Below, in pieces: positions 1 through 61,167 of a stretch of 61,167 nt of DNA. Every line of letters begins with the position of its first letter. Within the stretch, counting starts at the first letter, position 1. The stretch comes from Candidatus Dependentiae bacterium (GTDB lineage: Bacteria; Babelota; Babeliae; Babelales; Vermiphilaceae). A program made the translations under genes and the position numbers. Location: contig JAGQHQ010000007.1 in assembly GCA_020431705.1 (NCBI GenBank), forward strand, positions 1 through 61,167. Reading direction: 5' to 3'. The notes below the pieces were generated by a model. The model searched no databases. It saw only the letters and a list, made by a program, of their open reading frames with translations, and was not told where the DNA came from.

Positions 1-36
1 AAACTATATAGCAGCAATCCAAATTGCCGCTATATT

Positions 37-507
37 CTATACTTTGAGGCATTTATGAATTTTGGGATAGGTTCTTAATAATAATTGTAAATTTAACATA
101 TTTTTAGAAGGACTGCGCACAATTTCTAATGTATTTTTATCAACACGTTTTTTGTAAGTTTCTGCCCTTACAATTCCTTGCGCCAGTTGAATTATCTTGT
201 TTATTGGAAACTTGTAAATATGCTTGAAATTATATTTTTGATATTTCAAGTAATTTCTTTGAGATCTCAACTTAAAAAATAAATAACCGGAATCAATCAA
301 TGCTAAAGCACCGATACCAGCAGTCGTTTTTCCTGGATTCTCCCTCATCCACTCAAAAATATATCGCCCTTGATTCAAAATACGTTGAAAACTTGGTAGG
401 CTATAGCCACTAAACCAACCACCGCCAGTTGACTGTTGCTGCGCTTGTAATACTGAACTAAAAAGTAAAATAATTACCAAAATTGCTGATGTAATACGTT
501 TTTTCAT
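37..507 (-). CDS. Exported hypothetical protein (about 156 aa)
   Basis: I do not recognise the family. The reading frame extends upstream to 549, but ATG at 507 follows a Shine-Dalgarno-like GGAG with about 7 nt spacing and starts a typical signal peptide: two Lys and one Arg, a hydrophobic core, then an LQA site followed by a Gln run. A Gly-rich stretch comes next, then a short hydrophobic segment (TTAGIGALALIDSGYLFF) that may be a second membrane pass, and a basic C-terminal region. It is probably exported and possibly membrane-anchored. It is transcribed away from the ATPase cluster that begins at 733, so the two are not in one operon. Confidence 0.6.
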   Translation of the reverse strand: MKKRITSAILVIILLFSSVLQAQQQSTGGGWFSGYSLPSFQRILNQGRYIFEWMRENPGKTTAGIGALALIDSGYLFFKLRSQRNYLKYQKYNFKHIYKFPINKIIQLAQGIVRAETYKKRVDKNTLEIVRSPSKNMLNLQLLLRTYPKIHKCLKV

Positions 508-610
508 CATCTCACTCCATATAAATTGGCACACAATAAATTGTTTCAATCTAATTATAACATATGCGCAACAACACCAGTCAATATGTTAATACAAATA
601 GAATAATATC

Positions 611-645
611 GCATTAGGTAGGTACCATCTACCGATGCTTTTTTT
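611..645 (+). terminator. Rho-independent terminator-like hairpin upstream of the ATPase cluster
   Basis: The arms GCATTAGGTAG and CTACCGATGC pair around a 7-nt loop, with one wobble and one bulge, and are followed by seven T residues. The T-run orients it to the plus strand, yet no plus-strand gene precedes it inside the window. It either ends a transcript from outside the window or acts as a leader attenuator for the genes starting at 733. Confidence 0.55.
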
Positions 646-732
646 ATATATTTTTAAAAAAAGTAAAAATCACGTATAGTTATTTTTAGGTATAGGTTCA
701 ACAAATAATAAAAGATAACGTATTGATTTGCT

Positions 733-999
733 ATGTCACTATTACTAAACAATATTCTTGCTCTATCTATAGGATTGTTCTCAGGTTTTTTATATGCTGT
801 ACTTTTTTTATTTCAAAAACGTACAACTATGATTGCATCAGTATTATTTACAAGTATTCGCTTGATAAGTTTATCCGCATTATGGTGGTATCTATTGCAG
901 CACACACAAATACCTCTTATACTGATGATATTATTTTTCTTACCAACATTTTGGGTAACTGTTTCTTGGTATAGGGGAATTGCATATGGAAGGTCTTGA
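733..999 (+). CDS. Small two- or three-helix membrane protein, AtpR-like ATP synthase accessory subunit
   Basis: An 88-residue hydrophobic protein directly upstream of ATP synthase subunit a, overlapping it by 14 bp. Helices lie at about residues 5-27, 33-54 and 60-78. Arginines at positions 30 and 43 sit at or within the second helix, in the pattern of AtpR from N-type ATPases, where a membrane Arg is thought to aid assembly of c subunits that carry two carboxylates. The c subunit here does have an extra Glu (E28) in its first hairpin, which supports the assignment. AtpI, the usual protein at this locus, is the alternative. No clear Shine-Dalgarno sequence precedes the ATG. Confidence 0.55.
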   Translation: MSLLLNNILALSIGLFSGFLYAVLFLFQKRTTMIASVLFTSIRLISLSALWWYLLQHTQIPLILMILFFLPTFWVTVSWYRGIAYGRS

Positions 1000-1729
1000 T
1001 ATCCTTTCCGTTCACAAGTTAAAGCCACTCGAATATTTTGGCATTAAGCATCATTTTTTTCATATTAATACAGATACAGTTGTATACACATGGATAGTAT
1101 TAGGCATTATTTTAGCATGCGTGTTACCAATCAGATGGTTATTACTGAAAAAAAACTCTATTATTTATCATGTGTTGACCACATATATCCGTTCATTTTA
1201 TGGCATGACGCAACAAACGTTGGGAGAATACTTCACTTTTGGTCATTTTGCATTTATTACTGCAATATTTACATTTATCGCAACGGCAAATGCAATAGGC
1301 GCAGTGCCATGGTTGGAGGAACCAACTAAAGATTTAAATACTACACTTTCTCTTGGACTTACCTCATTTTTGTATACACAATTTTATGCAATCAAAATGC
1401 ATGGTTTTTTGGCGTATATAAAAGAATATTTTGCGCCATTCTTTATCATGTTGCCACTTAATATTATTGGAAAAGTTGCTACTGTTATTTCAATATCATT
1501 TCGTTTATTTGGAAATATTTTTGGTGGTACCATGATTACTGGTATTTATACAAGCGCAATAAAGGGTTCATTAATTTTTGAAACTCTCGGTATGATTACC
1601 GGCCTCAATCTGGTTATCATACTCTTTTTTGGTTTGTTTGAAGCATTTTTACAAGCATTTGTATTTGCTATGCTTGCTCTTACGTATCTCTCTATTGGTA
1701 TCAAAGGTGAGGAACCTGAAGAAGATTAG
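986..1729 (+). CDS. atpB: F-type ATP synthase subunit a
   Basis: This is the stator channel subunit of the Fo membrane sector, through which ions enter and leave the c-ring. It is a polytopic protein of 248 residues, normal for the family. The fourth-helix signature FRLFGNIFGG carries the essential Arg facing the c-ring carboxylates, and the C-terminal helix LQAFVFAMLALTYLSIG carries the usual Gln. An earlier TTG at 980 is in frame, but ATG at 986 lies 8 nt after AGGGGA and is the better start. The gene overlaps the AtpR-like gene and is followed 26 bp later by the c subunit. No b, delta or F1 subunit genes occur in this window. Confidence 0.92.
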   Translation: MEGLDILSVHKLKPLEYFGIKHHFFHINTDTVVYTWIVLGIILACVLPIRWLLLKKNSIIYHVLTTYIRSFYGMTQQTLGEYFTFGHFAFITAIFTFIATANAIGAVPWLEEPTKDLNTTLSLGLTSFLYTQFYAIKMHGFLAYIKEYFAPFFIMLPLNIIGKVATVISISFRLFGNIFGGTMITGIYTSAIKGSLIFETLGMITGLNLVIILFFGLFEAFLQAFVFAMLALTYLSIGIKGEEPEED

Positions 1730-1755
1730 AACACGTTTTGGTAAGGAAATAATTT

Positions 1756-2727
1756 ATGGCAGAGCTTGCAGAATTACTGCATTATTTAACGGTTGCATTA
1801 GCAGTCGCAGTCAGCTCAATTGGAGCTGGAATCGGTGAGGGATTGGCAAGTCATGCCGCAATAAAAGCAATTAACAAACAACCTGGCGCGCGAAGTGATA
1901 TTTCCAAAACAATGATTTTGGGAACTGCACTCATTGAAACTGCCGCAATTATGGGATTACTTATTTCCGCAATTATGTTGTGGGGCTCAGAAAGCATTGA
2001 ACGTACCACATACACAGGTATTGCTACATTGGGCATTGCACTTGCTATTTGTATCTCTGGGTTTGTCATTGGTATTGTTTCTGCATTTCCTGCACAACAA
2101 GCATGTTTAGCAATTGCACGACAACCATTCTTTGCTCAAAAAATTGTTCGCTTTATGCTTATCACACAATCAATTATTCAAACACCAATTGTATTTAGTT
2201 TTATTATCGCGATGCTCATAAAAGCGCAACTTACAACTATTGATAGCCTTGCTGATAGTTTTCGGTTACTTGGTGCTGGTATATGTATTGGTTTTGGTAG
2301 CATTGGCCCTTCAATTGGTCTCGCACAGTTTGCACGAACGGCATGCTCTGGGCTTGGTATAAATCGCGATGCATACAACAAGTTGCTTCCTTTCACTTTT
2401 TTGAGTGAAGCAATTATTGAAACACCTATTATCTTTGCATTGGTTGTGTCTATTTTACTACTAGTTACCGGTATACCAAATGGGAATCTACTAGTTGGTA
2501 TCGCTATGCTTTTTGCTGGTTTTTGTACAGGATTTGGTACTATCGGCGCTGGTATTAGTTCCGGGAAAACATCTTCTGCCGCATGCCACCAAATTGCACT
2601 TGCTCCAGAAAAGTATTCATTACTTGCACGTGTAAGTATGTTTAGCCAAGGTTTGATTGATACATGTGCAATTTATGCATTGCTCATATCTTTACTTTTA
2701 ATTATCACTAGTCGTTATATGGTTTAA
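1756..2727 (+). CDS. atpE: ATP synthase subunit c, fused four-hairpin form
   Basis: This is the rotor subunit of Fo. Ordinary F-type c subunits are single hairpins of about 80 residues; this 323-residue protein contains four in tandem (about 10-76, 87-157, 167-237, 245-318), giving eight transmembrane helices. The carboxylate position in the second helix of each reads E61 (ALIETAA), Q142 (SIIQTPI), E222 (AIIETPI) and D302 (GLIDTCA), so the second hairpin lacks the ion-binding acid. A Thr follows each of these residues, as in Na+-binding c subunits. In hairpin 1, E28 (GAGIGEGLA) occupies the place of the Na+-liganding Gln, the two-carboxylate arrangement known in N-type ATPases. Multi-hairpin c subunits are known from V/A-type and a few F-type enzymes. 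Confidence 0.9.
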   Translation: MAELAELLHYLTVALAVAVSSIGAGIGEGLASHAAIKAINKQPGARSDISKTMILGTALIETAAIMGLLISAIMLWGSESIERTTYTGIATLGIALAICISGFVIGIVSAFPAQQACLAIARQPFFAQKIVRFMLITQSIIQTPIVFSFIIAMLIKAQLTTIDSLADSFRLLGAGICIGFGSIGPSIGLAQFARTACSGLGINRDAYNKLLPFTFLSEAIIETPIIFALVVSILLLVTGIPNGNLLVGIAMLFAGFCTGFGTIGAGISSGKTSSAACHQIALAPEKYSLLARVSMFSQGLIDTCAIYALLISLLLIITSRYMV

Positions 2728-2742
2728 AAAACATCTTGTAGT

Positions 2743-3936
2743 ATGAAGCATAAAAAAAAATTACACGTTTTGTATATCATCACCAAGTTAGAACTGGGTG
2801 GTGCACAAAAAGTATGTCTTAATCTGGCGAAAGGCTTAAAAAAGTTAGGACACGAACCACTATTGCTTTCTGGTCCAACTGGTCCACTAAAAGAGGAGGC
2901 AAAAACAATTTGCCAAACAATTTTTTTAAATGATCTGACACGAGAAATCAACTCATCATGTGTATTTTTTAAAGAATTCATTTGTTTTTTTACATTAGTT
3001 GGCACAATAAAAAAACTTAAAAAAAAATATCCTGATTTAATTATACATACACACAGCACAAAAGCTGGAATCCTTGGCCGATGGGCCGCCTTTTTTGCTA
3101 ATGTTAAAAAACGTATTCATACAGTGCATGGCTACGCATTCCATAAACACCAGCGTTGGTTTGTATGGCTACCCATTTATTTTTTGGAGTTGATTACAAG
3201 CTTTGTTACTACTCACTTTATATGCGTTTCTTCTGAAGATGTAAAAACAGGAATCAAACTATTTCCATACTTTACCCCTAAACATTCAATCATTCGCGCA
3301 GCAGTTGATCATAATACATTGTATATTCCTGCAACAAAAACCAATATTAATCCCGATACTGCACAAACATTTGTCTTTGGAACTATCTCTTGCTTTAAAC
3401 CACAAAAAAATCTAATTGATCTATTACGTGCTTTTGCATATGTATACCAAAAAGACAATCGTGCAAAACTAGAAATTATTGGCGATGGTGTGCAACGCAA
3501 ACACATAGAAATTTTCATCAAAACACACAACTTACATCAACAGATTATTCTTCATGGTTGGAAACAAAACATTACGCCCATTATGCTAACCTGGCATGCA
3601 TTTGTCCTCAGCTCTCTGTGGGAAGGATTACCATGTGCAGTAGTCGAAGCGCGCTTGCTTAAGTTACCGGTTCTTGCATATAACACTGGTGGGATCAAAG
3701 ATATTATTGAAAATGGCAAGAATGGTTTTTTATATCCACAAAAAAAGTGGAAACAACTTGCCAATGGCATGTTACAACTTATGAATAATAAAAAATTATA
3801 CTCAAAATTATACTACAATAAAGACAATTTAATTCAATTTGACACTGATGTCATGATACAAGAACATATACAATTATATCAAACAGGTTATATAAGAATA
3901 GATACCCTTACAGATAAAAAAAGGAATAATGTATGA
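2743..3936 (+). CDS. GT4-family glycosyltransferase
   Basis: A GT-B fold retaining glycosyltransferase of 397 residues, probably building a surface polysaccharide or glycolipid on the cytoplasmic face of the membrane. The N-terminal Rossmann domain begins LYIITKLELGGAQKV, typical of group 1 transferases. The nucleotide-sugar domain carries the EX7E-type motif WEGLPCAVVEA and then YNTGGIKDIIENGKNGFL. A hydrophobic stretch near residues 145-160 may contact the membrane. The donor and acceptor sugars cannot be told from sequence. It starts 15 bp after the c-subunit gene, and its stop overlaps the next gene's start in an ATGA arrangement, so these genes may be co-transcribed. Confidence 0.85.
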   Translation: MKHKKKLHVLYIITKLELGGAQKVCLNLAKGLKKLGHEPLLLSGPTGPLKEEAKTICQTIFLNDLTREINSSCVFFKEFICFFTLVGTIKKLKKKYPDLIIHTHSTKAGILGRWAAFFANVKKRIHTVHGYAFHKHQRWFVWLPIYFLELITSFVTTHFICVSSEDVKTGIKLFPYFTPKHSIIRAAVDHNTLYIPATKTNINPDTAQTFVFGTISCFKPQKNLIDLLRAFAYVYQKDNRAKLEIIGDGVQRKHIEIFIKTHNLHQQIILHGWKQNITPIMLTWHAFVLSSLWEGLPCAVVEARLLKLPVLAYNTGGIKDIIENGKNGFLYPQKKWKQLANGMLQLMNNKKLYSKLYYNKDNLIQFDTDVMIQEHIQLYQTGYIRIDTLTDKKRNNV

Positions 3937-6083
3937 AAGTAGTTAGTACAAAAAAATGGTTATCAGTCATATGTATAATATTATGCGGAATAAGTTTTAT
4001 TCTTACGCTACTCTTCACGTATTCATACTGGAAAACACAATCAGCAATTTTGCACTTTACTCGACAAGAAGCACACGAAAAAACCGAGCAAGCAGCAAAA
4101 CACTTGGATAGTTTTATTAATATACTACAAGTAATGGTTACTACGCTCACAAAAAAACTTGAGAAAAACAATATTAAAAAAAGCACAATTATTGAACAAT
4201 TGCGAGAAAAACCAGTAGAAGTTACCGGGTTTGGAGTCGCCTTCACATCTCAAGATAGTGATGAAAAAAAATCTCATTACGTTGTAGAATATGAAGATAA
4301 ACAACAACTTATACAACTAGAAAAATCTCACTTCGCTCAAGCTACAAAAGACGGAAAATATGATTATACACAAGAAATATGGTATAAAAAAGCACTAAAA
4401 GGACAATCCGGTTTCTTGGGGCCAATTAATGATCCGGTTACCAAACAACCGGTCATTTTTTTTTACAAACCATTTTTTAATGGTGATATCATTGCTGGTG
4501 TTGTATTTGCAACACAATCGGTTGCTCACCTTAAACACGTACTTTCAACATTATATCTTGGGCAAGCTGGCTATTGGATTGTAACAGACAAAGATGGCAC
4601 AGTACTTATTCATCCAACAACCAGTTTAATACAGACTAAAGAAAATATAATTAACAAGACACATATGCAACAGAATAATGCGATAATAACTCTTTTGTCC
4701 AAAGATGAAAATAGAACAAGAAGTGTTTTATACAAAAATCCTAAAACTAACAATGATGCCTGGCTTTCAGTTGCAGAAACATCCACAACACCTTTAAAAA
4801 TCATATCAGTTTTTGATATCTATCAAGTTTTTGTAAATAATGATTTTGTTCGCCACCAATTGATTCACATTGTTCTGGCACTTTTGTGCGCGTTTCTGTT
4901 TTGTATAGCTTTTTTCATTTCTCGATCACAACTTAATGTGTCACTTTTGTGGACTTTTTCTGCCGTAACAGCGATCATACTTGCGTTAACCGTTGGCACA
5001 CTATGGGCAATCACTGCTGCATATCCTGATTACAAAGAAAACATAGTACCTGTGTACAACAAGATTAGTCTATATCAATTTTTAGACAAAATAACTAACG
5101 CAAAACAAGATATCATCCCTGCAGAACCCTCACAAAGCTTAGACTATTATTTGCGCTATCGATACAAAAAGGGAAAATACATACCAACAGGATTACTGAT
5201 TCACGATATTGATTTTATTTCTAAAGATCAAATTGCATTTGTTGGTATTGTATGGCAGCGCTATTTTGACGGAATTCATGACGATATTTCTCGTGGTTTT
5301 ATTTTTCAACAACTTTCTGGTAAACCAGACATTGTCGAGTTAAGCAGAACAAAAGAGGGTAAACGAGAAACAATTGTATGGTTAGTACACGCAAAATTAA
5401 ATCAAGTTATGACGTATTACAATTTTCCATTTGACGTAAAAGATTTACACATACAACTTTCTCACAAAGATTTTGATAAAAATATTATTCTCGTTCCAGA
5501 CTTAGATGCATACGCTATTCTAAATGCTGCAGCACTGCCAGGTATAAGTAGCGATGCACATTTAAGTGGCTGGCAACTGAGTGGTAGCTATTTTGGTTAC
5601 AAAATTGTTGATTATCAATCTAATTTTGGAATGTACGCATACGGCCCATTTGGCATAACTAATCAAGTTGATAAGTCTCAAGTACCAGAATTACACTTTG
5701 CTATTGCCGCTAAACGAAATTTATTTGAAACACTGACTACACATGTTATTGTCCTGCTCGCTATTGCTTTTTTATTATTTGTTCTTTTTTTAACCTATCA
5801 AAAACACGATGTTGGAGGCGCATTTACTACAATACTTTTTAGCACCATTGTTGCACAACGTTATTTTAAATCACATATCCCATCAGACGAATTTGTATAC
5901 TTTGAGTGGTTTCATTTTATTATGTATATCGCAATTGTATTTGTTATGACCGTTGTACTATTAGATTTTTTCAAATTCAATTTTTGGTTCATTCAATATA
6001 AAAAAAATGTAATCAGCCTAATCCTTTATTGGCCATGTCTGCTAATGGGAATTTTATTAGTTTCCATTATATACCTTTACTAG
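3933..6083 (+). CDS. Cache-domain sensor fused to a pentameric ligand-gated ion channel (pLGIC)-like domain
   Basis: A 716-residue membrane protein. After a first helix (about 12-30) comes an extracytoplasmic double-Cache-like region (about 40-300, with GFLGPINDPVT and the GYWIVTDKDGTVLIHP strand pair). Two helices follow (about 311-330 and 339-361). The second half reads as a pLGIC: an extracellular beta domain (about 375-592) carries FPFDVKDLHIQL at 498-509, the counterpart of the YPFDSQTLHIYL signature in GLIC, then LSGWQLS (GLIC: LTGWDIE) and four C-terminal helices (about 601-621, 629-645, 660-681, 692-715). The topology is consistent: both Cache and channel ectodomains and the C-terminus lie outside. 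Function as a ligand-gated ion channel is inferred. Translation is coupled to the upstream gene by a 4-bp overlap. Confidence 0.72.
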   Translation: MKVVSTKKWLSVICIILCGISFILTLLFTYSYWKTQSAILHFTRQEAHEKTEQAAKHLDSFINILQVMVTTLTKKLEKNNIKKSTIIEQLREKPVEVTGFGVAFTSQDSDEKKSHYVVEYEDKQQLIQLEKSHFAQATKDGKYDYTQEIWYKKALKGQSGFLGPINDPVTKQPVIFFYKPFFNGDIIAGVVFATQSVAHLKHVLSTLYLGQAGYWIVTDKDGTVLIHPTTSLIQTKENIINKTHMQQNNAIITLLSKDENRTRSVLYKNPKTNNDAWLSVAETSTTPLKIISVFDIYQVFVNNDFVRHQLIHIVLALLCAFLFCIAFFISRSQLNVSLLWTFSAVTAIILALTVGTLWAITAAYPDYKENIVPVYNKISLYQFLDKITNAKQDIIPAEPSQSLDYYLRYRYKKGKYIPTGLLIHDIDFISKDQIAFVGIVWQRYFDGIHDDISRGFIFQQLSGKPDIVELSRTKEGKRETIVWLVHAKLNQVMTYYNFPFDVKDLHIQLSHKDFDKNIILVPDLDAYAILNAAALPGISSDAHLSGWQLSGSYFGYKIVDYQSNFGMYAYGPFGITNQVDKSQVPELHFAIAAKRNLFETLTTHVIVLLAIAFLLFVLFLTYQKHDVGGAFTTILFSTIVAQRYFKSHIPSDEFVYFEWFHFIMYIAIVFVMTVVLLDFFKFNFWFIQYKKNVISLILYWPCLLMGILLVSIIYLY

Positions 6084-6184
6084 ATTCTATTTACAGACTG
6101 TTATCTACAACATGACAAATCATGTACTTTACGTTATATTTCCAGCCATATAAAAAAATCTTTACTCAGCACTAATGGAGAATG

Positions 6185-7096
6185 ATGTTGTATAAAAAAT
6201 TAACCGATGCAATTGGCAATACACCATTGGTAAAAGTTCCCTTTGATTGTCTTGGAAATTGCTATGCAAAACTTGAGTATTTAAATCCTGGTGGAAGCGT
6301 AAAAGATCGTTCTGCATGCTATATGATCGAACAAGCAGAAAAAAATGGTATCCTAAACTCCGGCGGCGTTATTATTGACGCCTCTTCCGGCAATCATGGT
6401 ATTGCAGTAGCCATGATTGGCGCAATTAAAGGCTACGAGGTTATTATTACAGTATCAGAAAAAATCAGCAAAGAAAAATTAGATACTATCAAGGCATATG
6501 GTGCAAAAATTATTATGTGCCCAGCAACAGAGTTTATTGATGATCCGCAAAGTTATCACTCTCAAGCAGTAGCTTTACACAAAAAAACACCTGGATCGTT
6601 TATGCCAAATCAATATTATAATCCCACCAATAGAGATGGGCACTATCATTCACTTGGCACAGAAATATGGCAACAGACTAACGGTACAATTACCCACTTT
6701 TTTGCAGCAGCAGGTACAACTGGTACAGTAAGTGGTGTTGGCAGGTATTTAAAAGAAAAAAATACTGATATCAAAGTATTTGCTATTGATTCTATTAATT
6801 CGTATCGCGCAACTGGTGGCTTTCCTAAACCATACAAAATTGAAGGTATGGGAATGGATTTTGATACACCCGTCTTTGATGAAAGTATTGTTGATGACAT
6901 CATCTGTGTGAGTGATAATAATGCACTTACAATGCTTAAACTACTTGCACAAAAATATGGATTACTTGTCGGTCCAAGCAGTGGTGCAGTTGCATATGTA
7001 GTTGATCAATACGCAAAAAACTTACAACCAAATGATTTAGCTGTTATGATTTTTGGTGATTCTGGAAGAGCATATTTGACTAAACGTTTTTATTAA
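6185..7096 (+). CDS. PLP-dependent cysteine synthase family protein
   Basis: A fold-type II PLP enzyme of 303 residues, close to O-acetylserine sulfhydrylase and the cystathionine beta-synthase core. Visible motifs are the N-terminal GNTPLVKV, the PLP lysine in GGSVKDR (K40), the substrate loop ASSGNHG, the phosphate-binding loop GTTGTVSG and the C-terminal GPSSGA. Of two adjacent ATGs, the one at 6185 has the better spacing from GGAG. No serine acetyltransferase gene is nearby, so whether it makes cysteine or uses another beta-substituted substrate is open. A gap of about 100 bp separates it from the Cache-channel gene. Confidence 0.85.
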   Translation: MLYKKLTDAIGNTPLVKVPFDCLGNCYAKLEYLNPGGSVKDRSACYMIEQAEKNGILNSGGVIIDASSGNHGIAVAMIGAIKGYEVIITVSEKISKEKLDTIKAYGAKIIMCPATEFIDDPQSYHSQAVALHKKTPGSFMPNQYYNPTNRDGHYHSLGTEIWQQTNGTITHFFAAAGTTGTVSGVGRYLKEKNTDIKVFAIDSINSYRATGGFPKPYKIEGMGMDFDTPVFDESIVDDIICVSDNNALTMLKLLAQKYGLLVGPSSGAVAYVVDQYAKNLQPNDLAVMIFGDSGRAYLTKRFY

Positions 7097-7115
7097 CAAG
7101 AACAAGGAGCGTTAC

Positions 7116-8399
7116 ATGCCGTATACAAAACAATTATATGTAGTAAGCATTACACTATCTTTGCTTGTATTGTTTCGTATTTATGCTATGGAGGAAGAAA
7201 ATAAACAAGACACTGAATTTACTATCAATCATAGCCTTAATCAACACGAACTAGAAACAACTTTTAGCAATATGCTAATCATAAAGCAGCCAGTAATTAT
7301 CAACTATTCCAGTGAAATTTGTTTTGCAAGCCAGAATTACCATCGATTAAAAATTGGTATGGGAGAGGATCCTAACTACAACAATCAAAGAATCACCCAA
7401 AAGTATCTTCCACCACAACAATGTTGGTTGCAAAATAGCTATTCTGCAGAAGAATGCGATAATTACTGTAGAATAGATGATGATGAAAAGCAAATAAAAA
7501 CATATATACAAGCCGCTACATACTTTCCACCAAGAGAAGATGGAAAATATGACGGCAAAAAAAATATATTTGATGGTGTCAATAAGCGCGGTTTTGCCAT
7601 CCTTTGTTCAAGTAAAAAAATATCATCTATAGATAATACACCTATATCCACTGGTATTTTTAAAGAAAAAGAATTAATAAGTATACTTAATCTCATTAAC
7701 ATAAAAGCGCCTGCCAATAGAAAGGGTTGGTTTGATGAAAGTGTTTACGAAAAATTTCACGATACAAAAAAGTACAAAAATTGGTTCATAACTTCTTGTG
7801 CACTTTCTAACGCAAAAAAAAGAAATGATAGAATATTATTATGCAGAATAAACAATAATGAAAAAAACATTCTTGATTTATTTGAAATTACAAAAAAAAA
7901 CAAACTTACCTCAATTATTTCTGACCAAGTTATAAAACCACGTTTTATACGAATGTCATTTTTGACTAAACACACCGCTATTGGCCTATCTGAACAAGGT
8001 ACTATTTTTACCATTGCACTAATATCAACAGCAGAAACAATAAAAACACCATTTCCTGATGTACTCCTTTCAAAGCAATTCTTTTACACAAAAGAAAATG
8101 GAAAGAAAAAAGAGATGTTCTTCAAAGATATTGCAATAGATAAAAAACACCGTCCAAGTATGTTACTACTAACAACAGATAATAGATTTTTTCATTGTAA
8201 TTTAATATCTAAAAAAACAGAATATCTTTTTTGCAAGCAAGAAAAAAATATAGAACAGATATGGCTATATAACCATAGAATTGGATTTAATACCAAAAAC
8301 ACACAAAACAAGACAACAATAACAATTATACCATTGGCATTTTTTTTATATAAAAATAATGCAAAAAAAATACTTTCTACTCCAAGTACTGATCAATAA
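7116..8399 (+). CDS. Exported hypothetical protein (427 aa)
   Basis: I do not recognise the family. It has a signal peptide with a hydrophobic core near residues 8-22 and a likely site after IYA, followed by Met. The mature part is Lys- and Asn-rich with many short beta-like stretches (for example HTAIGLSEQGTIFTIAL), which could be repeats of a propeller, but no clear repeat signature is visible. A strong Shine-Dalgarno sequence (AAGGAG) lies 8 nt before the ATG. It lies 19 bp after the cysteine synthase gene, and its 3' end overlaps the convergent gene by 23 bp. Confidence 0.65.
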   Translation: MPYTKQLYVVSITLSLLVLFRIYAMEEENKQDTEFTINHSLNQHELETTFSNMLIIKQPVIINYSSEICFASQNYHRLKIGMGEDPNYNNQRITQKYLPPQQCWLQNSYSAEECDNYCRIDDDEKQIKTYIQAATYFPPREDGKYDGKKNIFDGVNKRGFAILCSSKKISSIDNTPISTGIFKEKELISILNLINIKAPANRKGWFDESVYEKFHDTKKYKNWFITSCALSNAKKRNDRILLCRINNNEKNILDLFEITKKNKLTSIISDQVIKPRFIRMSFLTKHTAIGLSEQGTIFTIALISTAETIKTPFPDVLLSKQFFYTKENGKKKEMFFKDIAIDKKHRPSMLLLTTDNRFFHCNLISKKTEYLFCKQEKNIEQIWLYNHRIGFNTKNTQNKTTITIIPLAFFLYKNNAKKILSTPSTDQ

Positions 8400-9330
8400 C
8401 ATCAAGTTGAACAGCCAGTGGTTTGATACAAAATAATCCATTAATAATATCAGATCCAATATGACATTTGTTCAAGTTTGCCTCTTTAAATAATTTTGTT
8501 TTTGTTTGATACACCAATGCATACCCAGCTTTCTGCAATAATTCACTTGTTCGTCTAATGTGTGTACCACCGGCGAGAGCAACAACACGCTTTTTATCTT
8601 GTGATCGCAATACAACATTGAGCATTTTCACATCAAGCAAGTTACTATCGAGTGTAAGCATTTTTTTCAGAAAAACCAATCGATTCGTTGGCCACGTCCT
8701 AATAGCCAAATAATCACCAATCGTTTTTTGCGCGTAATCAGCGATCTTAAGCTTAGTTAATTCACTGGTTACTTCATCAATGTTTTTTTTTATCAACACA
8801 GCAAGTGATTTATTTTCATAACCATGTGCTTTGATTTCTTCTACTTCTCTATTAATCTCTTCCAAAATATCTTGTACGGTGATGTGTTGTGTTGAAACAA
8901 TAATACGCGGATCTGCTTTTATATTATGCAATACTGGCCCAAGTGCAACAACTCTACAATAGCGATATTCTACATTTTCAACCTCAAAACCCCGCTTCTG
9001 ACACTCTTGCGTCATACTCGCTAATAATCCAGTATTTGATTTTAAAAAAAACTTATTGCATCCAAAGCTTCCACCTGCATTACGAGAGCTTAAATCTTCT
9101 AATATGATTTTAGTATCTTTAGGGTTGCAGTAACTTAATTTATCAAGCGCCTGCGCTCGCTGTGAAATACTTTCTGGAACACTTCTATCGTGAAAATCAC
9201 TTAATCCAATAAAATAATGATATTTTTTTTGTTGCGGAAGCCATTTACGCAACACCCATACTTCATAGATAAAAGCTTGTGCGCCAAAAAAATAAAATAA
9301 CCAAGCCAGTATAAAAACCTTTTTACTCAT
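8377..9330 (-). CDS. Exported protein, possibly of the ChaN/EreA/TraB-like fold
   Basis: A 317-residue protein with a signal peptide (hydrophobic core about 5-19, AQA site). Two features hint at the ChaN/erythromycin-esterase/TraB superfamily: an early IGLSDFHDRS with KIILED some 40 residues later, and a late VVALAGGTHIRRTSELL, resembling the family's H, E and GxxH positions. The similarity is weak and the substrate is unknown. GAGGGGG stands 4 nt before the ATG. The gene is convergent with the gene at 7116 and overlaps its end. Confidence 0.6.
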   Translation of the reverse strand: MSKKVFILAWLFYFFGAQAFIYEVWVLRKWLPQQKKYHYFIGLSDFHDRSVPESISQRAQALDKLSYCNPKDTKIILEDLSSRNAGGSFGCNKFFLKSNTGLLASMTQECQKRGFEVENVEYRYCRVVALGPVLHNIKADPRIIVSTQHITVQDILEEINREVEEIKAHGYENKSLAVLIKKNIDEVTSELTKLKIADYAQKTIGDYLAIRTWPTNRLVFLKKMLTLDSNLLDVKMLNVVLRSQDKKRVVALAGGTHIRRTSELLQKAGYALVYQTKTKLFKEANLNKCHIGSDIINGLFCIKPLAVQLDVIDQYLE

Positions 9331-9434
9331 GATACCCCCTCATGGTGTTACATATAAGTATTATATTGAAAAATAGAAATCAAAATCAATGAATATATTA
9401 ATTAGCAAATAAAAAATCTTATAAATATTAAATT

Positions 9435-10415
9435 CTAAAAGAATGGTCTATTTAATGTTATATTTTGCCCAACTTTAGCAATATACAGCCGCTTATTGGT
9501 TAGTAAGTGGCTATTTTCTTGCCACCAACTTTGTATACGTTCAACAGGTGTTAAAAAATGATCAACACCAAATAAAAATGTACCCCAGTGCATAGGAATA
9601 AAGTTATTGGCATCTAAATCCAAAAATGCTTGGCCTGCTTGTACTGCACTAATATGTGAATGCTGCATTGTATCTTCTGGTTCACAGGGACCAATGGGCA
9701 TTAATGCAGTATCAATAGTATTAAAGTATGATTTAATTTCATAAAAATGAGAATCCCACGCGGTATCGCCCGCAAAGTAAATCGTGCTGTTAGCACTTTG
9801 TATCATCCAACTGCCCCAGAGCGATCTATTTTTATCAAATAGCCCACGCTGAGACCAATGCGTTGCAGGTAAAAAGGTAAATGTAATATTTTTTATTTTG
9901 TACTGCTCCCACCAGCCAAGCTCAGAAACATGGCTAAAACCACGGAGATCAAACCATTGCTTGTCACCAACCGGAACTAACACATAAGCTTTTGGAAATT
10001 GTTTTTTGATAGCAACCAAACTGGCAGTATCCATATGATCTCGGTGATTGTGAGAAAGTAATATTACATCAATCAGCGGTAACTGATTAAGTGCAATACC
10101 AGGAGGAAGCACACGGCGATATAACAACGAAGCATCACCGAAAATAGGATCGGTAATAATATTAACATTTTCTATCTGTATCAAAAATGTTGCATGTCCA
10201 ATCCAGGTAATAACTGGTTCAACAGCACATGTAGCAGGAATACTACAGGTATACCAATCAGAAAGAACCTTAGGCACCCGTTTTGCGCGATTGCGCAACG
10301 ATTGCAATACTGTCAATGCTGTTTTGAACAGTAAACTTTCTGGATAATTATGATTATTATTATAGAACCGATTGTTAATTTTCAGTGGCTGGCGATACAA
10401 TACTTCTTTTTTCAT
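9435..10415 (-). CDS. Metallo-beta-lactamase-fold hydrolase, NAPE-PLD/UlaG-like
   Basis: A 326-residue metal-dependent hydrolase. The core starts at WIGHATFLI, followed by TDPIFG and the metal-binding motif SHNHRDHMD (H122, H124, D126, H127). Further metal ligands lie in FAGDTAWD and near the end in FIPMHWGTF. This arrangement matches the N-acyl-phosphatidylethanolamine phospholipase D branch, which acts on phospholipids in animals; bacterial substrates are mostly unknown. There is no clear signal peptide, so it is probably cytoplasmic. It stands alone behind its own leader, which contains a promoter-like element and a terminator-like hairpin (10433-10474). Confidence 0.85.
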   Translation of the reverse strand: MKKEVLYRQPLKINNRFYNNNHNYPESLLFKTALTVLQSLRNRAKRVPKVLSDWYTCSIPATCAVEPVITWIGHATFLIQIENVNIITDPIFGDASLLYRRVLPPGIALNQLPLIDVILLSHNHRDHMDTASLVAIKKQFPKAYVLVPVGDKQWFDLRGFSHVSELGWWEQYKIKNITFTFLPATHWSQRGLFDKNRSLWGSWMIQSANSTIYFAGDTAWDSHFYEIKSYFNTIDTALMPIGPCEPEDTMQHSHISAVQAGQAFLDLDANNFIPMHWGTFLFGVDHFLTPVERIQSWWQENSHLLTNKRLYIAKVGQNITLNRPFF

Positions 10416-10432
10416 TACTATCCTTTTAGAGT

Positions 10433-10474
10433 AAAAAAGAAACCCCCATCCTGACAGAACGTCACGGATAGGGG
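10433..10474 (-). terminator. Strong rho-independent terminator, ending 18 nt before the hydrolase start
   Basis: On the minus strand the arms CCCCTATCCG-TGAC and GTCA-GGATGGGG pair with two single-base bulges around a 5-nt loop and are followed by a T-rich run (TTTCTTTTTT). It can end the transcript of the glycosyltransferase at 10574. It also lies downstream of a good promoter and immediately before the ribosome site of the gene at 10415, so it could act as a transcription attenuator for that gene. An upstream AACCTCCAT (10481-10473 region) can also pair with the 3' arm ATGGGGGTT. Confidence 0.8.
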
Positions 10475-10522
10475 AAATGGAGGTTATCTTAGACTAAAAA
10501 TTCTCACTATAGTCATTAATTG

Positions 10523-10551
10523 ATGATACATTAACTTATCAACAAAATCAA
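10523..10551 (-). promoter_or_regulatory. Sigma70-like promoter for the metallo-hydrolase leader
   Basis: On the minus strand, -35 TTGATT (10551-10546) and -10 TATCAT (10528-10523) are separated by exactly 17 nt. Transcription would start about 50 nt upstream of the terminator hairpin, leaving a leader of about 100 nt before the ATG at 10415. Confidence 0.5.
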
Positions 10552-10573
10552 ATTATATATCTACTCATTTTAA

Positions 10574-11764
10574 CTAGTATATCGATTCCGTCAGCTTTTT
10601 GAAAAGAGTATGATAATTTTTTATCATACGTTGACTACTAAAGTTTTTTAAAACTGTTTGTTGACCTGCTAGTCCATACTTCCTTTTTAAATTTTCATTT
10701 TGAATAATTTTCAAAAGTGCCTGAGCTAATCTTTGTGCATTACCAGCCTCTACAAGCAATCCATTTTTTTTATTTTCTATAACCATGTGTTTGTTATCTT
10801 TATCAGTAACAATACTGGTAATAGCCAAAGACATTGCCTCAAGTAATGCTATAGAAATACCCTCTTTATCTGACGACTGCACAAAACAATCAAAAAATGG
10901 ATAGTAACCATACGCTGATTGTCCAACAACAAAAGTAACCTTATCTGCAATGCCTTTTTCCATTACAAGCATTCTCAGCTTTTGTTCCTCTACACCAGAA
11001 CCAACTAGCACTAATCGTACCTTATTACATGTTTGTAGAACAATAGAAAAACTTTCAATCAATAATGGATAATTTTTTATAGGTACAAATCTACCAACAG
11101 AACCGATAATAAAATTAGAATTTTGTTTAAAACAATTATTTTGCGAAAACTTAAACTGATACATTATATTTTTTAACCATTCACCTAATCCTGCATCATT
11201 TATACGCTGTTCGTATACATTGTTTTCTTTTTTTGCACGTTGCATAACATTGTATATATCAATACCATTAGCAATTATCTCAACTGCCGGCACATTTTTT
11301 TTGTTACGCTGCTGCAAACCATTTTTAATTTCGTCAGAAACTGCAACAACTGTGCTACCAAAAAACGTTTGCATTGTTGTATCCAAAAATACACGCAATA
11401 CACCGTCTTGAAATACATTATTATGATATACCGTGGCAATAGGTATCTTTAACAGCCATGCCACAACTCTGCTAAAAACATTTGCTGCCCATAGCAAGCT
11501 GTGAATGGCATTTGGATCAATCTTTTTTATCAACATATAAAAAAAAAAAAAAAAAAAAGGATCGTATAATGTAAACAATCCTCGAACACCATAAATAGGT
11601 ATGCCTAATTTTTTAAATTTCTCAACATACGGCCCATGACGAAAATAAATAATATGATGTTCATACTCTTTTTTGTCTAAACCACATATAAGATCGTAGA
11701 GCACTTTTTGAGCCCCACCCCTTTCTAGATTCGTGATGATATGTAAAAGCTTCACCTCACTCAC
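10574..11764 (-). CDS. GT4-family glycosyltransferase containing an A20/T20 tract
   Basis: A GT-B glycosyltransferase of 396 residues. The N-terminal LLHIITNLERGGAQKVLYDL resembles that of the transferase at 2743, and the C-terminal domain has IIGSVGRFVPIKNY and the EX7E motif KEGISIALLEA. The substrate is unknown; a surface glycan is likely. The start is GTG, overlapping the upstream acyl-CoA synthetase gene by 8 bp, so the two are probably translationally coupled. The coding sequence contains a run of 20 identical bases (11539-11558) that encodes six consecutive Phe; a slip of one base would frameshift the protein about 75 codons from its start. Confidence 0.85.
   Translation of the reverse strand: MSEVKLLHIITNLERGGAQKVLYDLICGLDKKEYEHHIIYFRHGPYVEKFKKLGIPIYGVRGLFTLYDPFFFFFFYMLIKKIDPNAIHSLLWAANVFSRVVAWLLKIPIATVYHNNVFQDGVLRVFLDTTMQTFFGSTVVAVSDEIKNGLQQRNKKNVPAVEIIANGIDIYNVMQRAKKENNVYEQRINDAGLGEWLKNIMYQFKFSQNNCFKQNSNFIIGSVGRFVPIKNYPLLIESFSIVLQTCNKVRLVLVGSGVEEQKLRMLVMEKGIADKVTFVVGQSAYGYYPFFDCFVQSSDKEGISIALLEAMSLAITSIVTDKDNKHMVIENKKNGLLVEAGNAQRLAQALLKIIQNENLKRKYGLAGQQTVLKNFSSQRMIKNYHTLFKKLTESIY
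11539..11558 (+). repeat. Homopolymer A20 inside a glycosyltransferase gene
   Basis: Twenty consecutive A on the plus strand (T20 in the sense direction) encode the Phe run of the gene at 10574-11764. Tracts this long are prone to polymerase slippage and, in host-associated bacteria, often mark phase-variable genes. Confidence 0.9.
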
Positions 11765-13304
11765 TCTGTAACTTTTTCTTATTCACCTTACCTGTTGCAG
11801 TAACTGGTAGGTCTTTTACGGTAATTATAAATTGTTTTGGTACTTTGTATGCCGCTAGGTTTTGCAAACAAATTTTTTTGAGTTCTTGCTCAATACCTTC
11901 TTGTTCTTCACGCAGTTGAACGTAGGCAATAGGCACCTGTCCTACCTGTGGATCATTTCTACCAATAACGCCAGTGCGAATAACAGATGCATGACTCATA
12001 ATAATATTTTCTATTTCTTGTGGATAAATATTAAAACCCTTGTGAATAATAAGATCTTTTACGCGTCCGGTAATAACAATCGTGTTGTTTTTATCGATAT
12101 ATGCTAAATCACCAGTATGCAACCAACCATCAGTCAAAACCTTTGCAGTCATTTCCGACTCATTGTAATACCCAAGCATAACATTATCACCCTTTACCCA
12201 CAGCTCACCGATTTCACCATTTAGCAACACATTGCCTCTTTCATCACGAATTGAGGTGGTAATACCACACACAGCACGTCCAACATTACTTGTCAGTTCT
12301 GTTTGATCTCGCAAATCAACAGAAACTAACGGTGCAGTCTCAGTCAATCCATATCCATTACAAATTTTTCTACCATAAATGAGTGCAAAGGCTGCACGAA
12401 TTTTGTCCGACAATGCATCACCACCAGAAACAAAACATTTTACTGAATCTAGTGGTGCTGTTTTTAACAAACACAGCAATCCATACAACGCAGGAACGCC
12501 ACAAAAAAACGTTGGCTTTTGCTCTAATCCTTGCAAAATATCTCTCCGATTAATGTTTGGAACAACAATTACCGTACAACCGACGAACAATGTCGCCCAT
12601 ACACAAATACTTTGCGCAAAACTATGAAATAGTGGAAGTACGCCAAAAATACGTTCTCCTTGCCATAATCCAACTCGAGCAATCATTTGTACAACATTCG
12701 TCATACAATTTTTTGAGCTTAACATCACCCCTTTTGGCAAGCCCGTTGTACCCGATGTATATAATAATACAGACATATCTTGCTCATCTAAATCAATAAT
12801 AGCAACGTCTTCTATGTTCTCAGGAACCAATGGTGTAAGCTGCATATCATCTTCTGTTAATATTTTTATGCCCGTGTTCCTCAAAAACTTTGATAATTTT
12901 TGGCTAGCAATTATAAGAGTCGGTTGCGCATCATTAACAATATGCTCTAATTCTCGCTCACATAAAAATGTGTTAAGTGGCGCCACTACAGCTCCTGCTT
13001 GCAAAATGCCGTAATACCCTATATAAAATTCTAGTGAATTTTCAAAAAATAACAGTACGCGGTCTTTTGGCTTTACGCCAGCTTGACGAACTTTTTTTGT
13101 CATAAGACCAGCGCGATAGTACAGCTCTTTATAGGTAATACGTTGTTCCTTATAAATCAGCGCTACATTGTCACAATATTTTTTATATGCATACTCAAGT
13201 AACCTGCCAATATGCATTAAACGTCCATCTCGGCTTAACTCTTTTTTCAGTTTTTCATACAATGTACATTCTTGACTTTTAGTATGGCCGTATCCATTTG
13301 GCAT
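11757..13304 (-). CDS. AMP-forming acyl-CoA synthetase (long-chain fatty acid-CoA ligase type)
   Basis: An adenylate-forming enzyme of 515 residues that activates a carboxylic acid to acyl-AMP and then acyl-CoA. It contains the P-loop-like LLYTSGTTGLPKGVMLS, the motif NGYGLTETAP, GWLHTGDLAYID, the hinge GRVKDLIIHKG and the C-terminal catalytic Lys region ATGKVNKKKL. The frame extends to a TTG at 13325, but ATG at 13304 is placed 6 nt after AAAGG and is preferred. A medium- or long-chain fatty acid is the most likely substrate. It is the first gene of a pair with the glycosyltransferase, suggesting glycolipid or lipid-linked glycan work. Confidence 0.88.
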   Translation of the reverse strand: MPNGYGHTKSQECTLYEKLKKELSRDGRLMHIGRLLEYAYKKYCDNVALIYKEQRITYKELYYRAGLMTKKVRQAGVKPKDRVLLFFENSLEFYIGYYGILQAGAVVAPLNTFLCERELEHIVNDAQPTLIIASQKLSKFLRNTGIKILTEDDMQLTPLVPENIEDVAIIDLDEQDMSVLLYTSGTTGLPKGVMLSSKNCMTNVVQMIARVGLWQGERIFGVLPLFHSFAQSICVWATLFVGCTVIVVPNINRRDILQGLEQKPTFFCGVPALYGLLCLLKTAPLDSVKCFVSGGDALSDKIRAAFALIYGRKICNGYGLTETAPLVSVDLRDQTELTSNVGRAVCGITTSIRDERGNVLLNGEIGELWVKGDNVMLGYYNESEMTAKVLTDGWLHTGDLAYIDKNNTIVITGRVKDLIIHKGFNIYPQEIENIIMSHASVIRTGVIGRNDPQVGQVPIAYVQLREEQEGIEQELKKICLQNLAAYKVPKQFIITVKDLPVTATGKVNKKKLQSE

Positions 13305-13371
13305 GATTGACCTTTTTACAGACAATTTTTTTTAATCAATTATACTTAAACTAAAAAATTAGCAGAAAAAT

Positions 13372-14046
13372 ATGAAAAAAGAAAAACAGGGCTTGCTTAT
13401 TTCCGTTGAAGGCATCGACGGTGCCGGTAAAAGTACACTTACACATAATGTACATTCTCTTTTATTGCAGCGGAATTACCCGGTTTTGCTTACCAAAGAA
13501 CCCGGAGCAACAGATTTAGGTAAAAAATTACGTGCTATTTTACAAGAAAGAGTCATACCGATTTGTAACAAAAGTGAGTATCTGCTTTTTGCTGCTGATA
13601 GAGCACAACACTTTGAAACAGTTGTATCACCATCATTAGAAAAAAACATGATAGTAATTTCCGATCGTATGGCTGATTCTTCGTTGGTATATCAAGGATA
13701 CGGACGCGGGCTTAATATTGCTCTTATCGAGATTATTAATCAATGGGCAATGAACAATATAAAACCTCATCTGACAATGTACATTCGCCTATCTAAAGAA
13801 GAGGCATTCAAGCGTTTGGCACAACGAGACAGACTCAGTACTTTTGAGAAAAAAGAATTAATAAAAAAAGTATTTACTGGATTTGAAGAAATCTACAAAA
13901 ATCGTAACGATGTAATGGTTCTTGATGGTACACAACCACCAGAGTACCTTACTCAATTGGCCGCTGAAAAAATAGTTTCGCTGTATAGCACTAAAAACAG
14001 CACTTTTTCTGTCAATGTTTCAAATGATATTATAAAAAAATGGTAA
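13372..14046 (+). CDS. tmk: Thymidylate kinase
   Basis: It phosphorylates dTMP to dTDP in the dTTP pathway. The protein has 224 residues, with the P-loop SVEGIDGAGKSTL near the N-terminus, the KEPGATDLGKKLR segment, and the DR motif ISDRMADSSLVYQGYGRGL. The lid region is RLAQRDRLSTFEKKE. It is divergent from the acyl-CoA synthetase gene and is followed 12 bp later by the holB-like gene, a pairing (tmk-holB) common in bacteria. Confidence 0.93.
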   Translation: MKKEKQGLLISVEGIDGAGKSTLTHNVHSLLLQRNYPVLLTKEPGATDLGKKLRAILQERVIPICNKSEYLLFAADRAQHFETVVSPSLEKNMIVISDRMADSSLVYQGYGRGLNIALIEIINQWAMNNIKPHLTMYIRLSKEEAFKRLAQRDRLSTFEKKELIKKVFTGFEEIYKNRNDVMVLDGTQPPEYLTQLAAEKIVSLYSTKNSTFSVNVSNDIIKKW

Positions 14047-14058
14047 AAACCAATTAAC

Positions 14059-14811
14059 ATGAATCCTTTAGAACTAGAAAATATATCTCCAGCATATCTG
14101 TGGATTGGACGGCATGATGTCATCATAGAAAAAACAGTCAATTTTTTACAAAAAGCATTATGTCCAAACAGCGGTGGTGACCATTGCGTTACATGCCAGC
14201 AAATTATACAACAACAGCATCATGCAGTTGTGTGGCTTACTCCAGAAAAACAATATACACTTGAACAGTTAGAAACAATTTCTAAACGTATTTCATTTGC
14301 ATTAGAACCCGGCAACCAGTGCTTTTTTGTTTTACAGCATGCCGACTTTTTAACTCCTGCTTGTGCCAATAGCTTATTAAAATCAGTAGAAGAACCACCA
14401 AATGGCTATCATTTCATTTTTCTAGCTCAAAGAGCTGATCGTATTTTGCCTACTATTGTCTCACGCTGTGTTGTACAGTCATTTGCTTCAGAAAAACATA
14501 CCACATCTCAACATCCACTCTTTCCCTTTTTAGTTCAATCAAATACTGACCCTCTAGCATTTGATAAAGAGTTACTTGTAAGCAAGATAAATGAACGGGA
14601 AAGTATTGAGTTATTAGACGATTTACTCACCTATTGGGTGAAACAATATAAAAAAAATATCAGTGAAAAAAAAGATAACATCACCGACAAGCAAATAAAC
14701 GCAAAAATCACAAAAATAATCCATGTAATCAAAAAAGCATTTGAAAAACCACCAATGCCCGGTAGCGGTAAAATTTTTTGGCGTAACTTTTTTTTGCAAA
14801 TTAATTCTTAA
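14059..14811 (+). CDS. holB: DNA polymerase III delta' subunit
   Basis: A clamp-loader subunit of 250 residues from the inactive AAA+ type. The zinc-binding part is reduced to CPNSGGDHCVTC. Diagnostic segments are CFFVLQHADFLTPACANSLLKSVEEPP, typical of delta' proteins, and ILPTIVSRC, the SRC motif seen across clamp-loader subunits. The protein is shorter than the E. coli form (334 residues), with a reduced C-terminal collar domain. It lies directly after tmk, and its last 11 bp overlap the end of the convergent thpR gene. Confidence 0.85.
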   Translation: MNPLELENISPAYLWIGRHDVIIEKTVNFLQKALCPNSGGDHCVTCQQIIQQQHHAVVWLTPEKQYTLEQLETISKRISFALEPGNQCFFVLQHADFLTPACANSLLKSVEEPPNGYHFIFLAQRADRILPTIVSRCVVQSFASEKHTTSQHPLFPFLVQSNTDPLAFDKELLVSKINERESIELLDDLLTYWVKQYKKNISEKKDNITDKQINAKITKIIHVIKKAFEKPPMPGSGKIFWRNFFLQINS

Positions 14812-15358
14812 GCATATATTTTTGTACATCGGTATGAGTCACACCATCTTGGTGCAATATAGATTCTTTTAACACAAAATAAAAAACTTGCCACTCAAGC
14901 TTCTCAAGCTGTATTGCATTAACGTAATGCAGCAGTTTTTGACGATCTTGCACCGACTTGACTCGAGCAATGGTAAGATGTGGGATAAATGGCCTCGTTT
15001 CTGCTTTAACAATATCGCGTAAGTTATAATTAATTTCTCTAGCAAGCTTCACTAATTGCGGTGCAATCACATGCACAAAAATAATATTGATTTTCTGACC
15101 AGTACTAAAAACATCAACTGAGCCTAGTTTTGCTGTGCGCACAGGCATAGAAAGATATTGTAACCTTTCTTGAATATTAGTTGCCACAAATCGTTCAACC
15201 TCACCGACAAATTGTAATGTAATATGAATTGATTCGGGCGCTGTATAGCGCCCGGTAAAAAGCTTTTGTTTACGTAATCCTCTTTGAATAGCTTGTATTT
15301 CTGTTTTTATCTGCTCTGGAACATCAACAGCAATGAAAAGACGTCTGAGACTTTCCAC
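14801..15358 (-). CDS. thpR: RNA 2',3'-cyclic phosphodiesterase (LigT/2H family)
   Basis: A 2H phosphoesterase of 185 residues. The two catalytic HxT motifs are IHITLQFVG near residue 45 and PHLTIARVK near residue 127. It starts RRLFIAVDVPE, as is usual for ThpR, and begins with GTG, 3 nt after the stop of the upstream exported coiled-coil gene. The enzyme opens 2',3'-cyclic phosphates on RNA ends. A few kilobases away on the same strand lies rtcB-archease, another RNA-end processing set; a functional link is only suggestive. Confidence 0.88.
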   Translation of the reverse strand: MESLRRLFIAVDVPEQIKTEIQAIQRGLRKQKLFTGRYTAPESIHITLQFVGEVERFVATNIQERLQYLSMPVRTAKLGSVDVFSTGQKINIIFVHVIAPQLVKLAREINYNLRDIVKAETRPFIPHLTIARVKSVQDRQKLLHYVNAIQLEKLEWQVFYFVLKESILHQDGVTHTDVQKYMLKN

Positions 15359-15361
15359 AAA

Positions 15362-16465
15362 TTACCACCAACCACTTTTTCTCTTTTTTTCTGCCTCAAT
15401 TTGCGCTGTTTGTTTTTTTTCTTCTTGCTCTTTTTTAATGCTCTTTACATCTGTTACAAACTCTTCAACAGTTGCTTCAATAGACTTTAATCGACCATCA
15501 ACGTTAACAATCTTATCTTCAACTGCTTTAAATGATATATTTAATGATTCTATCAATTTAAACAAACGTCTTTCAGTTTCTTGGTACTGCCTATCAAAAT
15601 CTGCTTTTTTCTGATCAGTAATTGCGTTGATCAATTGTTCGTCAGTAGACTGTTGTTCTGCAATTTTTTGCTCAAGTTCCTTTTTTTGATTTATAATTGC
15701 CCTTCCCAAAACCCCTGACACCCTGTTTACTTTTTGATCAAGTATTTTCATCTTATCTGCTTGATGTCCTTGATACTTTCTAACACTTAATTGGTTACAC
15801 GATAATATTCCTATTCTCCCAGCTAATGTTCCCATCTCTTGTTTATATGTTTCAGCTGAAACTAGATCTAGATCTTCAAGCTCTTTTACCCGACACAAAA
15901 GACTCTCTATTTTTTTTGTATTATCAACAGAAACACTATTTAAAGCCTTTAATGCCTCTCTATTTTCTATAATATAGCTTACAATATCATCAACCACACA
16001 ACATTTAAGAGCTTCAATAAGGCGTCTATTCCTTACATTTACTGATATTACGCTGTCTAGTGATTCATTCAACGTTCTCTGCTTCCTGTGAATATTAAAT
16101 ATCTCTTCATCTTTTTTATCAATCACTGATTGGAATTTATCTATCATGCTTTGTACACCAGAAATAGAATTTGAAAGAGCCCATTCTGCAATCTCCTTTT
16201 CTGTTTTATACTGCACCTGAGATACATACTCTATAGGTAAGTCTTCTTTTAAAGCATGTAGCTCCTTTCCAACATATTCTATACTTTTGGTATTTGATTC
16301 TACTTTTAGGCCTAAATCAACACCACTCGAAGAAGTAGAATGGTTTATTGATCGCTTCCTGATTTTTTTTCCACCACCACCCCGCAACATCGCTCGTGCA
16401 TCACAAACACACATTAACAATACGCATGCTAATATAAAATGGGTAGTGTTAACTATTTTCCTCAT
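15362..16465 (-). CDS. Exported coiled-coil protein (367 aa)
   Basis: I do not recognise the family. A signal peptide (core about 8-21, site ARA followed by Met) is followed by a Gly- and Lys-rich stub (LRGGGGKKIRKR) and then by nearly continuous heptad-like helices with many Lys, Glu, Ile and Leu. The C-terminal 40 residues are strongly charged. The mature N-terminus resembles that of the next upstream gene (RGSGSRKK), so the two are probable paralogues. It could be a periplasmic or surface filamentous protein. thpR follows after 3 nt. Confidence 0.65.
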   Translation of the reverse strand: MRKIVNTTHFILACVLLMCVCDARAMLRGGGGKKIRKRSINHSTSSSGVDLGLKVESNTKSIEYVGKELHALKEDLPIEYVSQVQYKTEKEIAEWALSNSISGVQSMIDKFQSVIDKKDEEIFNIHRKQRTLNESLDSVISVNVRNRRLIEALKCCVVDDIVSYIIENREALKALNSVSVDNTKKIESLLCRVKELEDLDLVSAETYKQEMGTLAGRIGILSCNQLSVRKYQGHQADKMKILDQKVNRVSGVLGRAIINQKKELEQKIAEQQSTDEQLINAITDQKKADFDRQYQETERRLFKLIESLNISFKAVEDKIVNVDGRLKSIEATVEEFVTDVKSIKKEQEEKKQTAQIEAEKKRKSGWW

Positions 16466-16551
16466 GCTTTCTCCTTTGTTATTGAATATAAAAGATCATG
16501 CACTCTTCAGATTATCCTATATTTTTTATAGTTTCTTGGCTCTCTACCATT

Positions 16552-17121
16552 TCATGTAATCGAATTGTTTCTTTTATAGTCACTTAGAAATTTCTGTGCC
16601 CTTTTTAATTTATTCGATTCACTATTGAATGCATTGTCAACAGCAAATAAGCACTCGTGTAGCTTACCATTTTTTACTTCTAACGAATGGATTTTCTTTG
16701 TAAGTGCTGCTATCTGCTGAGCATGCTCAAGCTGCATCTGAACCAGTTGTTCTTTTAATAATTCAATAGTGACACACGATGTAGAAATTGTATTTGCTTG
16801 CTTACTAAATTCTTCTTGCTCTTTTTTGAGTACAGATAGTTCTTCACGAAACTCTGCATTATCTTTAGCGATTTCTGCTTTAAAAATACTCAAATCATTT
16901 GCAACCCTTTTAATATCTCTTTGATTTTGTCCTATTTTGTTTTTATGTGGTCGAAAGCAACCAACCGTCAGACACTCTTGTTCTCTAAAAGATTGCTTTT
17001 TTCGACTTCCACTACCTCTCATTGCACATACATCCGCAGAAACAACAAACAAGCATACAAATAACATGACTAAAAAAATCCGCGTGATAAACGTACAAAC
17101 AGAGAAGAATTCTTTTTTCAT
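16552..17121 (-). CDS. Exported coiled-coil protein (189 aa), paralogue of its neighbour
   Basis: Not a recognised family. The signal peptide has a long core (about 14-30) with a site at VCA followed by Met, then RGSGSRKKQSF, matching the start of the mature protein encoded at 15362. The rest is predicted coiled coil (about residues 60-170), with heptads such as EFREELSVLKKEQEEFSKQ. AAAGGAG precedes the ATG at good distance. The shared pattern of signal peptide, glycine-basic stub and coiled coil suggests duplication of one ancestral gene. Confidence 0.62.
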   Translation of the reverse strand: MKKEFFSVCTFITRIFLVMLFVCLFVVSADVCAMRGSGSRKKQSFREQECLTVGCFRPHKNKIGQNQRDIKRVANDLSIFKAEIAKDNAEFREELSVLKKEQEEFSKQANTISTSCVTIELLKEQLVQMQLEHAQQIAALTKKIHSLEVKNGKLHECLFAVDNAFNSESNKLKRAQKFLSDYKRNNSIT

Positions 17122-17361
17122 ATATCTCCTTTGTATTAATCAATCTTAATGCAGGCACTCTATCAAATTTTATAAAATAAAAAAACAGAAATAATCCTTT
17201 ACTTCGTGCATATCGCCAATTCATTGATGATATATAGATATATAAAGTGTTTTTATTACTTCATTGGAGCAACTTTATAGTTGCAATGAAAAGTAGACAG
17301 AGCCTATGAACAACAATAAAAAACAAAATTTTACAACAAACAAATATATATCTGAAACAAA

Positions 17362-18819
17362 TTAACCACCTTTGATAACTGCAAGCGGTTTAACTCGAGC
17401 AACTTTACGTGCAAGTTTTGTATTGTGTACAACATTTACAACGCTATCAACATCCTTATAGGCAAGTGGCGCCTCTTCTGCGAGACCAGCATCAGAGTCA
17501 CAACGAATAATAATGCCAGCTTTATTTAATTCTTTGCGAAGTTCTGTTCCACGAACTGTCTTTTTTGCTTTTGCACGGGACATCTTTCGCCCTGCACCAT
17601 GGCACGAACTACCAAAAGCAGTATCCATACTTTCTTGTGTCCCTACCAGCACATAAGACGAGGTACCCATAGTTCCCGGAATTAAAACGGGCTGCCCAAC
17701 CGACTGATATTTTGCTGGTGTTTGTGGTGTTTTAGGGCCAAACGCACGTGTTGCCCCTTTACGATGCATCACTACATCTTTTTCTACACCGTCAACAATG
17801 TGTCGCTCACGTTTTCCTAAATTATGAGAAACATCATATACTAATGCAAGCCATGCATCTTTGCCTAAAACTGTTTGCCATGCTTCACGTACCCAATGAG
17901 TAATTGTATGTCTATTTGCCCACGCATAATTTGCAGCAGCTGCCATTGCAGAGAAATAGTCTTGCCCTTCTTGCGATTTAAATGGTGCGCATACCAACTC
18001 TCTATCTGGCAATTGATAGCCCCACTCAGACAGTTTTGCCATCATAATTTTCACGTAATCAGTACACGTTTGATGTCCTAAACCGCGTGAACCACAGTGA
18101 ATCATTACCGTAACCATACCCGGTACTAAGCCAAATGCTTGTGCTACTTTTTGATCATAAATTTCTTCCACTTCTTGCACCTCCAAAAAGTGATTACCTG
18201 AACCAAGCGTACCTAACTGATCACGCCCACGCTGCTTTGCTCGTTTTGAAATTAAGCTTGAATCTGCAATAGTCATGCGTCCATTTTCTTCACACAACTT
18301 CAAATCATTTTCTGTACCATATCCTTGCTCAAGCATATAGTATGCACCATCACGTAATACACGATCCATTTCTTGTGTATCAAATTTCAATTTTCCACCG
18401 CGCCCTACACCAGAGGGGATTGCATGAAACATGACAGTAGCAAGTTTTTCCAAATGCGTCTTAATTTCATCTGCTTTCATATTTGCAACCAACAAACGCA
18501 CACCACAATTAATATCGTACCCAATACCACCAGGAGAAATAACCCCGCCTTCTTCAATTGCCGTTGCTGCCACCCCACCAATAGGAAAACCGTAGCCTTG
18601 ATGAATATCTGGCATTGCAATTGCATACTTTTGTATACCAGGCAGGCTTGCAACGTTCATAAGTTGAATAAGTGAATGATCTTCTTTGATATCCACAAAC
18701 ATTTCTTTGTTCATATAAATACGTGCCGGTACTCGCATATGTGGTGATACCGCTTGCGGAATCTCAAATAAGTTTTCATTAATTTGCACCATATCTTCTA
18801 AGCTTATTATCCGTTCCAT
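17362..18819 (-). CDS. rtcB: RNA-splicing ligase RtcB
   Basis: A GTP- and Mn2+-dependent ligase of 485 residues that joins RNA 3'-phosphate or 2',3'-cyclic phosphate ends to 5'-OH ends. Visible hallmarks are PDIHQGYGFPIGG, the metal-binding GGIGYDINCGVRLL (D102, C105), LGSGNHFLEVQ, MIHCGSRGLGHQ and the guanylylation region MHRKGATRAFGP, which contains the reactive His. Length and motif order are normal. It follows the archease gene by 9 bp in an apparent operon, consistent with archease's role as the activator of RtcB. Confidence 0.95.
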   Translation of the reverse strand: MERIISLEDMVQINENLFEIPQAVSPHMRVPARIYMNKEMFVDIKEDHSLIQLMNVASLPGIQKYAIAMPDIHQGYGFPIGGVAATAIEEGGVISPGGIGYDINCGVRLLVANMKADEIKTHLEKLATVMFHAIPSGVGRGGKLKFDTQEMDRVLRDGAYYMLEQGYGTENDLKLCEENGRMTIADSSLISKRAKQRGRDQLGTLGSGNHFLEVQEVEEIYDQKVAQAFGLVPGMVTVMIHCGSRGLGHQTCTDYVKIMMAKLSEWGYQLPDRELVCAPFKSQEGQDYFSAMAAAANYAWANRHTITHWVREAWQTVLGKDAWLALVYDVSHNLGKRERHIVDGVEKDVVMHRKGATRAFGPKTPQTPAKYQSVGQPVLIPGTMGTSSYVLVGTQESMDTAFGSSCHGAGRKMSRAKAKKTVRGTELRKELNKAGIIIRCDSDAGLAEEAPLAYKDVDSVVNVVHNTKLARKVARVKPLAVIKGG

Positions 18820-18828
18820 AAAAAATTC

Positions 18829-19275
18829 CTAAATATCAAAAACAATATCTGTTTGCCATACATCATCAACATGTTTAATCACTAAATCATGGTACGTAAC
18901 TGCCTTGATTTCTACCACATCAAAACCAGTAATAGCAACGCCTTTAATAACTGCCTTTATGTTTGTATCTGTAAGCTGATCAATAGCTACATCAAAATAT
19001 GCCTGATTATGCACATCAGACAAATATAATGCCTCTGATAAGAAATCTACTAAAAGTGCATCAATATCGGGAGCCATTACCTCTACTATATGTTTTTTCG
19101 GCAAATCATCACACACAATATACTCACCAACCTTCTTACAACTTGACGGTACATGTGGACCAACAATACTAAACATACCGTATAATGAATTACGAAATAA
19201 TTCTTCTTTGGTTTTTCCATACACACGAATTTTTATATCTGCCGTATGAGGCAATTGCTCAAATTTTTTCATCAC
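18829..19275 (-). CDS. Archease
   Basis: A 148-residue protein of the archease family, which promotes guanylylation and turnover of RtcB. The start FEQLPHTADIKIRVYG is the family signature with the acidic metal-binding residues, and IDALLVDFLSEALYL plus the C-terminal end VDDVWQTDIVFDI are also typical. GAGGAG precedes the ATG. Its position directly upstream of rtcB supports the call. Confidence 0.9.
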   Translation of the reverse strand: MMKKFEQLPHTADIKIRVYGKTKEELFRNSLYGMFSIVGPHVPSSCKKVGEYIVCDDLPKKHIVEVMAPDIDALLVDFLSEALYLSDVHNQAYFDVAIDQLTDTNIKAVIKGVAITGFDVVEIKAVTYHDLVIKHVDDVWQTDIVFDI

Positions 19276-19281
19276 GACTCC

Positions 19282-19310
19282 TCAACATTTTTGAAACAAT
19301 ACGCTACAAT
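19282..19310 (+). promoter_or_regulatory. Candidate promoter giving a leaderless DciA-like mRNA
   Basis: -10 TACAAT (19305-19310) has a weak -35 TCAACA (19282-19287) at 17 nt. Initiation 7-10 nt downstream of the -10 would fall at or next to the ATG at 19320. No Shine-Dalgarno sequence is present between them. Confidence 0.35.
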
Positions 19311-19319
19311 TAGCATACC

Positions 19320-19754
19320 ATGATACATTCTATTAAATCGATTTTACATTCGTTTTTCGACACACATAACACCTGGAAATCACAGCTACTTGAAGAATGG
19401 CCTTCAATTATTGGTGATTTAAAAGGCCAAGTGCAACTTGAAAAAATTAATGATGATAATCTCATATTGGGAGTTCGAGATTCTAGCTGGATGCAAGAGC
19501 TCTATTTTCTTTCTGATGTTTTACTTAAAACAATAAACAATAAGTTGGATCAACCACGAATCAAAAAAATACGATTTAAAACAATGAGTCACAATCAATG
19601 TACAAAAAAAAACATACCCAAAAAAAAGCTTGAAGCATGTAAAGTTGTAACACTATCTCAAAAAGAACAGCTTGCTCTAGAAAAAATTGGAGACGCACAA
19701 CTTCGTATTGCACTTGAACTATTTTTGGTTCGTTGCTACCAAGAACAAGAATAA
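19320..19754 (+). CDS. DUF721 / DciA-like replication protein
   Basis: A 144-residue protein with the DUF721 pattern: a Trp in the first helix region (LEEWPSIIGDLKGQVQ), then NLILGVRDSSWMQELYFLSDVLLKTIN and IKKIRFKT. In other bacteria DciA loads or operates the replicative helicase where DnaC and DnaI are absent. A Lys-rich tail follows (about 95-110). The start ATG has no Shine-Dalgarno site, and translation may be leaderless. The gene is divergent from archease, with only 44 bp between. Confidence 0.7.
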   Translation: MIHSIKSILHSFFDTHNTWKSQLLEEWPSIIGDLKGQVQLEKINDDNLILGVRDSSWMQELYFLSDVLLKTINNKLDQPRIKKIRFKTMSHNQCTKKNIPKKKLEACKVVTLSQKEQLALEKIGDAQLRIALELFLVRCYQEQE

Positions 19755-19842
19755 AAATCCTATCTTTACCTCCTTGCAATATACTATCCTACAACAAAAT
19801 ATCGAGTAGTAGCACTAACGGTGTACAATGAGGAGCCAAATT

Positions 19843-21498
19843 ATGAAACAGCTTTTTTGTATTATGCTTGGACTGATTAGCATTGTTTCCTACCGCATAG
19901 CATGTGACGTCAATTCACAACAACTGCATCGTTTTTTATGGGCTAATTATTTACAATACAAAGGTAATACACACCAAGCACACCAATGGTATCAAAAAAC
20001 ATTTGAACATAAGGTACCAATACACATCCACGAAGGATATGTTCCTTTTCTTTTTCAAACAGGACAATTTACAAAAATTGTTCAACTCATTCCCAAACTG
20101 GACACAGAATTTGCAGACAATCCTGATATACAGCGCATCTTTGCGCTCGCATTGGAAAAAACAGGCAAACAAGAAGAAGCCGATAATCGATTCATAGCTT
20201 TGAGTAAAAAATTCAAAACAAATCAAGAAATTGTATTCCGCACAGCACAACTTTTTATTCAGCAACAAAAACTTGATGAAGCTCTTACACTTATCGAAGC
20301 CTATCTAAACAATGCACAGCGTAAACCAAATAATTTCATATTTTATTTTCTCAAAGCACAGCTTCATCTCCATCTCAAACAAATAAAAAAATCACATGAA
20401 AGTGTTAAAAAAAGCCTGGAGCTCTATCCCCAATTTGATAAAAGTTGGCTATTATATGCTATGATTGAAGAACAACTGGGAAACATTAACAATGCAATCA
20501 AGGGATACACATCCTTTTTGGAACGCACACAGCTACCAACAGCACAAATTCAGAATCATCTTCTAGAACTTGTTTTTAGACAAAAAATGGTTACTCAAAA
20601 TAAACAGTCTATCAATGTTAATCGCTCATGCTTTAATAAAGCACTCCTTTTATTACAACAGAAACAATATAGCAAAGCCCTCAAACATATTGACCACTGC
20701 CTAGAAGAAAAAAACTCTGAGACGGATGAAAAAAAATTACTCAAGATTCAAATTCTTTCTTCTATGGGCAAACCGGTACACGCAGCACATCAATTACAAG
20801 CCTGGATAGAACAAAATCCAACCAAAAATTTATGGTTTGAAACATTACACCTATTGTGCCGCCAAGGGCTTTCTTATAAATCAGCAATTTTAACACTACA
20901 TACTATTGAAAAAAAACAACCAAATAACATACTGCCCCTTTTGTACCAGGCCGATTTATATTTACGCATGAATAATAGTGAACAAGCACAACATTACTTA
21001 CAAAAAGCGCATGGAAAAACTAATGATGCAGCACTTAAGGCAAAACTTCTTTTTCAACTTTGTTGTATTTATTATGAAAAAAAACAGTACCAAAAAATAA
21101 AAACCCTCATGAAAACAGAGAATGCAATTGACAGCGATTTCCCCCCTCTGCTCAATCTTCTAGCATACTATTATGCAACACAAGAAAAACAATGTGCAAT
21201 AGCACAAACACTTATTGAAAAGGCCCTTAAACAAGATAAACAAAATCCTCACTTTTTAGACACGCAAGCCACTATTTTTTATAAACAAGGAAACTACAAA
21301 AAAGCTCTTGATATCTTACAAAAAATTGCCTCTACAAACCGCAACGATTTTAGTATTGTAAAACACTTGGGAAAGGCATTGTATAAAACAGGACAATCAA
21401 CAAAAGCACAAAAAGTTATGCAACATGCAGCAGTGCTTGCAAAAAATAAGTATGAAAAAAATAAAATACACAAAATCCTTATCAGCTGGAAAAAATAA
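19843..21498 (+). CDS. Exported TPR-repeat protein
   Basis: A protein of 551 residues with a signal peptide (core about 5-18) and many tetratricopeptide units, for example NPDIQRIFALALEKTGKQEEADNRF, KSWLLYAMIEEQLGNINNAIKGY and NPHFLDTQATIFYKQGNYKKALDIL. An earlier in-frame ATG at 19828 overlaps the ribosome site AGGAG itself, so ATG at 19843 (7 nt spacing) is preferred. TPR proteins are scaffolds; the partner is unknown. Its end overlaps the start of murG by about 50-70 bp, suggesting coupling. Confidence 0.82.
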   Translation: MKQLFCIMLGLISIVSYRIACDVNSQQLHRFLWANYLQYKGNTHQAHQWYQKTFEHKVPIHIHEGYVPFLFQTGQFTKIVQLIPKLDTEFADNPDIQRIFALALEKTGKQEEADNRFIALSKKFKTNQEIVFRTAQLFIQQQKLDEALTLIEAYLNNAQRKPNNFIFYFLKAQLHLHLKQIKKSHESVKKSLELYPQFDKSWLLYAMIEEQLGNINNAIKGYTSFLERTQLPTAQIQNHLLELVFRQKMVTQNKQSINVNRSCFNKALLLLQQKQYSKALKHIDHCLEEKNSETDEKKLLKIQILSSMGKPVHAAHQLQAWIEQNPTKNLWFETLHLLCRQGLSYKSAILTLHTIEKKQPNNILPLLYQADLYLRMNNSEQAQHYLQKAHGKTNDAALKAKLLFQLCCIYYEKKQYQKIKTLMKTENAIDSDFPPLLNLLAYYYATQEKQCAIAQTLIEKALKQDKQNPHFLDTQATIFYKQGNYKKALDILQKIASTNRNDFSIVKHLGKALYKTGQSTKAQKVMQHAAVLAKNKYEKNKIHKILISWKK

Positions 21499-22564
21499 TA
21501 ACGCCATTGCATTTGTTGGCGGTAAATCTGGTGGCCATATTATACCAGCTCTTACTCTTGCTCAACAAGAAGTAAAAAATAATAAAACCACCCATATTTT
21601 ATTTTTTTCTACCTCAAGTGCATTGGATAAAAAAATCATTAGCACAAGCGCTATTGCTCCCACGCATATTCCACTACCAATAACGCCAGTTAACGTTAAA
21701 AACCCTCTACAACTTATCTGGTGTTGTTTGTCATTTATTCTGGCATTTTTCAAAAGCCTATATCATTTGAAAAAATTTCGTGCACAGCGAGTAATAAGTA
21801 TGGGTGGTCTTGTTTCATTACCTGTTTGCTTTGCTGCAAAATTATTACGTATTCCTATCAGTATTTATGAGCTTAACGCTGTACCTGGTAAGGCTGTTAC
21901 CTTACTTGCAAAAACTGGTGCCGATATTTATACATGTTTCAAAAAAACAGCACAATTTTTTCCAAAAAATAAATGTCTTTTTTCTGCCTATCCAATTCGT
22001 TATTCAGCAAATACCTTAAAAATAGGTAAACAAAAAGCACTTAAAGAAATCGGTTTATCCCCGAACAAACCAACTATTTTGATTTTGGGTGGCTCACAGG
22101 GTTCAATTTTTATCAATACCCTAATAAAACAGTGGATTGTCTCACAACCAGAACAAGTAAAAAATGTCCAAATTATTCATCAAACAGGATCATATGATAC
22201 AACTGATTGGAATATTTTTTATGCCACACATGGCATCTCTGCCCATTCATTTACTTATCAGGATAATTTAGGTATATACTACCAAGCAGCCGATATAATA
22301 ATATGCCGCTCTGGGGCAGGCACTCTTTTTGAGAGCATCTTTTTCAAAAAGTTTATTATTACAATACCACTACAATCATCAGCAACAACAAATCACCAAG
22401 TTGATAATGCTAACGCCTTTAAAAAGCAATATCCTCACCTTATATGGGTTATGAACCAAAAAATGTTAAAAAAATTCCCTGAAGAGCTTTTTGGGGTGTT
22501 AAACTCTCTGCTAGACATTCAATATGCCTCACACACCACACAAAAAAATAAAAAGACTTTTTAA
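21452..22564 (+). CDS. murG: UDP-N-acetylglucosamine transferase MurG
   Basis: GT28 enzyme that adds GlcNAc to lipid I to form lipid II on the inner face of the membrane. The N-terminal loop is GGKSGGHIIPALTLAQ; the usual GGTGGH carries Lys-Ser here. Further family features are ISMGGLVSLPVCFAA, YELNAVPGKA, LGGSQGS, and the donor-site segments IICRSGAGTLFES and ATTNHQVDNANAF. I chose the second ATG (21452); the first, at 21425, lies deeper in the TPR gene. The last 4 bp overlap the convergent gene. With UppS, GlmU and PBP1A it supports peptidoglycan synthesis. Confidence 0.88.
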   Translation: MKKIKYTKSLSAGKNNNAIAFVGGKSGGHIIPALTLAQQEVKNNKTTHILFFSTSSALDKKIISTSAIAPTHIPLPITPVNVKNPLQLIWCCLSFILAFFKSLYHLKKFRAQRVISMGGLVSLPVCFAAKLLRIPISIYELNAVPGKAVTLLAKTGADIYTCFKKTAQFFPKNKCLFSAYPIRYSANTLKIGKQKALKEIGLSPNKPTILILGGSQGSIFINTLIKQWIVSQPEQVKNVQIIHQTGSYDTTDWNIFYATHGISAHSFTYQDNLGIYYQAADIIICRSGAGTLFESIFFKKFIITIPLQSSATTNHQVDNANAFKKQYPHLIWVMNQKMLKKFPEELFGVLNSLLDIQYASHTTQKNKKTF

Positions 22565-23835
22565 AATAAGTAACTTAATAGGCAGTAATGTTTTACAATT
22601 TTAAGTAAAATAGTACCACCTATTATTATTGGCTGAACCCACCAATATTTTGTAAATAATTCTTTCCATTGTGTACCCGAATCTGTATCTTGTTTGATAA
22701 ACGTTTCATTCATTGCCGCACTAACAACATCAATGGCTGTTAAAATTTCTTCTATAGGTAATGAGTCTATTTCTTGATACAAAGCAAAAATCTGTGATAT
22801 CGTTGCACTACGAGCCTTTTCCGGATATTGCTGCGTATAATTAACAAATGCATTTTTTTGTGCGATAAAAAAAGCAATCAACATCTGACGAAAAAGTTCA
22901 TTATTTTCGATAAACTTAAAGTGCTTTACTTCTTTACACAAAATCCTTATTGGTCTAATATCACCAGTTTCTTCTGTTTTTTTAATTGCTGAAGCTACAT
23001 GCGCTTGCGAAAAACAAATCGTACCATCAAATATATTTTTTGAAACACCCCCTCCTGTAGGCACATATTTAAGACAGCTAATCCCTTTTTTTTCCAATTT
23101 TTTAAGTAGCGTAAATGATTCTTTAAGCCGCTTGACATAATAATATCGCGTGCCCACTTCTTCAGTAACAACATGTGGTTTGATATCTGCAAGCTCACCT
23201 TTCGGTGTAATAAATTCCGTACATCTTCTGATAATACCATCTAAAAATTCATCGCAACATTCATAATAGCCAGCCAAATAGCTAGTCATATCACAAACAA
23301 GATCGATTAAAAATTCCGGAGGTAAAAAAAACACCCGGCTTAAACTATCAGCAAGCACACGAAACTTTACCTTGTTTCTTTTATTTTCAAATAATTTTTC
23401 TAAAAACGTATTTTTAGTTATTACAAAAATTTCTTTGGTAAAATCAACTACCAGTAATTCATCCTCTATAGATTTATACGAAGCAAAATCATCCCATACC
23501 ATAAAAAGAGGCTTGAGACTCTTCATTTTGAATATTTGATACACCGACGATCTAATACGCTCATGAGAAAAAAGCATTTCAACTCCACCAGCCTTAGCAA
23601 CATCTTTATAAAAAAAGGAATCAATATTGAGCGTTAATTTTTTAATTTTTGCTAATAGTTTCATTGTCTTAGAAAGTCGAGTAACAAAATAATAACGCCT
23701 TTTTACCATACTTGTTAGCCTTGTAATAGGAACATGCAAAGAATAATTGCGTGCACAAAAAAGCGTGTTCTGAACAGAAACACCAAGGCTTAATACTATA
23801 CCAACACACAGCGCCTTTCTCACTATATTGTTCAT
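22561..23835 (-). CDS. Exported two-unit repeat protein, member A of a four-gene tandem family
   Basis: Unknown family. This 424-residue protein has an N-terminal signal sequence and a C-terminal hydrophobic segment (about 400-424). Two related units of about 150-180 residues are visible: the first runs from RRYYFVTRLSKTMKLL to SLKPLFMVWDDFASYKSIEDELL, the second from TRYYYVKRLKESFTLLKKL to DIRPIRILCKEVKHFKFIENNELF. The same unit pattern recurs in the next three upstream genes. Its ATG lies 3 bp after the stop of member B, so the four genes probably form one transcript. The units are all-helical by appearance, with no catalytic motif. Confidence 0.7.
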   Translation of the reverse strand: MNNIVRKALCVGIVLSLGVSVQNTLFCARNYSLHVPITRLTSMVKRRYYFVTRLSKTMKLLAKIKKLTLNIDSFFYKDVAKAGGVEMLFSHERIRSSVYQIFKMKSLKPLFMVWDDFASYKSIEDELLVVDFTKEIFVITKNTFLEKLFENKRNKVKFRVLADSLSRVFFLPPEFLIDLVCDMTSYLAGYYECCDEFLDGIIRRCTEFITPKGELADIKPHVVTEEVGTRYYYVKRLKESFTLLKKLEKKGISCLKYVPTGGGVSKNIFDGTICFSQAHVASAIKKTEETGDIRPIRILCKEVKHFKFIENNELFRQMLIAFFIAQKNAFVNYTQQYPEKARSATISQIFALYQEIDSLPIEEILTAIDVVSAAMNETFIKQDTDSGTQWKELFTKYWWVQPIIIGGTILLKIVKHYCLLSYLF

Positions 23836-23838
23836 TAC

Positions 23839-24864
23839 TTAGCTCACTACTATTTTGCTTAATATCCAATCATACAAACGCACATACCAAGATATAGACT
23901 TTTCTATTTCTTTAACAATAACCAAAAAATGGTACGTTGCGCCATCAATTGCATCCAATAATTCCTCTGTATCATACTGATCCATATGCTTATATAAATC
24001 CATAACGTAATGCATTTGATATGCAAGTTTTTTCTTTTGCTTGGCTGTTGAAACATTACTCACAATCAAATTTTTATACGCTCCGATAAGCATTATCATG
24101 CTATCTTTTAAAAACAAATCATTACCAATATAACGATAATGAACACACTCATTCCATACCCGCAGTATTGGCTTAACACTTCCCGTTTGTACAACTTCAT
24201 TAAGCACTTCTTCCATTTTTTTATCACTAATAAATGAAAAAACTTTATTCCATTCAACATCGAGCACCACATCCATCATCTGCTTTGGTTGTACAGGACA
24301 AATAAGCATTTTTTTGTCTACATATGCCAGCAACTCAAATGCATTTTTTAAGCGTTTAATCGCATAAAATCGTGCTACAATAAGGTCTGTTGGTACTTCA
24401 TCAAAAGATAACACGTTCAGAGATAAGTCCTTTGCTTTATTTTTATTCAAATGCGTATCTATGACATTCAATATATATTCCATTGAATAATGACAGGGTA
24501 AGACAGCTTTTCTTTCTGATTTATTGACTATTTTTTGCAAAAGCTTTAACACTCCTTTTGCTACATCAAGCTCATAATCTTTATCTTGAATCATTTGATA
24601 TGCAGCAAGAACCTTCCATTTTTCTAGCAATACAGCAACTTCATTTTTTATATCAACAAAAAAATCGTTTTTCTCCTGTTTAATTATGCTAATGGCTTCT
24701 TTTAATCGCGCAATCAAATAATATCTGTAGTGTACTGCTTGAATGAAAGAAGATATGCTTTCATTCTGTTTTTGATAATCCTCGGTTGCATCTAAATATG
24801 CATAAAAATTAATTATACAAACTAAAAAAGCTACCTGTACGGCCAAATGCTTGATTATTTTCAC
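23839..24864 (-). CDS. Exported two-unit repeat protein, member B
   Basis: Unknown family; 341 residues with a signal sequence. Unit one starts YRYYLIARLKEAISII and reaches LLEKWKVLAAYQMIQDKDYE; it is the most diverged of the eight units. Unit two runs from VARFYAIKRLKNAFELLAYV to SVKPILRVWNECVHYRYIGNDLFLKD and ends with MDQYDTEELLDAIDGATYHF, matching SLPIEEILTAIDVVSAAM in member A. The GTG start has AAAGGGC 8 nt upstream. Confidence 0.68.
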   Translation of the reverse strand: MKIIKHLAVQVAFLVCIINFYAYLDATEDYQKQNESISSFIQAVHYRYYLIARLKEAISIIKQEKNDFFVDIKNEVAVLLEKWKVLAAYQMIQDKDYELDVAKGVLKLLQKIVNKSERKAVLPCHYSMEYILNVIDTHLNKNKAKDLSLNVLSFDEVPTDLIVARFYAIKRLKNAFELLAYVDKKMLICPVQPKQMMDVVLDVEWNKVFSFISDKKMEEVLNEVVQTGSVKPILRVWNECVHYRYIGNDLFLKDSMIMLIGAYKNLIVSNVSTAKQKKKLAYQMHYVMDLYKHMDQYDTEELLDAIDGATYHFLVIVKEIEKSISWYVRLYDWILSKIVVS

Positions 24865-24879
24865 TACATTAAGCCCTTT

Positions 24880-26031
24880 TCATTTTTTTCTAAAAAAATG
24901 CACCACAAAATTCTTGACATAATGCCACCAATTATTTTGCTGCTGAATAACAATTTTTTTTAAATATGTACCTGCGTAATCTATGCCCTGCAATAAGTCA
25001 AAAGTAGAAAGTGAATTTATTTTTTTGTATATTTCTTCAATTTTTTGTACTGTATCATAATCAGACTGACTTCGTGCATAATAATTTAATAAATATTTTT
25101 CTAGTATAAAAACTAAAATCAAAAATTCCTTTTGAAAAAGTTCATTTTTAATAAATCTATACTGCTTAGTCATGTGCCAATAATAAAAAAACGGCTTTAT
25201 ACCACCTTCAATATTAATTTCCATTACAGCCTGATTAATTTGATAACTTTTAAATACAATATCAACTTCAAGCAAAGATCCATCTCCAATAGAATAGTTG
25301 CCCATCTTTTCAAACTGACGAAAAAGATCTACAATCCATTCAATACGCTCAATAACATAAAAACGCATCACAATATCATTACTATAAATACGGAAAACGA
25401 CATCAGATAACTCTGCTCTTTGCCAATACGCCTGCAAATAATCTGTCAGATTAGTATAAAACTGTGATTCTATAAGCGTGCTTGCTACATGATCTATTAC
25501 TTCCACCAGGCACTCTGCAGGTAAATAAAAAATTGCATCTGCAAACATGAGATCTTCACACACTTTGTCCAAAGAAAGAGATTTGGCAACACCGTGTATA
25601 AGTAACGTATGAGCAATGAGAAAAATCTCTTTGGTAAATTCTTCTATAAAAATTTCATCATCAATCGATTTATATGAAAAAAATTCGTCCCAAACCATCA
25701 GAAGCGGTTTTAAGTTGCCAATACGCTCTATTTCTTCCAAAGAAGTGCGAACAGCATCACATCGCCACTCCAAACTATCTGAATATGCTCGATGAAAAAT
25801 AACATTCAATTGATCAGAACTCACTTTCATATTTAAAAGCATTTGTATTGGTTTCTTAAGACGCTCAATGAAATAAAATCTTCTATTGATAAGATTACTA
25901 AATAGATGTATTTGTTTAATCGATACAAGCATATCAGAAGATATAGTAGTAATTTCTTCTTTATTGATAGCAAGAATTAACCCCGGCAAAAAAATAATTC
26001 CAAACCATATAAACCTGTTAAAATAATACAT
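24880..26031 (-). CDS. Exported two-unit repeat protein, member C
   Basis: Unknown family; 383 residues. The frame extends upstream into member D, but ATG at 26031 begins a proper signal peptide, has AAGGGA 10 nt upstream, and follows the stop of D directly. Unit one: RRFYFIERLKKPIQMLL to NLKPLLMVWDEFFSYKSIDDEIF. Unit two: MRFYVIERIEWIVDLFRQF to GIKPFFYYWHMTKQYRFIKNELF. The C-terminal STFDLLQGIDYAGTYLKKI corresponds to the same element in A and B. Confidence 0.68.
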   Translation of the reverse strand: MYYFNRFIWFGIIFLPGLILAINKEEITTISSDMLVSIKQIHLFSNLINRRFYFIERLKKPIQMLLNMKVSSDQLNVIFHRAYSDSLEWRCDAVRTSLEEIERIGNLKPLLMVWDEFFSYKSIDDEIFIEEFTKEIFLIAHTLLIHGVAKSLSLDKVCEDLMFADAIFYLPAECLVEVIDHVASTLIESQFYTNLTDYLQAYWQRAELSDVVFRIYSNDIVMRFYVIERIEWIVDLFRQFEKMGNYSIGDGSLLEVDIVFKSYQINQAVMEINIEGGIKPFFYYWHMTKQYRFIKNELFQKEFLILVFILEKYLLNYYARSQSDYDTVQKIEEIYKKINSLSTFDLLQGIDYAGTYLKKIVIQQQNNWWHYVKNFVVHFFRKK

Positions 26032-26032
26032 A

Positions 26033-27133
26033 CTAATGGCATCCCTTAACATACTTATTCTTTTTCCACCATGAAACAAGCTTCTGATACCAAGGCTCCG
26101 TTGCTTTCAAATGTTCGATTACCAATGCAAGATTAGCTTGCGCTTCGTTAAGATCATTCATCACTTGTTCCGTAGATAACAAATGCACAGCATTATTCAT
26201 ATATAATTCCGAAAACAACCCCTCTTGTGCAAACTGAGTGGGACTCTGCTTCATTTGATTACTCAAAACAAAGCTTTGACAAATAAAAATTGTCAGTATA
26301 ACAACTTGCTTAACTAGAACCTCATCTGAAATATAACGATAATGCTGAAGATATTTCCACAGCAAGAGCAAAGGCTTTATAGATTTTTTGATAAATATCT
26401 GATCGATAAGACAGCGGATACGGTAATGAGTAAATACATCTTTGAGCTGTGAAGCACTAATCACTGATCTATCGTTTGCAGTAATTGGTAGAAACGCTAG
26501 ACGACTTTCATAGGCTGTAGCAAGTAATTTAAACACTTTATCAAATCTTTTTAGCTGATAAAAACGCATTAAAATTACATCATAATCAATCACAGAAAGA
26601 TCTTTTGCTATATCAGTAACGTCTTGTTGATAAAGACCAAAAGGCATTTTTCTTTGTCCTTTTTTTTGACCCATAACTTCCACTATATAATCAATCAAAT
26701 ATATTTGTTCTGCCAATGACAAAGCTGTATCTCTCTTATAATTAATCGCAACAGTATCATCCTTAAAATACCCCATACATTCGGCTAAGTTACACAAGGT
26801 ATCACAAGATTTCTTTATAAATTGCAAAACAAACATTTTATCTTCAAGAAACTTGAATGAACGTATGTCATCCCATAGGCTCATTAAATCATCTATGCTA
26901 TGATTCCAAAAATAAGACGGAACAGTATCTAAAGTAAGCGGTATTTGCTGAAAACGGGCAATAAAATAGCCTCGCTTAACTATAAGTTCAACTAACGGAG
27001 AAATAAGCAAGTGCTCTATATCAACTTTTTGCTCTTTACTCAATCTTGAGTAGTTGTTCAACTTCTCTTTACCAAATAAGGTTAATATATGTATCAAGAA
27101 ACAGCACCACAATGGAACACCATACCATCGCAT
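26033..27133 (-). CDS. Exported two-unit repeat protein, member D (first gene of the cluster)
   Basis: Unknown family; 366 residues with a signal sequence (core about 6-20). Unit one: KRGYFIARFQQIPLTLD to LMSLWDDIRSFKFLEDKMF. Unit two: LMRFYQLKRFDKVFKLL to SIKPLLLLWKYLQHYRYISDEVL. The end, LSTEQVMNDLNEAQANLALV, is again the shared C-terminal element. AAGGGA lies just before the ATG. As the first gene of the four it should carry the promoter of the cluster, in the 123 bp shared with the divergent flavoprotein gene. Confidence 0.68.
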   Translation of the reverse strand: MRWYGVPLWCCFLIHILTLFGKEKLNNYSRLSKEQKVDIEHLLISPLVELIVKRGYFIARFQQIPLTLDTVPSYFWNHSIDDLMSLWDDIRSFKFLEDKMFVLQFIKKSCDTLCNLAECMGYFKDDTVAINYKRDTALSLAEQIYLIDYIVEVMGQKKGQRKMPFGLYQQDVTDIAKDLSVIDYDVILMRFYQLKRFDKVFKLLATAYESRLAFLPITANDRSVISASQLKDVFTHYRIRCLIDQIFIKKSIKPLLLLWKYLQHYRYISDEVLVKQVVILTIFICQSFVLSNQMKQSPTQFAQEGLFSELYMNNAVHLLSTEQVMNDLNEAQANLALVIEHLKATEPWYQKLVSWWKKNKYVKGCH

Positions 27134-27256
27134 ATTTCCCTTTTTTATTTTAACAATAGCTAAAACATTGCTCTACGACGAATGATACCAATAAGGTTAT
27201 AGGTAAACAAATACCTTTTTATATTATCCGCTCATACAATTCTAAAAAGGAAATAT

Positions 27257-28774
27257 ATGAATCCGCAATGCCTTTTTTTTAATCTATCAATATTACTAAT
27301 ACTCTGTTTTGTGTGTTCATCTAAAAGTTACGATTATGACCTTGTTATTATTGGCAGCGGCGCCGCTGGAATTACCGCAGCAAAACTTGCTTATGATCGC
27401 GGAAAACGAATTGCAATTATTGAAAAAAATAAACCCGGTGGAAGCAAAATATGGTTTGGTGATATTCCAACAAAAACATTTGCTCAAGCAGCTAGAGAAC
27501 TGAAAAAAGTTAACGAAAAATCATATATTAAAGAATTATCCTACACATTTGATACTTCAAGCTTATTATCTCATATCAGAAAAATCAGCAATGATATCTA
27601 CGAATTTTGCTCCATAGAAGAACTTACCAAAATGGGCATTGAGATCATCATTGGTACAGCTCGATTTATCGACAACCATACCCTCACTATTAATGGTCGT
27701 ACTATCTGCACAGATAACGTAATTCTTGCAACCGGAACTCGTCCACATATCACTCATATTGAAGGCATTATCTCTGTACCCTATTTAACCCCAGAGACGT
27801 TTTTTACACTCAATGTATTACCAAAGTCGATTATTATTATTGGAGGAGGATTTCTTGGAGTCGAGCTAGCAGAAACACTAGGCATACTCGGGGTAAATGT
27901 AACAATAATTATGAAACATGGTTTATTGCTTCCCACTTTTGATTTTGAACTCGTTGGTATGTTAACAGAAAACCTACAACAACTCGGTATTTCCGTGTTA
28001 TGTAGCTCTCTAGCTACAAAAGTAGAAAATGACAAAGACCTTGTAAAAGTAACATATCTCGACCGCTTTGATATGTACCATACAATAACAGCAGAATCAC
28101 TTTTTGTTGCGACAAATCGCATTGCTAATATTGAGAATCTCGGCCTTGAAAACACCAATGTTACTTTCAACAAAAAGGGAATAGAGGTAAAAAAAACTAT
28201 GCAAACAAATGCCAACAATATTTACGCTTGTGGTGACGTTGTTGGCCAGACCTTACTCAGCAGAGTTGCTCATTTTCAGGCAAAAATAGCAATCCAAAAT
28301 ATGTTTCGTCCATGGTGGCAAAAAGAAATAAAACCAAATTATATAAATCTTGCTAGAATGGTATATACATATCCACCATTTGCTTCCATCGGTCTAACAG
28401 AACAAGAAGCATACATCGTTCATGGATCAAGCCTCCGTATTTATCGTTGTCCCTATACACTACTGGACAAGGCGCACATTGATGGAACCACAGAAGGCAT
28501 TGCTAAGTTTATCTGCACTAGTGATGGAACCATTGTTGGTGCGCACATATTCGGTGAGTGCGCTGGAGAATTGATAGAACTTGTTAAAATTGGACATAAA
28601 TTGTACAACCTTGAAACAGAATATATCTTTAAACAACATGCAGTATTGCCAAATTACAAAGAATTAATATGGCATGCAAATCAACTTTGCAAAAAGGACC
28701 TGGAACCATTAGTAAGTAATAAAAATATTATCCAATACTACGCAGAGAAAGTACTTTCATTCTTATCACGTTAA
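27257..28774 (+). CDS. FAD/NAD(P)-dependent oxidoreductase of the disulfide reductase family, lacking the redox cysteines
   Basis: Class I pyridine nucleotide-disulfide oxidoreductase fold, 505 residues. The FAD site is YDLVIIGSGAAGITAAKLA, the NAD site IIIIGGGFLGVELAETLG, and the second FAD motif NIYACGDVVG. Where lipoamide dehydrogenase and mercuric reductase have GGTCLNVGCIPSK, this protein has GGSKIWFGDIPTK (61-73), so both cysteines are replaced (K64, D69). The C-terminal HPT-type motif is changed to LPNYKE. An N-terminal hydrophobic segment (about 6-20) precedes the Rossmann domain and looks like a signal or anchor. A disulfide-independent reaction such as transhydrogenation or quinone reduction is possible. 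Confidence 0.82.
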   Translation: MNPQCLFFNLSILLILCFVCSSKSYDYDLVIIGSGAAGITAAKLAYDRGKRIAIIEKNKPGGSKIWFGDIPTKTFAQAARELKKVNEKSYIKELSYTFDTSSLLSHIRKISNDIYEFCSIEELTKMGIEIIIGTARFIDNHTLTINGRTICTDNVILATGTRPHITHIEGIISVPYLTPETFFTLNVLPKSIIIIGGGFLGVELAETLGILGVNVTIIMKHGLLLPTFDFELVGMLTENLQQLGISVLCSSLATKVENDKDLVKVTYLDRFDMYHTITAESLFVATNRIANIENLGLENTNVTFNKKGIEVKKTMQTNANNIYACGDVVGQTLLSRVAHFQAKIAIQNMFRPWWQKEIKPNYINLARMVYTYPPFASIGLTEQEAYIVHGSSLRIYRCPYTLLDKAHIDGTTEGIAKFICTSDGTIVGAHIFGECAGELIELVKIGHKLYNLETEYIFKQHAVLPNYKELIWHANQLCKKDLEPLVSNKNIIQYYAEKVLSFLSR

Positions 28775-28795
28775 AAAAGACTTTAATTTTATGAT

Positions 28796-30703
28796 CTAAA
28801 TTAAAATTTCTATAATACCTTTTTTACTTCCGCTCACGACAATCTCACCAGTTTTCTCATCAATAAATAGTGGCCTCAATGAAGGGTCATAAGAAAAATG
28901 CTTTTTTGAACATACAATTTTTTTGTTAAGCTCAAGCCAAATAGGAAACGCCGTTCTAAGTGGATACACATTTTTCCCCATTTCACGGTTATCATCACAC
29001 CCAATATATACCGCAGTTGTTAATTCTGGAGTTGAACCAGTAAACCAACATGTACGAGAATCATTAGTTGTACCTGTTTTGCAAATTACCTCATGCTGCA
29101 GCCACTCATCTTTTGTTTTCCCAAGCATTGCCTGATAGCGCTCTATACCAATACTTAAAACCTTTGACACTTGCCCACTAATACGAGGTCTCATAACATG
29201 CGATTTTTTTATATTGACTTTAATAATTTTATTTCCCAACTGGTTCTTAACCCAAGAAATAATATGTGGCTCAACATACATTCCATTATTAGCAAAAACA
29301 TTAAACATGCCAGCCACCTCTTTAAGGGTTGCATCAACACAACCCAGCGCAAGAGAGGGATATGGATACAGTGGCCCGCTCAAACCACTTTTTTTTGCAA
29401 GCATAATAATTGTCTCAGAACCAACATCCAAAAATGTTTTTATCGATGCAATATTATTTGAATGAGAAAGTGCATAAGCTAAAGTAACCTCGCCTACAAA
29501 TTTTCCGTTATAATTTTTTGGTTGCCATAATTTACCATTTTGCTCAAGAAAAAATGGCTCATCAACTTTGGTGTCAGAAAACTGTTTACCTGATTGAACC
29601 GCTGCGGCATATAAAATAGGTTTAAATGTAGAACCCATTTGCCGACGAGCCTGCAATGCACGATTAAATTTTGATGATGCAAAATCATAACCTCCAATAA
29701 GCGCTTTTATTGCGCCTGTTTTTCTATCAATAGAAATAAGACCACCATCAACATCAGATATATTACCACGCAGTATGGTTATTTGTTTTTTTAAAATTTT
29801 TTCTGCACTTTTTTGTATATCAATACTAAGTGTTGTTTTTATTACTAAGCCACCACTATATAGTTGCTGTTTACCAACTCTTTGCTCAAGTAATTGGCGT
29901 ATGTATTCTTTCACATATGGAGCACAACACAATTGTATATTTTTTTCTACTGTTATGTCATTACTCACTGCAGTCATGTATTCATTTTCTGTAATAAATC
30001 CAAGATACTTCATTTTAGACAAGACGCTATCTCGTCTCTTTTGTGCAGAAAGTGGATAAACCAATGGGCAATAATAACTTGGCAAACGAACAATACCACC
30101 AAGCGTTGCTGCTTGATCTATTGTTAAATCACTAACATCTTTATTCCAAAATCGTTTGCTTGCAGCTTGTACCCCATAAATTCCACACCCAAAATAAACA
30201 TGATTTAAATATGTTTGTAGAATTTGCTCTTTACTAAATTGTTGCTCAACTAATAATGCATATAGTTGCTCTTTAATCTTGCGAGAGAATGTTTTTTCCA
30301 AATCAAGAAAGAGAAGCTTTACCAATTGCTGAGTTATAGTGCTTGCTCCCTGTACTTTTTTACCGTGGTATACATTAACTAAAATAGAACGCAATATTCC
30401 TTTCCACGAAATACCATGATGTTTAAAAAAATGCCAATCTTCTGCTGCTACAAATGCATTAATTAAATGCTGAGGCATTTTCTGCATGGAAATAGGATCA
30501 CGTATATCTAGTTGAAATCTTGCCCATTCGATACCACGCTCATCGAGCACAATTGACGGTCGCCCTGGATCGTAATGCGCAAGCACAGAAAAATCAATCA
30601 CCTTATGATGCATTACATACAAAGCAATTCCCGTTATTATAGAGAACAACAGAATAAGTGCTATGATGATTCCATAAAAAAAAAATCGCAAAAAATAAAT
30701 CAT
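28796..30703 (-). CDS. Bifunctional penicillin-binding protein 1A (transglycosylase/transpeptidase)
   Basis: It polymerises and cross-links peptidoglycan. A membrane anchor at the N-terminus is followed by the GT51 domain (AAEDWHFFKHHGISWKG with the catalytic Glu; GASTITQQLVK) and the transpeptidase domain (STFK with the active Ser, SHSNN, and CKTGTT). The frame stays open to 30799, but a terminator hairpin at 30755-30780 lies in that extension, so ATG at 30703 is preferred, giving 635 residues. No clear Shine-Dalgarno site is seen. It lies close to the PASTA protein gene, which fits peptidoglycan work. Confidence 0.92.
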   Translation of the reverse strand: MIYFLRFFFYGIIIALILLFSIITGIALYVMHHKVIDFSVLAHYDPGRPSIVLDERGIEWARFQLDIRDPISMQKMPQHLINAFVAAEDWHFFKHHGISWKGILRSILVNVYHGKKVQGASTITQQLVKLLFLDLEKTFSRKIKEQLYALLVEQQFSKEQILQTYLNHVYFGCGIYGVQAASKRFWNKDVSDLTIDQAATLGGIVRLPSYYCPLVYPLSAQKRRDSVLSKMKYLGFITENEYMTAVSNDITVEKNIQLCCAPYVKEYIRQLLEQRVGKQQLYSGGLVIKTTLSIDIQKSAEKILKKQITILRGNISDVDGGLISIDRKTGAIKALIGGYDFASSKFNRALQARRQMGSTFKPILYAAAVQSGKQFSDTKVDEPFFLEQNGKLWQPKNYNGKFVGEVTLAYALSHSNNIASIKTFLDVGSETIIMLAKKSGLSGPLYPYPSLALGCVDATLKEVAGMFNVFANNGMYVEPHIISWVKNQLGNKIIKVNIKKSHVMRPRISGQVSKVLSIGIERYQAMLGKTKDEWLQHEVICKTGTTNDSRTCWFTGSTPELTTAVYIGCDDNREMGKNVYPLRTAFPIWLELNKKIVCSKKHFSYDPSLRPLFIDEKTGEIVVSGSKKGIIEILI

Positions 30704-30754
30704 TTTTTTTCGTATTAAATAACAGAAACACACAAAATAACGTAACAAATAAAT

Positions 30755-30780
30755 AAACCCGCACATTTGGTGCGGGTTTA
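30755..30780 (-). terminator. Hairpin terminator after the Cys-rich membrane protein gene
   Basis: Perfect 10-bp stem AAACCCGCAC / GTGCGGGTTT with a 5-nt loop, followed on the minus strand by ATTTATTTGTT. It is 36 bp past the stop of the gene ending at 30816 and just before the penicillin-binding protein gene. The T-run is interrupted, so termination may be partial. Confidence 0.65.
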
Positions 30781-30815
30781 TACTAGCATGAAATATCAAA
30801 TAATACGCGTTTGAG

Positions 30816-31499
30816 CTATTTATTCATGCACGCCCTCAAATAGGGGCAACCGTCTTCATAATCTTTCAGCAAATTCATAAGCACCTTTAAAAACGGACAT
30901 GTAGACAGGTGTTCTTCTACTAAGCGCACACCACGTTTTTTAGTATGACACCATTTACAAAATCTTCTCATTTCTTTTTTCATCATACCTTTTTGCCACG
31001 AATAAGAATTACTGCAACTGCATCCTTTGCGATCTTTTCCACATGGGCAATTACCTTTTACCAAACACGCACAGCCACGAGATACACAATCACACAACAA
31101 TTCACGCTGCTCTCGATTTTTCTTAATCATTTCTCGCTTAACTGCTTCAACAACCGCTTCATTTCTGAGTACATTACTCAGCATATAAAATAGTGTTCCC
31201 ATAAATGCCGCCAATCCTGATATACTCAAATATGGATGTCCAGCAGCCTGATCAAACAGCCATGTATACCAGTTATCGAGCGTTTGATGCCAGTCACCAT
31301 CAACCACAGCATCAATACCAACCGCCTCATCTGTAATGGACAAATTATTATCTGTTACGCCTACATCGACAGTATTGCTCTCAACACCTGTAGCAATGAC
31401 TTCATTTATTGTTCCGGCATCATCAGCCTGTATAAACGATACTGCACCATATAAAAAAGAAAAAATGAGCAAACAACTATATAACATTTTTGTTCTCAT
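30816..31499 (-). CDS. Exported or membrane-anchored Cys-rich protein with a C2HC zinc-finger-like tail
   Basis: Unknown family; 227 residues from ATG at 31499, which has GAAGGAG at the right distance (the open frame extends to 31595). A signal peptide with a QA site is followed by an acidic region, a membrane helix (about 100-120, YLSISGLAAFMGTLFYML) and a cluster of cysteines (CDCVSRGCACLVKGNCPCG, then CSC). The C-terminal part has C-x2-C-x12-H-x3-C (FCKWCHT to HLSTC), which could bind zinc. The tail may face the cytoplasm if the signal segment is an anchor. Confidence 0.65.
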   Translation of the reverse strand: MRTKMLYSCLLIFSFLYGAVSFIQADDAGTINEVIATGVESNTVDVGVTDNNLSITDEAVGIDAVVDGDWHQTLDNWYTWLFDQAAGHPYLSISGLAAFMGTLFYMLSNVLRNEAVVEAVKREMIKKNREQRELLCDCVSRGCACLVKGNCPCGKDRKGCSCSNSYSWQKGMMKKEMRRFCKWCHTKKRGVRLVEEHLSTCPFLKVLMNLLKDYEDGCPYLRACMNK

Positions 31500-31593
31500 G
31501 AAAGTCTCCTTCTTTTTTGAGAACGTACCAATAAACGTACAAGACCACACATACTTGAAGCTTATCCATTGTCGATATAGACTAACAGATACC

Positions 31594-32034
31594 ATGCTTA
31601 TTTTTATTCTATTTTTACTAGATATTTCTTTTTTTTATATTTCTAAAAAACCAGTGATTTCATTGTCACTCTGTTACTATGTTCTACATCTTTTACACAA
31701 ACCGGTCAACTGGCCCCGAATAACCTTAGCCGGAACACTTTTTATGTTAAGCTCATTTATGTACCATGGAAATTTCGGTGTTGATATCGCATACTTATTA
31801 CCAGTAACTTTTTTAAGTTTCACTATAAGATATTTTTTCTCATATCAAATATGGCAAGCGTGTCTACTGGTAACTCTATGTACTCTGTGTCAACTCCTTT
31901 TATCCTACTCATTCAGCTACTACTCTACATCCCTTATTTTATATACAATAAGCAAAATTTTTGTTATGATAGTAGCAATAGTTATCCTTTCTTTGATATA
32001 TCAATGGTGCGGTACACAAGGCAATCGCTTGTAG
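31594..32034 (+). CDS. Small polytopic membrane protein (146 aa)
   Basis: Unknown. Four to five hydrophobic helices span most of the protein (for example MLIFILFLLDISFFYI and IFVMIVAIVILSLIYQW). Size and helix density recall MreD-type proteins, but no diagnostic motif is seen. The frame is open upstream to 31336, antisense to the Cys-rich gene; ATG at 31594 begins the hydrophobic region and is preferred. Its last 25 bp overlap the predicted 5' end of the RNase P RNA gene. Confidence 0.5.
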   Translation: MLIFILFLLDISFFYISKKPVISLSLCYYVLHLLHKPVNWPRITLAGTLFMLSSFMYHGNFGVDIAYLLPVTFLSFTIRYFFSYQIWQACLLVTLCTLCQLLLSYSFSYYSTSLILYTISKIFVMIVAIVILSLIYQWCGTQGNRL

Positions 32035-32361
32035 TACTTAAAACAATACAAGAGGAAAGTCCGGACTCCTAGCGAACATGGTACCTGGGAAGATAATCCA
32101 ACCCATGGAGAGCGCAAGCTCATGGAAAGTGCCACAGAAAATAACCGCCGTTATTTTACTATAACGGTAAGGGTGAAAATGTGCGGTAAGAGCGCACAAA
32201 CTAGTATAGCAATGTCCTAGTTGGGTAAACCCTGCCAGGAGCAAGACAAAGCAGCATGTATTGATCGTTCGCTTCATTAAAGCATGCGGGTATGTCGCAT
32301 AGATAAATGATTGCCACATTATATCATTAGATAATGACAGAATCCGGCTTATTGTGTACCG
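32010..32361 (+). ncRNA. rnpB: RNase P RNA
   Basis: The catalytic RNA of RNase P, which matures tRNA 5' ends. Conserved blocks appear in order: GAGGAAAGTCCGGACTCC (from 32050), AGTGCCACAGAAA, GGTAAGGGTGAAAA, TAAACCC with GGAGCAAGACAAA, and ACAGAATCCGGCTTAT near the end. The terminal P1 helix is a perfect 10-bp pairing of CGGTACACAA (32010-32019) with TTGTGTACCG (32352-32361), which sets the ends. The 5' end lies within the coding region of the preceding membrane protein, and the ATG of the PASTA protein comes 8 nt after the 3' end. Confidence 0.95.
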
Positions 32362-32368
32362 TTTCATC

Positions 32369-33067
32369 ATGATAAAAAATTCATTATGGCCCCTACCATT
32401 TATTACTTTTGTTTTTGGTTACTACAGCGTTAGTTACTTTCATCAAGTAACAAAACTCACAACACCTGCAATTGTTGGCAAAAATATCGCTCAAGCATGC
32501 AAAATATTATCAGACCATAATTTGTATCCACAACTGTTACTTCAAAAGGAAGAACCCGATTTGCCCGATGGAACTATTTTAAGTCAAAATCCCATTGCAG
32601 GAAGCATGATAAAATCACACCAAACCATATATTTTATTGTTTCGACTCAACCACAACCCATCATTGCCGACACAATACTAAATAAAGAAATAGAACAAGC
32701 AAAAAAAATATTTGCTAAAAGAAATATGGCATTACGAACTTATTATCTGCAAAGCAGTAAACCAAAAAATTATTGCATAGCACAACTACCACAACCTGGT
32801 AATCCCATAAAAGAGCATACAATGATCGCCTACGTTTCTCGGGGAAATAGCAAACCCGTTATATGCCCATCTTTTATTGGAAAAAATCTTCAGCATACTA
32901 TAGAGTTTCTTAAAAGTTATAACATAACTCCTGAAATAACACATTTTAAAAATCAGAAAATCTGTCCAAATACGGCACACATTACCGATCAACGCCCACG
33001 ACCAGGATCACTCATTTATTTTAATCAATTAAATATACAATTAAATGCTCAAAATATTTCTATTTGA
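32369..33067 (+). CDS. Membrane-anchored PASTA-domain protein
   Basis: A 232-residue protein with an N-terminal membrane anchor (about 4-18) and three PASTA repeats (about 30-95, 97-160, 165-230); the first starts TTPAIVGKNIAQACKIL and ends QNPIAGSMIKSHQTIYFIVS. PASTA domains bind muropeptides or beta-lactams. No kinase or transpeptidase domain is attached, so it is likely an accessory or sensor of peptidoglycan assembly. ATG at 32369 is preferred over GTG at 32354, which lies within the RNase P RNA gene. Confidence 0.82.
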   Translation: MIKNSLWPLPFITFVFGYYSVSYFHQVTKLTTPAIVGKNIAQACKILSDHNLYPQLLLQKEEPDLPDGTILSQNPIAGSMIKSHQTIYFIVSTQPQPIIADTILNKEIEQAKKIFAKRNMALRTYYLQSSKPKNYCIAQLPQPGNPIKEHTMIAYVSRGNSKPVICPSFIGKNLQHTIEFLKSYNITPEITHFKNQKICPNTAHITDQRPRPGSLIYFNQLNIQLNAQNISI

Positions 33068-33093
33068 GTTTTCGCCATTCACTGATAGTGTAA

Positions 33094-33122
33094 TTGCTAA
33101 TTAAAAATAAATATATTATACT
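33094..33122 (+). promoter_or_regulatory. Sigma70-like promoter with a leader hairpin
   Basis: -35 TTGCTA (33094-33099) and -10 TATACT (33117-33122) are 17 nt apart. Just downstream, GCAATAA and TTATTGC (about 33126-33145) form a perfect 7-bp stem at the expected 5' end of the mRNA, where it could stabilise the transcript. The TAGGAG ribosome site of the gene at 33175 follows. Confidence 0.5.
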
Positions 33123-33174
33123 TAGGCAATAATAAATGTTATTGCTCAGATAATTATTAACTAGGAGACTATAA

Positions 33175-34062
33175 ATGCAACATCTTCGTACATACGTAGC
33201 GCTTTTTGTTATTGGTTGTTTTTTCTTTCTTACAAGCTCCCATCTATACGCATCGTTTGTGCAAAGAACACGGAGGATATACACACACACCAGTATGGAT
33301 ATTGAACTTATGGAAGGTGTTCCCGTAAAAATTTCAGTAAAAAATCATGATGGTTCTCATTATGAAACCATACTTGCTCCTACGACGGTGGAAATAGCTT
33401 TAGACATGGATGGCGTTGCTTTAGATCTCGATATAACAAAACTCGTATGGAACAATCGATATGAAATAGCTCAATTTGCTATCCAATGGATCAAAGAAGG
33501 TGCTCAGTACCTCTATAACAACGAAAAAGGAAAAGCGCTTACTTTGGCATCGACTATAGATTTTAGCAATGGTACCACCAGTAAAAAAGCATTAGAACAG
33601 TACCAAAAAGGCCTGGGAAAGCTCGTTGACAATGCAATTGATAAAAAACAAATCAAGCATGGTATGATAAAAGTAGTATGCGCACTAAAAGGTAACTCTT
33701 TCGTTATTCGCCCCGCAACTAACCAACCAATTGAAGAGTATAATTCAATTGCACATCGTTTGCCTGATTTTTTTGAGATGATTTCTCCGGGTTCCTATTG
33801 TTTTTTTAATAAAAAGCAAGAACTGATACGTAAGCCAAACTGTGATTACTTTAAAGCACATATACGCACGTATAATATTAAGTCACCAGTGTACAATAAA
33901 GACGGTCAACGATTGGCAGTATTTATTGACAATGAAATAGAAAACATACAAGCTGCAGCTCAGGCTGGCCTGATAGCTATTCATTTTGTTGACATTAACA
34001 AGCTAATTGAAGATTTAAATAGCCTTGGTTTACCAACGCCATCCAGCTTAAATAATTTTTAA
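33175..34062 (+). CDS. Exported HAD-superfamily hydrolase-like protein
   Basis: A 295-residue protein with a signal peptide (core about 8-20, LYA site). HAD motif I is ALDMDGVALDLD, with nucleophile D77 and D79; a motif III-like RKPNCDYFKAHIRTYN lies near 219-234, and motif IV is VFIDNEIENIQAAAQAG (D252). This layout matches phosphatases of the HAD family, which are usually cytoplasmic; the signal peptide makes an exported form unusual. The substrate is unknown. TAGGAGA precedes the ATG, and a terminator follows the gene. Confidence 0.75.
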   Translation: MQHLRTYVALFVIGCFFFLTSSHLYASFVQRTRRIYTHTSMDIELMEGVPVKISVKNHDGSHYETILAPTTVEIALDMDGVALDLDITKLVWNNRYEIAQFAIQWIKEGAQYLYNNEKGKALTLASTIDFSNGTTSKKALEQYQKGLGKLVDNAIDKKQIKHGMIKVVCALKGNSFVIRPATNQPIEEYNSIAHRLPDFFEMISPGSYCFFNKKQELIRKPNCDYFKAHIRTYNIKSPVYNKDGQRLAVFIDNEIENIQAAAQAGLIAIHFVDINKLIEDLNSLGLPTPSSLNNF

Positions 34063-34088
34063 TTTTTGATATATTTGATTACGTAAGA

Positions 34089-34145
34089 ATTCCCGCATAT
34101 TGTTTGTTTTCTAACTCAACAATGTACGGGAACTGTTTTTTTTAT
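34089..34145 (+). terminator. Rho-independent terminator after the HAD gene
   Basis: Arms TTCCCGCATATTGTT and AACAATGTACGGGAA pair over about 13 of 15 bases around a 13-nt loop, followed after CTG by eight T. It ends the HAD transcript. Confidence 0.8.
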
Positions 34146-34164
34146 TTTTAATAAGGGATTTTCT

Positions 34165-34485
34165 ATGAAAAATCGTATTTTATTTATTCTAGTTTTTTTA
34201 TCTATTGTTACATGTGAATTATATGCAAAAACTATTGACTCAGAAGACAGTCAAGCATATCGAAAGTATGAAAGTGCACAGCTAAGCAAAGACATCAATG
34301 AAAGAAAACATAAGGTGCTAACAAAAAAAAATAAGCAAGCCCTTAAAGAGGGAAAAATAACAAAAAAGGAATACAAAAAAAATAAAAAACAAGAAAACAA
34401 AAGGTATAAAGAAACCCAAAGACTTGTTAAGCAGATGAACAAAGAAGCTCTTGATGCTATGCTTTTTGAAGAAGAAAATGACTAA
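34165..34485 (+). CDS. Small exported Lys-rich protein (106 aa)
   Basis: Unknown. Signal peptide (core about 5-17, LYA site), then an almost wholly charged helical mature protein (ERKHKVLTKKNKQALKEG, KKNKKQENKRYKETQRL), likely a single coiled coil or an extended basic helix. The net charge is strongly positive apart from the acidic end. It begins 20 nt after the terminator behind AAGGGA. It may be co-transcribed with the gene at 34519. Confidence 0.6.
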   Translation: MKNRILFILVFLSIVTCELYAKTIDSEDSQAYRKYESAQLSKDINERKHKVLTKKNKQALKEGKITKKEYKKNKKQENKRYKETQRLVKQMNKEALDAMLFEEEND

Positions 34486-34518
34486 AGTTAGTCATATTAA
34501 AATTTAGAGGATTTTCCT

Positions 34519-35217
34519 ATGAAAAAAATCAAAAGTATCGTTTTTCTTTTGCTTGCTGGAATATTTAGTCACATATATAGCATGAGTCATACCCTGAGTA
34601 CAAATAACTCTAAAAGTATAAATAATAACTCTGAACTAGAACAATTTATTGCTGAGTTTAAATTAGCAGTGTATTTCGTACAGCTAACAGATGATCAAAA
34701 GTACCTACTATTAAAAAAAATTGGTACACCTAGTCAAGACTTAGAAAAAGTGAAGCATCGTTTAGAGGTGATAGGTGCAGCTATTGCTGTAGTTAGCATC
34801 ACACCAGAACAGGAGCAAGAACTTCTGATCCAACAACAACTTGAAGCTCTTTCACCAGAACAAATAGATGCATTAGAACAAAAAATAAAAATCATGGTAC
34901 AGAGTTCTGGGTTGGATAAAGCCGAAAAAGAATTACAACAAGCAGCAAAAAATCTCAAGAACGGATGGCATGCATGTGATAATACAAAGCTACAATTTCA
35001 ACACAGAAACGGCCTATTGTCAGATTTTGAAAATACTAACAGAAAAGTAAAAAACATACACTCTCTCATTAAAAATAAAAAAGAACTGTTGATAAAACAG
35101 GCATTTTCGGAAACTGCAAAATATAAAAAAATACTTAACAATCCTAATACTAAAGATCCAATTACTCGGTTAGAAGAAGAAACAGGTATTGTATATTCTG
35201 AGGAAAAAATAAACTAA
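34519..35217 (+). CDS. Exported helical protein (232 aa)
   Basis: Unknown family. Signal peptide (core about 8-16, IYS site, then Met). The mature protein is Gln- and Glu-rich and helical (for example TPEQEQELLIQQQLEALSPE), with two similar phrases built on LTDDQKYLL and LSPEQIDAL that could be a short internal repeat. GAGG precedes the ATG, and the gene sits 33 bp after the small Lys-rich exported gene. Its final 4 bp overlap gpsA, which comes from the other strand. Confidence 0.6.
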   Translation: MKKIKSIVFLLLAGIFSHIYSMSHTLSTNNSKSINNNSELEQFIAEFKLAVYFVQLTDDQKYLLLKKIGTPSQDLEKVKHRLEVIGAAIAVVSITPEQEQELLIQQQLEALSPEQIDALEQKIKIMVQSSGLDKAEKELQQAAKNLKNGWHACDNTKLQFQHRNGLLSDFENTNRKVKNIHSLIKNKKELLIKQAFSETAKYKKILNNPNTKDPITRLEEETGIVYSEEKIN

Positions 35218-36221
35218 AGAGAACGTTTACATTCAACTTCAAGCGGACGACGTTGCATTAAATTAGCAAGCATATCTTCAAGTTTTTTATCCTGAAAAAT
35301 AACCTGGTAAATCCCATCACAAACAGGAAGATCCAGGTTATTTTTTTTAATATACTGATGCATTGCCTGCACGGTATTTACTCCTTCAGGAATATACCCA
35401 GTTTCCTCTAGAATATTTTGCAGTTTTTCTCCTTTGCCCAGACGTCTGCCAACCGTTAAGTTTTTACTGTGTTTACCCATTGCCGTCAGCACTAAATCAC
35501 CAATACCGCACAAGCCATACAACGTATCACATTGTGCGCCAAGCAAGGTAGCGATAGTTACAATTTCATGAAAGCCGCGTGAAAGTAAAAACGCTTTTGC
35601 GTTATCAGTATACCCAGCACCATCAAGCATACCAACACCTAATGTGATTACATTTTTGAGTGCACCACCAATTTGCGCACCAATCACATCAAGACTGATA
35701 TAAGGCCTAAAATAGTTATTTGCAAGCAACTGAGAAAGCTGCTGCCCAGTTTCACAATCATCTGCAGCAATAGTTACTCCAGTAATTTGTTTTTCTGCTA
35801 AGTCTTTAGCAAAACTTGGCCCAGAAAAAATTGCTTTTTTCACCCTTGTTGCAAACACAGCATCAATTACTTGACTTGGCAATAAAAATGAGCCTTTCTC
35901 TATCCCTTTGCTCAGCACAACCCATGTTTGTTTTAGATTAAAACAACGTTGTGCTTGCTCCAAAATTGATCGCAAATATTGTACTGGTATTGCTTCAAAA
36001 ACCCAATCAACATCACATAATGCTTTTTCTATATCAATAAACGGAACAATATTTTTATCTAATGCAATATTTGGTAAATAACGAGAATTACTCCTATTCT
36101 CTTTAATATCTTCGGCAACTTCTTTATGATAACACCATACATGTACTGTATGTCCATTGTTGGCAAGTAAAGTAGCTACTGCAGTGCCCCAAGCACCTTC
36201 ACCAAGTATACAAACTTTCAT
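35214..36221 (-). CDS. gpsA: Glycerol-3-phosphate dehydrogenase [NAD(P)+]
   Basis: It makes sn-glycerol 3-phosphate from dihydroxyacetone phosphate for phospholipid synthesis. The protein has 335 residues, with the Rossmann start VCILGEGAWGTAVATLL, the catalytic Lys in GALKNVITLGVGMLDG, and the downstream DNAKAFLLSRGFHEI. Its first base pairs overlap the end of uppS by 4 bp (ATGA type), so the two lipid genes form an operon. Confidence 0.95.
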   Translation of the reverse strand: MKVCILGEGAWGTAVATLLANNGHTVHVWCYHKEVAEDIKENRSNSRYLPNIALDKNIVPFIDIEKALCDVDWVFEAIPVQYLRSILEQAQRCFNLKQTWVVLSKGIEKGSFLLPSQVIDAVFATRVKKAIFSGPSFAKDLAEKQITGVTIAADDCETGQQLSQLLANNYFRPYISLDVIGAQIGGALKNVITLGVGMLDGAGYTDNAKAFLLSRGFHEIVTIATLLGAQCDTLYGLCGIGDLVLTAMGKHSKNLTVGRRLGKGEKLQNILEETGYIPEGVNTVQAMHQYIKKNNLDLPVCDGIYQVIFQDKKLEDMLANLMQRRPLEVECKRSL

Positions 36222-36907
36222 GTTCCAAAATTTCTTTGACGGCCAGTAAACTCATTAACCATAGTAATCAAATGATGCATTGTTATTTCTGGCCACAAAC
36301 AATCTAAAAAATAAAATTCACTGTACGCTGCCTGATAGAGTAAGAAATTACTCAAACGTTTTACACCACCAGTACGTAAAATTAAATCAGGTTCGGGAAT
36401 ATCACCAAGCCACAAATATTTTTTAAAAACTGATTCATCAATATCATCTGGAGATAGTACCCCGGCCTGCACCTGCTTAATAATCTTTTTCACACCGCCA
36501 ATAATCTCTTGTTGAGCACCATAACAAAATAAAAAGTTTAAGCTTAGGGTATTTAGATGCGCTGTTTTTTCTTCAACTGCTTTACATGCAGAAATCGTCG
36601 AAGATGGAAAAAGTAAACGATCCCCAATAAAACGAACTCGAATTCCTTTCTCCACAAATTCTTGAACACCATCATGTGCTTCTTTTACCAAAAGTTGGAA
36701 TAAATATTTTTTTTCTGTTACCGAACGTTTAAAATTTTCTAGCGAAAATGTATAAAGAGAAAGGTGGGAAATTTCCTTTTCTAGACAAAACTGAATCACT
36801 TTTTTGACTGCTTCAACACCTTCTTTATGACCATACCATGGAACTCTATTTTGTTTTTTTGCCCAACGACGGTTACCATCCATTATACAGGCCAAGTGTT
36901 TAATCAT
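36218..36907 (-). CDS. uppS: Isoprenyl transferase (undecaprenyl diphosphate synthase)
   Basis: It makes the C55 lipid carrier for peptidoglycan and other surface glycans. A cis-prenyltransferase of 229 residues, with HLACIMDGNRRWAKK (catalytic D10) and GHKEGVEAVKK near the start, FLFCYGAQQEI, and the C-terminal DLILRTGGVKRLSNFLLYQAAYSEFYF. The family's usual RTSGE motif reads RTGGV here. It is coupled to gpsA downstream. Confidence 0.93.
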   Translation of the reverse strand: MIKHLACIMDGNRRWAKKQNRVPWYGHKEGVEAVKKVIQFCLEKEISHLSLYTFSLENFKRSVTEKKYLFQLLVKEAHDGVQEFVEKGIRVRFIGDRLLFPSSTISACKAVEEKTAHLNTLSLNFLFCYGAQQEIIGGVKKIIKQVQAGVLSPDDIDESVFKKYLWLGDIPEPDLILRTGGVKRLSNFLLYQAAYSEFYFLDCLWPEITMHHLITMVNEFTGRQRNFGT

Positions 36908-36958
36908 ACTATTCCAATAGTTATAGCTAAAACGAAGATCAATAAGTCAAAATACGTG

Positions 36959-37642
36959 TTACCCATTTGTTTTGAAACTTTTGTAAACAGACAAAAAATC
37001 GCTGTATCCACCAAAAAGTGTCAACTTCTTATAAACATTGCGTATACCGTTATACACCACAACCATACCAAGTGCAAATGCAAAGCGTTCAACCGCAACA
37101 ACAGGAATCAACCTATACCAATCAAAAACAGACATAGGAACACTATATATCCAAATTACTGAACCAACTGCATGTGCAATTAACGTACTGCACAATGCTT
37201 GCAAAAATACGCTTTTATTTTGTACAAAATACAAAGTAATTGGAATCAACCAATAACATGCATATGGCGCAGCCCAAAAACCAACTGGATGTGCAATAAA
37301 AAGTATCATGCATAGCAGCGGTAACAATAGTCTGCTTAATATATTATTACTTACCCAGTATAACGATGCACAATAACCAGGCACAAAATAGGAAAAGTGT
37401 TTAAATGGTAAAAACAATCCATAACTAAAAAACCTAATAAGCGCACATAAGCTAAATACACCCGTTGCGCCAGCAGCGCCGCCAAACAAACCTGCTAGCG
37501 GTGTAATAATACTAGCACCCCCAAAAAACATGGTATGTGAACCAACAACAAAGCTCATCTTCAATAAGGAAGCTAATTTAATTAAACTGAAAAATCCAAT
37601 AATAAACGCTATATTTTTCACTATTTTTTTTGTATGAATCAT
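36959..37642 (-). CDS. Polytopic membrane protein, possibly an ECF-type S component
   Basis: A 227-residue protein with about six hydrophobic helices and Gly/Ala-rich loops (GGASIITPLAGLFGGAAGATG). Such small six-helix proteins with GGA-rich motifs resemble substrate-binding components of ECF vitamin transporters (BioY- or ThiT-like), but no diagnostic motif is certain and no ECF ATPase genes are nearby. It lies 51 bp upstream of uppS on the same strand. Confidence 0.5.
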   Translation of the reverse strand: MIHTKKIVKNIAFIIGFFSLIKLASLLKMSFVVGSHTMFFGGASIITPLAGLFGGAAGATGVFSLCALIRFFSYGLFLPFKHFSYFVPGYCASLYWVSNNILSRLLLPLLCMILFIAHPVGFWAAPYACYWLIPITLYFVQNKSVFLQALCSTLIAHAVGSVIWIYSVPMSVFDWYRLIPVVAVERFAFALGMVVVYNGIRNVYKKLTLFGGYSDFLSVYKSFKTNG

Positions 37643-37746
37643 TATTTAACTCTTTTGAAATAACATACGGCACTGACTGTTGGGCCAGTATATCGCATGA
37701 AAAAAAAAGATAAAGAATACTTTATATATTAACTCATCTTTGGGTG

Positions 37747-37776
37747 TTGTAGTATTATCTTATTTCATGCTATTAT
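37747..37776 (+). promoter_or_regulatory. Sigma70-like promoter upstream of the symporter leader
   Basis: -35 TTGTAG (37747-37752) and -10 TATTAT (37771-37776) are separated by 18 nt. The transcript would include the 30-codon ORF and the ATCCAT palindromes before reaching the symporter start. Confidence 0.4.
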
Positions 37777-37830
37777 AAAAAAAGTAAATTTTATTAAATA
37801 ACCTCAAATATTTTTTTGGGAGTTTCCGCG

Positions 37831-37923
37831 ATGGTAGTTCAGCAAAATATTCGTTTCATTTTTGACTTTGCACAAGTTCATATCTTCATGACTTTGGATA
37901 TCCATCATTTTATCCATGGATAA
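37831..37923 (+). CDS. Possible 30-residue leader peptide
   Basis: ATG is placed 8 nt after GGGAG, a better ribosome site than many real genes here have. The peptide begins MVVQQNIRFIF and ends with a His-rich part (DIHHFIHG), stopping within the palindrome TTATCCATGGATAA. It could be an upstream regulatory ORF for the symporter. It may equally be chance. Confidence 0.3.
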   Translation: MVVQQNIRFIFDFAQVHIFMTLDIHHFIHG

Positions 37924-37930
37924 TATCCAT
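37895..37930. repeat. Palindrome cluster with three ATCCAT units
   Basis: TGGATATCCA (37895-37904) and TTATCCATGGATAA (37910-37923) are perfect palindromes, and TATCCAT recurs at 37924-37930. The ATCCAT units lie 12-14 nt apart, about one helical turn. This arrangement suggests a binding site for a dimeric regulator or an RNA hairpin. Confidence 0.5.
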
Positions 37931-38046
37931 CGGATCGCATTTTATCTTTCATATCTTATTTTTTAACATTGAAGCGTTTATTGCATATAGTATAAGATAT
38001 ACCCATTCCAATTTTTATTATTGATACATACCCTCAAGGATTTTCA

Positions 38047-39405
38047 ATGAGTATGACATTATTTTTAACTGTATTTTCTGGCCTAAGTATTATCTATTTA
38101 CTGCTAGGCTATTTTGCTTCTCGTAACATCAAAACAACCAACGATTACTTCCTTGCAGGCAGAGATCTAGGTATCGCCTCAGTCACGTTCACTTTGATTG
38201 CTACACAACTTGGTGGTGGCATGCTTTTGGGTACATCACAGGAGGCACACAGCGTTGGACTTTACGGTATTTTATACACACTTGGCATGGGGTTCGGTTT
38301 TCTAATTCTTGGACTTGGTTTTGCGCAAAAATTACGCTCGCTCAATGTAGCAACAACTGCCGAACTTTTTGAAACAAGGTATGGCTCACCAATACTCAAA
38401 AAGTTTGCATCGATTCTTTCCATTGTAACATTATGCGGTATTCTAATCGCTCAGATTGTTGCAGTAAAAGGGCTACTTGTTGGACTTGGCATCACAAACG
38501 AATTTCTTTTTATAGCATTTTGGGTATTTGTTATTTTATATACTATGCTTGGTGGCCTCAAGGCAGTCGTCATTACAGATATATTTCAAGTTTTATATAT
38601 TATTTTTCTTTTTGGCTTCATCTTTCTGTACAGCTTATGGCAAGAGCCAAGCAACTTTTTTACACTTGCAAATATTGGACAAGCACAATCGATGTTTGGC
38701 ACAACTGCTATTACTATGAGTAGTTTTACTGGTACATTACTAATGCCCGCTTTATTTTCATTAATTGAACAAGATTTGGCACAGCGCTTCTTTGCTGCAC
38801 GTACCACGCGTATTGCAGCTATCTCTGCACTTCTTTCTAGTTGTTTTTTATTGTTATTTTCTTTAGTCCCTATTTATTTCGGCATGAAGGCACAACTTCT
38901 TGGTATCACTCTGCCAGATAGCGCAAGCCCATTATTACCTGTGATAGAATTTTTAACAAACAACATTATTTCTTCACTCGCGTTGTGTGGTGTTATCGCA
39001 GCAATAACCTCTACTGCAGACTCTTTGCTGTGTGCCATTAGTTCTAACATTGCACAAGACTTTGATTTCCCGTTTATTGATAATAAAAATAAACTATGGC
39101 TCTCACAAGCTATTACACTCATAACCGGTTGCGTTGCTGTTGCTGCCTCGTATTTTGTACCACAAAATATTATTAGTATTTTGATTGGCAGCTATGAGGT
39201 TTCAGTCTCATGTTTGCTAGTCCCCCTTTTATTTTGCTACTTCAAAACTCGCGTTAAAAAGCAAGCAGCAGTTGGTGCAATTGTTTTTGGATTAGCGGGT
39301 TTTGTTCTATTTAGAATACTCCCATTACCACAAAGCATACCCCGTGAATTAGCAACACTAGCTCTTTCAGTCATTGGCTATTTAATTGGAAGCAAAAAGT
39401 TTTAA
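38047..39405 (+). CDS. Sodium:solute symporter (SSS family)
   Basis: A 452-residue secondary transporter with about 12-13 helices, importing an organic solute with Na+. Family traits include the N-terminal NDYFLAGRDLGIASVTFTLIATQLGGGMLLGTS and the sodium-site helix ALCGVIAAITSTADSLLCAISSNIAQD. This subgroup includes proline, pantothenate and sugar carriers; the substrate cannot be read. AAGGA precedes the ATG. Its last 24 bp overlap the convergent LOG-family gene. Confidence 0.88.
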   Translation: MSMTLFLTVFSGLSIIYLLLGYFASRNIKTTNDYFLAGRDLGIASVTFTLIATQLGGGMLLGTSQEAHSVGLYGILYTLGMGFGFLILGLGFAQKLRSLNVATTAELFETRYGSPILKKFASILSIVTLCGILIAQIVAVKGLLVGLGITNEFLFIAFWVFVILYTMLGGLKAVVITDIFQVLYIIFLFGFIFLYSLWQEPSNFFTLANIGQAQSMFGTTAITMSSFTGTLLMPALFSLIEQDLAQRFFAARTTRIAAISALLSSCFLLLFSLVPIYFGMKAQLLGITLPDSASPLLPVIEFLTNNIISSLALCGVIAAITSTADSLLCAISSNIAQDFDFPFIDNKNKLWLSQAITLITGCVAVAASYFVPQNIISILIGSYEVSVSCLLVPLLFCYFKTRVKKQAAVGAIVFGLAGFVLFRILPLPQSIPRELATLALSVIGYLIGSKKF

Positions 39406-40062
39406 CGGTAATCTCTGTTTCATCAGCGCAACCGCTTCATCAATAGAATCAGTCAACACAAAGAAATGTTTACTTGTTTCTGTTGCATAATGCTGAGCAA
39501 CCATCGTATTCTCTAGCCAATCAAACAATGGCTGCCAATATTTTTTACCAACAAAAATTATTGGTTTGCGCTGAATTTTCTCATGCTTTAAACGATCAAA
39601 TACATCAAAAACTTCATCTGCAGTACCAATACCACCCGGTAGTGCAATAAAACCAATTGAATGATACATAAGCAAATATTTTCTTGTAGCAAAAGAATCA
39701 ACTCTGATAAATCGCGCACATGGATTATGAAAATGCTCATCAACTCCTTTTAACCCAATACCTACAGACCACAAAGATTTTTTTTCTTTGATATTACCCA
39801 TATGCATCGCACCGCAATTTGCGGCCAACATAATACCAGGACCACCACCAGTCAAAACCGCCATGTTTGATTCAACTAACTTTTTACCAAGCTCATATGC
39901 TTGTTGTGCATATATATTATTTTGTTCAACACGCGAGCCACCAAATACGGTAACAATTGGCACCCTAATTTTAGACAGAAGACACACGCCATGAACCAGC
40001 TGTATACTCGATCTAAAGCAACTCATCCACAAAAATAGACCATCTTTAAAGCAGGAAGGCAT
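39382..40062 (-). CDS. LOG family protein (TIGR00730-like), copy 1
   Basis: A Rossmann-fold protein of 226 residues. Signatures are VFGGSR, GGGPGIMLAANCGA and the PGGxGTxxE motif (ALPGGIGTADEVFDVF). Family members can cleave cytokinin-type nucleotide 5'-monophosphates to the base and ribose 5-phosphate; the true bacterial substrate is often unknown. The frame extends to 40128 inside its neighbour, but ATG at 40062 has AAAGGA 6 nt upstream. An N-terminal extension of about 30 hydrophobic residues precedes the usual start of the domain. It lies 13 bp downstream of a second LOG gene. Confidence 0.8.
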   Translation of the reverse strand: MPSCFKDGLFLWMSCFRSSIQLVHGVCLLSKIRVPIVTVFGGSRVEQNNIYAQQAYELGKKLVESNMAVLTGGGPGIMLAANCGAMHMGNIKEKKSLWSVGIGLKGVDEHFHNPCARFIRVDSFATRKYLLMYHSIGFIALPGGIGTADEVFDVFDRLKHEKIQRKPIIFVGKKYWQPLFDWLENTMVAQHYATETSKHFFVLTDSIDEAVALMKQRLPLKLFASN

Positions 40063-40075
40063 GATGAATCCTTTT

Positions 40076-40735
40076 TCAAACCATTTTACATTTATTTCGT
40101 ACAGAGCAAAACGCTTTTTCAAGGTCATCAGTTAAAGTAAATAAATTTAAATCTTCTTTATCAATCAGGCCGTGCTCAAGTGCTTCTTTTTTGACCCACA
40201 CCATAAAATCATCCCAATATTCAACACCAATTAAAAAAATAGGAACACGTGATATTTCTTTTGTTTGAATAAGTGTAAGTACTTCTGCAAGTTCATCCAA
40301 TGTGCCAAAACCACCAGGAAAAACAATAAATGCTGCTGAATAATGCGTTAACAACCACTTTCTAGCAAAAAAATAATTAAGTTCAATATAATCCTGCACA
40401 CACGGATTGCGACCCTCGTTTAAGTCTTTAACACTAATACCAACAGATCGTGCTTTTTTTCCCGTCTGTTTAACCATCGCTCCACAACTTGCTGCTTCCA
40501 TGACGCCAGGTCCACCACCAGTTACTACTGAAATATCAGCATTAACTAATCGTTGAGCGAATTCATGCGCTTTAACAGCATATGGATCATCTTGATTCAA
40601 ACGTGAACCACCAAAAATAGAAACCATCGGTTTAGGAATATTAAGAATCTTCCAGGCACCATACATCAACTGAAAAAAAACATGTAAATGACTAAAAAAT
40701 AATACTAACCATGCAAAAAGCCTTTTAGAAAACAT
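40076..40735 (-). CDS. LOG family protein (TIGR00730-like), copy 2
   Basis: A tandem paralogue of the gene at 39382; 219 residues. It shows SIFGGSRLNQDDPYAVKA, GGGPGVMEAASCGAM and VFPGGFGTLDELAEVL. The first 28 residues are hydrophobic (LFAWLVLFFSHLHVFFQLM) and could attach the enzyme to the membrane, which is not typical of the family. AAAGGAG lies 7 nt before the ATG. The pair probably arose by duplication and is co-transcribed. Confidence 0.8.
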   Translation of the reverse strand: MFSKRLFAWLVLFFSHLHVFFQLMYGAWKILNIPKPMVSIFGGSRLNQDDPYAVKAHEFAQRLVNADISVVTGGGPGVMEAASCGAMVKQTGKKARSVGISVKDLNEGRNPCVQDYIELNYFFARKWLLTHYSAAFIVFPGGFGTLDELAEVLTLIQTKEISRVPIFLIGVEYWDDFMVWVKKEALEHGLIDKEDLNLFTLTDDLEKAFCSVRNKCKMV

Positions 40736-40775
40736 GCAACCACTCCTTTTTACAAACTTTTTTAACAGAATAACC

Positions 40776-42791
40776 TTATAACTTTTTTCGTTTTAATCGT
40801 AATGCATTTAACACAACTGACAAACTGGAAAGTACCATAGAAGCACCTGCAAACATTGGATTAATCGTAATGCCAAACAATGGATATAATACTCCCATGG
40901 CTATTGGAATTAACAAAATATTATAACCAAATGCCCATACTAGGTTTTGTCTAATATTACGCATAGTTGCACGAGAAAGCATAATCAACTTTTTTATCAC
41001 CATCATATCTGTTCGTAATAATGCGGTACCTGCAGTTTCTAATGCAACATCTGTACCACTACCAACTGCAATACCAACATCTGCAGCTGCAAGTGCTGGC
41101 GCATCATTAATGCCATCACCAACCATTGCAACCGTATATCCTTTTTGCTGAAGTTCCCGCACTTTTTTTTCTTTATCTACAGGCAAAACTCTTGCATAAA
41201 AATGTTCAATACCAATATCTTGGGCAACAGCACGAGCAGCCCTTTCATTATCTCCCGTAATCATAACCGGCTGTATGTTTTGTTGTTTCAACCATGCAAC
41301 AATCTTTTTTGCCTCAGGGCGAGGCATATCTGCTACACAAAAATACGCAACTAGTTCTTTTTCTATTGCTACAAATGAGACACTCATCGATCTTTCTAAC
41401 CAATCAGCCTCACATGTATCAACCTCGCGTGCTAATGTAACTTCTTCCATTTCCATCAATTTGCGTGAACCAATTAACATTTCTTGATTATCTATGTGAG
41501 CTCTCACACCAAAACCTGAAATACTTTCAAAATTTTTTATAACATGTTTATTTTTTTTCTTGGCATTTTTTTCTAAAAATTGAAAAACTGCCTGAGAAAC
41601 TGGATGATTAGAGCGTTGCTCCACAGCAAAAATTAAAGAAGAATACTCCGCTTGTTTTTTTGCATTTTGCTCCACAAAAGTAAATTCATGAACTGATGGC
41701 TTGCCTTGAGTTAAGGTTCCTGTTTTGTCAAAAATTATACAATCAATTTTACCGGCAACCTCTAATGTTTGCACATCTTTGATCAAAATACCCTCTTGTG
41801 CACCTCGATCCATGCCAACCATGATAGATGTTGGTGTAGCAAGGCCAAGTGCACATGGACACGCTACAATTAAAACAGATACCGTCCTAAGCAATGCATA
41901 TAAAAATGGTGGTTGTGGTCCTACAAAAAACCATACAAAAAAAGTCAATATAGAAAGTACAATAACAATTGGTATAAAAATGCTAGAAACTTTGTCTACA
42001 ATTTTTTGTACTGGCGCTCGAGACATTTGTGCTTGTCTAACCAACCGAATAATATGAGCAAGCGTAGTATCTTTACCAATTTTTGTTGCACGCATTTGAA
42101 ACGAACCAGTTATGCTTATCGTTGCGCCAACTACCGTTTCACCCTCTTTTTTGATCACTGGCATACTTTCTCCAGTTACCATACTTTCATCAATAGTTGA
42201 TGAACCGGAAATAATGAAACCATCAACCGGAATTTTTTCTCCTGGTTTGATCAAAAGTATATCATCTACTTTTACACGCTCAGCAGGTACAGTTATCCAT
42301 TCATCATCCCGCTCAACAGTAGCTTGCTTTGGCTGCAAATTAATTAATTTTTTTATTGCAACAGATGCACGTCCTTTTGCACGAACTTCTAAATAGCTAC
42401 CTAATAAAATAAAAGTAATAATAGTTGCTGATGTCTCAAAATATACATGTGTCGGCAATGTAATTTTTTTTAGGTAATCAAAAAAAAATACCACAAAAAC
42501 AGAATAAAAATATGCAACAGAGGTTCCAAGGGCAATCAATGTATTCATGTTAGTACGCCTGCTTTTCAGCCCATACCACGCGCTTGAGTAAAAATACCAT
42601 CCTATCCAAAATTGTACTGGTGTTGCTAACAACCACATAACCCAACGATTTTTTAAGAACGTCGGTGCCCATGGTAGCATTGCACCAATTATTAACAAAC
42701 TCGATAAAATTGTACTTACAATTACTCTAAAACGGATAATGTCAATCTCATGTTTATGCTCAACCTCTAAATTTTTTTCTTTTTCATTCAC
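40776..42791 (-). CDS. Cu+-type P1B ATPase without an N-terminal metal-binding domain
   Basis: Exports (probably) Cu+ from the cytoplasm using ATP; 671 residues. Motifs are the [12 protein letters not shown] metal site in helix 6, [13 protein letters not shown] with the phosphorylated Asp, [15 protein letters not shown], and [18 protein letters not shown]. The later helices contain FGYNILLIP and [18 protein letters not shown], the YN and MxxxS residues that mark Cu+ specificity. The N-terminus lacks the usual CxxC HMA domain, and begins with a charged stretch. Start is GTG, 6 nt after AGGAG. No copper regulator or chaperone gene is adjacent. Confidence 0.92.
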
Positions 42792-42802
42792 ACTCAGCTC
42801 CT

Positions 42803-43894
42803 TTAATCACAATAAAATCGTTTGTCCTCATACTCCACTGTTGCATTTGGCGATAATTCAACATGTTGGTTACCAAACATATCAGTCATATAATAATCAA
42901 TAACAGATTTAGCGAGTTGACCAGAAATCTCAGTTTTTTTACCCCCTATTGTAAACACAAACAGTGGATCTACAATACCAAACTCACGCGTAAGCCCACA
43001 AGAAAATGACTCATTACCATGCATCAGTTTTCGTACATTTTGTATAAGTTGTGCAGCAACAATCTTTGTAACTACACTTGTCTGCTTTCTCACTTTTTTA
43101 AGCAATACTTGGTACTCCTGCCCTTTTTGTTCTTTTTGTTTATAGCAATTTCCTAATTGTTGATAGGAAACTCCCAAAACATACCCCAAAATAATATTCT
43201 GAACTTCTTGCGGAAGAACCTCGTAAGTAATAATTTTATTTCTGCACGTTGGTCCTTTTAAATTTTGTATAAACCAGATAATTTTTTCAGGACCCATATG
43301 AAATGATGATGGTATCTTTTTTATCAACTCACTATATTTTTGATAAGAAATACATTGTTTATTAGCCAAAATTAATTTTTTAATTATTAATTTTTCATCT
43401 TTACCCAACATCAATTTTTCTTGCGGATCAATTCCAGGAAATAATTGATTTTTTTTTACATAATAATCTTTTTCAGCCGTTGTACAAATACCATAACGTA
43501 TAGCTTGACTAAGTTTCCAGCATGTATATACCGCCAACGGAACACCAATACCACTGGTAATAATATTTAAACCCTCACCTTGACCACACATTTCGGGGCT
43601 TATATAACAAGACGCTTGTAATTCAGCAAATTGTAACAAACTCAAACCAAGATCAACCAGTTCTTGTTTAGGCACTTTGAGTAACTCTTGCCTAAGTGTT
43701 ACCTGTTTACCTTTATTAGTTTTATAAGAAATATCAACCCCTGAAGGAAATATCCATTCAACCGTATTATTAATTGCTTTAATAGTAGAATTATTTGCAA
43801 TTGCTAAAACACGTCCGCCATTCATTGCACAAAGCTGATTCTCCATCAATGCTAGAGCAATAGCACAACTAAATAAAGTTAACACTTTGTTCAT
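42803..43894 (-). CDS. Exported hypothetical protein (363 aa)
   Basis: Unknown family. Signal peptide (core about 4-18, LCA site followed by Met), then an ordered protein with a possible internal hydrophobic helix ([19 protein letters not shown], about 110-130). A phrase near 225-245, [15 protein letters not shown], resembles an F-box-like helix, which is interesting for a host-associated organism but not proof. GGGGGAG precedes the ATG. It is followed by the P-type ATPase gene after 11 bp. Confidence 0.6.
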
Positions 43895-44101
43895 AGCTAC
43901 TCCCCCTGAAAAAAATGTTTTTTACTTCAAATTTCATTATGGAGCTTACCATATCTAACTGAAACTGGTATACTAATAAATCTTTTATATAGGGAAAAAA
44001 ATCAAGCAAATCTTTTCTTCTTGAATTTATATTCATACATGATACAGTTATTAAACAAAACAAGTCGACACATAAAATTTCAATTTGAAGTACTGCAAAA
44101 A

Positions 44102-45460
44102 ATGTTTAAAAGCAATATAGATAGAGTACGCACAAACATATACATATACTTGGGTATTATTATTGTTTGCTGCTTGTTTGCCCCATTAGGATTGGCCGAG
44201 CAACGGCCAATGATAAAAAAACAAAATGACCACGAGATATGGGTAACCATTTTTGTACACGGCATTTCTAGTACACGCCCCCATTTAAATATCAGCAATA
44301 TCTGGCGCTTTATCAAGAATGAAATTAGCGATACCCACTATAAAGAAACAGTTAATACTATACGCAGAAAAAAGTTTTGTCACAATGGACAAGCAATGCA
44401 AGAAATTGGGCTTAAAAAGATTGATTGCACCCAACCACTAAATACCAATAGTGCCTGCGCAATTGCAAGATTATTGAATAGTATCGACGTATATAGACAA
44501 AACGAATATTACACATTTGGTTGGTCAGCTCTCATTGGTGTAAAAGAAAGAAAACAGGCAGCGCAAGATTTATATAATTCGCTTATTACACTAAAAAATA
44601 ACTATGACCAACAAAATAAAAAAATAAAAATACGAATTATTGGGTACAGTCATGGTGGCAATGTCATACTTGCGCTAGGTTCACTTAAAAAAAATAAAAA
44701 AAAGCCCCTAATTATAGATGAAGCAATCACTTTTGGCACACCAATACACCAAGAAGAGCATAAATGGATTCATAGTGCATTATTTAAAAAAATATATCAT
44801 ATATATTCACGTTCTGATCATGTACAACGTCTTGATATCTTTACACACCCAGGTCATCTAGGACATAAACACTTTAGAAATTATGGTAGTCTTAAATTGC
44901 CACAAAAACTTATGCAAATAGAAATTAGATCGACCAGGCCAACACAGGGTACCAAAAAAAACAAAACCGCTTTCTATCACAAGCCATCAATTATTATGGG
45001 TAAAGGTAAAACGCTACGCAATATGTCACCTGGTCATATCGAATTATGGTTTTTCGGATGGGCTGCTGATTTTTATAGGCAAGATCTGCCATTATATCCA
45101 TTACCTTATATTATTTTTATGCCATTTTTTCTTCATCATGCAACACAACTGATACATAAAAACCCGGAACAACCAGTAATTTTCGATATAAGACCATACG
45201 ATGAACACATGATTATTCGACAAAACAGTTCGTACAAATCAGCTCAAATTGTACCTTTTATTCCACTATCAAAACTTGAACAAATGCGTGTTTTGGCTTA
45301 TAAAGCAAAACCACTCGATTATGACTTAAAAAAGCATAACAAAAAAATAAAAAAAATATCACACACGGTACACCTTGAACGAAAACGTAGAAGTAAAGGG
45401 CAAAAAAGAATAGACGAAATTACAGTAAATGGTGTAACGTTTTATAATGTATATCTCTAA
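44102..45460 (+). CDS. Exported alpha/beta-hydrolase (lipase/esterase-like)
   Basis: A serine hydrolase fold, about 452 residues from ATG at 44102. This start gives a good signal peptide (YIYLGIIIVCCLFAPLGLA); the frame is open to 44021, with another ATG at 44039. The oxyanion-site phrase TIFVHGISSTR and the nucleophile elbow IIGYSHGGNVI are clear. The catalytic Asp and His lie probably in the later region around SRSDHVQRLDIF and MSPGHIELWF. The C-terminal 60 residues are very basic (HLERKRRSKGQKR). A periplasmic or secreted lipase is likely; the substrate is unknown. It abuts ksgA end to end. Confidence 0.7.
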   Translation: MFKSNIDRVRTNIYIYLGIIIVCCLFAPLGLAEQRPMIKKQNDHEIWVTIFVHGISSTRPHLNISNIWRFIKNEISDTHYKETVNTIRRKKFCHNGQAMQEIGLKKIDCTQPLNTNSACAIARLLNSIDVYRQNEYYTFGWSALIGVKERKQAAQDLYNSLITLKNNYDQQNKKIKIRIIGYSHGGNVILALGSLKKNKKKPLIIDEAITFGTPIHQEEHKWIHSALFKKIYHIYSRSDHVQRLDIFTHPGHLGHKHFRNYGSLKLPQKLMQIEIRSTRPTQGTKKNKTAFYHKPSIIMGKGKTLRNMSPGHIELWFFGWAADFYRQDLPLYPLPYIIFMPFFLHHATQLIHKNPEQPVIFDIRPYDEHMIIRQNSSYKSAQIVPFIPLSKLEQMRVLAYKAKPLDYDLKKHNKKIKKISHTVHLERKRRSKGQKRIDEITVNGVTFYNVYL

Positions 45461-46240
45461 TTATTTCCTTACTGCATCCCAAATACCCAATAAGTCATTC
45501 ATATTCATTTGTTGAGCACGTAACACAAGCTGTTCATCAGAAAGTTTACTCAAATCAAAATGTGCTTGTTGTAAATTATTTCTCAGCGTACGACGCGGCT
45601 GCCTGAAACACATTTTAATGAACTTCCAAAATTTCTGCTCCTCTGGTATATACTGCACTTCTTGTTTAGGCTTAAAATACATCAAACGAGAGTATACTTT
45701 TGGCGGCGGTAAAAATGCCGATGGCGGAATTTTATCAAGTAATTGCCATTCAAAATAATGTTGAAAAAAAAGTGATAGAAATCCATAACCTCGCCCACCT
45801 GTTTTGACAATTTTTTGTGCTACTTCTTCTTGAACCATGATCACGCCCTCCTCGAGCAATGCGCGATTAAGTTGTAAAAGGTGTAAAATCGGAAAAGTAA
45901 TTTGATATGGCAAATTTGCAAGCAATATCCACGGCTTATATTTTTCAAATTGAATAAAATCAACATCCAAAATATTTTCTAAAAAAATAGTCAGACGTGA
46001 ATCTCTAATATTCTTTTTAACAAAGTTCGCCCATTCTGGATCAATTTCAAAAACCCATAACCGCGCACACGAATGCTCAAGAATTGCTTGTGTTAAAAAA
46101 CCATCACCACAGCCAATTTCAAAAACTGAGCTTTTATCATTTAAATCAACTGCATCAAAAATAGTGCGCAGCACAGATGTACTGCGCAAAAAATGTTGTC
46201 CATATTTTTTTTTGATTCTAATATTCTTTGTCTTGGCCAC
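45461..46240 (-). CDS. rsmA: 16S rRNA dimethyladenosine transferase
   Basis: Also called KsgA. It dimethylates two adjacent adenosines near the 3' end of 16S rRNA in late 30S assembly. The 259-residue protein has KKYGQHFLRSTSVL at the start, the SAM-binding VFEIGCGDGFLTQA, and the catalytic ANLPYQIT. The C-terminal helical domain is complete. The start is GTG, 3 nt after the mreB stop, so the genes are co-transcribed. Confidence 0.94.
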   Translation of the reverse strand: MAKTKNIRIKKKYGQHFLRSTSVLRTIFDAVDLNDKSSVFEIGCGDGFLTQAILEHSCARLWVFEIDPEWANFVKKNIRDSRLTIFLENILDVDFIQFEKYKPWILLANLPYQITFPILHLLQLNRALLEEGVIMVQEEVAQKIVKTGGRGYGFLSLFFQHYFEWQLLDKIPPSAFLPPPKVYSRLMYFKPKQEVQYIPEEQKFWKFIKMCFRQPRRTLRNNLQQAHFDLSKLSDEQLVLRAQQMNMNDLLGIWDAVRK

Positions 46241-46243
46241 GCA

Positions 46244-47290
46244 TTAATCCATTAACGCTTCTTTGAAGAAATCCAATTCTTCTAAAACTTTACCAACGCC
46301 GCGAACAACACAAAACAATGGATCCTCTGCAACACGTACCGGTAAACTCGTCTCTTTCGAGATAAGATTATCTAGGCCCTTGAGCATAGAACCACCACCA
46401 GCCATAACAATCCCTTTATCAACCAGATCCGAAGAGAGCTCAGGCGGTGTATTTTCTAGTGCTACACGCACGACATCAATAATACTCGCAATAGTTTCCA
46501 GAAGTGATTCATTAACTTCTTGCGCACTCAGGGAAATTGTTTTTGGTACTCCAGTCACTAAATCTCTTCCTTTTACTTCAACGCTTTCTTTTGCATTTTG
46601 CCCCTCAAGCAACGCAGCCCCAATTTCTATTTTGATTCGTTCGGCAGTACGTTCACCAATTAACAAGTTATATTTTCGCTTCACATATTGCACAATAGCA
46701 CGATCCATCTCATCACCGCCCACACGCACTGAACGACAAAATACAACAGATTTTAACGAAATTACTGCAACTTCCGTCGTTCCGCCACCAATATCAACAA
46801 TCATACTACCAGAAGGATCTTGCACCGGAAGCCCAGCACCAATTGCTGCAGCCATTGGCTCAATAATAGTATACACCTCACCACGCGCACCCGCTTGTTT
46901 TGCAGAATCCTTTACTGCTCGTTTTTCTACCTGTGTAATGCCAGAGGGCACACCGATAATCATGCGTGGTTGTACCAATGTTCTACGATTATTGTGCACT
47001 GCACGAATAAAGTAACGCAACATACTTTCTGTTAATTCAAAATTTGCAATTACCCCATCACGTAGTGGACGGCACGCAACAATTGTTTCTGGAGTTTTAC
47101 CAAGCATATTTTTTGCACTTTTACCTGCAGCTAACACATGATTTGTATTTGATCTAACAGCAACAACAGAAGGTTCATTTAACACAATACCTTTGTTACG
47201 CACATACACCACCGTATTGGCAGTCCCTAAATCGATAGCCAAATCATTAGAAAAAATGCTGAACAAACGTCGTGCTGGAAAAAATTTCAC
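46244..47290 (-). CDS. mreB: Rod shape-determining protein MreB
   Basis: Bacterial actin that organises the peptidoglycan elongation machinery on the cytoplasmic side; 348 residues. IDLGTANTVVYVRNKGIVLNEPSVVA is the first phosphate loop, and VDIGGGTTEVAVIS the second; MAGGGSMLKGLD closes the nucleotide site. It starts with GTG behind AAGGAGAGGG. MreC, MreD, RodA and PBP2 genes are not adjacent, unlike the usual mre operon. Confidence 0.95.
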   Translation of the reverse strand: MKFFPARRLFSIFSNDLAIDLGTANTVVYVRNKGIVLNEPSVVAVRSNTNHVLAAGKSAKNMLGKTPETIVACRPLRDGVIANFELTESMLRYFIRAVHNNRRTLVQPRMIIGVPSGITQVEKRAVKDSAKQAGARGEVYTIIEPMAAAIGAGLPVQDPSGSMIVDIGGGTTEVAVISLKSVVFCRSVRVGGDEMDRAIVQYVKRKYNLLIGERTAERIKIEIGAALLEGQNAKESVEVKGRDLVTGVPKTISLSAQEVNESLLETIASIIDVVRVALENTPPELSSDLVDKGIVMAGGGSMLKGLDNLISKETSLPVRVAEDPLFCVVRGVGKVLEELDFFKEALMD

Positions 47291-47311
47291 AATCGCCCCT
47301 CTCCTTTATCA

Positions 47312-48559
47312 TTAAAAATTAAACTCTATACCAAAAATGATTCGGTGAGATTTAACAACTCGATCTGCAACTACCAACAAAGATGGAATATCCCATGAAA
47401 TCGTTACAATAGGAAAAAAACCGCGATCTAATTTCATCTTACCAAAATCATAAAATGCGGCCACTGTTACATAATCTGAGGACCATTTGGAAAAACGTGC
47501 CATTTCTTCTAAATTGCTTGGCATTTGGGCCTGACACTCATACAAACGTCCATCACGTATGCGATCATTATCATGATGCAACAGCGTATATTGCAAACGA
47601 ACACCCAATCCCTCACGTAAATTTTCAAGCAAAATATATGGTGAGAATACGAAAGTTATACCAGGATTTATTTGTATCGGCGCTATCAATAAGCCAAAAT
47701 TATATGGTTCATCCTTTACCGAAATACGTCGCTCCATCGTCCTTCTAAATCGTTTACTCAAGCGTAACAATAACCCAACTTTCCAATCTTCTTTTACTTC
47801 AAACTCCCCATCGACTGCCCCATACATACCATAGTGCCCGTCACCTCCAAAAGGTACTGAAAAAGGAACACTATTTTCTTTTTTTCTACCTGTTGGAACC
47901 AGCGCACCGACACGTATACCACAATCAATATGCCTAAACTTTGCTGTGTAATCCCATGCACAACCAAAACGTAAATAAAAATCTAAATCACCAACTCCAC
48001 TTTGTGTATTTTTATTGCAACCCATACCAAGATCTTGTAACATTTTGCGCCTGATTTCATCAAGCTGACATTTTTCTGATCCTGTCATTGGAATACTATT
48101 CTCTTTTAACAAAAACTCACAACGTGTGTGCACACGCATTGCCAACCAAGTTGCACCAAAAGAGAGACAATCAGTTATGGATTGATAATAGACAAATGAA
48201 ATACCTTGTGTTTGCTGCTTGCCGTTTACAATCCATAAGAAAGTACCATCTTGCCATTCTGGCCTACCATACGTGACAAAAGGATTTGATTTACCAATAA
48301 CAGAAAATGAACGCGCCATTTTTCCTTGATCAAATTCACCAAAAAGCTCACACAACGGAATTTCTTTTTCATTTGATCCAATTGCCTTACTTGCCGTTTG
48401 TAAAAAAAGATCCGATATCAAATGTGATGGTCTGCCTTCAATACTTGTAAACGGCCGTTGCGCCAAAAAGATATAGCGATTATCATATACCATGCCAAAT
48501 AATTGGCTTACACCACAAAATAGTACGAGTGAAATAAAAAACAGTTTAAGCTTGTTCAT
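47312..48559 (-). CDS. Outer-membrane beta-barrel protein candidate
   Basis: A 415-residue protein with a signal peptide (core about 5-15, LFG site followed by Met). The mature part has alternating strands with aromatic girdles (for example TFLWIVNGKQQTQGISFVYY, DYVTVAAFYDFGKM) and ends in Phe (IIFGIEFNF), the usual signal for BAM insertion. It lacks a recognised porin signature. TTG at 48571 is in frame, but ATG at 48559 follows GGGA at a fitting distance. Confidence 0.65.
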   Translation of the reverse strand: MNKLKLFFISLVLFCGVSQLFGMVYDNRYIFLAQRPFTSIEGRPSHLISDLFLQTASKAIGSNEKEIPLCELFGEFDQGKMARSFSVIGKSNPFVTYGRPEWQDGTFLWIVNGKQQTQGISFVYYQSITDCLSFGATWLAMRVHTRCEFLLKENSIPMTGSEKCQLDEIRRKMLQDLGMGCNKNTQSGVGDLDFYLRFGCAWDYTAKFRHIDCGIRVGALVPTGRKKENSVPFSVPFGGDGHYGMYGAVDGEFEVKEDWKVGLLLRLSKRFRRTMERRISVKDEPYNFGLLIAPIQINPGITFVFSPYILLENLREGLGVRLQYTLLHHDNDRIRDGRLYECQAQMPSNLEEMARFSKWSSDYVTVAAFYDFGKMKLDRGFFPIVTISWDIPSLLVVADRVVKSHRIIFGIEFNF

Positions 48560-48892
48560 AGCAAATCCCAATCAATTATTTATCTGTAATGTATATAATC
48601 GCTTGCAACACAGCAGCCTAAGCTACTTAATCATCTTTAGCTATTAAGATGAGAAATTAATATGTATATAATACTCAATTGTACGTTTTTTAAAAGGATG
48701 CTTTATTCAAGGTACTTATCTTGTATAAAATTAACGCGTATAATGCTATATATTTTATATACATAATGCCTTAAATCAAACTATAGACCCCATGTTGCAT
48801 CTGTGTTACACTTCATCTACTTAATTTACACTATTAGAAGTTCGCTATCTATTCATGATTTTGTTAGCATTTTTTGACAAAAAGGAGTTGGC
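48560..48892. other. Intergenic region of about 330 bp
   Basis: This is the divergent gap between the outer-membrane-protein candidate and glmU. A -10-like TATAAT occurs in GCGTATAATGC near 48740 without a convincing -35. A 6-bp hairpin CATCTT/AAGATG (about 48631-48651) has no T-run. AAAGGAG precedes glmU. I see no gene or RNA in it. Confidence 0.4.
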
Positions 48893-50353
48893 ATGCAAAA
48901 ACTACAAGCAATTGTTCTTGCTGCTGGTAAATCCATCCGTTTTAAAACAGGAAAAAGTAAGCTGCTAGAAAGAATCTGTGGTCAAGAGATGATTACTTAC
49001 CCAATTAAAGTACTCTCTCAGTTGAATATTGATATAACAACTGTTGTAGGTTATGAAAAAGAAAAAATACAAGAAATTCTACAAACAGCCAGTAATACTT
49101 ACATACAATTTATCACACAAGAAAAACAGCTTGGTACCGGGCATGCACTGAAGTGCACCAAGCAATTGTGGAACAAAGAATACATATTAGTGCTCAATGG
49201 TGATATTCCACTTATTACTAAAGATATTATTAAAAAATTATATGATAAACATATAGAAACAAAAGCTGCCATTAGCTTTGTAATCGCACATAATCCAGAT
49301 CCTTCGATGAAGAGTTATGGTAGAATTGTCAAAACACAAAATACAATACAAATCGTAGAAGCACGCCATTTTTCAGGCGATACACACGAGCATTGTTGCA
49401 TCAATGCCGGTATTTATATCATCTCAAAAGATTTCTTACTAAAAAGCATTGATGATATTGAAGAAAATAGATCTGTTAAAGAATTTTATCTAACTGATTT
49501 AATCAAAATTGCAAGTGATCACAATAAAACAATATCGACACTTTCAGCACCATTTGATCGAATTCGCGGTGTAAATACACACGAAGAACTCTGGGCGGTA
49601 GAGCAAATTCAACGCTCAGACTTAGTTCGCTACTGGATGGAACGTGGTGTACGTTTTTCTGTTGCACAAAATGTGCATGTTGATTTAGATATAACTATTG
49701 GATCTGGTACCTATATTGGATGCGGTATACATTTACTTAAAGGTACAACAATTGGATCAAATTGTATCGTTGAAGAGTTTACCTCGCTCGAAAGCGTCAT
49801 ACTTGGCAACAATGTTAGAGTAAAACCATTTTGTGTTATTAAAAACTCAATCATTGAAAATGATACAGTAGTTGGACCATTTGCGCACATTAAAGAGAAC
49901 ACAACCATCGGGCAAGCAAGTATCATAGGCAATTTTGTTGAAGTAACACGTTCAACTATTGGTGCAAACACAAAAGCAAAGCATTTAACCTATATTGGTG
50001 ACGCAACTATTGGCAATAATGTTAACATTGGTGCTGGAACTATTTTTTGCAATCATAACGGTACAACTAAAAACAAAACCGTTGTTAAAGATGGCTCATA
50101 TATTGGCAGCAATAATACATTATTAGCCCCCATTACGGTAGAAAAGAATGCATTTACTGCGGCAGGCTCAGTCATCACCAACACAGTACCAGAAAACGCG
50201 CTTGCCATTGCACGCAACCGGCAAATAAATAAAGAAGGTTATGCGCAAAAATTACGCGAAAAATATACACATGAAAGCCAATCTGATAAAAAAGACTCAC
50301 TTTCTTTTACTGGTGCAAAAAAAACAAATTTAAAAAACAGTGCTGCATACTAA
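48893..50353 (+). CDS. glmU: Bifunctional GlmU (GlcN-1-P acetyltransferase / UDP-GlcNAc pyrophosphorylase)
   Basis: It makes UDP-N-acetylglucosamine, precursor of peptidoglycan and LPS. The N-terminal uridylyltransferase domain starts AIVLAAGKSIRFKTGKSKLL, with LGTGHALKC and NGDIPLI. The C-terminal left-handed beta helix has hexapeptide repeats and the acetyltransferase site AKHLTYIGDATIGNNVNIGAG with its catalytic His, followed by FCNHNGTTKNKT. The N-terminal loop differs from the usual GKGTRM. AAAGGAG lies just upstream. A C-terminal tail of about 30 polar residues is extra. Confidence 0.93.
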   Translation: MQKLQAIVLAAGKSIRFKTGKSKLLERICGQEMITYPIKVLSQLNIDITTVVGYEKEKIQEILQTASNTYIQFITQEKQLGTGHALKCTKQLWNKEYILVLNGDIPLITKDIIKKLYDKHIETKAAISFVIAHNPDPSMKSYGRIVKTQNTIQIVEARHFSGDTHEHCCINAGIYIISKDFLLKSIDDIEENRSVKEFYLTDLIKIASDHNKTISTLSAPFDRIRGVNTHEELWAVEQIQRSDLVRYWMERGVRFSVAQNVHVDLDITIGSGTYIGCGIHLLKGTTIGSNCIVEEFTSLESVILGNNVRVKPFCVIKNSIIENDTVVGPFAHIKENTTIGQASIIGNFVEVTRSTIGANTKAKHLTYIGDATIGNNVNIGAGTIFCNHNGTTKNKTVVKDGSYIGSNNTLLAPITVEKNAFTAAGSVITNTVPENALAIARNRQINKEGYAQKLREKYTHESQSDKKDSLSFTGAKKTNLKNSAAY

Positions 50354-50360
50354 TGAATCA

Positions 50361-50385
50361 CCGGTGCACATAAGGCACGCCGGTA
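50361..50385 (+). other. Stem-loop between glmU and the SbcD-like gene
   Basis: ACCGGTGC and GCACGCCGGT pair with a 2-nt bulge around a 7-nt loop, a G+C-rich island in an AT-rich gap. No T-run follows, so it is not a standard terminator. It might slow transcription or protect the glmU mRNA end. Confidence 0.3.
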
Positions 50386-50395
50386 CAACACAAAC

Positions 50396-51625
50396 ATGAT
50401 ACGTTTTATACACACAGCCGATATTCATTTTGGCATGGAAAATTATGGAAGGATTGATCCAGAGACAGGCATCCATACCCGTCTTTTAGATTTTAAGCGT
50501 GCACTCGATTATTGCATTGATGTCGGTATTGCACGCGAAGTTGATTTCTTTCTGTTCGCTGGTGATGCATACAAAACTGCGCATCCTACACCAACACAAC
50601 AACGATTATTAATACAATGTTTTTTGCGATTGTATAAGGCCAACATCCCTGTTGTTATTATTATTGGTAATCATGACCATCCATTAAGTTTTGGCAAAGC
50701 ACATAGTCTTGATTTGTTTGACACACTACCTATCGATGGTTTTCATGTTATTGCAAAACCAACAACAATTTCTTTGGAAACAAAAAGTGGTCCAGTCAAT
50801 ATTGTTGGTATTCCCTGGCCAACACGTAACACCATAGCACTAGCCAAAAAAAATCAATATCAAACTGCTGCGCAGATTACGCAATATATTTCTGATTCAG
50901 TCAGTACCATTATTGCTGATATGGCAAACAAACTGGACCACAGTATTCCTGCAGTACTGGCAAGTCACCTAACCGTAAGTACTGGCATTTTTTCAGGATC
51001 GGAAAAGCGTGCTATTTATGGCAATGATCCAGTCTTGCTCCCATCTCAACTTGCTATTCCACCATTTGATTACGTTGCACTGGGACATTTACACCGCTAT
51101 CAAAATTTAAATCAAAAAGGGTATCCTGCAATTGTATATTCTGGTTCAGTTGAGCGTGTTGATTTTGGTGAACGTAGAGAAGATAAAGGTTTTTGTTTAG
51201 TCTCCATCAAGCATAAAGGTGACACACATCATGAATTTATCAAAACACCACAGCGGCCATTTATTCAAATTGAAGTCAACTTGCAACCAAATAAAAACCA
51301 AACACAACAAGTCATTGATGCCATTAAAAAAAATGATATCAAAGATGCTGTACTCAAAATTTTGTATCATATACCAGAAACAGAAAAGGATTCTATTGAT
51401 TTGAAAATGATTCAAAATTTCTGCAGAGACGCAATCTATATTGTCGGCGTCATCCCTATTCGCAAACTCAACTCACGTAATCGCCGTGCAGTAATAAAGG
51501 TTGATATGAAATTATCAAAATTGCTTGACGTGTATTTTGATTCCAAAGAAAAGCTAAAAAGCAGAAAAAAAGAATTAATAGAAAAAACACTACAAATCGA
51601 ACGCGAATTGCAGCAAGAAAAGTAA
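50396..51625 (+). CDS. SbcD/Mre11-like DNA repair exonuclease
   Basis: A calcineurin-type metallophosphoesterase of 409 residues. The phosphoesterase motifs are HTADIHFG, FAGDAYK, IGNHDHP, ASHLTVS and ALGHLHRYQ, in the order of Mre11/SbcD nucleases. IVYSGSVERVDFGE is a strong SbcD signature. It likely works with an SbcC/Rad50 ATPase on DNA ends; no sbcC gene is seen here. In other bacteria sbcC follows sbcD, but here the next gene faces the other way. The C-terminal 40 residues form a charged helix (LKSRKKELIEKTLQIERELQQ), possibly the partner-binding site. Confidence 0.85.
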   Translation: MIRFIHTADIHFGMENYGRIDPETGIHTRLLDFKRALDYCIDVGIAREVDFFLFAGDAYKTAHPTPTQQRLLIQCFLRLYKANIPVVIIIGNHDHPLSFGKAHSLDLFDTLPIDGFHVIAKPTTISLETKSGPVNIVGIPWPTRNTIALAKKNQYQTAAQITQYISDSVSTIIADMANKLDHSIPAVLASHLTVSTGIFSGSEKRAIYGNDPVLLPSQLAIPPFDYVALGHLHRYQNLNQKGYPAIVYSGSVERVDFGERREDKGFCLVSIKHKGDTHHEFIKTPQRPFIQIEVNLQPNKNQTQQVIDAIKKNDIKDAVLKILYHIPETEKDSIDLKMIQNFCRDAIYIVGVIPIRKLNSRNRRAVIKVDMKLSKLLDVYFDSKEKLKSRKKELIEKTLQIERELQQEK

Positions 51626-51667
51626 AATAATTCATTCTCAGGAGCTTGAAAAACTACGGTTTTCTGA

Positions 51668-52729
51668 CTACGTAAAATAAAGCACTGCACCGTTATCTAG
51701 TAGCTCTTTTTTGTAATCACTTAATGCTTGTTGAAATTGTGGACGGCGTAAGATACCAATAATATCCATACGTCGCTCTTCAAGGCTCAACAACCGCTGT
51801 TCACGCTTACTTTTAAGCTTAAAAAGTTCAAAACCATCATCAGATTTTAAAATATCAGATGTATCGCCGGTATTCATAGCACAAATAAATAGCTTATCAT
51901 CTGCAATGCTCTCCTGCTCTATCCAGAATGCTGCTGACCATGTCAACCTTTCAACACCCCGCTCAATATTTTGTTTTAGTTCACCTTGTGTAACACCAGA
52001 TTTAAACGGTATAAATGCACGCTGCAATTCATACGCAGCTTGTTCATATTCTGGGTGTGCATCATAGTACTCTTTAATCTTCTTTTCAGGAATAACTAAG
52101 CGACGTGGCCCAATTTTAAAATCAATTAGCGAATTAACCGCTGTCATCACCTCAAACTGCTTTTTTCCCTCTTGGAACGTATATCCCGCCGATTCAAAAA
52201 TTTGCTGCATTTGCTCTTGCGTTAAATTGTTTTCTCGTTGTACCGTTTTCAAATGCTTGTCAATACCCTCCTCATCAGGAACAATTTTATATTTTTTCGC
52301 ATCATCATACATAAGTTGTTCTAACACCAAATCATCACGTGAACGTTGCGAACCATCAATACCTGGACGAGCAATATCAGATTTGGTAATTACTCGCGTA
52401 TTTTCATCACCAAACACAACTGCTTCGATGCTATCAACCACATACAGCTTTGACTTATCAATTTTTATTTTTTTGTTTTTGAAATATTTAGCATTGTTTC
52501 TTTGATGAACAATTCTATTCTTAATGGCACTGATATCTATTGAGGTTAAAATATCATCTTTTTTTGATACAGATTTTTTTTTACATCGGATACTTTCAAT
52601 CTGCTTTTTAGGAACAATTTTTTCTATCTCTTTAGCAGTACAACAGTCAGAAAACAAAAAAATAACCAATAGAACAGATAAAAAATACCAATAATATTGA
52701 GAAAAAACGTTTTTTTGCAACATAACCAA
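51668..52729 (-). CDS. SurA-like periplasmic folding factor, PPIase type (353 aa)
   Basis: A signal-bearing protein with a basic linker (about 40-100), then an N-terminal SurA-like helical domain: IEAVVFGDENTRVITKSDIA, LVLEQLMYDDAKKYKIVPDEEGIDKHL, QMQQIFESAGYTFQEGKKQF. A C-terminal part (about 235-350) resembles a reduced parvulin-type domain (YELQRAFIPFK, DGFELFKLKSKRE). SurA escorts outer-membrane proteins, and one candidate barrel protein is encoded at 47312. It follows the second SurA/PrsA-like gene, from which a terminator separates it. Confidence 0.7.
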   Translation of the reverse strand: MVMLQKNVFSQYYWYFLSVLLVIFLFSDCCTAKEIEKIVPKKQIESIRCKKKSVSKKDDILTSIDISAIKNRIVHQRNNAKYFKNKKIKIDKSKLYVVDSIEAVVFGDENTRVITKSDIARPGIDGSQRSRDDLVLEQLMYDDAKKYKIVPDEEGIDKHLKTVQRENNLTQEQMQQIFESAGYTFQEGKKQFEVMTAVNSLIDFKIGPRRLVIPEKKIKEYYDAHPEYEQAAYELQRAFIPFKSGVTQGELKQNIERGVERLTWSAAFWIEQESIADDKLFICAMNTGDTSDILKSDDGFELFKLKSKREQRLLSLEERRMDIIGILRRPQFQQALSDYKKELLDNGAVLYFT

Positions 52730-52772
52730 CCCTTAGAATAATATGCACTATCAACCCTTTAGTAAAAGAAAA

Positions 52773-52802
52773 GGGAATATGCTAATAACCTAACATATTC
52801 CC
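52773..52802 (-). terminator. Terminator between the two folding-factor genes
   Basis: Perfect 9-bp stem GGGAATATG / CATATTCCC with a 12-nt loop, followed on the minus strand by TTTTCTTTTACT. It ends the transcript of the gene at 52831-53865; the gene at 52729 then needs readthrough or its own promoter. Confidence 0.75.
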
Positions 52803-52830
52803 AGTATTTTGACTATCGTGTTTTATAACA

Positions 52831-53865
52831 CTAAGCAGTTCGTGTTGCTGGTACTGGTGCTTTTGCGCTACCTTCAGATTCAGGATCATCCACTGGCATT
52901 GCAGGTACCTGAGTTTGCTCACCAGTTTGCAATGGTGCTTTATCAACAGCTACAGAATATTTGTCACGTAATTTACCAATTTCTTTTTCTAGCACTTGCA
53001 TACGCTTTTCTCTCATAACATACTGCTCAACTGTTGATTTTACCTGCTCAAACGGACGGCATTCTGCTTGCTTTTTCTCCTTTGCGTATACAACCCAGCA
53101 TGATTTATCATCTACTTTAATAACTTCAATTTTTGGAAAACGATCATATGAAACAATTTTGTCGCGTACTGCTGGATCAATTCCTGGACTTTGCTCACTA
53201 ATTAATTCAAAATTTTGTACTTTACCATCCAATTTAGCCTCTTTTGCTGCTACAGCAAAACGAGATGGATTATTTTTTACTGTTTCAAAAAATGCTTGTG
53301 CTTCAGAATCTTTTGTAAAGTTAATACCAAGTGCATTAACACCACCACGGGAAATTAAAATATCTGGCAGCTGCTCTTTGTGTTCATCATAAAATTTTTT
53401 CATAGATGCGTCAGAAATCTCAACTGGATGCAATTCTGCAAAATATTTCGTATTGAGCATTTGATGTGCTGATTTAACGATTTGATCCATTTCTTTTTTA
53501 TAGTTTTCTTGCTGATCAATACCAAGCGCTCGAATTTCTTGATCAATCACATGCTGACTAATCAAGCCATCTAAAAACTTGTCTTTTGCATCAGGCATAA
53601 ACTGAATGAGTGGTCGTAAGCGATTTTTATCTACAAAATCATCAAATTCTCTTTGAAACACATCCATCGTGATAATTGGCTTGCCACCCATAGTAACAAG
53701 TACAGGACTTCCATCGTCAACACCTGCAACTGCTTCTGCTTTTTTCTCTGTTTTTACCGAAAGTGCTTCTTTCTTCTTAAACCAATCACACTGTGGTAAA
53801 AAAACGAGTAATGAAAATATAACAAAATACCCTAAACCGCTTTTTTTACAAACTCTATCCTTCAT
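52831..53865 (-). CDS. SurA/PrsA-like peptidyl-prolyl isomerase, exported (344 aa)
   Basis: An exported chaperone with a signal peptide and a Cys (FLPQC) that might be lipidated, although the lipobox is poor. The N-terminal chaperone domain includes ITMDVFQREFDDFVDKNRLRP and DKFLDGLISQHVIDQEIRALG. A parvulin-like domain follows (about 165-280: ISRGGVNALGINFTKDSEAQAFFETVKNN; SCWVVYAKEKKQAE), then a helix and a Pro-rich acidic tail. The parvulin part lacks some usual residues, so PPIase activity is uncertain. With the gene at 51668 it forms a two-gene folding set. Confidence 0.72.
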   Translation of the reverse strand: MKDRVCKKSGLGYFVIFSLLVFLPQCDWFKKKEALSVKTEKKAEAVAGVDDGSPVLVTMGGKPIITMDVFQREFDDFVDKNRLRPLIQFMPDAKDKFLDGLISQHVIDQEIRALGIDQQENYKKEMDQIVKSAHQMLNTKYFAELHPVEISDASMKKFYDEHKEQLPDILISRGGVNALGINFTKDSEAQAFFETVKNNPSRFAVAAKEAKLDGKVQNFELISEQSPGIDPAVRDKIVSYDRFPKIEVIKVDDKSCWVVYAKEKKQAECRPFEQVKSTVEQYVMREKRMQVLEKEIGKLRDKYSVAVDKAPLQTGEQTQVPAMPVDDPESEGSAKAPVPATRTA

Positions 53866-53978
53866 AAGTATCCTTTTGTAGAGTTAAGATTAATTAGACA
53901 AATACCGTATTTTAGATATATATATAATGTAAAAAACACAATCACGCAAGCATCAATTTTAACCTTGGAGACGTTATT

Positions 53979-54872
53979 ATGAAAAAAAAAATTTTTTTAT
54001 TTATTTATATCTTTGTATGTCTTTATATAAATAAGCCTATATTTTCGATGCACTCCAACACAAAGGATAACGATCCATTAAGTAGAATAGAACAATTGGA
54101 AATTCAAGAAAAAAGAATACCAATAAAAATAGAAAATATCACGTTTCCGAGAGAAACAAAAAAAAAAAGAATAACATATGAGAACTACGAAACAGAAGAT
54201 ACAGAAGATGTAAATAAGTTAAAGTGGGCAAATTTAATAGTAAAAAAACCTAACCTACATCCCAAAAATATAGCTCTTGCAAACAAAGAACAACTTCGTA
54301 GCTCTCTAAAATTAATGGATTCTGGCTGCTTTTCAAAACAACTAGAGAAATTAAATGAAACATTACCAGAAGAAAAAAAATTTGAAATAACTAAAGTAGA
54401 GCTAACCCCATCACAATGGATGGCAGTAAACATGCTTGTCGTTACCAACATTTTACCACTAAAAGATACAACTAATCCTGTAAGCCTAACACAAGAACAT
54501 TTTCCTACTTGCTCAACAGGATTCTCTTCATATCCAGGAAGTGGAACATACCAAAGTCAAGCAGAAACATTATTGCTCAATTCTGGATTTGTAAATAACT
54601 TTCGCGCAAAAGGTGAAAAAGAAGGAGCAATGTCTTTAGTTCTTGGAGAAACAAATTCACAACTTAATGAGTCATCGCTTAAATACATTAAACGAGCGCA
54701 TTTTTTTCTGCAGAAAGCACATCAACTCAACATAAAGCTAAATTATAATCAAGTTGACAACATTTCCAAAACACTCGACCAAATGTCTAGACTCATTGTT
54801 GAAACAAAACTTATTATTGAAAAATCAAAATCAGAATATCAAATAACATATGGCAACAAAAAGGAAATATAA
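53979..54872 (+). CDS. Exported hypothetical protein (297 aa)
   Basis: Unknown family. Signal peptide (core about 4-22, IFS site followed by Met). The mature protein is Lys- and Glu-rich, mostly helical at both ends, with a Gly/Ser/Thr-rich centre (TCSTGFSSYPGSGTYQSQ, about 185-200). It starts behind TTGGAG. An ATG at 54872 overlaps its stop (TAATG) with a good ribosome site, suggesting a second gene once followed. Confidence 0.58.
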   Translation: MKKKIFLFIYIFVCLYINKPIFSMHSNTKDNDPLSRIEQLEIQEKRIPIKIENITFPRETKKKRITYENYETEDTEDVNKLKWANLIVKKPNLHPKNIALANKEQLRSSLKLMDSGCFSKQLEKLNETLPEEKKFEITKVELTPSQWMAVNMLVVTNILPLKDTTNPVSLTQEHFPTCSTGFSSYPGSGTYQSQAETLLLNSGFVNNFRAKGEKEGAMSLVLGETNSQLNESSLKYIKRAHFFLQKAHQLNIKLNYNQVDNISKTLDQMSRLIVETKLIIEKSKSEYQITYGNKKEI

Positions 54873-55057
54873 TGAAACTACATATTTTTTTATTGATATC
54901 TCAAAAAAATAGTGTTTACACAACTCTGCCTGCAACAACAGCAATAATAGATGCTGGTTTAAATTTGATAAGTTCTCTTGCAGCCGCATGCAATGTAGCT
55001 CCAGTTGTAAATAAATCATCTACTAATACAATGTGTTTGTTGCTATATAAGCTATAG
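54872..55057 (+). pseudogene. Possible stump of a second exported gene
   Basis: AAGGA (54861-54865) lies 6 nt before an ATG that overlaps the preceding stop codon, a strong signal for a coupled gene. The first ten residues (MKLHIFLLIS) look like the start of a signal peptide, but after about 15 codons the frame runs antisense into the comF-like gene. I read this as the remnant of a deleted gene; a chance ORF is the alternative. Confidence 0.25.
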
Positions 55058-55602
55058 TCAATGTTTTTGAGAGCAAATGCATCACTCACGTTTTCTATAC
55101 GCCCTTGCCCTTTTAGCGTTGATTGAAATACAGTCTTTTTATTTCGTCTCAATATATTCGCAACAGGTGCACAACCGCTGTTGCTGGAAAGAATATTTGC
55201 CATTTCGTTTGATTGATTAAAACCTCGCCAAGCATATCGGCTCCAATGTAATGGAATTGGCACAAAATAATCCACTTTCCTATCTTTTATATATGTCATA
55301 TCCCAAATAAGCTGCCCTAATTGTTGCGCAACAACTATATCTGATCTACATTTTGCTAAAATTAATGAACGCAATGGCTCTTTATAAACACCAGCAGATA
55401 ACACCTTTACTGTATATTTTTTGGTAATTTTTATTTGAGTTGAAACAATTGGTTGAATAAGAACAAGACAATCACTGCATAATGTAGTCCGCATTGCTAA
55501 ATATATACAACAATACGCACAATACGGTGGGTACACAAATAATAAAAAAGCATCTATACTATCACCAACTATGCTTTTTAGTTTATTAATTGAAAATAAC
55601 AT
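54916..55602 (-). CDS. ComF-family phosphoribosyltransferase-like protein
   Basis: A 228-residue protein of the ComF/GntX family, linked to DNA uptake or use in other bacteria. The N-terminal zinc-type cysteines are PPYCAYC and CSDC; the middle has DYFVPIPLHWSRYAWRGFNQSNEMA; the PRPP-binding loop is HIVLVDDLFTTGATL. This is the complete family layout. No other competence gene is in the window. It is monocistronic on the minus strand. Confidence 0.9.
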   Translation of the reverse strand: MLFSINKLKSIVGDSIDAFLLFVYPPYCAYCCIYLAMRTTLCSDCLVLIQPIVSTQIKITKKYTVKVLSAGVYKEPLRSLILAKCRSDIVVAQQLGQLIWDMTYIKDRKVDYFVPIPLHWSRYAWRGFNQSNEMANILSSNSGCAPVANILRRNKKTVFQSTLKGQGRIENVSDAFALKNIDYSLYSNKHIVLVDDLFTTGATLHAAARELIKFKPASIIAVVAGRVV

Positions 55603-55735
55603 AGTACCATGTATTTTACATAAAAGTTATTTTAAGTAAATTTTTTATATGACATAAAAGTAATACTAACATAACACATTTTATGTATATGTTAATAATA
55701 AAAATCTAACACGTATACACATGTGGCCTTTAACT

Positions 55736-56242
55736 ATGAAAACATTTTCACCTGTAAAAAATTGCTTTCTTACATCAACAATTTTATCATGTTTTTTTCT
55801 GGTACTTCAGGCACATTGCATGGAGCAAGGAATCACTCAACTGCAAACTATTAATAGAAATATAGCACTTGCCTTTGCATTTCCAGATAATAAAGGACTA
55901 GAGCAAAAAGCACTTAATAATTATAATACACTTTACCAACAAAAGGCTGAATTTACCTTTGCAACCAAAATCAATGAAATAGATAAAATTTTTTTAGCAA
56001 AAGTTCAAGGTGCAAAAGAAGATGATTTCAACAAAAACCTAGAAAGAGAAATTGCATATTGCAAAAAATTATACTCCTGTAAATATGATCATCAGCATAC
56101 CGCTATAAACGTACAACGCTCAAATAATAATTCAAGTATAGTTCTTTTCAGTACCCCACAGCAACAAAAAAAAGCCAAGTTAACACCACATTCTTGTGTA
56201 GAAGCTATTATAGATCGCATTAAGATAAAACGTAAAAAATAA
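55736..56242 (+). CDS. Exported hypothetical protein (168 aa)
   Basis: Unknown family. ATG at 55736 starts a signal peptide (core about 12-25, AHC site followed by Met); an earlier ATG at 55721 is possible. The mature protein is helical and Gln/Asn-rich, and ends in a Lys-rich tail (IKIKRKK). The final 23 bp overlap the convergent pgpA gene. Confidence 0.55.
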   Translation: MKTFSPVKNCFLTSTILSCFFLVLQAHCMEQGITQLQTINRNIALAFAFPDNKGLEQKALNNYNTLYQQKAEFTFATKINEIDKIFLAKVQGAKEDDFNKNLEREIAYCKKLYSCKYDHQHTAINVQRSNNNSSIVLFSTPQQQKKAKLTPHSCVEAIIDRIKIKRKK

Positions 56243-56684
56243 TAATCCTTAATAATAAAGCACTTATAAGACCTGCAGCAATATCATCACCTATAATACC
56301 AAGTGCGCTGTTAAGTTTTTCTAATTTTTTGATGCCAAGCGGCTTTACAATATCAAAAAAGCGGAATAAAAGAAAACCAATTATCATCGTTTTTATATTT
56401 AATGTAATACCAGCAAATGTAATAAGAGTCCCAACTACTTCATCAAGAACAATTTCTGATGGATCGTTGTTTTTGAATATGTTTTGTTGCAAAACATAAT
56501 AAATCACAAAATATGATATAAAACAAAATAATCCAATAAATAGATAGAATGTATCTGAGCACGTGAAAAGTGGTTGTAGGAGAAATAACAAAGCTATTAT
56601 TATGATGGTTGCTGTAGTACCAGGAGCTGGTAAATGACCAATGATGCTAAGTGTTGCGCAATTTTTTAACAAAAAAGCAATCAT
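56220..56684 (-). CDS. pgpA: Phosphatidylglycerophosphatase A
   Basis: Membrane enzyme that removes phosphate from phosphatidylglycerophosphate to give phosphatidylglycerol; 154 residues. Family traits are the N-terminal CATLSIIGHLPAPGTTAT, then EIVLDEVVGTLI with the acidic catalytic residues, RFFDIVKPLGIKKLEKL, and GIIGDDIAAGLISALLL. It overlaps lspA by 4 bp in the operon pheT-lspA-pgpA. Confidence 0.88.
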   Translation of the reverse strand: MIAFLLKNCATLSIIGHLPAPGTTATIIIIALLFLLQPLFTCSDTFYLFIGLFCFISYFVIYYVLQQNIFKNNDPSEIVLDEVVGTLITFAGITLNIKTMIIGFLLFRFFDIVKPLGIKKLEKLNSALGIIGDDIAAGLISALLLRIIIFYVLS

Positions 56685-57139
56685 TTCCTATACCAAAATA
56701 ACATAATAAATACACCACATACTACTGATATATCAGCAACATTAAATACTGGCCATGACCACTTTCTAAATGAAAGCATAATAAAATCAATAACACCGTT
56801 AAATATAAAACGATCAACAATATTTGAAAACGCACCGGCAAGCGCTAGTATATGTCCAATAATCAGCTTTTCTTTTTTATACACAATATATGTATACCAT
56901 ATTAACATACCAGTAATACAAATAATGATAGCGCTAACAGCTATAAACATAACTGTATCTTGGCTGCTAAGTAACCCCAAAGAAATACCACGATTAAATA
57001 CAAGGTCAAACGAAAGAAATTGATTAATTCGCATACCATTTACTGGCAGCATCAACGCCCATGCTTTTGTAAGTCGATCAATAATAACAACCACAAAAAA
57101 AATAATGCTATACAACAACCATGATACTTTTTTTTTCAT
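56681..57139 (-). CDS. lspA: Lipoprotein signal peptidase (signal peptidase II)
   Basis: Cleaves the signal peptide of diacylglyceryl-modified prolipoproteins; 152 residues and four helices. The conserved blocks are DRLTKAWAL, NRGISLGLL, ALAGAFSNIVDRF (first catalytic Asp) and WPVFNVADISVVCG (second catalytic Asp). It overlaps pheT by 4 bp. Its presence implies lipoproteins are made. Confidence 0.94.
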   Translation of the reverse strand: MKKKVSWLLYSIIFFVVVIIDRLTKAWALMLPVNGMRINQFLSFDLVFNRGISLGLLSSQDTVMFIAVSAIIICITGMLIWYTYIVYKKEKLIIGHILALAGAFSNIVDRFIFNGVIDFIMLSFRKWSWPVFNVADISVVCGVFIMLFWYRK

Positions 57140-59463
57140 CGAATAGTTGCTCCCAATTTCTCTATAGTATGCGTTACTTTACTAATAATCACTTCTATCT
57201 CACTGCCAGTCAATGTCTTTGTGTCATCAGTAATAATAAGCGTAAATGCTAATGATTTTTCATTCACCCATTTATCTTTTTCAAAATGGTCAATAAGTTT
57301 TACTGCAGTAATACGATTATCAATAGAAGTAATTGTTTCTCGTATTTTTTGCACAGTCACACTTAACGGTACCATCATACTAATATCACGATATACTGCA
57401 GGGTATTTTGGAACTGGCTGATATTTAACCCTTGGTACAGCCACATTCACTAGATAATCTGCATCAAGCTCAAAAATAAATACATCACCCTCAATAACAT
57501 TGTGTAGCAATGTTGTATTTATTTTTCCTATGCAGCCAACTATGTTACCCTCGTGAATCAAGTCAGCTTTTTGATATTGGTCAAAAAAACTACTTTCTTT
57601 CTTTTCTTGATCTATTTTTTTGCGATATTCAAAATCAATACTTAGCATACTGCACAATTTACACAGCAGTACCTTCCCATCATAAAAATCAATAGATTTT
57701 TTACGATCAAATAACATACCAGTAATTATTTGTTTTTCTTCGGGCTTCTTTCCATTCATATTCCACGTTCTACCCCATTCAAAAAAGCGTAAATTATCCG
57801 AATAATCTTTGTTATCAACCACATTTTTTATTAAATGCGGAATCAACGATGTTACCAATTGACGCCAATTTTCTGATTGTGGATTAGTTATTGTAATAGT
57901 ATTTTCAGGCTGCCACTTAAGTTCTCGCAAAAAACGCTCATCATAGAAACTATAATTAGAAACTTCTTTCATGCCAGCAGCAAATGCTAAAAAATGTTTT
58001 ATTGCACGGCGACGTTGCACATAAGCCATATCAAATGGCACCATTACTTTACGTGGCAATGCATATGTCATATTACCATAGCCAAAAAATCTACCAATTT
58101 CTTCTACAATGTCTTCTTTAATTGTCACATCTTTAGTTGCACGAAACGTTGGTACTGTCACAATATAATGGCCGTTATCATCTTGCACACCAAATTCAAT
58201 TTTTTTAAGCGTTTGAATAACAAAATCCGGTCTAAGTTCCACACCTAATTTTGATTCAATAAACTGATGTGCAATTTTTATTGTAGGTGGCTCCATACGT
58301 GGTCCAATCGAAACAATTTCATTTGACACACTGTGTGGAATGTGCTCATCTTCAAGTAATTTTACAAAACGCAAAATACCATCAATATTCTGATTTGGAT
58401 CCAAGCTCTTTTCAAATCGTGCTGAAGCTTCTGTTCGCACTTTTAAACGCATACTCGTTTTACGAATGGCACTGGCATCAAAATGCGCCGCCTCTAAAAA
58501 CAACGCGGTTGTACTAGCACTTATACCACTGTTTTTTCCACCACGGATACCCGCAAGTGCAAGCGGTGTCTTACCATCACTGACGATAATATCATCTGAA
58601 GTCATTTCGATTTCTTGATCTTTAAGTAAGAGCAGCTTCTCTTTTTTCTTGGCATTACGCACAACAATTTGTTGTGATTCAATATTGTTTGCATCAAAAG
58701 CATGTAATGGCTGACCAATATCAAACATAACATAATTTGTAATATCTACTAGTGCATCAATTGGCCGTGCGCCAACTCTCATTAAACGCAATGCCATCCA
58801 GAGTGGTGAGGCTGTATGCGTTATATTATCAAAGTATAATCCCGCAAATCTATTACATCCCTGTGATGTTACCTCTATGCAAATTTTGTTTTCTTGTGTT
58901 GCTTCTACCTTATATTTATGTTCAACAATTTTTTTGTGCACAACAAAATTACTTAGCGGTTTAAATGGAAAACCAAGCAATGCAGAAATTTCTCGTGCAG
59001 CACCACGATGCCCCCACATATCTGGCCTATGATTAATTGATTTGTTATCAATATCCAAAATATAATCTGTTGCTGAATATTGCTTTTTCCACCCACCTGA
59101 TTGTAATGTTTTAGGAACAGAAATTGCTGGCAGTAATCCTTGGCGCAATAGACAAAAATCTTCAATGGGCGCCCACTCATAACCATTCTCCACTTTTTTC
59201 AGCATATAGAGATGCCCTTCTCTAGCATCATCACGCCATGGCAATGTAATATTTTTTTTTAGTTCAGAGCTATGAGAAATTATATTTCTACCACGTCTAC
59301 TTCTGACTTGTGCAAGAGTAAACAAATCCATATCAACATCTACCTTTTCAAACCCTTCAATTTCAGCAACTGCTTGATTAAAATGATTGATCAGTCTGGT
59401 GATATCTGTTTTTTTCCAATCAGCGTCAATATGATCAAAAACCCAAGAAATGGAAAGTTTCAT
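57136..59463 (-). CDS. pheT: Phenylalanine--tRNA ligase beta subunit
   Basis: The beta subunit of the alpha2-beta2 PheRS, 775 residues, full length. The N-terminal tRNA-binding (EMAP-like) domain (about 40-150) is followed by the B3/B4 editing domain (NHRPDMWGHRGAAREIS; ALVDITNYVMFDIGQPLHAFDAN), the B5 domain, and the C-terminal ferredoxin-fold anticodon-binding domain (KYPAVYRDISMMVP). The partner pheS is not adjacent, although the genes are often a pair. It is first in the operon with lspA and pgpA. Confidence 0.95.
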   Translation of the reverse strand: MKLSISWVFDHIDADWKKTDITRLINHFNQAVAEIEGFEKVDVDMDLFTLAQVRSRRGRNIISHSSELKKNITLPWRDDAREGHLYMLKKVENGYEWAPIEDFCLLRQGLLPAISVPKTLQSGGWKKQYSATDYILDIDNKSINHRPDMWGHRGAAREISALLGFPFKPLSNFVVHKKIVEHKYKVEATQENKICIEVTSQGCNRFAGLYFDNITHTASPLWMALRLMRVGARPIDALVDITNYVMFDIGQPLHAFDANNIESQQIVVRNAKKKEKLLLLKDQEIEMTSDDIIVSDGKTPLALAGIRGGKNSGISASTTALFLEAAHFDASAIRKTSMRLKVRTEASARFEKSLDPNQNIDGILRFVKLLEDEHIPHSVSNEIVSIGPRMEPPTIKIAHQFIESKLGVELRPDFVIQTLKKIEFGVQDDNGHYIVTVPTFRATKDVTIKEDIVEEIGRFFGYGNMTYALPRKVMVPFDMAYVQRRRAIKHFLAFAAGMKEVSNYSFYDERFLRELKWQPENTITITNPQSENWRQLVTSLIPHLIKNVVDNKDYSDNLRFFEWGRTWNMNGKKPEEKQIITGMLFDRKKSIDFYDGKVLLCKLCSMLSIDFEYRKKIDQEKKESSFFDQYQKADLIHEGNIVGCIGKINTTLLHNVIEGDVFIFELDADYLVNVAVPRVKYQPVPKYPAVYRDISMMVPLSVTVQKIRETITSIDNRITAVKLIDHFEKDKWVNEKSLAFTLIITDDTKTLTGSEIEVIISKVTHTIEKLGATIR

Positions 59464-59603
59464 GAATCGCTACCTTGCATTATAAAAAACTATTTTATTT
59501 ATAGTTTCATAATACGATAAAACAAGCAAAGTCGCAATTTACAGCCTACGCTTTTTCTTTTTTATAATTCTCATCACGAATATGTATTTTAAAATAACTA
59601 TAC

Positions 59604-60071
59604 TTATTTTTTACAAACAGAAGCTAATGTTTTAAGTTGTTGACATTCTAGCTTTTTACGTTCACTCACCGTATAATCAAGCCATTTTTTGGTACAATTT
59701 ATATCACATATTATACATTTTTGATCAAAATTATTACACATAGAACGATACAATAAAAAGCAACTTATAACAATACCAACATATATATTTTGTTGCTTCA
59801 TTGCAGCCATACCCCCCAGAAATATTATAACAAGCATACGGTCAAATGTAGCCCATGATCCTTTATTATCAGCTATTTCTTGTTTCGATTGAATTTGTTC
59901 TTTCAGCTCTTTTTCGCTTTTTTTTAATCGTGAAATTTCATTATTTAGATCTTTATGTACTTCATCACACTTTATGTCTTCCTGACCCACCCTAGAATCA
60001 TCTGCATATATAGCAAAAGAAAAAACTGCCAATGACACAAATAAAAAAGAATTAAAAAAAAAGTATCGCAT
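59604..60071 (-). CDS. Exported or anchored coiled-coil protein with Cys-rich tail (155 aa)
   Basis: Unknown family. Signal peptide (core about 6-20, YA site), a coiled coil (about 40-70, NNEISRLKKSEKELKEQIQS), a hydrophobic stretch (about 80-108) and a C-terminal part with five cysteines (CIICDINC, LECQQ, SVCKK). It lies after the aquaporin gene on the same strand, with a terminator between. Confidence 0.55.
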   Translation of the reverse strand: MRYFFFNSFLFVSLAVFSFAIYADDSRVGQEDIKCDEVHKDLNNEISRLKKSEKELKEQIQSKQEIADNKGSWATFDRMLVIIFLGGMAAMKQQNIYVGIVISCFLLYRSMCNNFDQKCIICDINCTKKWLDYTVSERKKLECQQLKTLASVCKK

Positions 60072-60104
60072 CCAATCCCCTACGGCATAACCAAAAAATT
60101 AAAC

Positions 60105-60150
60105 ATAAAAAATGCGTGAATGTATCATACATTGTACTACATTCACGCAT
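60105..60150 (-). terminator. Terminator of the aquaporin gene
   Basis: Perfect 13-bp stem ATGCGTGAATGTA / TACATTCACGCAT with a 13-nt loop, followed on the minus strand by a T-run. It lies 30 bp past the aquaporin stop and 34 bp before the next gene. Confidence 0.85.
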
Positions 60151-60179
60151 AAAATCGAGTTTATAATTGAATTATTTGC

Positions 60180-60779
60180 CTAAATTAAGTGCTTGTGCGC
60201 ACGAGCTGCAAGCCATCCACCAATAAATGGACCAACAATATAACCTATAAATGGTATAATTGTAGTTATTCCACCACAACCACCCATAATCATAGTAAAA
60301 AGTATAGAACTGATTACAATAGCAGGGTTAACCACACCACGTAAAAACGAAATTGCCATAATTGCAGCACCGATAATCACACCATATTCACCGATATTTT
60401 TTTTCTTAAATAAATCTGCAGCTGCAAGTACAGCAGCACACAACAAGAATGTTAACACAGCCTCAAAGCAAAGTACCATCCATATTGGAGCTTCCGATGC
60501 TTCAACTGCCCACTTTTGGCCAGTAGTAAAAAACCAGAAAGAAATACCTGCAAGCGCACCACATACCTGCGCACAAATATAGTACAGGTAATCTTCAGTT
60601 GTCATTTTTGAGTTCACACACACAGCAGTTGTTACTGCTGGATTATAGTGAGCTCCAGATACGTGCCAACCCACATACACGAGGGCTGCAAGCATTGCAC
60701 CAATTGCAATGGCATTACCACTTGCAATTGCAAGTAATAAAAAGAAAGTTCCTATGAACTCCATTAGGTAACGCTTCAT
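60180..60779 (-). CDS. MIP-family aquaporin / glycerol facilitator-like channel
   Basis: A 199-residue channel for water or small solutes, with six helices and two NPA loops: GAHYNPAVTTAV and RGVVNPAIVISS. In most aquaporins the second loop continues NPAR, the Arg being part of the selectivity filter; here Ile follows NPA and an Arg comes earlier in the loop. The pore may therefore be wider or pass other solutes. A strong AAGGAGGAGG site precedes the ATG. Length is at the short end of the family. Confidence 0.9.
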   Translation of the reverse strand: MKRYLMEFIGTFFLLLAIASGNAIAIGAMLAALVYVGWHVSGAHYNPAVTTAVCVNSKMTTEDYLYYICAQVCGALAGISFWFFTTGQKWAVEASEAPIWMVLCFEAVLTFLLCAAVLAAADLFKKKNIGEYGVIIGAAIMAISFLRGVVNPAIVISSILFTMIMGGCGGITTIIPFIGYIVGPFIGGWLAARAHKHLI

Positions 60780-60830
60780 ACGCCTCCTCCTTAAATAAGG
60801 AATAGATTAATACAAACACTCTCTTTGAGA

Positions 60831-60858
60831 ATAATATCACTTCCACATATTTTTACAA
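60831..60858 (-). promoter_or_regulatory. Sigma70-like promoter of the aquaporin gene
   Basis: On the minus strand, -35 TTGTAA (60858-60853) and -10 TATTAT (60836-60831) are separated by 16 nt. The start codon is 51 nt further on. Confidence 0.45.
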
Positions 60859-60984
60859 GCATAGCCTGTTTATTCGATAAAAAAAATATTCGTTTTATAG
60901 AATAAATAGAAAAATTGGCTACAACATCGATAACACTACTTAAACAATACTTCGGAGGTCAATAGTGTTGAGCGAATTGTGAAA

Positions 60985-61167
60985 TTAAAAAATCGATACA
61001 TCCGATTCAAAAGTCCTAAACATGTAGGCTAAAACAGCAGCCTTTACTTGCGCAAGGAAGCTTTCGGCTGTTCTTGCAAAAGGAAAAAGTAAAGAAACGC
61101 GAGTTTTGAGATAGCCAAAAATGGTTTCAATAACTTTTCTTTTCTGTAAATCTTTTTTGTAGTATTG
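60985..61167 (-). mobile_element. C-terminal end of a DDE transposase, cut by the window edge
   Basis: The minus-strand frame is open from the window edge to TAA at 60985-60987 and encodes 60 residues. KRKVIETIFGYLKTRVSLL with a later Arg and FLAQVKAAVLAYMF matches the last part of IS982/IS5-like transposases (the Glu of the DDE triad lies in the RKVIE phrase). The start and the other end of the element lie outside the window, and no terminal inverted repeat could be defined between 60780 and 60985. Confidence 0.7.

What the first reader, a model, noticed from the sequence alone, without database searches (positions are those of the whole stretch)
1756..2727. Four-hairpin ATPase c subunit with E/Q/E/D ion sites
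Seen: four tandem c-type hairpins with the carboxylate position reading E61, Q142, E222 and D302, and an extra Glu (E28) in the first hairpin. Known: fused c subunits with missing carboxylates lower the ion-to-ATP ratio, as in V-type pumps and a few F-type rings such as that of Acetobacterium. Inference: a rotor with three sites per four hairpins, and possibly non-equivalent sites, which would favour ATP-driven ion pumping over synthesis. That fits an organism that may take ATP from its host.
Basis: partly seen in the sequence, partly recalled or inferred. Interest (0 to 1): 0.65.

Follow-up and report, generated by a model that had tools for sequence, protein, structure and literature searches.

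The report
Mixed rotor with four-hairpin ATPase subunit
A whole phylum of bacteria that live inside protists (Dependentiae) carries, for its only ATP synthase, both an ordinary rotor protein and an unusual one made of four fused copies with one ion-binding site usually dead, which suggests a permanently lopsided rotor that nobody seems to have described.

Summary
Window 1756-2727 encodes an intact 323-aa F-type c subunit with four hairpins; the ion-site positions read E61, Q142, E222, D302, with E28 in the first hairpin. It is not an error or a local oddity: 96 of 101 held genomes of the phylum (Ca. Dependentiae/Babeliales; 19 families, 77 genera) carry it intact, directly after the a-subunit gene wherever that gene could be read. 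The five without it are incomplete (53-78%).
An ordinary single-hairpin c with a full Na+ signature lies elsewhere, on the alpha-subunit operon, in every one of 36 genera checked. These genomes have only one a, alpha, beta and gamma. So one F1Fo has two c genes. The likeliest reading is a hybrid ring of one four-hairpin unit among single c subunits, like Acetobacterium woodii but with four hairpins instead of two. 'Three sites per four hairpins' then describes this subunit, not the rotor.
The dead second site marks one deep clade (72 genomes); the other 24 mostly keep a glutamate there. Both clades have ATP/ADP translocases, so the loss does not track ATP parasitism. ATP-driven pumping is better supported by other features: no respiratory complexes found, and an epsilon subunit lacking its inhibitory C-terminal domain. 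Ring composition is untested.

The parts
733..999 (+). small membrane protein, AtpI-like (ATP synthase I chain; probable c-ring assembly helper)
   Evidence: same position directly before the a gene in 31 of 36 relatives; no Pfam match itself; two relatives give sub-threshold PF03899 hits, E 0.0035 and 0.024
986..1729 (+). F-type ATP synthase subunit a (ORF listed from TTG 980; ATG at 986)
   Evidence: PF00119 E 2.3e-36; the only a gene in the genome; essential Arg in S/A-F/L-RLFGN present in 94 of 94 genomes
1756..2727 (+). four-hairpin c subunit (c4), 323 aa
   Evidence: PF00137 four times; AlphaFold2 pLDDT 96.3; 96 intact orthologues
1759..1986 (+). hairpin 1 (residues 2-77): E28 in TM1, E61-T62 in TM2, loop K-Q-P
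   Evidence: carboxylate at 61 in 96 of 96; Q42 in 94 of 96
2008..2238 (+). hairpin 2 (residues 85-161): site lost (Q142), canonical RQP loop kept (R122 Q123 P124)
   Evidence: not a carboxylate in 72 of 96; R/Q/P in 92/88/95 of 96
2248..2466 (+). hairpin 3 (residues 165-237): E222-T223, plus E218 one turn before
   Evidence: E222 in 91 of 96; position 218 Q or E in 76 of 96
2488..2718 (+). hairpin 4 (residues 245-321): D302-T303, Y307
   Evidence: D or E at 302 in 95 of 96; Y307 in 91 of 96
1837..1839 (+). codon of E28, equivalent to Gln32 of Ilyobacter / Glu32 of F. nucleatum
   Evidence: Q in 55 and E in 17 of 96
1936..1938 (+). codon of E61 (ion-site carboxylate, hairpin 1)
2179..2181 (+). 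codon of Q142 (carboxylate lost, hairpin 2)
2419..2421 (+). codon of E222 (ion-site carboxylate, hairpin 3)
2659..2661 (+). codon of D302 (ion-site carboxylate, hairpin 4)

Best explanation
This is the long c subunit of a hybrid F-type rotor. The genome encodes one F1Fo enzyme, split over four loci: AtpI-like/a/c4 here; single c, two presumed b-type subunits, delta and alpha on contig C12; beta and epsilon on C26; gamma on C3. The c-ring is most likely closed by one four-hairpin unit (or a small fixed number) plus several single-hairpin Na+-type c subunits. As the ring turns past the one a subunit, sites at hairpins 1, 3 and 4 and at each single c carry an ion and hairpin 2 carries none, so with one c4 each turn moves one ion fewer than the ring has hairpins. 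The single c subunits have a complete Na+ signature, so the coupling ion is probably Na+. In these cells, which import host ATP and show no respiratory chain, the enzyme probably often runs as an ATP-driven ion pump, alongside a membrane pyrophosphatase. Shown here: gene content, conservation, four-hairpin fold (predicted), pattern of sites. Inferred: co-assembly in one ring, stoichiometry, ion, direction.
For: Only one a, one alpha, one beta and at most one gamma per genome, but two c genes, in the 36 genera searched; 92 of 101 phylum genomes give two c-type matches. Both c types keep their carboxylates and are strongly conserved, so both must work with the same a. Single c: Q29 35/36, E62 35 (+1 D), S/T63 34/36, the Na+ motif as defined in PMC7911925. 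Closest solved relative by sequence and by fold is the A. woodii c1 two-hairpin subunit, 4bem_J (E 3.4e-23; Foldseek rank 1), which sits with single c2 subunits in one ring. C. aceticum has the same arrangement, Q..ET in one hairpin and Q..QT in the other; hairpin 2 here also reads QT. Translocases; no NADHdh of its own, no NQR/RnfD/E, no intact COX1; epsilon of 79-97 aa in all 31 genomes where it could be read.
Against: No protein or structural evidence that c4 and the single c are in the same ring. The two genes lie in different operons. Hairpins 3 and 4 of this protein lack the TM1 glutamine (L189, S269), so Na+ binding there is unproven. In some genomes a second canonical residue is also missing (for example G065 reads D/E/S/G).
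Confidence: 0.62

Rival explanations
1. Two alternative homomeric rings. The same F1 and a subunit are fitted either with a ring of single c (high ion/ATP) or with a ring of c4 only (for example three c4: 12 hairpins, 9 sites), switched between life stages.
For: c4 is the c gene next to a in every genome, while single c sits in another operon, so the two could be expressed separately; ring sizes of 8, 12 or 16 hairpins divide by four (inference).
Against: The only structurally characterised enzyme with both kinds of c (A. woodii) puts them in one ring. Both genes persist in every genus. No known bacterium swaps rings of different size on one a subunit (own knowledge).
Confidence: 0.2
2. The working ring is c4 only; the single c is a relic, an assembly seed or part of something else.
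For: c4 is adjacent to a in all genomes where readable, with an AtpI-like ORF in most; the ring would have three sites per four hairpins in 72 genomes.
Against: The single c is present in all 36 genera at the head of the alpha operon with a better preserved ion site than c4; a relic would not be. In the 24-genome clade c4 mostly has four sites, so no common ratio would be kept.
Confidence: 0.08
3. c4 acts mainly as the docking and assembly sector: it nucleates the ring with AtpI and a, and its RQP loop fixes gamma/epsilon at one place, while the single c subunits do most of the ion transport. (This is compatible with the hybrid ring and overlaps with it.)
For: The c-loop motif R-Q-P that contacts the central stalk in other F-type enzymes (own knowledge) is K-Y-P in the single c (34/26/34 of 36) but RQP in c4 hairpin 2 (92/88/95 of 96) and QP in hairpin 1. 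The hairpin with the lost site is the one with the best loop.
Against: Three of four carboxylates are kept almost without exception, so c4 also transports. Loop differences are only suggestive.
Confidence: 0.2
4. Artefact of metagenome assembly or frameshift.
For: Most relatives are metagenome bins.
Against: 96 genomes with the same intact reading frame and related site patterns, no stops, several of them single-contig assemblies.
Confidence: 0.005

Closest known systems
Acetobacterium woodii / Clostridium aceticum hybrid Na+ F1Fo rotor (c1 with two hairpins plus single-hairpin c2/c3; PDB 4bem)
   Same: one F1Fo, both a fused and a single-hairpin c gene; one fused hairpin has lost the carboxylate (E to Q, followed by T); Na+ motif in the single c; best sequence and fold match
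   Different: four hairpins instead of two; usually three live sites; split operons; fixed across a whole phylum; separate origin, since the A. woodii c1 hairpins group with their own c2 and with Ilyobacter/Fusobacterium c, not with any c4 hairpin
V-type K subunits (Enterococcus NtpK, eukaryotic c, c'' proteolipids)
   Same: fused hairpins with a dead site; similar fold
   Different: here the a, alpha, beta, gamma, delta and epsilon subunits are F-type; two hairpins there, four here
Archaeal A-type fused c (Methanocaldococcus three hairpins, Methanopyrus thirteen; PMC2359735)
   Same: more than two hairpins in one chain
   Different: those belong to the archaeal A/V type; Methanopyrus keeps Na+ ligands in all 13 hairpins
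Fusobacterium nucleatum two-carboxylate Na+ c-ring (PMC3692424)
   Same: E28/E61 of hairpin 1 stand at the Glu32/Glu65 positions
   Different: single-hairpin homomeric ring there; here only hairpin 1, and hairpin 1 lacks the tyrosine (M66)

Membership tests
F-type ATP synthase c subunit (PF00137 in an F1Fo) | c-type hairpin profile match above cut-off | tested here: met
   four stretches, E 2.3e-35
F-type ATP synthase c subunit (PF00137 in an F1Fo) | accompanied by F-type a, alpha, beta, gamma, delta, epsilon | tested here: met
   PF00119, PF00006 alpha and beta, PF00231, PF00213 and PF02823; the two presumed b subunits gave no meaningful Pfam match and are assigned by place
A. woodii-type hybrid rotor | one enzyme with both a fused and a single-hairpin c gene | tested here: met
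A. woodii-type hybrid rotor | one hairpin of the fused subunit without the carboxylate | tested here: met
   Q142 here and a non-carboxylate in 72 of 96; E in 24
A. woodii-type hybrid rotor | both c types in the same ring | not testable with these tools
   needs protein or cryo-EM
A. woodii-type hybrid rotor | fused subunit has two hairpins | tested here: not met
   four hairpins
A. woodii-type hybrid rotor | Na+ ligands (TM1 Gln, TM2 Glu-Ser/Thr) in the ring | tested here: inconclusive
   complete in the single c; in c4 hairpin 1 has the TM1 Q/E, hairpins 3 and 4 lack it here
V/A-type ATPase c (K) subunit | V/A-type catalytic and stator genes in the genome | tested here: inconclusive
   PF00006 finds only alpha, beta and one weak third match, presumed Rho but not identified; V/A stator genes were not searched; the a subunit is F-type PF00119
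Two-carboxylate Na+ motif (F. nucleatum) | Glu in TM1 at position 32 plus Glu65, Ser/Thr66, Tyr70 | tested here: inconclusive
   hairpin 1 has E28, E61, T62 but M66 for Tyr

The most novel reading that the evidence does not exclude
An entire bacterial phylum uses a rotary ATPase whose rotor is built asymmetric: a four-hairpin arc with one silent site, and with the only canonical RQP loop for the central stalk, set among single Na+-type c subunits with a different loop (KYP). The arc would fix where gamma/epsilon docks and give a skipped or longer step once per turn, tuned for ATP-driven ion pumping in intracellular ATP parasites.
Probability: 0.25. Interest if true: 0.85.

Novelty: new variant of a known kind. 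Interest (0 to 1): 0.7.

Why it matters
Hybrid rotors with silent sites have been solved in one bacterium, A. woodii, and are predicted in a few acetogens. Here is a separately evolved, more extreme version, old enough to predate the radiation of a phylum and kept in nearly every member. The phylum also offers a natural experiment: one deep clade that mostly has the fourth site, one without. It makes open questions testable: what fused c subunits are for, whether rotor symmetry and stalk docking matter, and how ion/ATP ratio evolves in organisms that import ATP.

Tried and rejected
Homomeric c4 ring as default: set back after the second c gene was found. Two complete ATPases, one per c type: rejected, one a/alpha/beta and at most one gamma per genome. 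Assembly artefact: rejected. Site loss tied to ATP parasitism: not supported, translocases occur in both clades. Coupled loss of Q189 (TM1, hairpin 3) with E142: striking across the deep split (Q in 23 of 24 against 4 of 72), but it is a single event, and G013 and G033 break it; independent pairs show no association. Papers: no description of a four-hairpin F-type c or of the Dependentiae ATP synthase rotor found; subscription papers on TM6 are not in the library.

Full report
What is there. Window 1756-2727 (+) is one open frame of 323 aa with four PF00137 hairpins, directly behind an F-type a subunit (PF00119, 986-1729) and a small AtpI-like membrane protein (733-999). AlphaFold2 with 36 homologues gives four hairpins at pLDDT 96.3; the best match in the PDB, by sequence profile and by fold, is the two-hairpin c1 subunit of the Acetobacterium woodii ring, 4bem_J. 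Pairwise alignment scores among the four hairpins stand 7 to 18 standard deviations above shuffled sequences.

How widespread. The genome is 1.1 Mb in 52 contigs. Record titles of matching loci are mostly Candidatus Dependentiae, Babeliales or candidate division TM6. A search of all 101 held genomes of the phylum (one order, 19 families, 77 genera) finds an intact c4 in 96, no stop codons; the other five are 53-78% complete. The a gene lies immediately upstream on the same strand in 94 of 96; in the remaining two it was not found on the stretch read, which reaches a contig end.

The missing piece: a second c gene. Every one of 36 genera also has an ordinary single-hairpin c of about 82-130 aa. 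In this genome it is L035 3985-4233 on contig C12, followed by two presumed b-type genes, delta and alpha; in 33 of 33 genomes where alpha is on the stretch read, alpha follows 1.3-1.6 kb downstream on the same strand. Each genome has one a, one alpha and one beta where found (G002 shows neither, and some bins lack one) and at most one gamma. So two c proteins must share one a subunit and one F1.

Ion sites. Across 96 c4 proteins the four TM2 positions read EQED 44, EEEE 21, EQEE 13, EMED 7, and rarer patterns. Hairpin 1 has a carboxylate in 96, hairpin 3 a glutamate in 91, hairpin 4 D or E in 95. Hairpin 2 lacks it in 72 (Q 62, M 7, V 2, G 1). On a c4 tree built without the site columns, the state of hairpin 2 needs three changes: one at the deep split (72 against 24 genomes, SH-aLRT 99), one at G033 and one at G013. 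The tree is unrooted, so loss at the split is the likelier but not the proven direction. The single c has the full Na+ signature (Q29, E62, S/T63, Y67), the motif described in PMC7911925. In c4, hairpin 1 has Q or E at the Gln32 position in 72 of 96; hairpin 2 has S109, hairpin 3 L or Q, hairpin 4 mostly S. Hairpins 2-4 instead carry Q or E one turn before the site in most genomes (138, 218, 298). E28 matches Glu32 of the F. nucleatum two-carboxylate ring, where that residue stays protonated and is not a second transported site.

Origin. In a tree of hairpins from 18 genomes plus reference c subunits, the six groups (H1, H2, H3, H4, single c, references) need six changes against a minimum of five; H1, H2 and H4 each form one group. 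So the four-fold fusion predates the radiation of the phylum, and it is separate from the A. woodii duplication, whose hairpins group with their own c2. There are few columns and some long branches; the order among hairpins is not settled.

How it most likely works. The hybrid ring is preferred, because both genes are kept everywhere, both keep ion sites, and the only solved enzyme with both kinds of gene puts them in one ring. With one c4 in a ring of N hairpins the enzyme moves N-1 ions per turn in the EQED clade and N in the EEEE clade; a pure c4 ring would move three per four hairpins. These numbers are inference. A possible second role is docking: the RQP loop motif is kept in c4 hairpin 2 (92/88/95 of 96) and QP in hairpin 1, while the single c has KYP.

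Direction. The genomes searched show no complex I membrane subunit (the one own-genome hit is a mitochondrial contaminant), no NQR/Rnf, and no intact COX1 (one 66-position fragment in G029), with positive controls in known genomes. They do have ATP/ADP translocases (34 of 36) and a membrane pyrophosphatase (33 of 36; the own copy reads GNTTAAMGKG, a K+-dependent type by own knowledge). The epsilon subunit is 79-97 aa, the N-terminal domain only, in all 31 genomes where it could be read (PF02823 for the own copy); the missing C-terminal domain is the one that inhibits ATP hydrolysis in many bacteria (own knowledge). This fits an enzyme free to hydrolyse ATP, but the pyrophosphatase could also energise the membrane, so net direction is open. 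Because EEEE genomes also have translocases, the lost site is not explained by ATP import alone.

Limits. Nothing here shows protein. Kinship with the A. woodii kind is by gene content and motif; the defining point, both in one ring, could not be tested, and the two-hairpin feature is not met. Absence outside the phylum was not tested thoroughly.

Noticed in passing
G000:C26 (L106 4400-4645) and L207-L237: The epsilon subunit is only its N-terminal domain (79-97 aa) in every genome of the phylum where it could be read; the inhibitory C-terminal helices are absent.
   Followed up: partly
G000:C29 (L204, 1-5173): A 27% G+C contig in the same assembly carries nad1 with four in-frame TGA codons, cox2- and cox3-like frames, and an ORF that reads like eukaryotic ribosomal protein L13: eukaryotic contamination, possibly from the protist host.
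   Followed up: partly
window 3933-6083: A 716-aa membrane protein with a dCache-like sensor domain; its C-terminal half reads like a pentameric ligand-gated ion channel (FPFDVKDL, four membrane helices). The only PDB hit for that half is a proton-gated channel chimera at E 0.74, so this is unproven.
   Followed up: partly
G000:C4:68454-70370 (L205): Membrane pyrophosphatase with the GNTTAA motif, found in 33 of 36 genomes: the most widely shared candidate primary ion pump seen apart from the ATPase.
   Followed up: partly
c4 positions 142 and 189 across 96 genomes (own codons at window 2179 and 2320): Loss of E142 and loss of Q189 in the next hairpin fall on the same deep split (Q189 in 23 of 24 against 4 of 72), as if one inter-hairpin site had been dismantled; a single event, so not significant.
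   Followed up: yes
L035 4237-5143: The two presumed b-type stator subunits have no meaningful Pfam match; the stator of this enzyme is highly diverged.
   Followed up: no

Follow-up and report, generated by a model that had tools for sequence, protein, structure and literature searches.

A probable pentameric ligand-gated channel subunit with an N-terminal double Cache domain in a Candidatus Dependentiae genome

Gene, neighbours and segment order

The window analysed here, a stretch of 61,167 nucleotides from Candidatus Dependentiae contig JAGQHQ010000007.1, carries a gene that is intact and has relatives in many genera (Table 1). A reading made from the sequence alone (the sequence-only reading) had placed a 716-residue protein at 3933-6083, and these limits are exact, with an ATG start. 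The segments run in the order TM1-Cache-TM2-TM3-LBD-M1-M2-M3-M4, where LBD denotes the ligand-binding domain of the pentameric ligand-gated ion channel (pLGIC) core. The four C-terminal helices of that reading stand, as does its SDEF-type loop, present at residues 651-654; it had missed two extra segments between the Cache domain and the LBD (311-329 and 336-354), which bring the total to seven. Of 34 full-length non-tandem rows, 33 have both members of this TM2-TM3 hairpin above the hydropathy threshold. In the window protein, M2 is so polar that it falls short of that threshold, as M2 also does in three others among 34 rows, and it was placed by alignment and model.

The proposed coupling to a glycosyltransferase gene holds, in that its stop overlaps the channel start (ATGA), and the ATPase membrane subunits noted upstream are ATP synthase a and c genes by Pfam. 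The glycosyltransferase and ATPase neighbours are conserved within the branch to which the protein belongs. A look at 17 further channel loci in the phylum, however, found none of the four neighbour genes, so the neighbourhood says little about function.

Table 1. Features of the channel gene and its surroundings (window coordinates)
Feature	Position	Strand	Basis or remark
ATP synthase subunit a	980..1729	+	Pfam; syntenic context
ATP synthase c-type proteolipid, four repeats	1756..2727	+	Pfam; syntenic context
Group-1 glycosyltransferase	2743..3936	+	4-base overlap with channel gene; context, not receptor part
CDS, 716 aa, dCache - TM hairpin - pLGIC core	3933..6083	+	ORF with ATG start, Pfam, profile, hhalign
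TM1, residues 10-28	3960..4016	+	Hydropathy
Double Cache sensor, residues ~40-300	4050..4832	+	Pfam: MCP-like_PDC_1 at 86-193, dCache_1 at 138-290
TM2, residues 311-329	4863..4919	+	Hydropathy
TM3, residues 336-354, short turn after TM2	4938..4994	+	Hydropathy
pLGIC ligand-binding domain (LBD), residues 415-595	5175..5717	+	LBD-only profile, hhalign, model search
Pro-loop (Cys-loop equivalent) FPFDVKDLHIQL, residues 498-509	5424..5459	+	HMMER alignment, motif search
M1, residues 602-620	5736..5792	+	Hydropathy, model
M2 pore helix, residues 628-648	5814..5876	+	Alignment; low-confidence helix in model
Codon of K646 = M2 19'	5868..5870	+	M2 alignment
M3, residues 662-680	5916..5972	+	Hydropathy, model
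M4, residues 695-713	6015..6071	+	Hydropathy, model
PLP-dependent enzyme (Pfam PALP; cysteine synthase kind by eye)	6182..7096	+	Syntenic context

Relationship of the second half to pentameric channels

Several lines of sequence comparison indicate that residues ~415-716 are homologous to pLGICs. A HMMER profile of 32 relatives searched against the PDB matched GLIC (E 2.3e-10, 43 bits), with profile positions 78-331 aligned on GLIC 80-314. When the profile was restricted to the LBD, which contains no membrane helix, GLIC-named chains still accounted for all of the best 60 of 97 matches up to E 10, the best reaching 5e-4; since this domain matches GLIC without the membrane helices, hydrophobic bias is not the cause of the similarity. 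The membrane part alone gave no GLIC match by HMMER, and in hhalign its four helices matched classic pLGICs at 93%. The family profile compared by hhalign with 24 classic prokaryotic pLGICs gave 99.7% (E 1.4e-26, 253 columns), and the LBD alone 99.1%, results that are partly circular because the classic set (alignment A4) was chosen from weak matches of alignment A1. Free of that circularity are the match of the classic set itself to GLIC (E 2.3e-35) and that of one of its members, L102, to Pfam Neur_chan_LBD above cut-off.

The motifs on which the sequence-only reading had relied, FPFDVKDLHIQL and LSGWQLS (544-550), as well as SDEF, indeed follow one another as in GLIC when the family profile is aligned to it by HMMER. 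The FPFD core of the Pro-loop lies at residues 498-501, and a loose FPFD-type pattern matching it turns up a single time when the window is read in six frames (122,330 residues). Among 34 full-length members, P499 is invariant and D501 and the pre-M1 R595 are each present in at least 90%.

Structure prediction agrees at low confidence. An AlphaFold model of the core alone (no template, single chain) has mean pLDDT 57.7 and pTM 0.49, and a full-length model built with three sequences was poor (46.5). In a Foldseek search with the core model, pLGICs or pLGIC chimeras make up all 50 matches listed (best E 6.7e-12), with whole-core TM-scores of 0.32-0.49 and 12-16% identity to GLIC among those listed. 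Comparison of the core model with GLIC by VIA gives Z 15.3 over 189 residues at 4.9 Å, and the extracellular part about 14.3-14.7 over 149-160 residues at 3.0-3.7 Å. The LBD models as pLGIC type by both Foldseek and VIA; four helices M1-M4 follow it, at a confidence too low to resolve their packing. GLIC is the best PDB match by sequence and by model, sharing LBD fold, Pro-loop and helix order with the window protein. The Gloeobacter proton-gated channel itself is not known to have an N-terminal sensor or a TM hairpin.

The chance that this similarity reflects coincidence or hydrophobicity appears negligible. In its favour could be cited that Pfam Neur_chan has no match in the window protein or in any of the 32 cores, and that PF02931 found nothing in the window protein's own genome and 101 genomes of the phylum, a search that is uninformative since all control genomes were silent too. 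Neur_chan_LBD rises above cut-off in just one of eight classic members tried, which makes the missing match a limit of the Pfam model rather than defining biology. Against coincidence stand the LBD-only searches, the profile-profile score and the model search, so the assignment of the second half to a pLGIC-type module is borne out by three kinds of comparison. NCBIfam returned one sub-threshold kinase match.

The Cache domain and its use across the family

The Cache-like character proposed for the first half is upheld by MCP-like_PDC_1, which at 28.0 bits passes its cut-off of 27, while dCache_1 (37.4 bits, E 2.6e-9) remains below its own Pfam cut-off of 45; of 34 full-length relatives, 30 match dCache_1 at E ≤ 0.01. 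A PDB search with this half has the dCache_1 chemoreceptors PctA, PctB and PctC among its best matches; their output is chemotaxis signalling, whereas that of the window protein would be a channel. The dCache_1AA amino-acid motif comprises R126, W128, Y144 and D173 of PctA according to the available text of PMC10104139. In the window protein the first, third and fourth are replaced by E148, I165 and T194, and W128 is kept as W150; with three motif residues replaced, amino-acid sensing through this known motif was dropped as a candidate. Aspartate at the last position (PctA D173) occurs in 4 of 34 relatives.

A survey of genomes in the window's phylum places the family in 28 of 101; one genome survey scored at most five candidates per genome, making its counts lower bounds. 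Viral contigs and phages yielded no relative. A unit consisting of a Cache domain and a TM hairpin occurs zero, one or two times per channel across the family. Members with the same core and no Cache include L023, L024, L026, L028, L070 and L072, and in two genomes whose channels lack a Cache, dCache genes stand on their own. Since relatives combine the core with zero, one or two Caches, the channel has the look of a constant output to which the Cache serves as an exchangeable input. Tandem forms are claimed for the window's phylum alone, since a 1074-aa frame in genome G271, labelled as double in the tree (64 of 65 rows, one fragment row having been removed), was rejected as a tandem Cache and is a stop-free upstream frame.

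A binding-protein gene lies directly upstream of all seven tandem-Cache channels versus none of 23 other phylum loci, a comparison in which several loci reach contig ends, the 23 omit G009:C52:362-2286, G009:C24 and G039:C24 (read without wide flanks), and the seven leave aside a G097 copy where a binding protein precedes a Cache gene truncated at the end of its contig. Strong Peripla_BP_5 matches occur at 11 places in the phylum: seven beside tandem-Cache channels, two beside stand-alone dCache genes, one beside the cut G097 gene and one at a contig end. In another phylum, genome G590 carries a single-Cache channel with a weak match to a binding protein (23 bits) some 1 kb upstream of it, outside the count of 23.

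These patterns, in which sensor modules go along with the channel, bear on whether the Cache domain is a mere spacer or anchor, gating then taking place at the LBD itself, for instance by protons, which gate GLIC. The Cache-less members and the mostly lost amino-acid motif are compatible with such a role, which is nevertheless unlikely given that most of 65 members, from three genome groups, retain an N-terminal part the size of a Cache, that the domain is duplicated together with an adjoining binding protein, and that separate dCache genes exist where the channel has none. Cache domains are also typical of chemoreceptors, and the available text of Tasneem et al. (PMC549065) proposed in 2005 that bacterial pLGICs serve motility, their ion flux controlling swimming. 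The MCP signalling domain is found in 0 of 101 genomes of the phylum by a search positive in 7 of 14 control genomes, so the chemotaxis proposal does not fit here, and we give it very little credence for this protein.

Pore residues, proposed function and known systems

The pore helix differs from that of classic pLGICs. A basic residue (R or K) occupies M2 19' in 59 of 65 family members, a position at which 13 of 24 classic relatives are acidic and GLIC has E (the E19'P mutant is among the structure matches). The 65 members are rows of at least 190 bits, some of them N-terminally cut, with duplicates removed by their last 200 residues; the M1-M2 loop alignment is gapped, which leaves 19' more certain than the inner positions. 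An acidic -2' residue (D/E) is present in 2/65 versus 15/24 classic sequences, K or R at 0' in 1/65 versus 19/24, and at least one acidic residue between -4' and 0' in 22/65 versus 19/24; the window protein has D at -1'. With the acidic -2' and R0' mostly missing, GLIC-like conduction cannot be assumed. Acidic residues at 20' in 21 of 65 members could offset the basic 19' and count against a simple anion reading.

Such losses, together with the hydrophobic character of 0' and 1' and additional membrane helices to which partners could dock, raise the prospect of a pLGIC-fold receptor that does not conduct and instead passes a conformational signal to another membrane protein. However, M2 of the family still has small residues in positions 2' and 6', F in position 9' (45/65) and the basic 19', as expected of a selected pore rather than drift, and the neighbour clusters listed contain no partner gene common to the genome groups. 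A non-conducting receptor therefore seems improbable to us.

We consider it probable that the protein contributes one subunit to a pentameric ligand-gated channel of the GLIC / Cys-loop superfamily, its core being preceded by an added double Cache domain. It most likely functions as a homopentamer gated by ligand at the Cache domain, where assembly, conduction and ligand are what we infer. Five subunits would assemble into the channel, and a small solute would bind the periplasmic Cache domain. Movement of that domain would presumably be transmitted through the TM2-TM3 hairpin and the linker at residues 355-414 to the pLGIC domain, which would open or close the M2 pore and convert a chemical signal into ion flux across the inner membrane. 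Relatives may perform the same task with two Cache modules and the binding protein of an adjoining gene, or without a Cache. More tentatively, the family may be a modular receptor in which a channel related to the animal neurotransmitter receptors is driven by stackable units of Cache plus TM hairpin, the tandem form is loaded by a dedicated periplasmic binding protein, and the pore, with a basic residue at the outer position that is mostly acidic in its prokaryotic relatives, may pass anions. If so, periplasmic solute levels would act directly on membrane potential in cells lacking chemoreceptor signalling domains. The basic 19' yields a concrete prediction on ion selectivity, and the series of family forms (no Cache, one, two with a binding protein, split genes) allows solute-sensor gating of a channel to be tested.

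The sensor channel of the sequence-only reading stands as a Cache joined to a pLGIC-type module, but the fusion itself is not new, having been known since 2005, when it was described in Methanosarcina, Cytophaga and Microbulbifer (available text of Tasneem et al., PMC549065). The further proposal of that sequence-only reading, a nutrient or host-metabolite sensor gating an ion pore, is an inference, three residues of the amino-acid Cache motif being replaced in this protein. By Pfam, profile and hhalign the window protein has a Cache-type sensor N-terminal to an LBD and four helices, and by description it probably belongs to the same class as the Cache- or MCP-N-fused ART-LGICs of that study. 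In the available text there, the extra domains follow the signal peptide and precede the LBD, with no mention of a TM hairpin, tandem Caches, a basic 19' or the window's phylum; channels fused to PBP-I are described, as are operons that hold PBP-II or Cache as separate genes, but no binding-protein gene is tied to a tandem-Cache channel. The literature listed contains no other work on this branch and nothing joining Dependentiae with ligand-gated ion channels or 'pentameric ligand-gated ion channel' with 'Cache domain', and the available texts give no prior description of the distribution among phylum genomes in which MCP signalling domains were not found, the zero, one or two Cache units, the binding-protein linkage or the basic 19'.

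The role of sensor domains fused to bacterial pLGICs has been a standing question since 2005. Associations of this kind were evidenced at the genome level alone according to the available part of a 2016 phylogeny (PMC4795631), and DeCLIC is, in the available text of a 2025 paper, the sole pLGIC with a partly characterised N-terminal domain (PMC12664993). That calcium-sensitive channel also bears an accessory periplasmic domain; the lobes of that domain are likened there to regulatory domains from other prokaryotic proteins, some of which bind calcium, rather than to Cache, and the available text mentions no membrane hairpin. The PBP-I-fused prokaryotic pLGICs L128 and L129 likewise join a sensor (Peripla_BP_6) to a pLGIC, but unlike the window protein they pass from sensor to LBD with no intervening TM pair. 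A Vibrio plasmid copy, L194, has the same seven-segment layout as the window protein.

Topology and sensor half of the window protein

The 716-residue reading frame that the sequence-only reading had described is present exactly as it was drawn (see table), and Pfam places a double Cache domain between its first two membrane segments, TM1 and TM2, with MCP-like_PDC_1 at 28.0 bits (cut-off 27) and dCache_1 at 37.4 bits (cut-off 45, E 2.6e-9). Searched whole against the PDB, the protein matches 13 sequences up to E 10, every one via its first half, and the top match is the sensor of the chemoreceptor PctB (E 9.5e-5). In the chemoreceptor PctA, the dCache_1AA amino-acid motif is described as R126, W128, Y129, Y144 and D173, where R126 holds the carboxyl group of the ligand and the position of D173 contacts amines (PMC10104139). 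The corresponding residues in the window protein are E148, W150, Y151, I165 and T194, the counterparts of R126 and D173 both being lost. Three basic and no acidic residues precede TM1, the same numbers surround the M3-M4 loop, the M2-M3 loop carries two acidic and no basic residues, and the M1-M2 loop is neutral, a charge distribution that fits an N-terminus on the inside.

Coordinates of the window protein, its segments and other genes discussed (G, genome, G000 being the window's own; C, contig; L, locus)
Feature	Position	Remarks
Cache-channel ORF	window 3933-6083 (+)	716 aa
Membrane segments	residues 10-28, 311-329, 336-354, 602-620, 662-680, 695-713	hydropathy
M2	residues 628-648	below hydropathy threshold in window protein (too polar); low-confidence helix in model
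ATP synthase c-type proteolipid	window 1756-2727 (+)	four Pfam repeats in one chain
Four adjoining ORFs	window 22561-27133 (-)	424, 341, 399 and 366 aa; alike by eye
Second pLGIC of own genome	G000:C4 L174 2609-3652 (+)	classic-type, 348 aa
Phosphoesterase/PBP-I protein	G000:C4 L174 3663-5942 (+)	760 aa
Calcineurin-like phosphoesterase	G044 L148 9775-11640 (-)	622 aa; 47 bits; upstream of Cache-less family channel
Giant proteins	G026:C5 L180 1525-8475 and 8584-15726	2317 and 2381 aa; several weak PBP-I matches each

Assignment of the second half to the pLGICs

Because Pfam returned no pLGIC match for the second half of the window protein or for the cores of 32 relatives, a profile (A1) was built from those relatives. 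Against the PDB it finds GLIC at E 2.3e-10, with GLIC molecule names on all of the best 60 of 121 matches; the ligand-binding domain (LBD) alone gives GLIC names on all of the best 60 of 97 (best E 5e-4), and the helices alone gave no GLIC match in this database. A1 also matches ORFs of ~350 aa in many genomes, and an alignment of 24 ORFs picked up in this way (A4, the classic pLGICs) finds GLIC at E 2.3e-35; Pfam Neur_chan_LBD is above its cut-off in one of the eight members tried (L102, 28.2 vs 26 bits). Profile-profile comparison joins A1 to A4 at 99.7% probability (E 1.4e-26), the LBD alone at 99.1% and the helices alone at 93.2%.

A model of the core (residues 406-716), made from three input sequences and no template, is only moderately confident (pLDDT 57.7, pTM 0.49), and the four-helix packing is not resolved in it. 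All 50 Foldseek matches listed for this model are pLGICs or chimeras of two; the best E is 6.7e-12, and TM-scores run from 0.32 to 0.49. VIA-align superposes 189 residues on GLIC at 4.9 Å (Z 15.3), and the extracellular part superposes over 149-160 residues at 3.0-3.7 Å (Z about 14.3-14.7). The earlier proposal that residues 375-592 form a pLGIC sandwich is therefore upheld by the LBD profile, the profile-profile comparison and the structure searches with the core model.

Distribution, architecture and linked binding proteins

With the window protein as query, 35 of 181 genomes match at E<=0.001, its own included, some of them by the Cache half alone. A1 matches 43 of the 101 genomes of the window's phylum; the match is strong in 28 (E below 1e-70) and weak in 15. 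Ten of the weak matches were classified, nine as classic-type ORFs on reading and one as a cut fragment in G077. At least 25 of 395 genomes match in the phylum of a Bacteroidales-titled genome, at least 15 strongly, as do 27 of 244 (13 strongly) in the phylum of G146. Plasmids carry copies in Vibrio sp. THAF191d, where the record has a gene table of three features only, and in Acaryochloris marina, where the copy is annotated as a hypothetical protein. A tree of 64 family and 8 classic rows splits the two sets at 98/98 support. Two copies are interrupted: ~1.3 kb splits that of G146 (L078) between M1 and M2, and one in-frame stop, placed in the Cache half by the ORF split, breaks that of G157 (L079).

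The family includes Cache-less members (L023, L024, L026, L028, L070, L072), a form with a single double Cache (30 of 34 rows match dCache_1), and a tandem form of about 1000 aa with two double Caches, in which Cache and TM pair are repeated (TM1-CacheA-TM-TM-CacheB-TM-TM-LBD-M1-M4 in L022). The hairpin between Cache and LBD has both its helices, TM2 and TM3, above the hydropathy cut in 33 of the 34 non-tandem rows of full length, whereas the PBP-I-fused classic pLGICs L128 and L129 lack this hairpin.

Each of the seven tandem-Cache channels whose flanks were readable (L141, L142, L155-L159) is directly preceded on the same strand by a gene for a periplasmic binding protein (PBP-I), which overlaps the channel gene or lies within 13 bases of it. 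Peripla_BP_5 is above cut-off at all seven places, scoring 141-448 bits in the five genes given a Pfam scan, the 141 coming from a partial sequence; none of 23 phylum loci with single- or no-Cache channels matched the PBP-I model. Since the seven channels form one group in the tree (support 99/95), the linkage counts as one that has been conserved, not as one invented seven times. G026 and G028 apparently have a split version of binding protein, dCache and channel (L164, L165, L185, L186): the binding-protein gene precedes a stand-alone dCache gene with two TM segments, and the channel, which is Cache-less, is encoded elsewhere. A second dCache gene stands directly upstream of the Cache-less channel in G028, and the like-placed 450-aa gene in G026 has no Pfam match.

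The second, classic pLGIC of the window's own genome is followed within a few bases by a protein with a calcineurin-like phosphoesterase half (Metallophos, 35.0 bits) and a PBP-I half (Peripla_BP_6, 124 bits). Genes of 722-773 aa with a PBP-I half adjoin classic pLGICs in eight other genomes scanned, and Metallophos is above cut-off in four of ten such proteins scanned; we know of no earlier description of this two-gene partnership.

Pore residues, proposed function and gene neighbourhood

Of 65 family members, 57 have R and 2 have K at M2 position 19' (K646 in the window protein). GLIC, in contrast, has E there (the mutant E19'P is named among the structure matches), and of the 24 classic members 13 have an acidic residue (D or E) and 2 a basic one (K or R). 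At 0', K or R is found in 19/24 classic vs 1/65 family members, and 47 of the 65 have V, I or A; -2' is D or E in 15/24 vs 2/65, and the stretch from -4' to 0' includes an acidic residue in 19/24 vs 22/65. Animal anion channels commonly have R at 19', so a preference of the family for anions is a reasonable guess and no more, and the acidic 20' of 21/65 members speaks against a simple anion reading. Beside the observed homology, architecture, conservation and linkage, the subunits would assemble as a pentamer and conduct ions, and the Cache domain may gate a channel of putative selectivity.

Fusions of Cache and MCP-N domains to bacterial pLGICs were described, and chemotaxis proposed, by Tasneem et al. 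2005 (PMC549065), and the window protein is the same idea; the account of the fusions there makes no mention of the hairpin topology, tandem Cache, linked binding protein or basic 19'. Since the Vibrio plasmid copy has seven membrane segments, as in the window protein, the hairpin may be general to the class that Tasneem et al. described. The chemotaxis proposal is without support in the window's phylum, because MCPsignal was found in 0 of its 101 genomes by a search that was positive in 7 of 14 controls.

The channel gene of the window's branch sits in a conserved stretch. Loci spanning 7-16 kb were compared in 12 other genomes of the window's family: all 12 contain a relative of the window's c-subunit gene, 10 one of its a-subunit gene, 9 one of its PLP-enzyme gene and 8 one of its glycosyltransferase gene. 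A further 17 channel loci of the phylum gave no relative of any of the four. The apparent ion-site residues of the c-type proteolipid differ across its repeats (E61, Q142, E222, D302), and with Q142 in this series one hairpin seems to be without a carboxylate. The four adjoining ORFs farther along the window are perhaps a tandem family.
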